DNA of 64,000 bases, taken from Cornus controversa (taxonomy: Eukaryota > Streptophyta > Magnoliopsida > Cornales > Cornaceae). Below are positions 1-64,000 of the stretch, in pieces. The notes beneath the pieces are model-generated. The model ran no database searches. It was not told the origin of the DNA and worked only from the letters and a program-made list of their open reading frames with translations. The DNA lies in assembly GCA_026545225.1 (NCBI GenBank), contig CM048849.1:52150836-52214835 (forward strand), given 5' to 3'. How positions within the stretch are numbered: the stretch's first letter is position 1; each line of letters begins with the position of its first letter. Made by a program: the position numbers and the translations under genes.

Positions 1-45
1 TATTTTTAGTAATTTAATTGTTATGGGTGGGGTTTTTTGTATCAG

Positions 46-1632
46 TATCACCTGGGAAGAGGTCACATCAGTGCATCAATGAAAGCAAAATTGTATCATC
101 TGTTGGAGCAAAGAGCGGAAAATTGGTAATCTGTTTACATCTTTCTGTTTATGTGTGTGTGTCTTCTTTCCATAGTTTCTGTTCTTCTTACTTCTTCCTG
201 TTCTTGTAGCCGGTATTTTGTCATTCCTTTGTGGAGGGGAAGTGGTTATACGACGATGTTTGCTCAAGGTTTGGTCTCTAATTACTTTTATTTATAAAGC
301 ATCTTCTAATGTTTTCCCCTACAGGAAAGTTGATTAATTATGGAAATTCTTACCTTTTTCCTATTTGAAACCCATTTAGTGGAATAATCTTAGGACATGA
401 ATGGACACACTTTTTCTGTTTTTGTGTGTGTGTGATAGGATCGAACACTTGATATAGTCAGAGATTGGTTCACATGTGCTTATGGTCAAGAGTTCTTTTA
501 ACAAAGAAACTGAAAAAGAAACATAAAAACTTTGGTATGGTAATACCATGAGTGTACTCAAGGACATCATACTTGCAGGCGTTAAAAGAGGGTGGAATTG
601 TTCTGAAATTCAAAATGAAATTTTACTGCCACTGATCTTTTTAAACAGAAACACTAGACTATGCCCTGTAGTTCTTCCTCGTCCTTTAGTTGTTGTGGTT
701 GTTATTACATTACTTGATGGAAATTCATCAATGAGCAAGTCATAAAAGCATTCTTTTTCATTAAAATGTAGTTATCGTGAGTGGCTGTTTGTCCATGCAT
801 ACATTAACACAAACACAGACAACACCACTTTTATTTATTTATTATTTTTGTTTTCCTTTTTTTTTTTTGGGTGTGTGGGGGTAGTTAAGTTTCTTTGTTA
901 TATACCAAAAAATGAAAGGGGTATACACTCCTCGTACTAGGAAAGGGCAAACCACTCGAGAAAACAGATCATTAAAAAAATCCAGCAATCAGCTATGGTA
1001 GCAGTTGAGGAACATATATGAAACCACCTTACTGTTTCTATTAGAGCCCATAAGGATAGCCTACATAAACCTTGATAAAGGCAATAGGAGCCAAACTAAG
1101 TGAAATGGCCACCTTGCAATGCGGGCGATCTGGTCATTGACTCATTGCTTCGAGTGTCTTTCACCGGCATGTGTGGGTGCACTTAAATCTTAATCTTGAT
1201 AAACAATTTCGATAAGTTGGTCAACCAAATTGTATTTAGGTTCACTCTTTTTAATTGGGATGTTCAGTTTTTATGCCTCAGTATAAATATATATATTTTT
1301 TAATAATTCATTCAAACCTCAATGCAGTGCTGATGCCGCACATGCTTTTCACTGGTCTTGAAGATTACAAGGCAAGAGGAACCCAAGCTGCTCCCTATTT
1401 CACTGTTTCTTATTACACAGAATTTGTGGAAAGCAAGGACCTGGTGCTTATTCGGGGGGATGTTGTCTTCACCAGCAAGCTCAGTGACTCGGAGGCAAAA
1501 TGGCTTTTGGAGACTGCACAATCTTTTTACTTGAATGACGTTAGGTACAAGCTGGTTGAACGTTTCAACAAGGAAACACGTGAATTTGAGTTCAAGGATG
1601 TTTTACAATCACTGGATATGCCCATCTTGTAG
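46..1632 (+). CDS. ATP11: ATP11/ATPAF1 family F1-ATPase assembly factor, 3' part (last three exons)
   Basis: Three exons are visible: 46-125, 210-268 and 1328-1632, joined by GT-AG introns in consistent phase (TG|C gives Cys, G|TG gives Val). The joined product has YHLGRGHISASMKAKLYHLL, then CRYFVIPLWRGSGYTTMFAQ, then a C-terminal part with PHMLFTGLEDYKARG and LVLIRGDVVF and ending in DMPIL. Its order of motifs matches the C-terminal half of ATPAF1/ATP11: helix, the 'F..PLWRG.GY' strand, the 'H.LFTAL..Y' strand, the 'tYYTE', 'K.LVLMRGE' and 'NEF.F..V' blocks. ATP11 is a mitochondrial matrix chaperone that binds free F1 beta subunits during ATP synthase assembly. The amino-terminal exons lie off the left edge. 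The final intron (269-1327) is about 1.06 kb and shows no other feature. Identification rests on remembered family patterns, not a search. The neighbouring API5 gene supports it: as I recall, the ATP11 and API5 homologues are also adjacent in Arabidopsis. Confidence 0.85.
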
Positions 1633-3655
1633 TTTTCATCAAGAAAATTTGGTATAATAGCAGTAAAGAGAACCAGCAGCATAGAATTGCAACAAGGCAG
1701 TCCACATGGAAGTTTCATTCTACAGTTTGTTTCATTTTAACTTGTGGAAAAGATACGAGTGAAAGAGATCCATTTTCTTCTTTTGTGGGATTTATCTGCT
1801 GTTGTTTTGGGAACACATCAAGGTAGTAGTAAGTTTCCTTTGTTTTATGTTCTTGAGATTAAGGCTGTTCTCCTTTAAATATCTTACAATTTTAAAAGCA
1901 TGTTGTAAAGTACTTTTTCCTTCTAGTCTTATGTTCGTCATTGTCATCGAAGTTTAGGAGGCAAAACTAGTTTACATCTTGGAGATTGGATAATAACTCA
2001 TAAGAAGTGGTTAAAATGGAATTGCGGTAAGCCAAAGCTGAATGGTGCATATAGCAGTTTTTTTCTTTCAGTGGCATATTAAGTCATGCTGCCACCAATA
2101 CATGTTTTTTCATGTTATTCATGTGAACTTGCATGCTCTTGCTATATTTACCAGGTGATATCTTGAGTAATAACTGTAATACCAAAGTTTTGCTATACAG
2201 CGACAGGCATGCTCTGACTCAAAAAATCTGGGCTTAGCATAATTTCTATTTCTGAAATTTTGTCCCAATGAGCCCTGGTATCCACATTTCAAGAATTGCT
2301 ATTTGCTAGTGCCTGTTTTTTGCGAGAAACAAACTATTCATGCCTGTCTCACAAATAGAAAACCCTGAAGAATGGCCATTGTGATGGTTTTTGTTGCTTG
2401 GAGCCCCGGAACATGACCATTATTATGGTTTTTGATGCCACTTGCAATGGTTCTAACAATCAGCCTTCAAAGCAATTAAACATCGAGGTAAATATGCACT
2501 CCAAATATTAACACATGCTGCATGATACCACACTTACGTGTGTCATGTTAAGTGACTCTGATCATATATATAGCCAAGGCATTTCAAAAAAATAAAAGAA
2601 GTTATTTGTTGATTTGTAATTTTTGGAGCTTGAAAGAGTTTTTGATCAATTCAAATGCAAATCCAATCCAACTTCAATTTGGTGCAACCAAATGCACCAC
2701 CCTTAATGTCAAATCTTTGGGAGAAAAAGAACTGGCCAGGAGTGAGTTATCTATTTCAATTTGACTGGCCAATAGCACATTGGATACGATAATTAGAATG
2801 TTTCTCCTACATAAATATAAAATTTTTAATTGATTTTCAAGTATTATATATAAAAAAATGTCTTAGTCAGTGTACAAAGCTTCAGCTTGAGAGAGGAGTC
2901 TGAAAGAAGTAATTTCGGCTAGCCTTACCTCATTTTTGGAGAGATTGTTTTTCAAGTTTCGAACCCAATTCAAGACTTATCGCTTTTGAGCAAAGGTACT
3001 TGTGACCTCTTTTCAAGTATTATATATATTAAAAATAATAAAAAAACCTTGATAGTTGATCTTTATTACAGAGAGAGCCCTTACTTTCCTATTTATAACT
3101 TGAATTTATATACGAAAGTAAGTAAAGTTTGAAGGCAAATTGAATTTGATACATGCACTAAATCTGAATGTTTATAAACGCCTTTGAGCTGTGGTCACAA
3201 ATTCAATCAATATAAATTCAAACCAAGTGTCATCCTCAAACTAAAATTAATTAAAATAAAATTTAGGCATTTTGAGAGGCAGGAACTTTTTACAAGTTCG
3301 TTTTTAAAAGAAAAAAGAAAAAAATTACAAATATAACAAACTTTTTGTTATATTTAAAATCTTATATCACGCAAGTTTTTCTAAATGAATTTGACAATAA
3401 AAATACAAGTTTAGCCGTGGAGGTGCATGAATATATTTCTTTTAGAATGCGAGTATTAAGAATTTGTGTCAAAATTTATCTTCATTTTTCTAATCCCAAG
3501 TTAAGGACAAAACATTATCCTTTTTTTTTCCAATTACTAGTATTCTTTATTTTACTTTCCATGAAATTCCGCTATGACCTTTTATTTAACCCTCAGGACA
3601 ACCCCCTTAAGCACGCTGCTCTTCCCAGTCTCCACTGTTCAATACACAAATCGCT
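1633..3655. other. Intergenic DNA between ATP11 and API5
   Basis: AT-rich DNA of about 2 kb that should contain the ATP11 3' UTR at its left end. I found no coding exon, RNA gene or clear repeat with defined ends. Short reading frames here are AT-rich and match nothing I know. Confidence 0.5.
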
Positions 3656-3669
3656 CTTTATATATATAG
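3656..3669 (+). promoter_or_regulatory. Probable TATA box of API5
   Basis: A CTTTATATATATAG tract lies about 110 bp before the API5 start codon at 3776. That spacing would put transcription start near 3690-3700 with a short 5' UTR containing CA repeats. This is inferred from sequence and spacing only. Confidence 0.4.
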
Positions 3670-3775
3670 TTACACACACACACATTTATATTCATTTATA
3701 TATACTGTATACACAGATTACTCAAACCAGTGTGAGCCTGTACCGGTCGATTCTGCTTCTCAGCTTCACTTAGCA

Positions 3776-6700
3776 ATGACTGACGTCTCTGACGACTCTA
3801 AAGACATCGAGAACCTCTACGAGTACGGCGAACGACTCAACGAAGCCAAAGACAAGTCCCAGGTCTGTATCTTCTCCAATTTTCAAGGTCTTCTGTTCGT
3901 TTTCTGGAATTTCTAGGGTTTTCTTTTGCTGATCTTCATACACGTGTGTGTGTGTTTTGAACTATGATTGTGTGTTTTGATAATCTGAAAATTGATATCT
4001 TGCAGCATGTTGACGACTACGACAAAATTATCGAGGCGGCCAAAAGTAAGAGCATTAAGGCGAGGCAGTTAGCTGCTCAGCTCATTCCCAGGTTCTTCAA
4101 GTTCTTCCCGGGACTTTCAGACTCAGCAGTTGATTCACATCTCGATTTGTGTGAAGCAGAGGAGCTTGGGGTCAGTGATTTTATATATACACATGAATTA
4201 GAGAGTATTTATGTGTGTTTAATAGATAATTAGCAATTATTATACCATTTCTTGTAGTTTTTGAAGAAGGTACACAATTTTGTGAATTGGTTAATTGATT
4301 GATTTCGTTGGATTGTTGATTGAAGTTTATTGAAAGGGGGGGTTTTGTGAAGTTTAAAATTTTAAGTTGTATTTGTTTGGCTATTTACACTGTGTTTGGA
4401 ATGTATGATTTGACAAGAAAGGGAAAGATTTTATTTGTAGAATTTTGGTAATTGAAATTTCCAAATGAAATGGATTCCAGCCATTTTGTCTTTAGTGTAT
4501 GGGCTTTATAGTTCATGATTCATATTGACTTGGATATCTATGTTTTGAATTTCTATGTAGCAAATTTTTTGGTTTACCTAATTATCTTTTTAGCATCTTT
4601 ATTTTATGGATTTTATTTTTCGTTTAGGATTTATGCCCAGGCATTCATTAAAAGTTACAACCGGAAACTGAATTTTGAACAATATATAAAAAAAGTGGTT
4701 TTATGATTTTTTTTTTTTCTTTTGCAATGATGTTGCAATATGACTTGTATTTTTGTCTGTTGATATTCCTATTTGCTTCTCTTTTTGTATTTTTTTGAAT
4801 TTTTGTACATCTTATATATGCATCACAGTACATCATTTAATGTTGATTCATGTTGCTGATACCAAGTCCTCCGAGGTTTCTTATTATTGATATTTATAGT
4901 TATGGCCGAAACCTGAGTGGCCAAATTGCAGAGCAGGAGTGCAAGAATGCTGAATATGAAAGTACGAAAGATTGAAAGTGGCTCCAGCACTGGCGGAGCC
5001 AGTGTGTGCCCAGGGGGGGCACATGCCCCCCCTGAAATAATTTTTTTTTCTACTACTATATGAATATTTTTTGTAAATTTTAAAAATGCCCCCCCTCAAA
5101 TTTTTTTTTTTACTTCAATAGCTTAGTGATGGTAAAGATCCAAGAAAATTTATTGGTCATTTGGTCTTGTAATGTGTTAAAAGATAAAGGTAGTACCCAA
5201 TTATGAAAATACAAGTGACAAGCAACGGATTTTCTTTTGCTAGTAATACATGTATATATGAATTTTTGAATTTTCTATATATTTAAATAATTCGTAACAT
5301 TTCTGTCCTAGGTCAAAACATAGTGAAAGTAGTACTCAAATGGAAGCTGTCGAAATTCTCTATTCAATGGATTTTGTTTCATCAAAAGATTTTATTTATA
5401 GTAAGAGTTATGGGACTTCGAGTGAGATGAATGAAGAAATATATATATATATATATATATATATGTTCACTTGTGTGTTATACGTTGAGGAATATTGAAA
5501 AAAGGGGTGTATTGTGTGTAATGCAAACATACATATTTTTGTGTATATATTTTCTTAAATTTGTTTTATATACCCTTTTTAAACTTGAAAATTGATAATT
5601 AATTGGCAAAACTTGAGTCTAAATTGAGTATTTCGAAGTCGTCTTTTCAATGAAAATAGTTTTCGGAACAAATTTTAAGTGCACAGAGTCTATTTATTTA
5701 TATCTTGAGTAAAATGAATTTCTTTTATTTGAAGGAGAAAAAAGAATTTGACCAAGTTTTAAGGGCATTGACAATTGAGTTTTGACTTTTAATTTAATTC
5801 TTTTTATCACACCGAGTTTGAAAATTCGGGGCATGTCAACGTGGTACAGAGCGTAGTTATACCTTTTAATTTCTGAAGAAAAAAACCCCCAAAGTTAATA
5901 ATAGTTCATTCTTTCCTATTCGTGACTTCACTCCAGCGGCCTCTTTATGATTGTTCTCCAGCTTCCTCTCTGAGTTTGTGAAAGAGAGACAGAGAGAGCA
6001 AATCAACCTTCTATAATTCTGGTTCTCTATCAACAACTTATTGCAAGTTTGATTATTCGTTTTTTTTGCAGTAAAATACATTTATTTTTCATAGATTATG
6101 AAAATTCTAGATGGCTAGATGTAAATCTTTCTTTACATTTAAAATTTTTTAAGCTTTGATACTCTAGCTCTCTAAGGATTCTATTTCTAATTTTCTTTCA
6201 ATAACATCAGATTATGTTGCCTCTATTCCATTATTTTGGTTTTCCCTTTTTTCACTTATAATCACTATCTCTAACAAAGAAATAAGATTGACTAAATTCA
6301 CTTTTTTAGGTTAATTGAAAGTCAAGACAAACAGTTTTTTTTGCATGTTTTAGTTCATTAAGATTGTTTTTTATTGTGCAAATTTGTTAACCTGACAAAT
6401 GATTTGGACATAATAGATTAATAATACTATACTACTCATTGAAAAAAATAGTGATTTTGTTGTGTTTTTTCATTTTTTGTTTGTCTTTTGACGTAAAAAA
6501 TTTATATTTGTCATTGTTTTTTTTCCCCTCCAAAATGCACTATGCCCCCCCTGGACTGAAATCCTGGCTCCGCCCCTGGGCTCCAGTGTATAGTTAGATG
6601 CATGTGCATTTCCATTTTTTTGGTTTTATGGGTGTGAGTTTTGAATATGATTTTTTTATTTTTATTTTTTCAGTTCTGGTTAAATATTTTGCAACTACAA

Positions 6701-9700
6701 AGAACAGGGTATTAAGGAGATAAAACAACAATGAATATGCTTTTACCCACAAAAAGGTAGATAAACAGCAATGAATATTCTTTTACCCACAAAAAGGTAG
6801 ATAAACAGCAAAAAGCATTCTGTCCACTCTGGTGGTTTAAGTGGGGCATGTAGGTTGGAACAAACATGTAAAAGGACCCTTGTGTTTGCGCATGGACACA
6901 GGTGGATGAATTATTGCACCACGTTGTGCTTAGGTTGAAACAACAATATGAAAAACCTGCACTTGTGTGCATACATACACATTCTAAGATAAGTGTTTCA
7001 ATGGATTGAGAAGATGAAGAACCATGTGAATGTGCTTCAATACTTGATTTATCAAAAATTTCATTTATTTTGTCCTATTAAAAGATTCATCTCTCTCTCT
7101 CTCTCTCTGAGAAGTGTACTTATACTGTGCTTGCTTAGTGTGTTTGATTGAAATACAAAACATTGTAATAGAAGTGTTGTAAAATTTATTTGAGAGTGGA
7201 ACGATCTCCACACACAAGCAAACATATAGTGATTCCTGTCATAATTCATAGTGTTTTTGTCAAAGTTCAAATCTTTGGGAATATCGGTTCCATTCATTAA
7301 GTCATCAGATTGAAGCATGTTATCATTTTAGGTTTTCTTTCTTGTTTTGACATCCCTTCTCTTTACAGTTTGGATGTGAACGGTGCATGGAGTTTACTGT
7401 AAGGTTGATCTTGATAAATCACTGAAGCATAAATCAACTTATTCCTGTACTTTATTGCTACATTAGGTTGTTCTAGTTATGTTCTTTATTACTACGTTTT
7501 TAGATATGAGCTCTAAAATTCTTTTTTTGCACTCCCTGGAAGTTAAGCTCTAAAATTCCGTTGTTCATCTATGGTTACAGGTCAGGGTACAGGCAATTCG
7601 TGGACTCCCTCTTTTTTGCAAGGATACGCCGGAACATCTTTCTAAAATTGTAGACATTCTTGCACAACTCCTTACAGCCGGTAAATTAAGTTGTTCAAGT
7701 GGTGCTGTTGAGAAATCTTTACTTTTTTATGACAAACTTGATCTTGAGTTTTTTTATTTAATCTAGAAGAAAATGTGGAGCGTGATGCAGTGCATAAAGC
7801 TCTTTTGTCCTTATTGAGGCAAGATGTGAAAGGTAATTTCCTTCTTCAGATCAATGTGATATATCTGGGTGAATTTTAATAAAGCATGGAATATAGATTC
7901 AAATAGGTCTAAAAATCCATATTTTTTTTAAAGATAAATGTAGAATCATTGAAGAGATTACCAATGAGGGTACATTCCACATGTGCATAAGGTATACCAA
8001 AAGGTGTACACAATCCGGTACAGTGTTTTAGAGTCTAACTACTCTTCAAAAAGAAAGAAATAATTTAATTTGGAATAACCCTTTCTGTCACCGAACTAAA
8101 AACAACCCCCCTAAAGTAAATCTCTAACAATATGAATATATTTCCTCTCCTCCCCTCTCAAAATACCTACAAATCCTCTCCATTCTCCCTAAATACTCAA
8201 ATCAAGGCCAAAGGAGCTGTGTTCCAGCCCTTTTTCTTTCTTTTACTTACTATGGTTTATCTCCAATTAAAGAGCAGATCTGCTGCTGTAGGAGGAGAAC
8301 CCGAGATACTGGACAAGGCCATTCGCTGCTATCAACACAAAAAGCAGGAGCATTTGATCAGCTTGACCTCCCACAAAACGCATATCTTACTAAATTTTAT
8401 AAAAATAATTCAGATTACGCCCCAGATTTTGTTGCTCCCTGCCCAATCTTATTATCCTTTCTTTATGTTTGTCCACCCTTTCAAGTAGCCAACCAGCTTG
8501 ATCTCCCAATCTTGCATCTATATGGAGACTCACATTGCAAACCACACCAGCACTCTGTTGATAATCTACCACTAAGCCACTGAAGCATATTTTTGCACTC
8601 AATGCATATATGCGTGGGTAAGAATATTTGAAGACCATATTTCCAGACCACTTATCTTGTCAAAATCCAACCTGAGTTCCCTCCCCCAATACACATACAC
8701 ATTTTAAAAAGCTCATTTTTTAAAGTACTTATCTCATTCAAGAGACTAACTCAATGGGAATTATTGACTTCCCGAGTAGTTCAATCTCCCATTTATCCAA
8801 CCAAAAGTGTCGGACGCATAACCCATACCCATGTCCAAGTATAATGTGTCTGACACGAGTACTTCCAACTACTTTTGAAGAGTCCATGTGATATAGGCTC
8901 AATGGACTTGAATATAATTGTATTTCGATATACTGTTATTGACAAGTAACTCGATTCACCTGAATATTGAGATTTCATTGATTTATCATTTCCATGTTCT
9001 TAAAAATTAATATATGTTAGTTAGGGGGGGTGAGGGGTTTGAACCCTATAGTGGGCATCTATGAAGCATGGATACAGACGTGATACGATACGATAAATTC
9101 TTAAAATATAGGATACGTATACGCAAGGACATGACAATGTATATTTTTATAAATGTAGATATGTATGAAAATCAATATATGTGTATCTATGGAAAATTTT
9201 TAGTAATAATTTTTAAGTTATATATATTGTTATTAACATTTCTTTATAAAATATTATGATTAACAAATAAAATAAGAGTTGAGAGTTACATTGCATGGAT
9301 AAATTTTGGATTGAATCATGATATATATCTCAGTACTTCTATTTGAATAAATTTTAAACTTTTCTTACCAATTATATGATATTATTGTTGGAAAAGTTAC
9401 ACTTAATGTTCAATTTTTTTTAAATGTGTTCTGAAGTATTTTAGAAGTATCAAATCATCATCATTATCATCCTTACCTTAATCCCACATGAGTGGGGTTG
9501 ACCATATGAATTCTCTGTCTCCACTATTTTTTATTAAATGTCATATCACTTACTATATTTAACTTTTTGAAGTCATATTTAATAATCTTATTGCATGTTA
9601 TTTTTGGTTGCCCTCTCTTTCTCTTACCTCTATGACAACTTGATTGGCGTGTCACTAGGTCTTTGATGTATGTGTCCAAAACATCTAAGTCTACTCTCCC

Positions 9701-12700
9701 TAATTTTCTCACCAATGAGTGCCACCCCTAATTTTTCTCGCACACTTTCATTAGTGACCCTATCTCTTTTATTCACTCCACTCATCCATATTAACATTTT
9801 CATCTTTGCTATATGAAGGCGTTATTCTTGTTTCTTTTTTAAAGCCCAACACTCGTCTCCATATAACATAGTTGGTCTAATAACGGTCCTATATAATTTT
9901 TCTTTTAGTCTATGTGTTATTCTTTTATCACATAAAATCCCACTAGCTTATCTCCATTTGGTCCAACCCCCTCCACTTCTATTAGTTATAGCACTATCTA
10001 TCTCTTCATTCTTTTGTATTATTGATCATAGACAACAAAAGTGGTTGTTTTGGGTAATCTTTTGGTTTTGAAATGTTATCACTATATTATCAGTGTCCAA
10101 GTCTTTATTAAATTTACACTCCATATACTCGGTTTTAGTTCGATTAATTCTCAATCTTTTCAGTTGTAAAACATTTATCCACATTTCTAACTTTATTGCC
10201 AAGTTCTCTTTTGAGGTATCTAAGAGTACTATATCATTGGCAAACGTCATGCACCATAGAATCTCGTTTTGGAAGCCTCTTGTTATTTCATCTAAGATTA
10301 TCGCGAATAGATATGGGCTTAACACCGATCCTTGGTGCAATCCTATGTTTATGGTGAACTCACTAGTTTCACCACATGTGGTAGGAACTTTAGTTTTTGT
10401 GTTCATGTACATATCTTGGATACTTTTTATAATTTGTAAAGGGACTTGTTTTCTTTGTAGAGCCCGCCAAATTATGTCTCTAAGTCTATAAAAACCATAT
10501 GCAAGTCTTGTTGTTTACTCCTATAGTTTTCAACTAGTTATCTAAGTAGGTGTATGGCTTCTATTGTGGATCTACCCGGCATGAATCCGAATTAGTTATC
10601 GGATACTGTGGCTTCCTTCATTGGCCCTTGTTCTATTACCCTTTCCCATATTTTCATTGTTAATTCATCTATAGTTGTCACAATTTTGTATGTCCCCTTT
10701 ATTTTTGTTAATTGGTATTATTGTACTTTTTCTTCACTCATTTGGCATCATGCCTTGTTTTAGGATGTTGTTAAACAGCTTTGTTAGCCACTCAATTCCT
10801 ATGTTACCTAAAGTTCTCCAAGCTTCTATGGGTATATTATCCGGGCCTACCGCTTTATTACTTCCCATCTTCTTAAGTGTCCTTTACCTCCTTGTTGGTG
10901 ATTTTATTTATCATTCCCATGTTAAATTCATTTCCATCTATGTCTTGTCTAGGGTATTCCTCATTTAATAGATTGTGAAAATTATTTTCTATCTAGTTAA
11001 TGTATAGCTTTCTTTGACTAATATTGTGTTATCTATGTCCTTAATACATCTAATTTGATTTAGGTCTTTAGTTGATCTATCTCGATTCTTTGTTAATTTA
11101 TATAGGCATTTTTCGCTCTCTTTTGTTCCTAGGTTTTCATATAGGACATTTAATGAGTTTTTCTTAGCTTTGCTTACTAACTTCTTTGCTTCATATTTGA
11201 GTTTGTTATACGTGTCTAAGTCTTCTTGTTGCTTACTTGTTTGTCATGCTTTGAAACTTTTTCTCTTTTGTTTAATTATTTGTTACACTTCCTCACTCCA
11301 CCACTGTTATGTTGTGGCCCGAATTTTAATGCGACCTGGTTTTGACCCGAAAAATGGTTTTTCACTTGCGGGTTTTGGACCTAGATTAGGACTCTTTTGT
11401 AGCCTGATATATAAGGGCATCTAAGGGTTTGGAGTGAGTAACGAGAGAAAACATGGAAAACGCAGAAATAGAGTGAGAGAGAGAGAGAGAGCTAGGGTTT
11501 GGGGTTGAAACTTGTAATCTGCTTTTTTTGCATAGTGAAATCTTTCGCCGGATCTTCATCGTGGACGTAGGCACATCGCCGAACCACGTAAATTCTTGTG
11601 TTCTGTGTGTTGTGCTTGTTTCGTTTTTTGTCGTATTTCGTGATTGTGCTTGGATCATCGGCTGTTTTTCACAACAACCACCATATCTCTTTCTTAATGA
11701 ATTTCTCTCCTTTGGTTTCTCCCAAAATTTCTTTCGCCTTATTCCTAATATAATTTGCCATTTTTAGCCACAAGTTGTTTACATCATCATTCCAATCCCA
11801 TTGCTTCCCCTTTACTAGTTGTTTCTTAAATGTGGTCGCTTTACTACCTTTTAATTCTTTCACTTAATGTTTTTATTTACCTTTTTTGCTTTTTTATACT
11901 AAAACCCTTTAATTAAAATGTCTAAAATTAGTATGCAATGTTGGTTGGTAACGCTTTTCCCGGGAATCACTTTACAATCTTTACATGAGGCCCATTCCCT
12001 CCTAAACAAGAAATAATCAATTTGTGTTTTCCTTACGCCACTTTTAAATGTTACTAGATGTTCTTCTCTTTTTTTAAATAAAGTGTTAGCTATTGATAAG
12101 TCATATGCTTTTGGAAAATCTAAGAGTGTTTCTCCTATTTCATTTCACTCACCAAAACCATATCCTCCATGGATTCGCGAAGTTCCTCTCCTATCAACCC
12201 CTACATGTCCATTAAAATCACTGCTTACAAATATGCTTTCATGATTAGGTATAGATTGCATCAATTCATCTAACAAGCCTCAAAAGTGTTTCTTTGTAGC
12301 TCCTCGAGGAGCTTACACACTTCTTATATTTAAGATATGTTCATCTAGGACAATTTTAATAGTTATTAATCTATCCCCTTGTCTGCTCACCTCTACTACT
12401 TTATCAATAATGTAGTGATCTATTACTGTGCCTACCTCATTTTGTACATTGTCTTTCCTTCTCGAGTAGAAAAGTTTATAACCTTCCCCAAGCTCCCTAG
12501 CCTTTTCACCTTTCCATTTAGTCTCTTGTAAGCAAATTATGCTAACTTTTCTTCATTTTAAGGTATCCACTATTTCGTTGCACCACTGGTTAATGTCCCT
12601 ACATTCCATGTTGCTCTCCTAATTTTTTGTGACTTGATTTTGTGGGATTTTTTATTTGAGTGAGAATTCATCAAAATGATTTGACATAGGTTTTACAGTT

Positions 12701-15700
12701 GGTTGTGTACCTGACACTAAACCACCTCCTTTTCACACCCAACCTTGGATACCGGCAATGGGGGAGTCACGACAAAATAAATGAATAAATAAATAGGAAA
12801 ATAAGTAGCTAATTATTAAAAGTAAAAATACTAGTATTATACGTTATCTCTATACCTAAATATCTTGTATATATATATATATATTATTATATTGACTATC
12901 CTATATACTATTCATATATTGTCCTCAAGGATTCCTATTTATAAAGAGAAGTGATCTCAAACTCTTAATCAATCGAGAAAGAGTAAGCTTGATACAACTG
13001 AGATGTGCAAGATGCAAGAAGATGACAAAATGCACAATGATCAGGATGCAATGATATGGACATGATTCACAATGCTCAAAATGGCGCTGTGGGTATATTG
13101 CGTGTATAAGATCAGTGAGAGAAAAAGGGAAAAATAGCCGGGGAGGAGGAAAAGATGAGAGTCTTATAAGTTTTGGCGAGTTTTTCGCCGGTCCCAGATC
13201 TTTTTGCCAAGTTGACCCCACCACTGCTCCTTGGGTATATCAGTCTGTGGTCGCCAGTGTTGATATTGGCGCTCACTGGTGCTGTTGATGGCGGCCCTTT
13301 GGTGGTGATATCTGAAATGGGTCGGGTTTTGGTGGTGGTGACTTAGGGTTCCGGTAGTCCTTCGACAGGGATAGTTACAATGGTGAGAACCAAGGGTTTC
13401 GGTGGTTGTGTTGGTGGTTATTGGCCTAGGGACTTTACAAGATCAATCCCAACACTGAGAGAGGTGAGAGAATAGGAGAGTGGGAGAGTTCGATTCACAA
13501 TCGTCAATCAAATGGGATTTTACAGAGAGTACAGAGAGAGGGAAGAGTGTTGGTGTTGCTATTGTTAGAAGTATTGGATACATGTTAAAAATAAAAAATA
13601 TATATTTAAAATTTTGGATTTGTTTAGGAAGTATCGGAGATGTATCCATGAGTATCCGAGGAGTATCTGTGCTTCCTAGGTGGCCATTTGAGTATGTGTG
13701 TGAGTATTTATCTATAAAAAATAAAAATAAAATAAATATATGTCAGTTACTTATAAAAAATTAATATATGTCAGTTGTATTGCACTATTCAATTCTTCAC
13801 AATAATTTTTCAATGCACGTATCTTTTTTCATTTTATTTTTTAATTTATGTTTTGGACTGCTGCATGTTGTAATGGCTATTTATCAGAAATAAGGTTAAT
13901 GGCTTTGTTCATTCAGCTTCTTTGACAGCCCTATTTAAGCACATTGAAAGCGTTGATGATCCGAGCACAGATGAAAATCTTCGTGAGAGGACCCTAATCT
14001 TTATCAAAGATAAGGTGAGAAAATTAATGATGTAATGCCATGCGATTGTTAGCATTTTTCTCTTAAAACATAAGTGAGGATCAAGTAATTTCATTTGCAG
14101 GTTTTTCCTCTTAAAGCTGAGCTCTTGAAACCTCAGGACGAAATGGAAAGGCATATAACTGATTTGATAAAAAAAGTATGTTCACAATTTTCTTTTCCTG
14201 GCTATATGTTTCTTGTTTACTCTTGTATATCTCGTCATCTTTGTATATGTATTGGTTTGTTCTCCTTTTATTTTTAATGCATAGAAAATAGTTGTGTTTG
14301 ATATGATGACGATGATATTCTTTTTGAAGATGAAAGCAATTTGATTGAATACTATTGCAGAGTTTGCAAGATGTGACGGGAGCGGAATTTAAAATGTTTA
14401 TGGACTTCTTAAAAAGTTTGAACATATTTGGAGAGAAATCTCCTCCAGAGCGTGTGCAAGAGCTCATTGAAATTATTGAAGGGCAAGCTGATCTAGATGC
14501 ACAGTTCAATGTGAGTATTTCTTTCATTTTGTCTAGGAAATCATTTGTTTTATCTTTGAAAATGACTCTTTACAATCTTACTAGCAGTTAAGAATATGCT
14601 CACATTGTTGGCATAGGGGATTACACTTTCAATATAAACTATTTGCTCTCTATATTGTGCATTCTTACTATAATTGTTAATTCCTAAGTTCATTTACTTT
14701 CTGATTGCATGCATGTTGAGTTGTGAATTGATTATTCGCCACAAAGTTATCTTTGTTTTTGAATGGGCAATATATTGTTTATTCTAATCATTCTAAATAT
14801 GGAAAAAAGACACGATAATGTTGGGTTTACTCCAATACTGGAGATTTTGGAGAATGTTGGATGATAGTTTCAGCCTTTTAGTTGATATATAAAAACATTA
14901 TACTGAAAAGAGGAGGAAGGTGTCTTCTAAAAAATTTACATTGGGGTATATTATGTATTACATGCTTTGTTGCAAGAGTATCGTGTTTGCAAAGGTGTTA
15001 TGTTGTGTATGACTAACCTTTTTATGGAAATGAAAAATCTTCAGATTTTAATATGAATTTTTTTTTTCTGGACTTAACAAGAAGAGGACTTGAAAACTTC
15101 AAAATATTTTTCTTCAGTTTTAAAAGTATTCCTTTTAATTCCAGGTAACTTTCTGGGTTCCCTTAGATGTGGTTTTGTTATGTTACCTCAGAAGAATGTC
15201 TTGTTCCTGCTCTTTCTTTGTGTGTCTGTGTGCGTGTGTGGGGACTGTTTTAATCACTTTCAGGGAAGATCTTGACATTGATAATTTTGTGAGTAGGGCT
15301 TTGAATCGGTGTTGAATGTGCAAGAGGGTGGAGGAGACCGATAACCAGTGTTGTTGCATTAAATGTTGCCTAGAGTTGTTTCTCTTATTTTATCCTTCTT
15401 TGGAGTGTATTGGGTGAGACCCAGATCCGTTCTGGTGACTGTGGGCTGGAATGGTAGCTTTGTCTCAACGACTAGATGTAAATTTGGAGGACAGTCTCTT
15501 GTTGTCTCCTCTCGTGCATTTGGAAGTAGCGGAAAACTCTCACATTCAACGGGGAACAGTCATGGACAATCTGTCTTCTGGACTTTCAACGGGACTTTCT
15601 CCATCTGTAGGTGTTCTTTTAGGTTCTCTCTTGACACATATTACGCATATAGTTGTGTAGGAGATTAGGTGGTGGGTTTCTTGAGCTCTTATATGTGTTG

Positions 15701-18700
15701 CATCCCGTTTCGTTCACTTTATTATAATTGTTTATCAAAGAGTAAGTCTCCAGATCACCTCACTTAATCAAAGGGCTTAGTATCTATAACCCTTTCTGCT
15801 TATAATTAAGTAACTTTTGGTAAAAGTTGCAGTGTCTGTTGTCTCTCTTTTCCATAATGTTCTTTAATTTTAAGTGTAATCTTAATGATTACTATTGCAT
15901 TATGATGATGTTAAACCTGCATTACAACATTATTTATTAGAATGATTTTTGGATGCAGGCTTCAGATGGGGACCACATTGATAGATTGATATCTTGCCTG
16001 TACATGGCTCTTCCTTTTTTTGTGGTATCTTCTATGACTAATGTTGGCTTCTACCTTTCTAATTAATAGTGTGTTTTTCTATTCAACTGAACCCCTATGT
16101 TGGTTGCAGCGGGGTGCATCCAATAGCAAGTTTATCATCTATTTGAACAAACACATTTTGCCTGTTTTTGATAAGGTAATATTGCACCTACCATGTCAAA
16201 TTGTAAGTTTATCCTCCTTTTTAATATTTTGAAATCTTTTGCCATTTGCCTTCTTACAGGACACGCTTTTTATGTTCATAAACTTCGATAGCTGTCTTTA
16301 AGTTGGATATGCCCCTTGTTCTCTCTTAAATTTCTTTAACTTTGTTGTCCTTGCTTATTGTATCAAGAATCAATAGAAATTTATCATGCTGCATAATATG
16401 ATACAAGGCTTTCAGTTGACCTTAGTCTGATGACTCTAATGGTAATGTTCATGATTTTAAAGTGCTTATATGAGTTGTGTATGCACAAACTTTACAAAGT
16501 TACCCACAAGTTAGTATGCCCCAACCCAACCCTGATACCGTGTGTATAGATATTGTAAATGAAGAATCTAAAGACTGAAGTAACTGTGCTTGACACATGA
16601 CAGACACCAACATTCTATGGATTCTTGTAAGTGGACAATTTAACAGTATGACGTTGTTGACCTCATTAAGACATTGCACATACATGTATGATGGAATTTA
16701 CTATTCTGATTAGTGCTTGATCTGAAGAAGTTATACAATTGATGATATGTATTACATTAATATGGTATGCATGATGCATCTCATATTTCTGAACTTCATT
16801 TTCCAAAGCCTTCAAATTGAATCCAAGTTCCCCCATGGCCCCAGCTTAACCTGAAGTTGTCAAAATTGCTTAATTGCTTGCTGTATGTTGGGCGCCCTGC
16901 TATTCCTGAACTAAAATAAGAAGATTGTTTGAATTTAGAAAGAGAACAATGAGTTCTAATTTAATTTTTCCACACACTCTCCCACCCCAAGTGATGTAGG
17001 ACGAGATATGAGTCGCATGCATGAGTTGCACGTGCTTCGGCTCTATTTTTGGAAAAGGGGCAAAGATAGATAATTAGGGATAATTTTTAGTTAATATTAT
17101 TATTATATTAGTAATGTTTTTATTTTAGGGATATTTTCGTTATTTAATATTTTAGGGTTTTATTTTAGTAGTAGGATTTGATTAGGGTTTTCCTTGCTAC
17201 CTATTTATATGTTGGTTCAGGCATTGTGAAAGGGAGACTTTGATGATTGAATATTATTGAGATTAAATATTTCTTCCTCCTATTTCTTCTTCTCTCCTAA
17301 TCTTCTTCTTCTCTCTTATTCTCCTCTCTCATTCTCTCTCTTCTTCTCAATATATTTTAATATCAAAGCGCCCCTACCTGTCCCGCATCAATTGGTATCA
17401 GAGCGAAGATCCATACTACTTCTGTTAGCATCTACTGTTCACAACAATAGTAAACCTACCATTCATCCATCTGAAAACCCTAACAGCCGCCCTAAACCTA
17501 CTGTTCATCCATCTGAAAACCCTAGCAGCCGCCCCTAAAGCCCCTGTTTATCCATCTGAAAAACCCTTGCAGCCGCCTCACATCATATTCCTCACACCCA
17601 ATCCCTAAACCTACTGTTCATCTATCTGAAAACCCTAGCAGCCGCCCCTAAAGCCCCTGTTTATCCATCTGAAAAACCCTAGTAGCCGCCTCACATCATA
17701 TTCCTCACACCCAATACCTAAACCTACTGTTCATCCATTTGAAAACCCTAGCAGCCGCCCCTAAAGCCCCTGTTTATCCATCTGAAAAACCCTAGCAGCC
17801 GCCTCACATCATATTCCTCACACCCAATCCCTAAACCTGCATCATCTTCAACCCACACACAAAATCAAACCCTAGCCGCCACTACCACCATCTCCAAACA
17901 AACCCTAATCCCTCTTTACCAAACCAAAAACCCATTGATCACAACCTTTGCAATTACATAAAATCAAGACCACATCAAACAAGTCCGAGCACTCAAAACA
18001 AGTGCAAGCAACAGCCTTCATTGCAAGCTAGAAGGCAGTAGAAGAACCACATCGTCGCCAGAATTCTCTCTAGACATTGTCGTCTTCCTCTTCAAAGTAT
18101 TGCTGGAGTTTTCTCGGGCAGTCACTGGTCGTCGCCGTTGTCAAAGCTTCCTGTCGTGGTAGAGTGTAAATCTGCAGAAGTCTCAAGTCCCTCTGTTTGT
18201 TTCCGAAAGAAGCATATTTTATAAAAGAAGCCAGATTTGGCTTGTTTGGTTAGAGATTCAATACTGATCGAGTTCTGGAACCAGTCCAGAACTGAACCAG
18301 TTCAGCAAAAAAAAAAAAAAAAGAACAGAAGGAACATTAGTCGTCATCGCCGAAATCTGCTACAAGTCCTTTGGTTTTAAAACCATCTGATGCATCATTT
18401 GAAATACTGGTTGAAAACCATCGACAACTGCAAATCACAGCCATGGTCGCAGAACAGAAAGTAAACAAACAGCGAAGAGGCAACGAGAAGACTTTGGCTT
18501 AACACTATTCACTGCATCATCTTCGGTCTTTCAACTCTTTCCGTTTGTCATCGGACTTCCCTCGCCTTGCCGGAGCATCCATCGATCGTCGCCTTCGTCG
18601 GAACTGTCAACCGGAGTTTTTTGGTTGTTGCTTGGAGGTCAGTACGGATCGCTAAGGTTCTGTTGTTTGTTTGGGAAAGTTGCAGAATATTTATAAAATA

Positions 18701-21700
18701 AAAAAAAAATGACACAGTAGACCTGCGACCCAACTTGGCCAATTGACCCAATCTGTGACCCGAATTGTTTTTGGGCCCAGTTTTACTTCTATTTTGTTTG
18801 GCCACAGCTTTAAAACAGCAGCCCAAGCTTTCAATCAGATAGGACTATTTGTTTGGCCCAATATCTATGCCCCAGCCTAACCCAGAATCATATTCAGTTC
18901 TGTTTGGTTACAGTTTTAGCACTACTCTGGTTTTGAAACCTGTTTCAGAACTAAACCAGTTCTTTTGGAAACCAGTTCAGCAAAAAAAAAAAAATCCGGA
19001 TTTGTATCCGGGCCAGAATTGTTTGTCTTGGCCCATTCCAATATTGCTCCAGCCCAGCAGGCCCGGTTCAAGTTTGGCCCAATCTTAGATTGCTTCAAAG
19101 TAGACCTATTTGGAAGCAAGAACAGAGCTAGGCCAGTTCGAAAACCAGCCCAGAACTGAACCTGTTCTGTTCAGATCCAGTTAGCCCATTCTTCAAACAA
19201 AAACAAAAAAAAAAAAAATACCAGATTGTGGATGCAGATTGTGGACTCACTTGGGAACATTCAATACTTGGGTAATTGCTTTGGACTTTGGTAAAGGTAC
19301 AATTACTTCACTTGAAATTGCAATTAGTACTTTTAATTATTTGGTTAGTCATGAAATTTGCAAAAAGGCCCTAATTGAGCCCATTTGATTATTGAACCCA
19401 AATATTTACTTTAATTCCTCTTTTACTTCTTTCCATTGCCTCTTTATTTCTTTCCATTATTTATAATATTTTATCTTGCTATCACTATATCCACTTTTAT
19501 TTTTATTTCAAAAAAAAAAAAAAAGATTCATTTTTATTTTTCCTCTTGGATTTGTACCTAAACACTCTAGTGCATACGTTTTGACATAATCACTTTAATT
19601 GCATTCAATTCTTTGATTTTGTATTGTGTTAGTTTATAATTTAGTTTACTTAATTCATTTTGAGTCCTATGTCGGCATTTTTCTCAACCTTTCTTATGTC
19701 TATATCATTCTTTTGAGACCACCATGACCCTCGAAGACAACATTATTTTTTGTCCCCAATGGTTATGTTCTAAGTCAAGTAAGACTAAGATTGTTGAGCG
19801 TAGACCAAGTTTTCTATCACATGAAAATCAAACTGATTGGTGTGAAGATGAAAGAGAGATAAAGAGAGTTGTTGAAAGGGAAGTAGTCCAACAATTCCTA
19901 AAAATTAGAAATAGGCTTCTTATGCTTCCCTCATCCATTCATGAACTTCTTAGCCTACTTGATGAGTTAGAACTTCTTTTATGCGAAGTGGGGCAAGATC
20001 CATCTACACTAATTCAAAATGCAATATCGCAGGCAATAGAGGTCTTACTTGTAAATGACTTATTCAGACACTCAAATATAGATGTGAGAATTTCAGTTGT
20101 ATGTTGCCTTAATGAGATTTTGAGAATTGTTGCGCCAAATGAACCTTTTAGTGATGAACAACTAAATGAGATTTTTCTGTTAACTGTTATGTCTTTTGAG
20201 AGGTTGTCTTATATTTCTGATCGTTGCTACAGAAAAGCAATTTCAATGCTTCACACTGTTGCAAAAGTCAAGTCATGCTTGGTCATGCTTGATTTGGATT
20301 GTAATGAATTAATTATTGAAATGTTTGAACACTTTTTAAAGGGAATAAGGTATTTTCACTCAGATAGTGTCTTTTCATCCATGGAGAAAATTATGACTCT
20401 TGTACTAGAGGAAAGCGACTATATTTCAGTGGAACTACTTCATCTTCTTCTAACTAGTGTTAAAAAGGAAAGTCAAACTATTTCACCTCAATCTTTCAAG
20501 TTAGGAGAAAAGGTCCTAAACAACTGTGCTACAATTCTTAAGCCGTGTCTTTTGAAGGTTATGCAATCTATGGGCCTTTTGTTCACTGATTTTGCAGAAG
20601 TAGTCACTTCTATTTGTCCACTTGAAAAGGAGTATTTTGGGAGTAGTCACATCTCTGATAGGGTGTCTTGTGAAGAAATTGGTCAATGTGCTCCTCAGTC
20701 AGTAGTTGCCCTTGATGACTGCAACATTGATCATGTTGACTACATACTTGTTGAAGCAAATGGGAGCGTTGTTACACATTATGAGTCATCCACTTCCATT
20801 GTATCAAATAAAGATGTGAAGTACAATAGTAGTTTCTGGAAGACACTTTGGACATTGCTAGGGACAAATCTAAATTTTCCTTTTGCATCATATCCTCAAA
20901 CTAATAGGGAAATTGAGATCGTTAACCAAGGTCTAGGAAAGTTGGTTAGTTATCTTGTAAGATTGCATCTAGACACTTGGGATTTGTTTTTGCCTATCAT
21001 GGAGTTTGCTTATACTAGTTTGACTAATCAGTGTATTGGTAGTTGTTCTTTTGAGATTATTTGCCATTCTTTACCATGCCAATCCATTGATTATAATCAC
21101 CCACCTCCATATATGTATTTGCTTGAATTCCTTGATTCTTTTGTCCAGCTTGTCCATGATTTTCATGCCGATATGCGATACGAAATTGTTTTGAGTAATA
21201 AAAATTATGAACTTGCTACATATGCTCACAATAGGAATCATGAATGTTTTGAAGGAGATTTTGTTATAATTTGTGCATTACCGCATCCTTATCTTAAGAA
21301 CTCCTTCCATATAAAACAGGGTCATATTGTCAAACTTTTCCACATCAATCATAAGTCAGGACCTAATGCATATTTCTTTGACTGGTCATTAGATTTGAGT
21401 ACTAATTCAATTTTTGATGTGGAGTATTTGATGCCTAACCGTGGTACTTTTGAAGCACCTGTGTTATTATCTTGTGTTCGTACAGGTGGAGCTATTTTTT
21501 TTTCAACATCAGCACTTGTTCTTCCATTCTATCAGCCTTGGTTTTTGGACAGGGTAGAGGATGTTCTTGACCATCAGAGTGATCTACTATGGCTACTATG
21601 GAAGTACTACCCCTCTTCTAATTTCACATGGAGTACAAATGAGTTTTGCCATGTTGATTCAAGATTTTTCGAGCAACATTATCCGCTTCACTCTTCGGAG

Positions 21701-24700
21701 AAGAGTTCTTCTCAGTCGGGGAGAATTGATGTAGGACGAGATATGAGTCGCATGCATGAGTTGCACGTGCTTCGGCTCTATTTTTGGAAAAGGGGCAAAG
21801 ATAGATAATTAGGGATAATTTTTAGTTAATATTATTATTATATTAGTAATGTTTTTATTTTAGGGATATTTTCGTTATTTAATATTTTAGGGTTTTATTT
21901 TAGTAGTAGGATTTGATTAGGGTTTTCCTTGCTACCTATTTATATGTTGGTTCAGGCATTGTGAAAGGGAGACTTTGATGATTGAATATTATTGAGATTA
22001 AATATTTCTTCCTCCTATTTCTTCTTCTCTCCTAATCTTCTTCTTCTCTCTTATTCTCCTCTCTCATTCTCTCTCTTCTTCTCAATATATTTTAATATCA
22101 AAGCGCCCCTACCTGTCCCGCATCACCAAGTTAATATATATTTTTGGTTCAGTTCAACATCTACAATAGAGGATGGAGTTGTGTGAAATTCCATACTGTT
22201 AGGGTTGTTGCTCCGGATGTTGTTCCCCCGGATAGTATCATTATATTGTTTTCTTTACTTGATTGGTTGTTTTATGCCCCCAAGATAGTATAGCTATCAG
22301 TATGGAGAACAGGGATACACACACCCATCCACACAAACACTGACACGTGTGTTTGTGTAGGGGGTATTGCCTGGGAGCACTGGTTATATAGTTCAAGCTG
22401 TCAGTATTTAATGCAAATAAATCCAGAAGTTAGATCTGTCCCCTGTACCATCCTAGGATACCAGATTGATGGGACTGGCACAGTATGATGGCAAACACAT
22501 GCATACGAAAGAAAATATAATTAATATTTTAAGATGACTGAAAAACCAAATGAATTTTGATATGAAAGTTGGTTAGAGGTGTTAGTCATCATCATCATCA
22601 TTCTTGCCTTAATCCCATATGAATGGGGTTGGCCACATGAATTCTCTTTTTCCATTCTTTTCTATTACATGCCATCTCCTCTCTAATATTTAACTTTTTA
22701 AAATCATTTCTAATCATTTCAATCCAAGTTAATTTCGGACGCTCTCTCTGCCTCCTACCCTCTATGCAAATTATCCTTTCTCTTCTCACCGGGGCATCTA
22801 TAGGTCTTCTATGTATATGTCCATGCCACCCAAGTCTACTTTCTCTAATCTTGTCACAAATAGGTGCTACAACTAGTTTCTCTCTCACATTTTGATTTGA
22901 AATCCTATCTTTTCTAGTCACTCCAATCATCCATCTTAACATCCGCATCACATTAAAGGTGTTAGTAAACAATATAAAGAATCTGACATTTATGAGATTT
23001 ACTCACTTCACAAAACAAAAGGTATATATCCTTCAGAAGCTTTTGAAAAACTTCTCATGACAAATTACTAGGGATTTCAAGCGTTCCTCTGTCCTAAGGA
23101 ATTCCTTAGGAGCTAGCAGTAATTATGTTTCAAAGATGGATTTCTTTGCCAATTTGTTCTATATTATTTCTTAGATTTTTTTTTTTCTAACCATGATTTT
23201 GCTTTTCAGCTTCCTGAAGAACGCAAAGTAGACTTGCTCAAAAACCTTGCCGAAAGTTCACCTTACACCATTCCACAGGACTCGCGACAAATTCTTCCCT
23301 CTGTTGTTCAGTTGTTAAAGGTATGCATTTTGTTTTCAATATAGATTACATGCCGATTGTTCGTCATTGAGATCTTAAAACTACCATTTTGTACTGTAAC
23401 ATATAAATATTGATCAATAGAATAAGATATAACATGTTATGCGCTTTTATATTTTACTTTATTCCTTTTGGTATATTCCTGTTGTCAATCTCAACCATTA
23501 GAATTCATGTATGTACATCAACTCTGTCCCATATCATTGTTTTTTTTCCCTCAATCTGAATTCTGAGTCTAAGGTTTTGCAATTATATTAATGGAAGAAT
23601 TTGAAGCTTTCTAGAAGCAGGAAACCTTTTTGTCTAGAGGTTTTTATATTATGGTTTTCTTTGTCTCATGATATATTCTTCTTTGTCATAGAAGTACATG
23701 CCTCGGAGAAAAACTGGAGAAGAGATGAACTTTACTTATGTTGAGTGCTTGCTGTACACATTTCACCATTTGGCTCACAAGGTTATTAATACTGTGAAAA
23801 CCTACCATATTTGCATATTTCACACTAGTCTCTTCTGTTGAATGCTTATTTTCTCTTTAACTCATACAGGCTCCAAATGCCACTAATAGTTTATGTGGTT
23901 ACAAGATAGTGACTGGCCAACCATCAGATAGGCTTGGGGAGGATTTCTCAGAGTCTTACAAAGATTTCACTGAGAGGTAATATGTTCTTTCTACTACTAC
24001 ATTTTCTCTATTTCTATAAGTATATTTTCCACTATAATTTTCCATGGACTTAGTGCTATGCCTACGTGATTCATAGACTCTTGATTGTTAATAAATAAAA
24101 AAAAGAACAAGGAAAGAAGAACTGGCAATATTTTCTAGCTTAGTCCTCAAGAATAGAGACAAAATGTCATAATTTAATCAGTGAAGCAAATTACAGGACA
24201 GTTAGGAACCTACCTTGGGTTACATTAACCACAAGGAATAAATTGCCTTAATAAAGGAAAGAAGAGAGAAATGGAAAAGATAGGATATAGGTTAAATTGC
24301 ATAAATGCATATGTTATTTAGGCATCACCTAATTAAGTAGACATTTTTCCTTTTGTTTTCTTCCCCAGACCGTGTCAAGGGTTAAATGGACCTAATAAAC
24401 TCTTAGATTTAAATGGTTTTACTTGAAATGTGCTTTTAGATAATATAAAGCTCTATGCTTTGTGACTGCTAACTATCATGATTTGAAACTCCTACAGAAT
24501 CAGAACTCAGAACCAACATGTGCCATAGGTGGTGTTGTGGTGATCGAGTTATATAGATTCTTAATGCCCTAGGACAGAGGCCAAACACTTGCTAGTGAAA
24601 TTTCAGTTTACACTGTTGTTGGAATAATTGGTGACTTCAGAAATAATAAACCATGTTTATTGCAAAGGAAGGTCTACAACCATGTTAATTATAATTGTTA

Positions 24701-27700
24701 TAATTAAATTCAGTTGATTAATCTTGTCAAAAAATGAAAAAATGGTGATGTATATATCATTTAACCAGTCTAAATAGGTTCCTGTAAAGAATCTGTGCGA
24801 GTGATTACTGATGGTGACGTTTTGCATAGCTGAATTCGAAATAGTCAATTTTTGAAATAGTTGAAACCAGTAAGGTGCTTCTATATTCATCATCCTCAAT
24901 AAATTTTCATCAACTGGTTTATTAGGTTCAGAATTTCAGGTACAAGTACAACTGGGAGTAAAGAAGTGGTTTCTTTGATGTTCATCTTTCTGTCTTCTTC
25001 AGGGGATTTAATACCAGACCTCTATCTCTGCAATTCTAGAAACTGCTCCTGATTTTAGTCCAGAGAATTTTGTGGATACAGGGGATTGAAACCACCACTC
25101 AGATAACTTCCATAATTTGTTTATTTGATTGATTATTTGGAACTTGGACACATGTTAAGGGTGGGTTGAATTAGGATGGAGGAGCATTATGGATGTTTTC
25201 TATGTCAGATTGTTAGCTGCGCAATTGCCATTTCTCTTGGGAAAAAGGTAAAGCCACGATGGTCTGGGAGGAGAGAGTTGATAGTACCAGAGGCTCAGTT
25301 CTGCTAAAAGAAATAAGCCTCAGGGGTGGAGTGTGGACCCAAAATTTGACATCATGTAGTTTGATTGGTGGATAGTTTTCTCCCTCATTGCACAAGGTTG
25401 CATGAGCATGGTAACCTTGTACTTTATTACTGCATTTGGTCAGTTCTCTTGGGTATTGGTGCATTTGCTTTCAGTTTGGAAGATTTTGATGTCAAAACTG
25501 TGGGATTGGTGATTGGTAGTACAACTCAACCTAGAAAAGCTGTCTTTTCCGACTACCAGTGTGCTCAGTTGAAAAGATCCTATCTTGCCATTCAGCTCTA
25601 TCTTGTCGCTACATTATATGAAATCAAAGTTATCATGTTTCCCTTGCTGTATGACAAATGTTTTTTATGGCCTGCCTTTGATTTTGTGGTGCCTTTGAAT
25701 TGAATCAATCACGTTTTTCTCTATTCCACTTCCAGATTTACAATTTTCTTTATTATTGCTTCACTTCTTTCTTCAGCCCTTTGTTGAATCTCGTCTCCCT
25801 TATTCCCCTTGCTCCACTATGCATCCATCACCAATAAAATTTCTATTATTATTTTCCTTCCCTGATGTATATTTTCTGCAGTATAGTATGTTGTTTCATC
25901 TTGGATGTGCAACAATCTTTTAAAGGGCAGCACTAACTCGATCATCTCCTATGCTAGCATTGAGAGAAAAATGAGATTTTACTTGGGAAAGTCTCAAAAG
26001 CCCTAGTGCTTTAGTGACACCAGTTTTAATGATGACCATATAGGGATGGCAATGCGGCTTTTTAGTTCAGTGTCATGGCTTGAGATGCTCCTACTGAGAC
26101 AGTTCTGGGTGACCATTAATTGGACAAGTCTTAGGTTGGAGAAGATCATAACCTGATTTGGGCTTGGTTTAGTACTGTTTCCATGGTATCAAGCTGCAAA
26201 CCTGCCCCAGTACTAGCTATTATTGAGAACCCTGGCCTCCTTTTATATTTTTGGCTACGTCATTTCGATGGTTAAAAGAAAAGAGTAAATCAGAGGTGGT
26301 TTGAATTCGTGTTCCTTCACTGCTTGGCGACCATGCCAGAGGGTCTTGTTCATTGACTTTCCGACCACTAGTTTTCTTAGTGGAGGTTCTGGAGTTCATT
26401 ATCAGGAATAGTTTGTATTTGTTATGAAGTGTTATTTTCAAATTAAGAAGAGCTGCGCCACTGAAGATAATTACAATCTACCATTTCATATCCAAGATCG
26501 AGATCGAGATATCATCAATTGTCATAATTCTTCTCTGTGCGTGATTGAAGGCTCGTCTATGATCATGTTGGAAATCATTGTAATGATCACTTTATTTTAT
26601 TTTTTTCTTTTCATATCGTGAGTTGTTTGATAGTATTGATTTATTCTCAAGTTTAGTATCACTTTTATATGTGACGGACCTACCTGCCCCACTTAGGGTT
26701 TGTAATGGGGTCTGGATTAATTAACTAGCATTAGTCGGTTATCTGATGGGTTCCCTTTCCCGACCTGTCCTACAATCAGTCACTGCATGTAATCCTAATA
26801 AATTCTATTGTTCAGCATTATTCTGTTACTACTAAAACTTGTATATGTTTCTTACCAACTTATATAGTAATATCAGCCATTGGGGAGGATAAATTGACTT
26901 GCTGTGTTCTGTTATTTGACATGGAGTATGGTTGGACCTGATTTCTCCATTCCTAATTGTGTATGTTAATGAGACAGGTTAAGCAGTGTTGAAGAGTTAG
27001 CTAGGGCCACCATGAAGAAATTAACTCAGGGTATGGCTGAGCACAACAAATCAATGGCTACTGCAAAATCTGATGAAGCAAAGGCTAGCATTGTGAGTTC
27101 ACTCTGGAGATCTTGTATAGTCTCTTGACAAGCTATTCTCCTAGCATCTATCTGACGCACAATCTATGTAATCTGCAGAAAACTCAAAAGCAGAATACTA
27201 CTACTGGACTGCGAACCTGCAATAACATTTTGGCAATGACACAGGTGTGGGAATGAAACTCCTATGGCTTATTAGAACATGTGCATGTTCTCAAACTGAT
27301 CTTTTCTACAATTTTTAATATTGCAGCCATTGCATTCAAAATCTCCTTCTTTCATTGGAGATAAGAGAATCAACCTATCTTGGAAAGAAGCAGTGAAACC
27401 TTCTGCGCCTTCAACTGCTACTGCTGCTGGGTATGTTAATAGACTGCCTATTTTCATTAGTTTTTTCCCTATTCTGCTCTAGACCCACCACATATGTTAT
27501 CTTAATATTTGGGATAGTTTTTAGTGACGGGAGTATTGCTTGAAAGTAATATTTTCACACAAGAGTGTTGGTAAATAAATATAAGTGTTTACCTAGTTTT
27601 GTTCCTGCTAAAGTGGGGAGTTGTCTGTGGCAGATATTAGGATACACACCTACTGTTTGATGTTATTTGCATAAAGTGGCTGTGTATAACTTCATAGCGA

Positions 27701-28052
27701 ATCTTTTATTTAAACAAGTCCTTTCACAAATTCATTCATCCATCAAATGTACATGAAGCTTCTTGGAAACAGATCCATCCTTATTTCTATATTAACATTT
27801 TTGTTTTTATTTTCTCACTGCAGCGGGAAACGTCCTGCGAGTGCTGCTAACGGTTCAGGCAATAATGCATCAAAAAAGGGTCGTGGAGCCAGTGGTCTGC
27901 AAAACCAGCTTGTTAATAGGGCATTTGAAGGTCTATCATACGGAGGAAGAGGTGTTACTGGGGGCAGGGGCAGGGGCAGGGGAAGGGGCATGCGAGGCAG
28001 AGGCAGAGGCAGAGGGTGGGGTGGACGGGGGAGAGGGTGGGGCTATCAGTAG
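3776..28052 (+). CDS. API5: API5 (apoptosis inhibitor 5 / AAC-11) homologue, complete, 16 exons
   Basis: Exons: 3776-3862, 4006-4170, 7581-7680, 7767-7832, 13917-14014, 14101-14175, 14361-14510, 15959-16024, 16110-16175, 23210-23320, 23692-23781, 23870-23976, 26978-27092, 27179-27244, 27327-27430, 27824-28052. All junctions are GT-AG and in phase; the sum is 1695 nt, giving 564 aa plus TAG. Landmarks shared with animal API5 include AAQLIPRFFKFFP (about residue 47), the QADLDAQFN block ending exon 7, YVECLLYTFHHLAHK in exon 11, and INLSWKEAVKP near residue 475. The protein is an all-helical HEAT/ARM-type scaffold with a basic GKRP...KKGR segment (about 490-510) and an RG-rich tail (about 530-564) typical of RNA-associated nuclear proteins. 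In rice, API5 acts with DEAD-box helicases in tapetal programmed cell death. Introns 2, 4 and 9 (3.4, 6.1 and 7.0 kb) are swollen by transposons; intron 12 (23977-26977, 3.0 kb) shows nothing identifiable. Exons look undamaged, so the gene is probably functional. Confidence 0.93.
4988..6578. mobile_element. Non-autonomous hAT-type DNA transposon in API5 intron 2
   Basis: The 1591-bp element begins CACTGGCGGAGCCAG and ends CTGGCTCCGCCCCTG, which form imperfect terminal inverted repeats. It is flanked on both sides by the exact 8-bp duplication GGCTCCAG (4980-4987 and 6579-6586). Eight-base target duplications and CAGGGGCGGAGCCAG-like ends are typical of hAT elements. Runs of C (CCCCCCC) sit just inside each end. 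No transposase frame is present, so it must have moved in trans. Its interior is AT-rich with an (AT)n run near 5440-5464. Confidence 0.85.
6721..6810. repeat. 40-bp tandem duplication in API5 intron 2
   Basis: Two near-identical 40-bp units (core TTTTACCCACAAAAAGGTAG at 6741 and 6781) follow directly on one another, with a partial third unit at the left. It is non-coding and has no evident function. Confidence 0.8.
9454..12650 (-). mobile_element. RTE-clade LINE, degenerate, antisense in API5 intron 4
   Basis: Read on the minus strand, the element has an endonuclease domain near 12640-12350 (a RATWNVGT-like start and ICLQETKWKGEKARELGEGY), a mid region at 11863-11690, and a reverse transcriptase at 10412-10026. 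The RT shows LHQGSVLSPYLFAIILDE and WCMTFANDIVLLDT; the family's FADD catalytic motif reads FAND here. A C-terminal part at 9715-9524 contains GKRKRGQPKIT. The 3' end is a short ATC/GAT microsatellite (about 9454-9470), characteristic of RTE elements. Frameshifts and stops make it inactive. A solo LTR interrupts it at 11305-11676. The 5' end may extend to about 12770. Confidence 0.85.
11305..11676. mobile_element. Solo LTR nested in the RTE LINE
   Basis: This 372-bp unit begins TGTTATGTTGTGG and ends TTTTTCACAACA (TG...CA ends with TGTTGTG/CACAACA inverted repeats). It is flanked by the perfect 5-bp target duplication ACCAC (11300-11304 and 11677-11681). Internally it has CTATATAAGGGCATC (TATA-like), a GA repeat and GCTAGGGTTTGGGG, all in line with an LTR promoter and leader on the plus strand. 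No internal retrotransposon sequence remains, so LTR-LTR recombination probably removed it. Confidence 0.85.
16992..17390 (+). repeat. 5' LTR
   Basis: It is 399 bp long with TGATGTAGG...CCCGCATCA ends and has the same sequence as 21727-22125. A TATA-like CTATTTATAT at 17201-17210 and a CT-rich stretch (17270-17345) resemble an LTR promoter and leader. Confidence 0.95.
17393..17404 (+). promoter_or_regulatory. Primer-binding site (initiator tRNA-Met)
   Basis: TGGTATCAGAGC starts two bases after the 5' LTR and is complementary to the 3' end of plant initiator tRNA-Met, the usual minus-strand primer of many plant LTR retrotransposons. Confidence 0.92.
17498..17838 (+). repeat. 113-bp tandem repeat in the retrotransposon leader
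   Basis: Three copies of a 113-bp unit start at 17498, 17611 and about 17724, each containing CTACTGTTCATC, CCTAGCAGCCGCC and CACATCATATTCCTCACACC. They lie in the untranslated leader. Tandem leader repeats are common in plant LTR elements. Confidence 0.88.
19724..21808 (+). CDS. Chimeric retrotransposon ORF: captured PDS5 N-terminal fragment fused to integrase remnant
   Basis: A 694-codon open frame. Residues 1-50 are unrecognised. Residues of about 54-300 match the N-terminal HEAT-repeat region of plant PDS5, the regulatory cohesin subunit: LPSSIHELLSLLDELE, LIIEMFEHFLKGIR, VFSSMEKIMTLVLEES, ISVELLHLLL and LGEKVLNNCATILKP. Plant PDS5 genes have several introns here, but this copy has none, which points to capture through RNA. 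Residues 371-570 resemble Ty3/gypsy integrase after the catalytic core (FWKTLW, PQTN..IEIVNQGLGKLV, WDLFLPIMEFAY, YAHNRNHECFEGDFV). The frame continues into the 3' LTR and stops at 21808. The frame is undamaged, but function is unknown. It cannot drive transposition by itself because RT and the integrase catalytic core are missing. Confidence 0.85.
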   Translation: MTLEDNIIFCPQWLCSKSSKTKIVERRPSFLSHENQTDWCEDEREIKRVVEREVVQQFLKIRNRLLMLPSSIHELLSLLDELELLLCEVGQDPSTLIQNAISQAIEVLLVNDLFRHSNIDVRISVVCCLNEILRIVAPNEPFSDEQLNEIFLLTVMSFERLSYISDRCYRKAISMLHTVAKVKSCLVMLDLDCNELIIEMFEHFLKGIRYFHSDSVFSSMEKIMTLVLEESDYISVELLHLLLTSVKKESQTISPQSFKLGEKVLNNCATILKPCLLKVMQSMGLLFTDFAEVVTSICPLEKEYFGSSHISDRVSCEEIGQCAPQSVVALDDCNIDHVDYILVEANGSVVTHYESSTSIVSNKDVKYNSSFWKTLWTLLGTNLNFPFASYPQTNREIEIVNQGLGKLVSYLVRLHLDTWDLFLPIMEFAYTSLTNQCIGSCSFEIICHSLPCQSIDYNHPPPYMYLLEFLDSFVQLVHDFHADMRYEIVLSNKNYELATYAHNRNHECFEGDFVIICALPHPYLKNSFHIKQGHIVKLFHINHKSGPNAYFFDWSLDLSTNSIFDVEYLMPNRGTFEAPVLLSCVRTGGAIFFSTSALVLPFYQPWFLDRVEDVLDHQSDLLWLLWKYYPSSNFTWSTNEFCHVDSRFFEQHYPLHSSEKSSSQSGRIDVGRDMSRMHELHVLRLYFWKRGKDR
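21727..22125 (+). repeat. 3' LTR
   Basis: 399 bp, the same as the 5' LTR as far as reading by eye shows. It is followed directly by the CCAAG target duplication. The chimeric ORF ends 82 bases inside it. Confidence 0.95.
22580..22975 (-). mobile_element. RTE-clade LINE, 3'-terminal fragment in API5 intron 9
   Basis: The minus strand codes for an RTE C-terminal segment: LRWMIGVTRKDRISN, LGWHGHIHRRP, RQRERPKLTWIEMI and a terminal IHVANPIHMGLRQ. It ends in an ATC microsatellite (about 22584-22603). It is the same family as the longer copy at 9454-12650; here only the 3' end inserted, the usual result of incomplete reverse transcription. Confidence 0.82.
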
Positions 28053-29837
28053 ATGAATAGTCAAAATTTCTAAGAGTGGTGGACAAGATTAATAATAATT
28101 ATAAAAGTCAATGCATATTTTCATGATCTCTACTGTTACAAATTTTGATTGAGGAAGCGATGAGTTTTAGATTGTAAACTGACACTACTCTTGATCAGAT
28201 TATTCTGGAGCTTGTCTAACACTAGCTTGGAGCTGAAGTGTCTGCATTCCAAATAATTTAGTCAGATGAAGCGACCATCTTCTGCAGATTCTTTCTTGAC
28301 CATCTTTTGAAAATCTTTGCATGTTTGTGGCATTTGTTTTATTGAAGGTTTATTTGGATCTGGTTTGTTTGGTAGAAAATGAGTTGCGAGGAAACTTTTG
28401 TTAGCGCTATATAATCTTTTTGCGGTAATGTGATATAAATATAAATATATTTTTGTGTAATGGAGAAAAGGGTAAATGCAAAAATGGCTTTATGAGATAA
28501 CAACTGCTTAAGCGCGAGTAGTTTCACAAGTTTGAGTAATGCAGATTGACAAAACACGAGTCATCGGTTGGAGAGTTGCTTCTCTTCGTTCATTGAAATT
28601 GCGTCTTTGGTGGTTGCTTAAAGCTATTAATTTGAAACTGTTAGATTTATTTATTTTTCTTGTTGTTGGGTGAGGAAAAGGAAAAAGCTTACACAAAGGA
28701 TTATTATTTGGTTATTGATTTTATTTTAATGTGAGTGGAGTGGTGGGTCACATCACATAATGTTATAGTGATGTCATGTGGTTGAACCTACCACTCCAAT
28801 TACATAAAATTATTCTCGACTTCATCCGATTCAGACTCTCTATCATTAATCATAGATTAAATTTAGAACAAGAGCGTATGAGCTTCAAACAAAGATTGAG
28901 AGAAAAATGGTTGTTTGGATGCGGTAGGAGTTTGTTTCGAATTTGTATAGTTAAAAAGGTATTGGCAGATTTTACTTTCATATAGTATCTTTCTTTCTAA
29001 CCTGTGACACCCAATCTGTGCATCATTTTCTGCATCAATTAACTGTTGAATTGCCTAGACAACTAAGAGTCCATTAGTACCATAAATAGATCACGCACTT
29101 GCATCAATTGTAATTATAAGTATGCCATTGAGAATTCAACTCCAAAACTTGCCTGTGAGAAGACATTCAGTGCCATGTGAGAAGATATTGGGTGCGATCG
29201 ACGTACGATGCACCAGGTGCATCACAATTTTACGTGCACAGTACGTGTGTTGTACGCACATGCAAAACTGTGATTGTGTGACGCATTGTGTGCGGGACGC
29301 ACTTAATATTTATTCTTGCTATGTTAACAATTAACTATCCTTATTCAACTCGATATCGTTTTACATATTTTTTCTTGACAGAAGTCATAATTTCAATATG
29401 CTACGGAATGTGACCCTAAAACCACCATATGTAAAGTTCTTGTGTTTTATTTGTCATGTTTACCCCCCTCCTTTGGTTATACTTCCAGTAACTTTTTGCA
29501 CACCTATCAACCTCTGATTTTTTACACAACTTTAATTTGTGGCAATTGTGCCACTAACCCTTATAATTAAGCACTTGGATCTTGCACAACAAAAAGTCAA
29601 AAACCAAACACGAATCTGAATAATACAATTAGTATTGTAAGGTGATCGTGAGACTTGCCGTGTGCCAAGAAAAGCAAAGAGAACTGAACCGAAGTGTGGT
29701 ACTAATTAAGTTGATAGTTGCACACATTCTTGATTTGATCAATGCTAACCTCAAGAACCAAATTATGGACAGGACATTTGAGTAAATTAACCAGTTATTC
29801 TCTGATTCTTCTTTTCTTTTTCTATTTTCATAGCTAG
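28053..29837. other. Convergent intergenic region between API5 and GLR-A
   Basis: API5 and GLR-A converge here, so this 1.8 kb should contain both 3' UTRs. I see no gene. A GC-richer patch at 29190-29300 contains nested short palindromes such as GATGCACCAGGTGCATC and may be a decayed MITE. Confidence 0.5.
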
Positions 29838-33883
<4,046 letters not shown>

Positions 33884-34013
33884 TTGGAAACGGGAATGAA
33901 TCTTTTGATTTAGCAACAATTTCACAATCTTCAGAGAGAGAGAGAGAGAGGGTGAGCGATCTCATTTGGAAACACAATTTCACAATCTTCACAGAGAGAG
34001 GGAGAGAGATCTT

Positions 34014-34325
34014 GTTCCAGGCGCCTATATGTTGACTTTTCTGATTCTCGGATATTTCTTCTTAACCTTCACGGATATTTCCTCGATATTTCCTCTTAAT
34101 ATATACATGGGTCTCTCTCTCTCTCTCTATATGAAGTGATTGGGAGCCGTTGATAGCGAAAGACATTTTGGTTCCAGGCGCCTATATGTTGACTTTTCTG
34201 ATTCTCAGATATTTCTTCTTAACCTTCACGGATATTTCCTCGATATTTCCTCTTAATATATACATGGGTCTCTCTCTCTCTATATGAAGTGATTGGGAGC
34301 CGTTGATAGCGAAAGACATTTTGAA
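34014..34325. repeat. 157-bp tandem duplication upstream of GLR-A
   Basis: Two copies, starting at 34014 and 34171, share GTTCCAGGCGCCTATATG, GATATTTCCTCGATATTTCC and GATTGGGAGCCGTTGATAGC. They differ mainly in the length of an internal CT run. They lie within 450 bp of the GLR-A start codon, so they may be part of its promoter. Confidence 0.85.
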
Positions 34326-35873
34326 CCGTCAGATTCAAGTTTAAATGTAATATAGATGTATATATATATATGTCCGTTTTTTTTTTCTTTTTGTTTTAAG
34401 TAATGTTTATTATTGTTATTTTACAATATTAGCATTTAATAAGAATAAAAATAAATAATATTTTATTTATTGTAAAGTATGTCATTTTCTTGAGAGTAAA
34501 GTATGTCATTTTCGTACAGTGTGAGTTGCTTTTCATCCTCCCCAATCGTTGGTATATGAATAAATCATTTCTCGCACCATCTACACAATTAAAACATACA
34601 ATTATCATTACTTAAAAAATTAAACTCCACTTTCTCTCTTCAAATTTCATTTTCTATCTTCACATACTTTTATCTCTATCTCCATAACTCAATTCTCTTT
34701 ATAACTCATTTTCCCTCTTCCAATCCAAACTCTTTTTCAACTCAATTCTCTCTAAATCTCTAACCTGTGAATCAAATTCTCTGTTTCTCTAATTTCACCG
34801 TGTTCCATAGACATATTTGGTGTGATGAAACAAACAACATTTAATTGAACACGCCAATTTAACAATTCTCAATACTAGGCCAATAGATAACAATGCTTGC
34901 TTCAATAATAATCTCTCTCTCTCTCTCTCTAAAATACTTTAACCATTTAATTTCTCCATTCCCGTCTCTCAACCTCATAAATGAAAACACAATGACTTGA
35001 GAAATTAATCCACGACTTCAATCGACACAAAACAAAGGTGGCTTAATGGCCTTTATCGATACAAAACGTACGGTTTTAGCCATATGTGGACTTTTGTGTT
35101 TTATCCATTATACCAAATCATGCTAGGGTTTTTGGGTCGCTAAGCAACACTGAGGAAAGAGATGACCGTTTTGGATGGGATATGTAATGCTTGGTGTTCT
35201 ATACTTGGAATTAAAAAGTATTCTGGTCAATAAATTGGTATCTTGCTCTTAATAGTCAAGGTTCACTTGGTGCTTTTCTGTATACGATGGCATGTGTATG
35301 AATAAATCTTATGAGGGGAGCAATTTCAAACCAAAAGAAATCAAATTGATCGATAGTGAGATTAAAACTGAAATAATTTCGTAACAAGACAAATTAAAAG
35401 ACAAATAATTAATGATATAGGATATCATCACACTATTGTATACGAGCATCATTGAGGGCATTGACTGATCAGTTTTCTTGTTTTTCTTTTAAGTTATTTT
35501 ACAATATTAGTGTTTAATAAGAATAAAAATATTGGTAAGTTTCTTAAAATAAGGGTGAAAAAGTCTAGTTTAATTATCATAAGTGTACACACAAATTTCG
35601 TGTCCGAAAATCTAGGAACGAAAATAAGTAACAAACAGTAAATTTTATTAATTCAAGAAAAAGGGGTACAATTCTCTGTGGTCGATTCTTTTACAACAAA
35701 GAATCTTCCTCTGATTTAATCTCCTTGATATTCGGTACAAGGGCTTCGAAAGCTTGTTCTTGAACCGGTAGTGATGAGCTTTCTTCAAATCTTCAAGATT
35801 GAGGAAAGGCTTGACGGGATTTTCGATCGAGTGCCGATAGAGCTTGATCCCGAACGATGGATTGAAAATCTTC

Positions 35874-36230
35874 GAAGAAGAACGGCACTTGTGTGGCGTG
35901 CTTGTTGTTCTTCGTCTTCAGATTCTTCGATGGTTGAAGGTCTTAGAAAAACAACGGCACTTGTGTGGCGTGCTTATTGTTCTTCGTCTTCAGATTCTTT
36001 GATGGTTGAAGGTCTTAGAAGAAGAACGACACTTGTGTGGCGTGCTTGTTGTTCTTCGTCTTCAGATTCTTCGATGGTTGAAGGTCTTAGATGAAGAACG
36101 ATACTTGTGTGGCGTGCTTGTTGTTTTTTTTTCTTCAGATTATTCAAGAATTTAAAGTCTTTGAGGTAGAACGGCACTCGTGTGGCGTGCTTGATGTTCT
36201 TCGTCTTCAGAACTTCGAGTCTTCGTTGAG
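35874..36230. repeat. 72-bp minisatellite, about five copies
   Basis: CACTTGTGTGGCGTGCTTG recurs at 35886, 35958, 36030, about 36102 and about 36175, a period of 72-73 bp. On the plus strand the first copies stay open as a 24-residue repeat (TALVWRACCSSSSDSSMVEG). A TATA-like CCTATAAATACAAGG lies on the minus strand near 36330-36345. The block resembles LTR-type leader or promoter DNA of a retrotransposon, but I could not find LTR ends. Confidence 0.75.
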
Positions 36231-38534
36231 GCAGAGGTTCGGTAGAGCTTTTGTGTTCTGTTGAACTCTTTGTGTCTGTCTTCGTCTGTCTGTCTCCTTT
36301 GTCCTCTTCTGAATGTGTAGGGTGACCTTGTATTTATAGGCAAAAATGGTGGAGGTTTAATTTGGTAACTCCCCATTAATTGTGCCAACTTCCATAAAAA
36401 GAGATTTTGTCTCCTTTTATATGGAAATAAATTAAATTTAAATTTGAATTATCACACATGTTTTTTAAAAGCCTGAACCTTCACGATTTTGACACGTGTC
36501 TGTTGCTAGGACCCACATTCGTAGACTTAAATTGATCAAAAGTGTTTGACTTATTGACCAATCGAACGGTGATTAATCCATCATAAAATTTATGCATCTA
36601 CAATAAGATTAAAATTAAAAGTGAGTAGACTGCCCTTACTCACCAGAGCTTACAGAATGTCCAAAAAACATCCCTGCAGTTTAGTATGCTCATATAACCC
36701 ACACTAATTGTCTCCGATGAGCAAATACCCCTTGACGCCGGACATAATTGTGATTATTTTGTAGGCTAGTGTCAACAGGTAATTCACAGGGAAGAACACA
36801 AGAGAATATTCCAAAACACAGAGAAAATCCTCTAGTATTCAATTCAATATTATCAAAATCAAAGTCACTTCAATATCAGCCCACAAATCGGGCTATATAG
36901 CTAAAAAAAATGTCATTATAGGAATTTTACCAAAAATAACAAAATCCCAATAATCATGCCAAAAGGAAATACGTAATAAAAGAAGTACTCTACTAAAAAT
37001 CTGGCCCAAATCGGATTCAGAATCACTTCCTAAACGACAAAAGAAATATTACCATAAATGGAAAAAAATAACTAAAAATGGGGATTTGAAAGGGAAAATA
37101 GTGGATTTTGACATCGAAAACGACATGCATCGAGCGTAGCTGGGTGGCCACGACGTGCGCGCCAAATAGAGCTTACCGAGTTGTGGTCATAATAGCGATT
37201 CTGATACCTGTAGCCAAAGTTATGGCCAAAATATCGAAACGTACCCAAAACTGCTCCAATTAGGAAAAAGATCACGATTTTCTGCAATCTTTGGGCTGAT
37301 CTGCCAACTCATAGTAACTCAGCGCCATCAACGTGCTATCTGACAACTCACCATCCTCTGACTCGGATCCTTCTGCATCACCCCTCACCCCTCGAGCTAA
37401 TTTTTGTTCCAAAATAACCGTTGACTGTCATTTATAACTTTTTTTTTTTAAATTTCAAAATTACCCTTTCCATTTACCTTATAAACTGCAAAAAAATCCC
37501 TCACTATATAGAAAATGTGCAAATAGTTCCCTGTTGTTCGAAAAATCTCTTGTCCATTTTGGACATTTTACATCTTCTGTTTTTTTTTCTTTTTTTTTTT
37601 AATACTGTAAGGGTATTTTTGTCATTTCTAATTCCGATACCTATAAATTGACGATTTGTCCTTATTTACACAATTTGAAAACTGTAGGGGTTAATTGAAC
37701 ATCAAGGGGTATTTACACATTGTCTATATAGCGAGGGGTTTTTTGCACTTAATCATTTTTTTGTTCATGTCAAAAAATATAATTTATTAAATAGAAATAA
37801 ATTTTTTTTGGGTCTTTTTTTTTCAGTTCCTATAAAACGAGATAATTTATTCAAGAAAGATAACATTTTTTTTTTAGGTTTCGTCGAAAGAGAATTTATT
37901 CAAGGGTTAAATTCACCGACCAAACTACACTCGGAGAGCTGTTTGACGTTTATTTCTTTCGCCAAATAGGGTAAAATACACTGACCTCCCTTGAGCTAGG
38001 TTTGCCTGTAAAAAAATATAACTTTTTGGATAATTTTAAAGAAATCAAAAACATTAAGATTGGAGACAAATAGTAGGATATCTGAAAAAGTAATTATGTA
38101 ATTTAAAAAATATAATAATTCACTTGTAAAGTTAAAGTTAAAAGTGTCATTTCTTTTAATATGAGAGTATAAACGTAGAAAAAGAGAGTGCAATTATCGC
38201 CTCCCATATATAGATATATATATGTATATATATTTTTAATATAATAATATATAAATGTATATTGCGTAATCGTGTCCTATTTTATTTATTAATTTTTCAT
38301 ATTGTCGTGTTAACATTCGCATATGTAATGGAGCAGAAAATTTTAGTTTAATTTATAAACTTCATCAAACATAAAAATGCACTAAAAAAAAGAATAAATA
38401 AAATAAAGGTACATAAAAGTATTATATATAAAAGATCGAATCAGTATGAAACATAGAATTATCTGGGTGTATATAGTTAGATCAAAGGTTAGCTAAATGA
38501 TGGAACTAGCTGGAGGTTGGGGATGAATTAATAC

Positions 38535-38925
38535 CTTGTTAGGTATACAATTGACTCGAACATTGTAGGTGTCATTTTTTATTTTTTATTTTTTTGGGCA
38601 TGGCAAGCTTGTCGCCTAGGAGAGGCTCGAACCTGAACCTTTCTTATGGAAAGGCCAGGAGGTGCCACGAAGGCCGGTGGTAGGTGTCATTGAACTGTAC
38701 AAACTTGTGGTGTAGATAATAAATGGGACTAAAAGTTTTAACCATCTCCTCAAATACACGGATACAAAAACCACTGTAAATCTCTCATGATCTGGGTTCT
38801 TGGTGGATTGTCCAATCGTCACAAACTGGTCAGAGAAAGTGCAACATGGAACTCCAATTATCAATGGTTTTTCAACAGTAGGCATTGTCCATCCTTCACC
38901 ATTAACATATATGATTCCAATCAGG
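38535..38925 (-). pseudogene. GLR pseudogene: single S1 exon fragment
   Basis: The minus strand codes GEGWTMPTVEKPLIIGVP, then DQFV, then (after a one-base frameshift) YSGFCIRVFEEMVKT and YYLHHKFVQFNDTY. This is the counterpart of GLR-A exon 1 after its signal peptide. The exon still ends at a good donor (AAG|GTATTA, 38535). It is broken by the frameshift near 38780 and by a SINE at 38577-38679. No other exons or signal peptide are present. DNA upstream changes abruptly near 38930 at a CAGGGCGGGCCCGAG motif that may be another transposon end. Confidence 0.85.
38577..38679 (-). mobile_element. tRNA-type SINE inserted in the GLR pseudogene exon
   Basis: About 103 bp, flanked by a perfect 12-bp target duplication GTAGGTGTCATT (38565-38576 and 38680-38691). 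On the minus strand it has an A-box-like TGGCACCTCCTGG (38667-38655), a good pol III B box GTTCGAGCC (38632-38624) and an A-rich tail. Removing it restores the exon colinearity with GLR-A. Its shortness is unusual, but both promoter boxes appear present. Confidence 0.85.
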
Positions 38926-39466
38926 GCGGGCCCGAGAATCCGAAAATGAAAAGGGTCCAAAACAAGTTTTCAAATAAAATACCTTCTTTACATATAATTT
39001 CACAAGCGCAAAAAAATTATAATAATACATATTTTATTAAAATGTCATAATCGACATATTTTGTTTCTGTATTATTTTTTAAAAAATTTAAGAACGTTCC
39101 TTTTTTAGATTGAATTAATTTTTTTTTTTTTCATGCCTAAATTCAAAATTTCAAATTGGCATAAGAAAAATAACCAACCTTATAACTATATACTCCAAGC
39201 AATATTCAAACTAACCTTAACATATGTGGTTTCTCTCTCTCTCTGTAACGAAAGTCATATCAATGCAAAATATGTACGCACTTTAAAGAGACAGAAAAGA
39301 AGTTCAAGCGTGTGGCTTCTATTTGATCATTAATTGACCGGTTGCCGAGTTAAAATGACAATAGGAAGATAAGAGAATCCGATCCTTACTTTCGAAAAGT
39401 GGAAATCATCTGCGTTACTGACTTTGGCTTGCTCCATATTAAAATATTTTTGATAAGCTTTTTAAC

Positions 39467-40280
39467 TAAATAGTACGGACACGAATACGAACACAAATAC
39501 GGATACGATATGAAACGAATACGGTGATATGATAAATTTTAAAAAAATAGAATACGAACACGACAGAAATACGATTATAAAATAATAATATATTAATATA
39601 TATTAAACAAGTTAACCAATATTCACAATACCATAAATTTAACAATAAAAAAAAAATATTACATAAATACTTCAATTTATTATCAAACAATTACTGTATT
39701 TTTAAAAAGAATGTTTTCATTGTATTCAAATCCACTACTAGAACCTTGCACGTTACTCATTTTTGTAATAACAAACAAATAAATTGAAATACAAAATATC
39801 AAACAAAACGACTTGCCTTTATGTTAAATAAAGTTCTATTGATTTATTTATTTTTTTGTCTCTAAATTTATTATTTAGAAATTTTATCTGACTACTTTTT
39901 ATTTTAAAAAATTTTTATTTTATAAAACACTATATTTACAAAGAAAATGACATAATAGTCATATTAAATGGTATATATGTCATTATAGTTCTTTCATGGA
40001 GTCAAGATGTCAGCTTTTAGAAGATGAGGGACTAAAATGTTCAAAAAAATAGTTCAAAGGAGTCTTTTTGCAACTTTAGATAAGTTCATGGGTTTTTTGC
40101 ACTTCTAAAAATTATAAAATGTACCCTACCATGTCCCCCGCGTGTCCTATCCGTGTCCCCCACGTGTCCTATTTATGTCTTTGCGATGTCCCCCGCGTGT
40201 CTCCAAAAAAAAATCAGAACACTTCTAAAGAGTGTCCGACACGGGTACGACACCTTTATATGATGTGTCTGTGTTTTTTA
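39467..40280. mobile_element. Putative non-autonomous element with GACACG-rich ends
   Basis: An 814-bp unit with ends TAAATAGTACGGACAC and GTGTCTGTGTTTTTTA, flanked by GCTTTTTAAC (39457-39466) and GCTTTTCAAC (40281-40290), a 10-bp near match. Subterminal DNA is full of ACGGACACG/ATACGAAC and CGTGTCC repeats. It resembles the intron 4 element at 9059-13679. There is no coding capacity. Superfamily is uncertain (Mutator- or hAT-like by flank length). Confidence 0.45.
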
Positions 40281-40721
40281 GCTTTTCAACCACTCAACTT
40301 CTTTTTTAATAAAGAAAAGTTCTATAAATTTCAATTTCATAGAAAAATGAGTTATACATATTTGTCTATTTAATTTCCATGAAAACGTTACACTATCAAA
40401 AGTGTAGATCCAGACAGTCACAAATAATGAGTCTTCTCCATCAAAGTTACAAGTTGCATTCAATTTAACCTTCAATTACAACTGAAAATTTGTTGTGGTG
40501 CAATCCATAATCTATAGTACCTTTTAAGTACTTTAGGATTCTCACCAAAGCATTCTAATGCTTTATATTCCCAGATTGCTCATGTATTTACTCAAAGGCC
40601 CACTGTATAAGCTAAGTCTGGTCTAACGTAGTACATTGCATACATATGATTTCCAATATTTCCAGAACACTCAAGTTGATCCACTACTGCCTTACTTTGG
40701 TTGTGCACTAGCTTCACACTT

Positions 40722-40880
40722 GGATCTATAGGAGTAACATACTAAAGTGATTGAAGTTCTTGGGAACTTTCTCATTGTAAATTGATTGAGTGAGAGCTAA
40801 GGATCTATAGGAGTAACATCACTAAAGTGATTGAAGTTCTTGAGAACTTTCTCATTGTAAATGGATTGAGTGAGAGCTAA
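40722..40880. repeat. 79-bp tandem duplication inside the copia RT
   Basis: GGATCTATAGGAGTAACAT starts at 40722 and again at 40801, with the following 60 bases nearly identical. It is a local duplication in the decayed element. Confidence 0.85.
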
Positions 40881-41925
40881 TCCTTGTTGAGATCTCACAA
40901 TCTTGATTCTCAAGATCACATCAGCCTCTCCCAGATATTCCTTCATGTCAAAGATTGAAGTTTGGAACTTCTTTACCTCTGATACTCTCAATGTGAGTTC
41001 CAAAAATGAGTAGAAGCGTTAAAGTAGTCAACTTCCTTTTTTTGTCTAAATCCTTTACCTACCAATCTCATTTTTTACTTGTCCAATGTACCATCTGATT
41101 TAAACTTTCTTCTTAATATCCATTTGCAACCTATCAGTTTACAACCTAGAAGAAGATCCACCAAAATCCATGTATTGTTGGACATGATTGAGTGCATTTC
41201 ATCATCAATTGCTTCTCGCCAAAATGAAGTGTCATGTGAAGACATCTCCTTGAAATAAGTTTTATGATCATTCTCAAGCATGAAAGTGTATAAGTTTGGT
41301 CCGAAATTCTTTGGCTTAGCAACTCTAGAGCTCTTTCTTGGTTCTACTTCTAGAGGTGTAGAGGCTTTCATCTTCTTTAAATCAGAGGAAGAAGAAACAT
41401 CTATTTCAATTTTGCTTTGTTTCTTCAAAAAAATATTTTTGAACAAACTCAATAATCATATGAGGTGAAGGAGTGTCTAGATTCAAGAATCTGTAATGTA
41501 AGCTTTACTGGTTGTTGAATAATCAATAAAGACACAATCAATGCATCTATAACCAATCTTTAACATTTGTTAATATGGGAATGTAACATGAGCTAAGGAG
41601 CCCTAGACTCTGAAATAACCAATATTCGGCTTTCTACTTTTTCATACTTTGTATGGAGTTGTGTTGACTTTTTTTATGTTGAACTTCGTTAAGAATATGA
41701 CAAGCAGATAATAGAGCTTTCACTCCATTTTGCTGCAGAGTGTAATAAGCTGTTAGTTGCTTCTCGATTCATTCATTTTGACAAAGTTTGTTGAAACTCT
41801 AAATTGATGTATTCTCCTCTTCTATCAAATTGAATAACTTTGATGCTTGAGTCATGTTGTTTTTTAACTTATGATTTATATCCCTTGAACTTTTCTACGT
41901 CCTCATCCTTAGTCCGTAAAGGATA

Positions 41926-41928
<3 letters not shown>

Positions 41929-41974
<46 letters not shown>
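41929..41974. repeat. (AT)n microsatellite
   Basis: About 23 uninterrupted AT units. Similar AT runs occur near 45402-45440, 54967-54997, 55517-55563, 56220-56250, 58886-58918 and 60098-60130. Confidence 0.95.
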
Positions 41975-41976
<2 letters not shown>

Positions 41977-43065
41977 TCTTGAATAATCATCAATAAATAT
42001 GATAAAAGTAACTTCTTTCACCATGTGATAGAAAGTCCATTTAACATATATCAATATGGATCAATTCCAATAGAGTTGATCTTCTCTCTATGGATTTGAA
42101 GTGTTTTTTAGTAATTTTGCACTTACTACAAATCACATATTGATCCATATGGTTAACCTTTACCACAAACTTTGAGGGTTAACTATTTGATTAATGAACT
42201 TAAAATTCACGTATCCTAGCCTACCATGCCATAAATCAAGAGACTCAACAATATAAGCAGAAATAATTTTATTCTCAATGTCAAGTTTAAACATACCATT
42301 GGTAATTTATTCTTTTTTTACAAATACACCATTCTTGGATATGATGGAATTGTTAGATTCAAAAATCATCCTGAATCCGTGCTTTTATAGAAGGGCTCCA
42401 AGACTAAATTATTGTGAACGTCAGAAACATGCAACACATCCTACAAAGTAATCATCTTTCCAGAAGGGAACTTTAACTACATCATTCCTTTACCTACAAA
42501 CAACCTTGGAGGAAGAATAACTTCCATGAACATTGACATGTCATCCCCTACTATTTCGTAGGTTTTGAAAGAGTTGTGATCCGCCGTGATGTAATAGTAT
42601 CGATTCACCAATCTACCTTATTTCCGATAACGAAAGCTTCAGTAACCAAAACAGTTAATTCTTCCTTTGTCTCCTTTTTCTAGTTCTTGTTCTCGATTTT
42701 ACGTTTTATGCAATCTTTATAAAAATGACTGATCTTGTGACATTAGTAGCACGTACTTCTTGTCTTTTGTGTTCACACCATCGCCCAGAACCTCTTTCAA
42801 AATTTTCAGAAGGTTTGGTTTCCGAACCTTTATTATTTTTTAATCTTCTTGATAGTTTTCTTGTCAAACATTTCCTCAATAACATGAGCTTTCACTATTG
42901 TCTCTTTAGAATCATGCTTGACATCATGATTTCTGATTTCTTCTTTGATGAAGATAGGTTGCATCAATCGCTCTAGGGTCATATCTTCATTTTTTATACA
43001 CGAGTTTTTTTTTCTTTTCCGAAAGTTAAATTGTATAAGGGAATTTACAAACAGAGGAGAACCCA

Positions 43066-43965
43066 AGGACTATTAATGTCTCGGCCCAAACCATGAAAAC
43101 AAACAAAATGACCGTTAACAAAAATGGTTGAAACATTCGGGTGGTTGAGGCTTGAGGCTTGGAGGAGAAGCCTTCCATTGGTCAATCTGGAGACTCCGGC
43201 GGCGGTCAAATGAAAGAAGCTGGCAGCTAGCCATTCTATTTATATAGTATATATAAGACATATTTCACTAAGTATTTAATATTAAATTTAAACTTAATTG
43301 ATAAATAACATATTAATAGAATATGCTAATTACAACTGCTGATCCCATAGAATATGCTAATTACAACTTGAATTGGTTAATCTGAAAATATTTAATCTGA
43401 TTTTTACGGGTTTAGACAATAACTTTTTTGCAATTATGTCAATATTTCGAGGCATTGAATTCGCACCTTGAAATTAAAATTAGAGCAAATTTAGTTCGAG
43501 TTTTGCTCCCAAATTCAAGGATGCCCAATAAAAATATGATTGAAAATTTATATTCCAGAGATTTGAATTGGGCTAATTGTGGGGTCCAGATACTGATCAA
43601 CACTTTCAAGGCACACAGAGACAATCGAAAGAAAGTTAATCATAACTGGTTCATAATCAAACTCTTTGCAATTCTTACATCCGAAAATATTAAGAAGATT
43701 TAATTCGAAAAAGATTCTTTATTGTGTAGGAATAGTATCACAGAGAATTATACATCTTTCTGAATGTGTAAGAATATATCACAGAGAACTATACATCATT
43801 CTGAAATTAATAAATCGAATATCTGTTCCGTATTTCTGTTCCTAAATTTACAGGAAATTTGTGTTTACAAACATATTGGCTTATTAACATAAAATCAGTA
43901 CGTTCTTCTCAAACCTTTTTTTTTTTTTTTTTTTCTATATATATCTAAACAACATAACTAGGTGT
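43066..43965. other. Intergenic DNA downstream of GLR-B
   Basis: This is 0.9 kb with no gene. A short tandem duplication (TAGAATATGCTAATTACAACT near 43316-43368) and AT-rich sequence are the only visible structure. Confidence 0.5.
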
Positions 43966-45396
43966 TTAATTAATGCGCATTTCAATATAATTTGGAGAGA
44001 CTGGAACCCTACGAGAATCTGTTGAATCTGCATTATTCAAGGAATGCATGAGTGGAAGTATCTTTTTCCAAGTACTTAGATGATTTGGCGTGGTGTTGCC
44101 TTTTCCAACTTCATGGAAGTGTCGTCGCTGTTTTCTTATTGAGTGAATGATGAATAGTAGTAAGCAAATGATGGAAGTGGCAACGTAGAAGACGTATAGA
44201 CCCCAGAAGTTCCAGAGGCTCAAGCGATGTCCATTGTTTTTGGCACCTTGGAGGTTTGAACAATCCGAGGCGGTAGAGAACCACTCCTCTTCCAAACTTT
44301 TAATAGTGCCATTTTCCAATAGTGCTAGAATGGCTTCAGAGACATTGGCAACTATCGGGGAACCTTTTTGGAAGACCTGCAGTTAGAGTAAGAGAAAGAA
44401 ATAATTAATTAATACTAGAGAAATTATTATATTTCACGAAAATTTCGTGTATTGAAAAATTCTACCACTAATAAAACTTCATCTTTTATGATTTTTAGCA
44501 TAATTAATACATATATTTTAAATTCAAAATAAACACACCTCATTCTATCATTATTATTATGACACAAGACTCAAGACTCCGAAGTCACCACAGAAAAGTT
44601 CAATTATGAAGGAAATAAAAGAGTTGAAGCCAGCACTCACAAAACCAATTCCTCCGAATTTATAAGTTGGTCCTTTGACCGTAAGTTGATCGCAGTACTG
44701 CTTGACAATAGCTTGTGCATAAGGAACTTCAAGAAATGCCGCTGAGATATTGCCATTCTTAAAAGCGTCCAGGTAGTCAGATTGGGTCCTAATGGTGTTG
44801 TTGATGTTTTCCTCTTTGTAACGAAGTACATTCACCAAGTAGTCTGTTACAACGCTAGTGCCATAGCAACCAACTTTGGCATTGTTCTTCTTCAGTGATT
44901 CAACATCTGCATCGAGTTGTGAGACAGTAAGCATTGAAGAGAAATTGGCAGTGTAGCTCTGAGTTACCACCAACACCACAAAAAGCCACACCGCCATCAC
45001 CACTCGAGTATGGTTGTGTTGAATCTTTTCCCCTGCAACAAAATTTATTCATCGTCTATATGAGAACAAATTAAGGGAAATATTCTCTAATTACATTTCC
45101 AATCAAATTTATGAATTTCAAAAACGTCACAAGTGTTTCATATGCACATCAATTTATTCCACATTCAATATTTCCATAACCACTAATTGTTTGATATGTA
45201 AATCAATTTTGGTTGATAATGTGCTTATTCTTGAGAGTTTGCTTTGACATTACTCAATAATCAACAATACAAATTCTAATCAATTGAAGACTATGATTTT
45301 CCTTGTTGAAACCATGTGTAAAACATTTTACAAACATATATACGCTTAAACATACTGATAATATATTCAATATAATAAAATGTTTTGGTTCAAAAC

Positions 45397-45444
<48 letters not shown>

Positions 45445-46959
45445 AGCGATACTTACTGTGAGCAAAGAAAAGTGAAGAGAAGGTGAACCAAAGAACATTG
45501 CCGAGTTGGTCCTTCCATGGGCCAAAGAAATCTGGATTTGAGCGGTGCTCCATTAACCAAATTATGAACATTGTGTACATCAAAATGGCCAAAGTCGCTA
45601 GCCACAAGTTCGTGGTGAAAGGGGTCAAAAACATCCATGCATTGGAAGTATAGGGCGTCACTGGAACCACCAGCGTCATGCCTGTCTCAGTAAATGGTAC
45701 AGTAAAGTCTGCGACCTTCAACCGTTTAGCAAGTATCGTTATATCACCCACGGCAGCGTCAAAAGTCTTCCGTCAAAATTTTTATGCACAGTTGGGTATT
45801 TGTTAGAAATAAATACTTGAATGGAGTAAAAAAAAATGTCAACAATATTCATATATAACTCATATATGCTTTAGTCAAGAGAAAAAAAAAAGTCAACAAA
45901 ATGCATGGATGATTCTTTTTTCGTTAAATCATTAGTAAACTTCATTGTTCATGCAAACTACCAAACCTAAATAGAAAAAATTATAATAAAAGTCAACTTT
46001 TTCACTTCTAAAACCAATAATAATTATAATAATTATTTTTTCCGATAAGATAAGATTGTATTGAGGATAAGGTGTTTGTACAAAAGGCTGGAAGAAACAG
46101 TCAATATGCATAGCTATACATCAGCAGCACAGATATATAAACATATTTAAATTGCTAAACAGAAATTTGGATTGCATGTCAAACTTTTGAATAGAAGCTG
46201 TGTTTGGAAAATTTTTCTGATATTTTTTGTATGGGTATAAGAAGTTGAGTGGCTTAAGATTTACATTGAAAAAGATTTCAAAAGTAACACTTATTTATGT
46301 TAGTGAAGCATAAATATGAGTTGTTGGTAATTTTTCTGAAAGAATATTAAATAATTAAAGGCACTTGTCATGTATTACAAGAAAATCAGTTTTAAAGCAT
46401 GGATAATTATGTGTGGCTTGACATGCATATAATCAAGGAAAGGGTTATGATTGAGAAGAATTTCAAGATTTATGAAAGTAAAAAAAAAAAAAATTGTCTC
46501 AAACTTGTAATCAATAAATAAAAAGAGAATGATTTTTCTCATCAAATGCTCAGTAATGAAAGACTTGATAAAAAAAAAAAAAAAAGGTTGGAGATGGGTT
46601 TATTATATATATATATATATATATACCTTGTCGGCGACACGATCAACTAAATCATCATAGCTGCCTGTGAAATTCTGAAATTCGTAGGGTAGCTGTAGAT
46701 CATACTTGGAATCCAAAATTTGAACCACCTCCTCAAATACACGGATACAAAAACCAGTGAATTCCTTTTTATCTGGGTTGTATTTTCCAAACTGGTCAGA
46801 AAACGTATTGACTGGAACTCCGATTTTCATTTTTGTTATGCTATTAGCTTCTGTGATGGAGCTTTGGGAGAGAGCGAGGATGAGAATGAAAGAAGCATGG
46901 AATAACAAAGAAAAAGGTACCCAAGCTGTATTAAGGCTTGTACTCCTCATCATCATCAT
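43966..46959 (-). CDS. GLR: GLR-B: second glutamate receptor-like channel lacking the amino-terminal domain
   Basis: Exons: 46959-46627, 45766-45457, 45032-44641 and 44376-43966; 1446 nt, 481 aa, GT-AG throughout, exon 2 and 3 lengths the same as in GLR-A (310 and 392 nt). It starts with four Met codons. The signal peptide (LLFHASFILILALSQSS) leads straight into S1 at KMKIGVPVNTFSDQF, with about 24 fewer linker residues than GLR-A. The Arg of DITILAKR, the pore loop ([20 protein letters not shown]), SYTANFSSMLTV in M3, AAFLEVPYAQAIVKQYC in S2 and M4 (FWGLYVFYVATSIICLLLFI) are all present. No ATD sequence lies upstream. The channel core is complete, so it may form or modulate amino-acid-gated channels. 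Its signal peptide is very close to that of GLR-A, so the two probably descend from one ATD-less ancestor. Confidence 0.88.
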
Positions 46960-47339
46960 TTGGAAACGAGAAGGACTCTTTGATTTAGCAACAATTTCAC
47001 AATCTTCAGAGAGAGGGTGAGAAATTTCATTTGAGGGCCCTTTAGGCTTTATAGTATAGAACTTGTGCAGTTGTGCCGCTTATAGAAATATCTTAGGCTC
47101 TTTCTGTCATCGGGTATATGACTTTTCTGCTTGCGCGTACACAAAATTCTCCCATATTTCGTTTGACCTTCAATTCACGCATATGGTATATATAATATAT
47201 TATATACATACATACTGACTTTTCTTTTTCGGTTGCGTGTAAACAACTATCTTTGACTCCATCACAAGGCTGATCTAAGTGATCTTTGATACTGTCTATT
47301 GTATTTGTCGTCACCTCGATCTCCTCCATCAAGTCTTGG

Positions 47340-47585
47340 AGAGGCATTGCCGCTGCTTGGAATCTCCCAAGCTGTGTTGTTGATGCTGAGTCATCGACTC
47401 AGCAGTAGCTCCTGTATGCGTTGTTGCAGTTTGGGTTGATTTGGGCTTCCTTTTTTTGTCGCTTCGTTTGTTGTCGGTCTTTTGGCCTTGCTCTGTGCCT
47501 GGTGCAGTTCGTTGTGCAGTTTTTCTCTTTTAATACAAAGCTTATTTACCGGGGGCTCATTTCATTGCCAGACAAAAAAAAATGG
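47340..47585 (+). mobile_element. Possible LINE 3'-end relic
   Basis: A T/G-rich segment (TTGTTGTCGGTCTTTTGG, TTTAATACAAAGCTTATTTACC) ends in an A run at about 47573-47582. This resembles the 3' UTR and poly(A) end of plant L1-type LINEs. There is no coding sequence to confirm it. Confidence 0.3.
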
Positions 47586-47701
47586 TTATAGTATATATAA
47601 AAAGGAGAACTTAATTTGACATTTCCCTAGGAGCCACAAAATTAACTAAAAGGGCAAGAAAAAGGAGAATAAAGAGAGAGATACAAGAAACCGCTTAGAA
47701 G

Positions 47702-48329
47702 ACTATGGCTTCAGAAACTTTAGAAGCTAACAGTACTGAACCTTTTTGGAAGACCTGCACAGAAAGAAAGCATGAACCTTTTTGGAAGACCTGCACAGAA
47801 AGAAAGCATGAAGAATAATTTAATTAATTACAATCAGTTACCCTAGCTAAGTGCATAAACAGCTAGAGTGAGTACTTGTCATTCTACATATTTTTTTATT
47901 TGAGATTGGCAATTTAATTAATTAGCGAGTAGTTACAGTTAAACAGTTCAGTTAAAAGATCAATAAACGGAGTTGAAGACAGTTTACAAACTTGATCTTA
48001 ATATATGCATATATATATATATAGCTAAAAAAATTATGTTTATTTATTGTAGCAATTAATTAACTTTGAGATATTAGAGAATGAAAAGAGTGCAAAGAAG
48101 CAATAATGTTTATTTTATTTGAATGTCTCTCCGAATCACCGTAGCGGTAGGGGGTTGGAGATTTATGTTCTTAACTCATAAATAAAAACTATTCTTAAAT
48201 AAAAACTATACTTAGGCTTCTAATCTCCTCTCACTATAGATGTGACATAATAATAAAATGGTTCCTAACTTCCACTAGACTCCAACGGTTGGTTAGTATC
48301 CTTATGTCACCAACAGCAGCATCAAAAGT
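47702..48329 (-). pseudogene. Nearly erased GLR gene relic
   Basis: Two exon scraps survive in correct order. 48329-48270 codes [20 protein letters not shown], the start of the pore-bearing exon. 47754-47702 codes VFQKGS...KVSEAI, the start of the last exon, and its splice-site region is duplicated (47716-47751 and 47776-47811). The M3/S2 exon is missing between them, and the signal/ATD/S1 exons are missing upstream, where promoter-like DNA homologous to GLR-C appears from about 48900. It is closest to GLR-C and lies in the left copy of the segmental duplication. Confidence 0.8.
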
Positions 48330-49311
48330 CTTCCATCAATTTTGATGCATAAGTTAAAAACAGACATCTTTGTCGATCAATAACATATAAACATGGATAC
48401 AAAATTGACAGGTTATAACTGATTGATCAGACTAGGTGTGTGTAACTTGTATACTTAACTATTCTTAGAAATTATAAAAAGAGAATTGTATTGATTGAAC
48501 TGATTTTTTTTTTTTTCTGAACAATACGTAAATGTCTATTTATAGGTACATAATTTTGGAGGTTAAGCAAGTTTAGGAGTTTTTTTTTTTTCATTTTCTC
48601 ACCTTTAGTTTCAATTTTTAATTAAAATAATATAATCACCGTTTTAGATGAAAAAAAAAGAAAAAAATATTTAAAGAAAATATATATTTAAAAAAAAAAC
48701 ATAAACACTAAAACATCATTTTAATATCCAGGATTTGAAAACTTACTTACAGTATTGTTTTAAAAGTATTTTGACAATTTATAAACAAAACAAAAATTAC
48801 CAAACATGTTTATTATAAAAATTTATTTTTATAAATAATAAACACTAAATATAAAATAAACGGTTACCAAAAGGATCATAGTATTTATAAACATGTATAA
48901 ATCACTTTTAGAGAGAGATGTGGTGGGAAATTTCGACTTACTGTCCAAGCGCAGGATTTATTCAACATGGGTTCAAAAGTCGCTGGACATGTTGAGAAGC
49001 CGAATAAAGATCTGCTGGTCTCACGTCATTTGATTTGGAAAGTAATTAAATCAAGCCAAAAAAAAAAACAAAATGGGGTTATCCCCAGTAGATTCCCGTC
49101 TAACCAATCAAAATCAACCTTTTTATTTATTTATTTTTATTATTTTTGCAGAACAACAAACAGGCCAAAGAAAATTAAGAAACAACCTCGTGAGTCGTGA
49201 CGAACCCGGTTTCGTATTTCATAAAGTATATATGTGATTTAACATTCATCTTTTTAAAAACTATAATTCATGAAAAATTATCTTGCCTCGAAAGAAATAT
49301 GTATTCTAGAA

Positions 49312-49507
49312 GAGTAATGCTACACATCTCGAATAAATATCATGAATTTTAACTCGAATCTATGTGGCAGGTGATATAATCCATTATTTTAGGAGATAAA
49401 ATTAAATGGTAAGTTATTATTCATGGGATTTCCTTCAGGTATTATCACTTGTCACATAGATTCGAGTTAAAATTCGTGAAATAAAATTGTGACGTTTAAC
49501 ATTTCTC
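49312..49507. mobile_element. Mutator-like MITE with 9-bp target duplication
   Basis: A 196-bp element with ends GAGTAATGCTACAC and ...TTAACATTTCTC. It is flanked by ATTCTAGAA on both sides (49303-49311 and 49508-49516). The homologous site in the right copy of the segmental duplication (near 60242-60250, GTCTTCTAGAATACG) lacks it, giving an empty site. A 9-bp duplication fits Mutator-like elements. The MITE cluster at 58.7-60.1 kb has the same ends. Confidence 0.82.
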
Positions 49508-50287
49508 ATTCTAGAATAAATTTCCCATCATTGGAATTCGGATTAGAGTGTAAATTTAGATTTTTCAATTCGACGTGGGTTTGAAAACAATCCTATGGCA
49601 AGAGAGAGATATTCATTCAGTGTCAACTGACCTCTTAGCCAAGAAATTATAGTAAAATGTAAAATCAACAAAAGAAGCCCACTACTTTGACGTTGAATTG
49701 GTGTACGTGTGTACAATTAGTCTTAGATAATTCCGGAGAATTGATCAATTGGCGCCAAGTACTATCTATGTGATGAAGAATATGTCAAACCTAATAGTTA
49801 CATGCATCACCTTGTATAGTATTCTAGTGAAATTCTTTGAACATTTCATTCCAATGGCTCTGAATTTCAAGTTTTCTTAACAAGTACACCAAGACGTCAC
49901 CAAACCGTTAGAAATTTAACTCCCAAGCATTTTGGGACAAAGGATTTCTTCATGCATCACGTGGAACTACTATATACATAATATTCTTACTTATTCATCA
50001 TTTAAAAAAAAAAAAACCCTCAACTTTTACGATTTCCTAGAAAACTCTTTTGAACTTTCATTATAATTTGCACAAAATTAACCCCTTTACTATTATTACA
50101 ATAACATGCAGATACCCCCTTGTTGCTTGTCAACCGTTACAATTGTAACAAAAAAATTGATATTTTTAAATTTGAAATCTCTATAATATCTTTTCTTTTT
50201 TTTTACCCAAATGACGTTGGATTATTTTTAAATTCATGAATCAACCGGTAATGTAAATAAATTTATCTTTATTTTTTTTGTTACTAA

Positions 50288-50927
50288 TGCTCTGTTTGGT
50301 TGGAAAGATACAAAAATAGATGGCAGAAAGAAGAGGAGGGATGGATGAGGGGGAAGAGATGATGTCTCTCTCACTTTTTGTTTGATTGGATGAAAGGATA
50401 ATAGAAATGATTGATGGAGTGACAACCAATTTTGTTTGGTTGGAAGGAAGAAAATGAGAGATTTTATATCATTTTTATCGATATACCTTCATTAATTGAG
50501 TTGATCAATCATGCATTGTCTATGTATTAAAAAAAAATTGTGACTCACTGTTTACATATTAAAAGAAAAATAGTGAATCAAAGTATGGTTAAAATACATA
50601 AAAGGGTAAAATAAGTCATTTCGTAAATACATGAAAGTTGTTTATGAGAGAGAATTGCATTATGGTTAAAATACATGAGGGTTAAAAATTAGCCATTTTC
50701 TATATAGTTGAAGGTTAAAATAGGTATTATAAATTTATAGGTTAATCTTTCACTATTTTCTTCCTCTGTTCCGTCCAATTTTTGACAAATAAAAAATTAG
50801 TAATTATCAACGGTTAGGAGGGATGCTTCATCCCTCCTTACTTCCTCCCTCTCTTTCCTTCCTTTCAACCAAACAAGACAACCCTCTCATTTCCCTCCTC
50901 AATCCTTCCCTCCAACCAAACAAAGCA
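50288..50927. mobile_element. Harbinger/Tourist-like MITE
   Basis: A 640-bp element with ends TGCTCTGTTTGGTTGGAAAG and TCCCTCCAACCAAACAAAGCA, flanked by TAA on both sides (50285-50287 and 50928-50930). The paralogous sequence near 60920-60945 (GTCACTAAAGATTATTTTATC) has a single uninterrupted TAA, an empty site. TAA duplications and CTGTTTGG ends are typical of PIF/Harbinger MITEs. No transposase is encoded. Confidence 0.88.
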
Positions 50928-51260
50928 TAAGGATTCTTTTATCATTTTATAATATATCATTGTTCTTTTTATTTTCATTTCTTTGAGGGATAAAATAGAA
51001 AATTAGATGTATGTTAATGTACAACGCTTTAACTAGGTGGGATAAATTGAAACTTTCAAATAGTTGAGAGAGTTAGTTGCATCAGGGTATTTGCAAAACC
51101 GTGAAAGTTATGGGGAATTTTTTTGGAAAGGGTTTTTTTTTTTGGAAGGTATTGAAGGTGATTTTTTTGTACCACTAACAAGTGAAGTGATGTTTCAAGT
51201 GGATTGAAGAAGGTAGAGAATTAAGCTAATTTCGGAGAAGATAAAAAAAAATCGGGAGCA

Positions 51261-54200
51261 AAATTAGTCCAGATTTCTCCAGTAGTCCATAATTTTAATG
51301 TTAAAGTACAAACATACACTTGACATGAAATAGAACTATTCACAAGTAAGGTTTTCTTCGGGACTTTGGGTGATCATTAAAACTTATAGACTTAATATTC
51401 TCTATTTTCCCTAATTTGGGGACTCACACATGACTTAATAATATTATTCCTTCCAATTAGAATTCGGAAAGAAAACAAAATTGTATATTTCAATTAGAAA
51501 AAAATATTCAAAATTTTAAACAAGTGCGTCAATGTTTGGTTAATACCTATGATAGTGTGAATCATCTAATTTTAATTTTATAAAATTATATACTTTTATT
51601 GTATTTTGGGTTCCTTGGGTTAGTAAAATCTTTACTCAAATTCGGTTCAAAATAAATTCGAGCTCTAAAGTTTGAACCCAGTCTCAATCCCATGGTCTCA
51701 AGTACATTGCCTACACTCATAAAATCTTCAGGCAGGAATCTCGAGTTAGGCCCACCCAAGTTCCACCTCTAATTTGTTCTTCCTTTTCTTTTTTTTCAAA
51801 AAAAGTCGAACAAGTATATAGATATAGGTAATTACGGAGTATGGGACATATGCCAAAAAGAAGCCCATGAATATGTTCTATTCAATTTTGATTGCTAATT
51901 GTTTTATCAATCAGACATTTTATTCCAACCAAGATATGTTTGTGTTCGATCAATTAATCGACCAGGTTGGCCAATTATATTGTTAGCGTGTGTGCGGGCA
52001 TGTCAGAGCCGTGAAATCGGCTGAAGAGAAAATAAGTTGATCGAATAAAGTCTTTTGAAGAAAATATAAGATCAGGTGATTAGCTAGGGAGAGAGTACCA
52101 AACTCCTACTGAGTTCTTTTTTGCCTTAATAGACATTAGTTTTGCGCAAAAAAAATTGCGAGATTAAATCCTAGGAAGGAAGGAGATGTAGATAGACAGA
52201 CTGATTAGATGAAGTAGGGAGCAAGCAAGTAGGAGGGAATGAGAGATAGGCCTATAATTTGTGAGAATATTGGAAGAGATAAATTTGCACTTGTGAAAAG
52301 TTTTGTTGGGTGGTTGTAGAACCCTAAACAGAGAGTCCTCTACATTTATTTATAGAAAATCCAATAATTAACTCCCTAAATCTATGTTACAAGAGAATAA
52401 TGAAATAAACAAAACATATCTTAATCCACAATGTCTTCAAAGCCCCCATCCCTTTAGCGTATTATCCCAAGCTTATAGATTCCAAGTCATACTCAACCTC
52501 ATTTTCATGTAATCTGTTGCAGCCTTCTTTGTATAGAGTCCATGGTGTATCAGAGTGCAACATAATCCAGGTTTGTAGGAGTTCACCCGTATACCCAATA
52601 AATATATATAAATATCAATTATTTTATCCCTATCAGCTTTTAGAGTTTTCATTTTTATGGACTCTTGTTAGAGAACAACTTCACATGAATATATATATAT
52701 TCATGTGTCCCATTCTTAATTATCTTTAAGAGTCCATTTCCAAATATCCTCTATATTCCTTTGAAAGAGTTCCAACTGAAGTCATACACTTGAGTATATC
52801 AACTTATACGTATAACATAATATTAGAATTAATATTCACATGTCAAACTTTGAATCCCTTCAACTATCACTAAAGTGGTAGCCACTTGATGCCACTTTTG
52901 GTGTCATCAGTTTGTTATAGCAATTTTTTGTGACAAACTTCGCCAACCTAACAACTTTATACCTAATAAAAGATGTACAAAGTGAAGACAACTATTCAAG
53001 GCATGATTCCAAATTAAAGGCGAAATATCAGAAGTAGTTTATAAAAGAGTAGAGAAACAGAAAAAAAAGGGAAAATAAAGTATAAGAAGTTGGGAAAATA
53101 ATTTTTTCTAAATGCCCATTGGAGATATATGGTAGAGGGGCCTTTATTAATTTATAAGCAATTAGAATGTAATCTGTTTAAATATAATTGATATAGAAAT
53201 TAAAAGTGAATAAAATTCACAGTTGGGATTTGTAATCCGTTTTGTGAGCTGTGGAGCTCTCTTGGTTCGCATATGGCATCATGTCTAACCCTCTAGAGAC
53301 CAAATGAGCAATATTTTACATATAGTTGTTTTTTTAATAATTGAAACCCATGTGATAACCAATTTTTCTATTGGGTTTATGTTTGTTAGTGGGTCAACTA
53401 TAATTTGTGTCACCACCACAAACAAGAGAAACAAACCACCAGAACAAACAACCAAAAATAAACACAATTTGTGCCGACCCAATGTGTTTTCAGGTTGTTT
53501 CCTTCTGTTGGCTGGATAATAATTAGATCCTTTTGGGTTGGGCCTATTTTTATTGTCAAGGTCAACCATTTTTTTTCTCCTTACCTTAGTCATGTTGGGC
53601 AACATTATGCATGAGGCTTTACTCAAAAATAAATAAATAACTGCATGAGATAAAGAGGATGATCAAAATTGTCATGAAATGTTATTAGAAACGATCTTAA
53701 AAAATTAAGGGTCTGGTTCAGTTTCTGAGAACAATTTTTTATTTTTGAGAATTGAAAAATTAGAAAAATGTATAAAAACATGTTTGGGCGAAAGTTTTAA
53801 ACCCTGCTATAAAAAAGGCCGTTGTCTTTTATAGTTTTCTGAAAGAACAAAAATATTTTCTGAGGTCTTGAAAATTATGTTTAAAAAAAATTTGAACTAA
53901 GCAGGCATGTTTGTGCCCCGGTCTTTTTTGCTTAACTCTTTCAACTCAAGTTGATTAAATAAAGTATTTTTCAACTATTTTTGATTGGTTGTTTGGACAT
54001 TGTTTACTCTAAGGCCATATGCTTGGTTAAATAACATATTGTCACATCTTTTAGGTCTCAGCATAGGCTAGGCTAACCTAATTTCTCGGATAGTAAAAGA
54101 ACTATTATATAGGTTTGCTTTTCTCTCTTAGGAAGAGGTCTGTGATTTGTTGCAAACTTTGTACTCTTGTTCTTAATTTTGGTTTTATAAAATTTAACTC

Positions 54201-54509
54201 ATCTACTGGAAAATATTCAAAAAAAAAAAAAAGGAAACTCGTTGGACCAAAAAGTGAGAGAGCCTGAAATTACACTATTTTCATTAAGCTTCAATTATTA
54301 TGGGCTTCAAGGGTCCAATCCTCAGGAGTCTTCCGTGAGGTTGCAATTAGCTTTTCCTGGCAATGAGTGATTGTAAACCAAATTTGATTCTGAAGTCCTG
54401 AATATTGAGTAATTGTGTCTTTAGATAATAACAAATCTCAATTTCTGAATATATGAGAAATCGGTGTACAAGCTAGGTTTTCCCTATTTTTGTACTTGGC
54501 CAATATAAA
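51261..54509. other. Intergenic DNA between the duplication's left copy and GLR-C
   Basis: About 3.2 kb of AT-rich DNA. I see no recognisable exon; the longest frame (53285-53626, minus) matches no family I know and looks like chance. Confidence 0.5.
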
Positions 54510-58242
<3,733 letters not shown>

Positions 58243-58261
58243 TTTTTGCTTTAAAATATGT

Positions 58262-58887
58262 AGTGGCACAATCTTAATTATTTCTTATTGTTCTAAATAA
58301 ACTCATAATATATACACTTGGATGGACACAGTTAGAGAGAGATGTGATGGGAAATTTTGGCCCACGGTCCAAGCATAGGACTGACTTTCATGGGTTGAAA
58401 ACTCATGGGATGGAAAAAGCCGAATAAAAATCTGGTCTCACTTCATTTGATTTGGAAAGTAAATCATACGCTTATATAGTATATTCTAAAAAATAAACGC
58501 AATAGGTCCCAGAAGATTCCGTGTTAACCAATCAAAGCAATCATTTCGTGGAGTATTTTTCTATATAACAGGAATTATTAGTTCGTCATTTGTGACCCTC
58601 AACAAACTCATTACCAACTCGGTCTCGTGTATATTTCAGTAAGTATATATGTGATTTTTTTTTTCTTTCCAAAGTGTATATATATATATATATATGAAAA
58701 ATGTTATATATCTTGAATAAATATTTCAAATCTATATATATTAGACCACCGGAATTCTGTGTATAGGAAAATTCTACAAATATTAACTTGCCATTTAATT
58801 TTTTCTCCTAAAATAATGCACTATGTCACATGCCACATAGATTCGAGATATATATTTCGAGATATTTATTCAAGATGACTAGCATTG

Positions 58888-58921
<34 letters not shown>

Positions 58922-59630
58922 ATGTTACACGTCTCGAATAAATATTCTGAAAAATATCTTGAAAAGAAAAATAGTACATATTCCGAATAAATATTCGAAA
59001 TATTTCTTGAATCTATCTGGCATGAGATATGGTGGTTAGTTGATATAAAAATAGACATCAACATGTATATTAGATCATCGAGACTCCATGTATGTGGAGA
59101 ATTCTACCAATACTAATTCACCATTTAATTTTATTTTCTAAAATAATTCGTTATGTCACCTATTACATAGATTCAAAATATATTTCGAGATATTTATTAA
59201 AAACATGTAGCATTGCTTAATTATTTCATATTGTTCTAAATAAACTCATAATATATGGACTTGGATGGACACAGTTACAGAGAATATGTGATGGGAAATT
59301 TTGGCCCACGGTCTTCATGGGTCGAAAACTCGTGGGATGGAAAAGCCAAATAAAAATCTGGTCTCACTTCATTTGATTTGGAAAGTAAATCATACGCTTA
59401 TATAGTAGTATATACAGCAGAGAATCGGATTCAGAATATTCTTTAAAAAAAAACGCAATAGGTCCCAGTAGATTCCGTGTTAACCAATCAAAGCAATCAT
59501 TTCATGGAGTATTTTTCTATATAACAGGAATTATTAGTTCGTCATTTGTGACTCTCAACAAACTCATTACCAACTCGGTCTCCTGTATATTTCACGAAGT
59601 ATATATGTGAATTTTTTTTTCTTTCCAAAG
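58262..59630. repeat. Tandem duplication of the GLR-C upstream region
   Basis: About 400 bp starting at 58262 (TTATTTCTTATTGTTCTAAATAAACTC, with GATGGGAAATTTTGGCCCAC and AACCAATCAAAGCAATCATTTC) recurs at 59211-59630, period about 950 bp. A more diverged version is at 48900-49230. The first copy starts 20 bp upstream of the GLR-C ATG, so it should hold the core promoter; the second may be a duplicated upstream control region. A CCAAT motif (AACCAATCAAAG) is kept in all three. Confidence 0.85.
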
Positions 59631-60063
59631 TGTGTATATATATATATATATGAAAAATGCTATATGTTTCGAATAAATATCTCAAATTTATGTGGCATGT
59701 ATATTAGATTACCGAAACTTCGTGTATAGGAGAATTCTACAAATACTAACTTACCATTTAATTTTTTATCTTCAAATAATGCGTTATGTCACATGCCACA
59801 TAGATTCGAGAGCAATGTTACATGCTCCGAATAAATATGCCGAAATATATCTTGAATCTATCTAAAAGGAGATATGGTGTTTATTTAATCTAAAAATAGA
59901 CATCAACATGTATATTAGATCACTGGGACTCTATGTATGGAGAGAACCCTACCAATACTAATTCACCATTTTATTTTATCTTCTAAAATAATGCGCTATG
60001 TCACCTACCACATAGATTCGAAATATATTTCAAAATATTTATTGGAGACGTGTAGCATTGCTC
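58700..60063. mobile_element. Cluster of related MITEs
   Basis: At least three or four copies of a short element with ends resembling GAGCAATGYTACAYGYCTCGAATAAATAT occur at about 58700-58887, 58918-59218, about 59655-59815 and 59810-60063, separated by the promoter duplicate. Each has an inner inverted pair around GAATCTATGTGGCAT / CACATAGATTCGA. The last copy (254 bp) has near-perfect ends (59810 GAGCAATG and 60063 CATTGCTC). It is the same family as the MITE at 49312-49507. Copies abut or overlap, so some are nested. Confidence 0.75.
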
Positions 60064-60098
60064 ATTTAAAAATAGACATCAACATATATATACCATCG

Positions 60099-60133
<35 letters not shown>

Positions 60134-60337
60134 TTAACATTCAACTTTTTTAAAAGTATAATTCATGAAAAAAGTATATAAAATCCGAAAATAGTTGCTT
60201 ATTATATATCTATCTATTATTTTGCCTTTGAAAGAATATGTCTTCTAGAATACGTTTCCCATGCTTCCTTGGAACTGGGATTGGAGTGTAGATTCAAATT
60301 CTTCTGTTGGACGCGTGTTTGAACACAAGAAGCCTAT

Positions 60338-60368
<31 letters not shown>

Positions 60369-61427
60369 TTCATTCAGTGACTGACCTTCACCTCTTAGCC
60401 AAGAAATTATAGTAGGATGAAAAATCAACAAAAGAATCCAAACCTTTGATCTTGAATTGGTATGTGTACGTATAATTAGTCTTTGATAGCGTTGCAGAAT
60501 TAATTCCGGAGAACTGGTCAATTGGCGCCAAGTTCGTTCGTACCATCAATGTGATGGAGATTGGAGAATGTAAAACCTAATAGTTACATGCATCCACCTT
60601 ATATAACACGTACTTCAGTGCTTTGAATATTTCATTCCAACGTCTTTGTGAATTTCAAGTTTTCTTTGCAAGTACTCCAAGTGGTCACCAAACCGTTATA
60701 CGTCCCAAGTCCCAATCATTATTGCAGACCGTTACAATAGTGAAGGAGAATTGACATTTTTTGTGGACCATTGAAAATTATGCTGATACTCCCTATTCTT
60801 TTGTGGACCATTGAAAATTAACCCTTTTGTATGGATCAAAATGACTTTGGGTCATTTTTAAATCCATTAATCGTCTCAGGATCTAAATGGGCTATCTTGA
60901 TTTTTTTTTTTTGTCACTAAAGATTATTTTATCATTTTACAACCAATGTTTATTTTATTTTCATTTATTTATGACTAAAATGGTAGATTAGATGTATGTT
61001 CACAACATGCAGGAGGCTTCTTTTGTAATTAACCATTTTTCTTTTATCAAATAAAACAAATAATGAACAGAACAAGTACAGTGATGTTTCAAGTGGATTG
61101 TAGAAGGTAGAGAATTAAGCTAATTAGGAATACAAGATGAAAAATAGTAGTATGATTCTGGCCATCGGGTGAAAATTAGTATTCTCATATGTGCAAGGGA
61201 ATATAAGGAGACTATGTCCATGTTTCTTATACTTCCAACTCCACTTAAATATTCATGGGCCATGAATTATCATAGTTCGAGAGATTTCAAAGCAGAGAGT
61301 TTACTATTGATTGTATAAATGATGATAATTCTCAATTTTAATGTGATTTTTTGGGAGCCATAAGGCCATATGTACAAAAGCACAATACTTATATACTGAT
61401 TGGTGGGTATGTGTTCTCTTGTTACCG

Positions 61428-61607
61428 TTGATGTGGTCCAATCACAAATACACACATTTTCTTTAATTGCAAAATCTGAAAAATAATAAATAAAGAAAAT
61501 AAACGTGAACAGTATACAAGAAAGGATATTTTGGTCAGACCATATAATATACTTTCCTTATTTTATAATTAAAGGAGATGCATGCATTTGTGATTGGACC
61601 ACATCAA
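61428..61607. repeat. Long inverted repeat (hairpin), possible MITE
   Basis: The arms, 61428-61475 and 61560-61607, pair over 48 bp with 7 mismatches by my alignment. The outermost 22 bases (TTGATGTGGTCCAATCAC...) are perfectly complementary. The loop is about 84 bp. No clear target duplication was found. It may be a MITE or a small-RNA-producing hairpin. Confidence 0.75.
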
Positions 61608-61824
61608 TAATTAGGAGGGAGCACCTACTCATCGGACAATAAGTAAGTACTTTCCATGTACAAAATGTTGTCAAATAATTCAAACGCGCCTTACCGACCA
61701 TCCCACCACTCAATTGTGTCATTATTAGCATTATAGAGAAAAACTTTTAATGTAAAGACCTTAGTTGAGGGCATGAAGGTGAGCGGGTATGAACCACTGT
61801 TGAGCTACTATATTAAGGGCTAAA

Positions 61825-62016
61825 GGGCTCACGATTTCACATCACCTGGGTGTAGGAAGGGGATATGCTGTATGTACGTGTATGATTCCATCTCTAATTG
61901 GCATGAGATGTTTTGGAGATAAACCCAAGAACAAAATTGTGCAGGCTCAAAATCAAAGCGAACAATATCATACAATGTGGTGGAGTTAGTGGGTTGTTAC
62001 AAGTGGTATCAAAACC
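61825..62016 (+). mobile_element. TRIM-like LTR relic with primer-binding site
   Basis: Contains a decayed CACATCACCTGGG opening, AATTGGCATGAGATGTTTTGG, CAAAGCGAACAATATCATAC and GTGGAG, then GTTACA followed by TGGTATCAAAACC (62004-62016), a mutated version of the initiator tRNA-Met binding site. The order recalls plant TRIM LTRs whose ends read '...GCGGACAATATCGTGC...GTTACA' before the primer site. The second LTR was not found. Confidence 0.45.
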
Positions 62017-62753
62017 AAACTCAGCCGAAAATATGTCAACAAGAACGTTGTGAAATACCCCCCAGAAAATTTCGTGCATGAGGTGGCCAGTCTCATACAC
62101 AAAACCTGAGGAATATTAACCACTGATAGCAACAAGCATAGATGCAAAAGACAGAAATAGAATAATTGCTAAAAGCTGAACAGAAATCCCATTGAATTGA
62201 AATAATTGATAAATAAATAATTAAATTCTGGTAATACAATTTGGAAGTCCCGTAACCCAAGGACCCCTTAACCAGAAAGAATAAAAGTTTAACACTTAAA
62301 TTGAAATCCAAAACCAAAACCTCTAAATGAGTTCATAGTTTTACTCCTGAAGAAAAAGTAGATTCCTACCCTGAGACTGGTGAGAGTAGATGTCTGTCAC
62401 AGCCCAACCCTAGTACTCTATCCTCGCGAGAAAAACTGCTTGGGACCTGAAATATCAACAAAGTGGGTTAAACCCACGAGCAAGTTCTATCTACTACATC
62501 CCAATCAGAGAATCAATATACATACCCTCAATGTGAGGGACACAAGAGATAAATATACGTGCAACCCCTCAGATTATTCCTTATTCAGTTCATACTTTTA
62601 AATATACAAATCATCTCATATATTTCCTCAACAACCCTTACAATGTAAAAACGATCCCCTTCTTTACGTTCACAAATAAAGATACATATGTATGCATTTT
62701 ATTAAATCTATGCAATCATGATATGTCCATTATAATGCATGCATACATTAATA

Positions 62754-62940
62754 GGTATGGGCGATCCTGACACGCCGGACAATTCTTACATGCCAAATAA
62801 AAATATAGATACCTTATTAGGTATGGGCGATCCTGACACGCCGGGCAATCCTTACATGCCAAATAAAAAGTATATAGATACCTTATTAGGTATGGGCGAT
62901 CCTGACACGCCGTACAATCGTTACATGCCAAATAAAATAC
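62754..62940. repeat. Three-copy tandem repeat, period 66-69 bp
   Basis: GGTATGGGCGATCCTGACAC begins at 62754, 62820 and 62889, each followed by ACATGCCAAATAAAA. The units stay open on both strands (short 24-residue repeats), but there is no sign of a gene. Confidence 0.9.
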
Positions 62941-63255
62941 AAATGCATTCCCAATATAAAATAATAAATAAACAAGATGCATTATGATTTTTAATTTGCA
63001 CAGACTACCAATTTGAATTATCTGTTATGCAATTATCACCATATGACAAATCATTCACAAGTGAACCTTAATCAAGTATCCCATGTGCATTTATATATAA
63101 AATAAACACAGTCGATTAAATCAAAATAACTTAACATCCATTAGAGGAAACAATTCCCCAAACCAACCTCCAATGCACTCAAATCTCCGAGGGAATCTAA
63201 ACTTACTCATATCTAGGTTTCTGGGCCTATTTCACTTCTAAGAACACTAAGAAAA

Positions 63256-63800
63256 TATTTTGGAATTTTCTGAAATAAAATTTTTTTTTTTAATAAACCA
63301 AAGAAGGTGAAAATCCAACTTTTAGGCACTTTAAAAAAATAATTGAACACCTAGGGAAGCTCATTTCGAGATGAAAATTTAAACCCAAGGTCATTTAATC
63401 TCTAAACAGTTACAGAAAAATTTTGGAAATTTTTGGAATTTCGGAAGTATTTTCTAAAATTACAGAAAGTGAAAAACTCAGCTTTTGGACACTTTAAAAT
63501 TCAATTGAACAACAAGGAAAGATCATTTTGAGTTGAAACTTTAAACCCAAGTGTATTTAACCTCCAGAGAGTTACAGTAAAAATTTGAGAATTTTTTGGA
63601 GTTGTAAAAGTATTTTCTAAAATTACAAAAAGTGAAAAAGACAGCTTTTGAGTACTTTTAAAAATTAATTGGACAACAAGGAAAAAATTTTTTGAGTTGA
63701 AAATTTAAAATTAAGTGTATTTAACATCCAATATCATACAGTAAAATTTTCAAAATTTTTGGAATCATGAAAGTATTTTTAAAAAATAATTTTTCAAATT
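63256..63800. repeat. About 162-bp satellite-like tandem repeat, three or more copies
   Basis: The block CTTTTGGACACTTTAAAA ... TTTAAACCCAAGTG ... TTACAGTAAAAATTT ... AAGTATTTTCTAAAATTACA recurs at about 63319, 63482 and 63643 with 75-85% similarity by eye. It leads into unrelated GC-rich DNA at the right edge. It may be the untranslated part of a retrotransposon running off the window. Confidence 0.75.
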
Positions 63801-63971
63801 TTCAAGTTTTTCCAAAAATTTCAAAAATTCAAAAAAAAATATCAAAACATATCGGAATGGGCCCAAAGTGGACCCAGTGGTGGGCCCCCGTGAGTGGGGC
63901 CCAAAAACACTTTTCCCGACGCCGGCCCCACCCGCCGGCACGAGCCGGCCAGGAGCGTGGGGAAGCGCCCA

Positions 63972-63995
63972 GCGCTGGGGTTTCTTCCCCAGCGC
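63972..63995. repeat. GC-rich perfect hairpin at right edge
   Basis: GCGCTGGGG (63972-63980), a TTTCTT loop, and CCCCAGCGC (63987-63995) form a perfect 9-bp stem. It lies in an abrupt GC-rich tract (63850-64000), unlike the AT-rich surroundings. Confidence 0.8.
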
Positions 63996-64000
63996 GTCCA

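Follow-up and report, generated by a model that had tools for sequence, protein, structure and literature searches.

The 64,000-nt window of Cornus controversa analysed here (that is, the whole stretch of DNA) contains a complete LTR element at 16992-22125 whose main frame joins a captured domain of the cohesin cofactor PDS5 to the C-terminal part of a Ty3-type integrase, and this frame was constrained during the spread of the element. Our preferred explanation, which we hold tentatively as falling a little short of probable, is that this is a non-autonomous Ty3/gypsy-type element whose PDS5-integrase tail fusion protein is under selection and would act as an anti-silencing decoy.

The element is bounded by two 399-bp LTRs with 0 differences (5' LTR, TGATG...CATCA, 16992..17390; 3' LTR, 21727..22125; these and all other stranded features lie on the + strand), and CCAAG stands on both outer flanks as a target-site duplication (16987..16991 and 22126..22130). 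Ends of the form TG..CA with a 5-bp duplication are those of an LTR retrotransposon, and the duplication was perfect in all seven of the young copies examined. The LTR dating rate is 1.3e-8 per site per year, from rice. An earlier note on this DNA had described apparently identical LTRs and proposed recent activity with the frame intact at the last transposition, which agrees with the LTR pair, its target-site duplication and the whole 694-aa frame. After the 5' LTR we read a primer-binding-site-like TGGTATCAGAGC (17393..17404), presumably the complement of the initiator-Met tRNA 3' end; the same motif, with variants, also follows the 5' LTR in the other young copies. A purine-rich, polypurine-tract-like stretch (21718..21726) precedes the 3' LTR, and the 23 nt up to 21726 recur unchanged at the end of one related element (L078). 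The leader of ~2.3 kb (17405..19723) includes three copies of a 113-bp tandem repeat (17491-17838) and had no recognised protein domain in a Pfam scan, in which two sub-cut-off matches of 12.4 and 14.8 bits were taken as chance. Neither gag nor reverse transcriptase (RT) was found by Pfam in the leader (28 of 28 stop-to-stop frames of at least 45 aa) or in the main frame, and an Rfam search of 16900-22200 returned no match. The element thus does not encode the gag and RT of an autonomous retrotransposon and must be mobilised by another element; judged from its remaining integrase C-terminal part, it is probably of Ty3/gypsy type.

The chimeric ORF of 694 aa (19724..21808) is the fusion that the earlier note had recognised, and it terminates 82 nt into the 3' LTR, a feature absent from that note, such that the opening 82 nt of the LTR encode the C-terminal end of the chimera. 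Residues 74-278 (19943..20557, Pfam limits) correspond to the PDS5 N-terminal HEAT/ARM domain, matching Pfam PDS5 (PF20168) with E 1.7e-42 and 145.8 bits (cut-off 27) over only profile positions 2-205 of 1053, and are also matched by solved PDS5 chains (5frp, 1.7e-16; 5hdt, 1.8e-15); together these matches rule out a chance HEAT match. Similarity to host PDS5 exons extends further, to about residue 298. Residues 1-50 (19724..19873) are common to the divergent subfamily B (PQWL..SK..., WCEDERE), and no source for them turned up in those spans that were retrieved from host PDS5 genes, L066 and L077; a search for a host exon 1 of the captured part likewise found nothing. Residues 355-568 (20786..21427) match integrase sequence within Ty3 Gag-Pol (7q5b) at 2.5e-7, or at 7e-8 when the integrase part was searched alone, which gave no match in Pfam. 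The 7q5b match starts near the end of the catalytic core, which the element lacks. There are related elements whose 1673-aa frames are complete, and the ends of five of these are 43-44% identical to the integrase part; the N-terminal part at L066, which we take to be the protease region, shares those 1673-aa frames with the integrase and had no match in Pfam. Structure prediction without an alignment was helical, with a mean pLDDT of 45.6, too poor for use.

Across the genome, at least 88 loci match the PDS5 domain besides five intron-bearing genes, a lower bound from 135 of 195 candidates scored and 30 loci read, in which a locus is a domain match and not in each case a confirmed element. The whole frame is kept at six loci on six contigs, five of them with identical LTRs, and the intact copies are 96-100% alike; an intact frame as a single-copy artefact is therefore ruled out. 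Most older copies carry stops or frameshifts, with stops mostly at CAA, CAG, CGA or TGG codons (deamination-type), as expected of methylated, silenced DNA. The earlier note's picture of a single recent chimeric element was right about recent transposition and too narrow otherwise, since the element belongs to a family in which other members are older and divergent, and is no isolated recent event.

Next, we estimated selection on the frame. For residues 1-640 in 15 A-type copies, excluding the near-identical young copies L010-L013 and L015 and the older copies L025, L026 and L034, omega was 0.478 on internal branches (different from 1, p 6e-5) and 0.794 on tips (p 0.013), so decay at the tips in that fit was not purely neutral. 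The PDS5 part gave an internal omega of 0.50 (p 0.032) and tips of 0.964, not different from 1, and the integrase part, including three mosaic copies, gave 0.43 (p 0.0045). When both PDS5 versions described below were fitted together (four host genes and 13 element rows, the latter drawn from the 30 loci read), post-capture internal branches of the PDS5 segment had an omega of 0.391 (p 9e-4), and the stem branches were not significantly below 1 (A, 0.38, p 0.086; B, 0.52, p 0.36). Four wrong-frame controls gave 0.93, 1.10, 1.30 and 1.05, none different from 1. Given this selection on the frame, translation of the chimera, raised in the earlier note as something that may occur, appears likely.

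In the host PDS5 genes nearest to the captured part, introns with visible GT..AG borders interrupt the coding sequence where residues 147/148, 209/210 and ~251 would fall, and an acceptor site lies near residue 80. None of these introns is present in the element, so it was a spliced PDS5 mRNA that was captured; the element contains host coding sequence inside LTRs with the host introns missing, as in maize Bs1. The earlier note had named three findings that would overturn its reading, and none of them arose: the matched family is PDS5, the related host genes contain introns, and the frame survives at five further loci. Capture by template switching, as that note proposed, is supported. Exon by exon, the captured part shares 38-69% amino-acid identity with the nearest host genes, and in trees the captured parts group with L072, L073 and L074, apart from L069. 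Two candidate donors were ruled out: L069 (C5:66546263-66552720), which is PDS5A/B-type, 26% identical and on a long branch, and L070 (C10:21465105), at 38-41%. Following the domain, the host gene L074/L075 runs into a low-complexity, charged frame that includes an AT-hook-like stretch, PKKRGRKPNS, and has no further HEAT repeats. An approximate Tudor query matched the PDS5A/B-type locus (C5:66571711) and had no match at the three C/D/E-type loci L072-L074. On these sequence features, and with PDS5 A-E type names that we apply to the host loci by assumption, the closest host gene looks PDS5C/D/E-type (short) rather than canonical PDS5A/B.

A second version of the PDS5 part is 45-47% identical in protein to the first and is open over 290 aa at L027. 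In the subfamily B copies L022, L027 and L035, the PDS5 part is followed by an LTR-proximal tail with no integrase part. A single element backbone has carried now one PDS5 version, now the other. On nucleotides, separate host paralogues are favoured as their sources (AU p 0.007); support for two sources falls short of significance on amino acids (p 0.088) and on codon positions 1+2 (p 0.17). For the second segment, in trees that left out L035, a single origin had a p of 0.51. The versions may stem from two separate captures of host sequence, or one may have been acquired by exchange with a different element bearing PDS5.

Arabidopsis PDS5C/E have a role in RNA-directed DNA methylation (RdDM). 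PDS5C is described as the H3K4me1 reader in PMC11519323, and transposable elements are de-repressed in pds5c/pds5e mutants according to PMC12859917. Under our preferred explanation, the LTR element that captured a spliced host PDS5 mRNA by a template-switch type of event would now produce a fusion protein that promotes the spread of its own element. As the likeliest mechanism, judging from the host family, the captured domain would keep the protein-protein interface of PDS5C/E-type proteins without their chromatin-reading C-terminal half, and could compete with the host protein in RdDM and so weaken silencing of the element, possibly making it an anti-silencing decoy. The earlier note had suggested interference with cohesin; as the host relatives look like short PDS5C/D/E-type genes, RdDM and not cohesin alone would be the natural target. 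A more ambitious version, that at least two captures of an RdDM-factor domain from different paralogues were fused to the integrase tail and selected as dominant-negative anti-silencing, which would make this the first LTR element known to turn a stolen RdDM part against RdDM, we consider doubtful.

The constraint could also reflect a selected fusion that serves transposition itself, with the PDS5 domain as a chromatin or cohesin tether on the integrase tail guiding cDNA to its target or to the nucleus. The Ty3-type integrase tail is the site of targeting modules in chromoviruses, and here the two parts share one frame and are both constrained; however, the element lacks an integrase catalytic core and L022, L027 and L035 lack the integrase part altogether, such that a tether would have to act without one, and we regard this as rather unlikely. 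It is less probable still that the capture is functionless and the frame open only through the youth of its intact copies. Their 96-100% similarity, the identical LTRs of five and the stops or frameshifts of most older copies are what such a passenger would show, but on internal branches the true frame shows constraint and shifted frames show none, and the second version, at 45-47% protein identity, is open as well at L027.

An effect at the RNA level, with the captured stretch acting as a small-RNA source against host PDS5 or as host-like camouflage rather than as protein, has precedent in that both siRNA from captured sequences and camouflage are proposed in PMC13317346. Selection on RNA does not predict a synonymous bias confined to one frame, and we judge this explanation very unlikely; sequence-matched silencing of the parent PDS5 gene, in particular, appears less likely given an exon-wise protein identity of only 38-69% to the nearest host genes. 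Finally, the six intact frames could mean that the host has taken over one or a few copies as a gene, to which the remainder are related. This is the least credible reading, as the intact copies are spread over six contigs and have LTRs, and target-site duplications are perfect in all seven young copies examined, indicating transposing copies and no single retained locus.

Non-autonomous LTR elements of the LARD, TRIM and TR-GAG types have LTRs and a primer site, lack a complete gag-pol and are moved in trans. Our element resembles them in its LTRs, primer site and incomplete gag-pol; they have no coding region or keep gag, whereas it retains a host-derived domain. LTR elements commonly carry captured gene fragments, which are usually seen as decaying cargo, and constraint during transposition together with swapped versions makes it directly testable whether a retrotransposon uses its stolen domain. 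Maize Bs1 is an LTR element that has transduced pieces of host genes (PMC13317346), which like ours are intronless and in one hybrid frame. Unlike Bs1, with pieces of three unrelated enzyme genes, our element has one domain from one chromatin-protein family, and this domain has been swapped between versions and is under constraint in many copies. Gypsy elements of Phalaenopsis that carry an AlkB-type m6A demethylase (PMC9289625) similarly have a host-type domain, fixed in a Gypsy lineage and thought to act on host surveillance, but are giant with full coding capacity, whereas ours lacks gag and RT. Because RT was the marker in that screen of 121 angiosperm genomes, RT-less elements such as ours would be missed, and PDS5 is unmentioned in the paper (0 occurrences). 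The plant mobile domain (MAIL1/MAIN) of plant Gypsy and MULE elements is likewise a domain of a TE-silencing host protein carried on Gypsy; it is a different domain, and section 12 of PMC9289625 describes no dominant-negative logic or paralogue exchange for it. A functional parallel to our proposal would be VANC and KIU, which VANDAL DNA transposons encode as anti-silencing proteins (PMC13317346 and PMC12859917) and which undo silencing of their own family, KIU with a captured host domain as in the proposed fusion. Those belong to DNA transposons, VANC reads sequence motifs and their anti-silencing has been shown, whereas ours is an LTR element for which anti-silencing is proposed; if the PDS5C/E-RdDM link is true, it would be a retrotransposon counterpart of VANC made from the host's own silencing protein.

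The chimeric frame described in the earlier note runs from ATG to stop over 694 codons (19724–21808). Its residues 74–278 matched the Pfam PDS5 profile (E = 1.7e-42; 145.8 bits, cut-off 27) and solved PDS5 structures (5frp, 1.7e-16; 5hdt, 1.8e-15), bearing out the PDS5 part claimed there, with coverage of profile positions 2–205 of 1,053, the first fifth only. The proposed Ty3-type integrase C-terminal part likewise stood, with a match of residues 355–568 to the end of Ty3 Gag-Pol (2.5e-7; 7e-8 when searched alone); a Pfam scan of this part gave no match. A conserved N-terminal stretch (residues 1–50; 19724–19873; PQWL, WCEDERE) is common to both subfamilies of the element.

The two 399-bp LTRs (16992–17390 and 21727–22125) are identical, as had been noted, with 0 differing bases and CCAAG on both outer flanks. 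A primer-site-like TGGTATCAGAGC follows the first LTR and is separated from the chimeric frame, which overlaps the 3' LTR for 82 nt, by a ~2.3-kb leader in which a 113-bp tandem repeat occurs three times (17491–17838). None of the 28 stop-to-stop leader frames of at least 45 aa matched gag or RT in Pfam (two sub-cut-off matches were taken as chance), so the element is non-autonomous. Elsewhere in the window, pieces of a glutamate-receptor-like gene cluster, several apparently interrupted, lie on the minus strand (30512–57662), and four of the five frames scanned there contain ANF_receptor and Lig_chan domains.

Among related elements without PDS5, L066 (C1:57.57M) resembles the window element at 89% identity in its LTR and 71% in its integrase part, and its N-terminal part matches five 1,673-aa open frames (three on C6, one each on C7 and C9) at 60–63%. 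These five frames also contain an integrase region (43–44% identity), and full-length relatives able to supply the missing proteins therefore exist; they may do so for the window element. One such relative, L078, agrees base for base with the window element over the 23 nt preceding the LTR. L066 and L077 (C1:57567950–57572347), with their relatives, make up a sister family derived by internal deletion; here a different pol segment, probably protease, is fused to the same integrase tail, and the family may be the platform that received the PDS5 capture. Two integrase matches on different contigs (C14:2063594–2064478 and C5:3245107–3245991) are nearly identical and share their stops, possibly because one contig is a duplicate or a haplotype.

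Close relatives of the captured domain were found in separate exons at three host loci (L072, L073 and L074+L075), with 38–69% protein identity per exon to the window frame. There, positions corresponding to residues 147/148, 209/210 and ~251 hold introns with GT..AG ends, and the one corresponding to residue ~80 an acceptor site; the window element has none of these introns. The captured sequence is spliced mRNA, and the intronless PDS5 part claimed earlier holds up against intron-bearing host relatives. The frame of L074+L075 becomes charged and low in complexity after the domain and includes PKKRGRKPNS, unlike canonical PDS5, which consists of HEAT repeats throughout. We take L072–L074 to be of the PDS5C/D/E type. 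An approximate Tudor query found no Tudor exons in L072–L074 and matched the locus region of L069, a more distant host gene (26% identical), at C5:66571711. Between two exons of this PDS5A/B-type gene lies a minus-strand LTR-like relic (L069:7097–7392; C5:66550596–66550891), with about 76–77% identity to the window-element LTR over 273–287 aligned bases.

Searching the 771.7-Mb genome, in which the window is C5:52150836–52214835, with the whole window protein listed 90 matches. The full stop-free frame occurs at six loci, on C5 (the window), C3, C8, C10, C1 and C2, with 96–100% identity; disruption of all other copies, an outcome the earlier note had allowed for, is thus not seen, the frame being whole at five loci besides the window. 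Target-site duplications were perfect in all seven young copies examined, and LTR pairs were identical in five of eight compared, the others differing at 1/401, 9/399 and 16/402 positions. The divergent L027 protein as query gave at least 138 matches at no fewer than 93 loci, or at least 88 without the five intron-bearing PDS5 genes, a lower bound because 135 of 195 candidates were scored; these loci were matched by sequence, not each confirmed as an element, and 30 (L009–L038) were read.

Most of the 30 carry a window-like PDS5 part (version A). Five loci (L022, L027, L030, L031 and L035; version B) are 45–55% identical in protein to the window where aligned (three aligned), and in L022, L027 and L035 the PDS5 part is followed by an LTR-proximal tail, without the integrase part. 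Three further loci (L018, L033 and L038) are mosaics. In L038, for instance, identity to the window is 52–60% over residues 60–140, 64–69% at 160–180 and 77–95% from residue 200 onwards, the integrase part included, a shift indicating that a PDS5 segment was exchanged within one element backbone. For residues 80–209, a tree grouped the window version with host gene L074 (support 96.6/97), leaving the other version outside, and a single origin of both was rejected on nucleotides (AU p = 0.007), though neither amino acids (p = 0.088) nor codon positions 1+2 (0.17) rejected it; segment 210–298 did not decide the matter (single origin on nucleotides, p = 0.51). On these sequences, two captures from different paralogues is the better-fitting, if not proven, account.

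Selection was estimated using a codon model written for this analysis, with a separate ω per branch class. Across residues 1–640 of 15 A-type copies, ω was 0.478 on internal branches (versus 1, p = 6e-5) and 0.794 on tips (p = 0.013). The PDS5 part alone gave 0.50 internally (p = 0.032) and 0.964 on tips, not different from 1, and the integrase part, including three mosaic copies, 0.43 (p = 0.0045) and 0.647 (p = 0.054). With the frame moved by one or two bases as a control, the internal-branch estimates were 0.93, 1.10, 1.30 and 1.05, and no estimate differed from 1. Over the PDS5 segment of both versions, ω was 0.113 in host genes, 0.391 on post-capture internal branches (p = 9e-4) and 0.605 on B tips (p = 0.017); values for the tips of A (0.724) and of the mosaics (1.09) did not differ from 1, and the long stems of the two versions, which mix host and element time, gave 0.38 (p = 0.086) and 0.52 (p = 0.36). 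The plain reading is that lineages that continued to transpose kept the protein and that copies decayed after insertion.

In 25 A-type and mosaic loci, at least one copy has a stop at 55 codons, 28 of which are CAA, CAG, CGA or TGG in the window, where the whole frame has 36 such codons. Stops at 26 positions are common to at least two copies, 22 of them at these codons, and a single shared site often has different stop codons among copies. The pattern is consistent with methylated cytosines having been deaminated repeatedly; part of the sharing may instead reflect inherited broken frames.

PDS5C is described, with citation of earlier work, as the H3K4me1 reader in a passage of PMC11519323, and a meeting report (PMC12859917; underlying paper Takei 2024) states that transposons are de-repressed in PDS5C and PDS5E mutants. 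Of the PDS5 protein, the element keeps the N-terminal domain and lacks the reader part entirely, and the fragment would bind PDS5C/E partners but not read chromatin, making a decoy plausible. The main rival also has selection keeping the domain, with a function in transposition as a tether fused to integrase; the B copies that have no integrase part argue against it. The earlier note's observation of a PDS5-capturing retrotransposon is confirmed, and its interpretation, with a possibly translated chimera, is supported only in part and is extended here. Among the open-access PMC titles and abstract openings listed, none describes an LTR element that has captured PDS5; a plant gene-capture review (PMC13317346) and an angiosperm domain screen that uses RT as its marker (PMC9289625) contain 0 occurrences of 'cohesin' and PDS5, respectively. 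Host-gene capture by an LTR element is a known kind of event; what is unusual here is the selection on the captured domain, the exchange between its versions and the link of the donor family to silencing.
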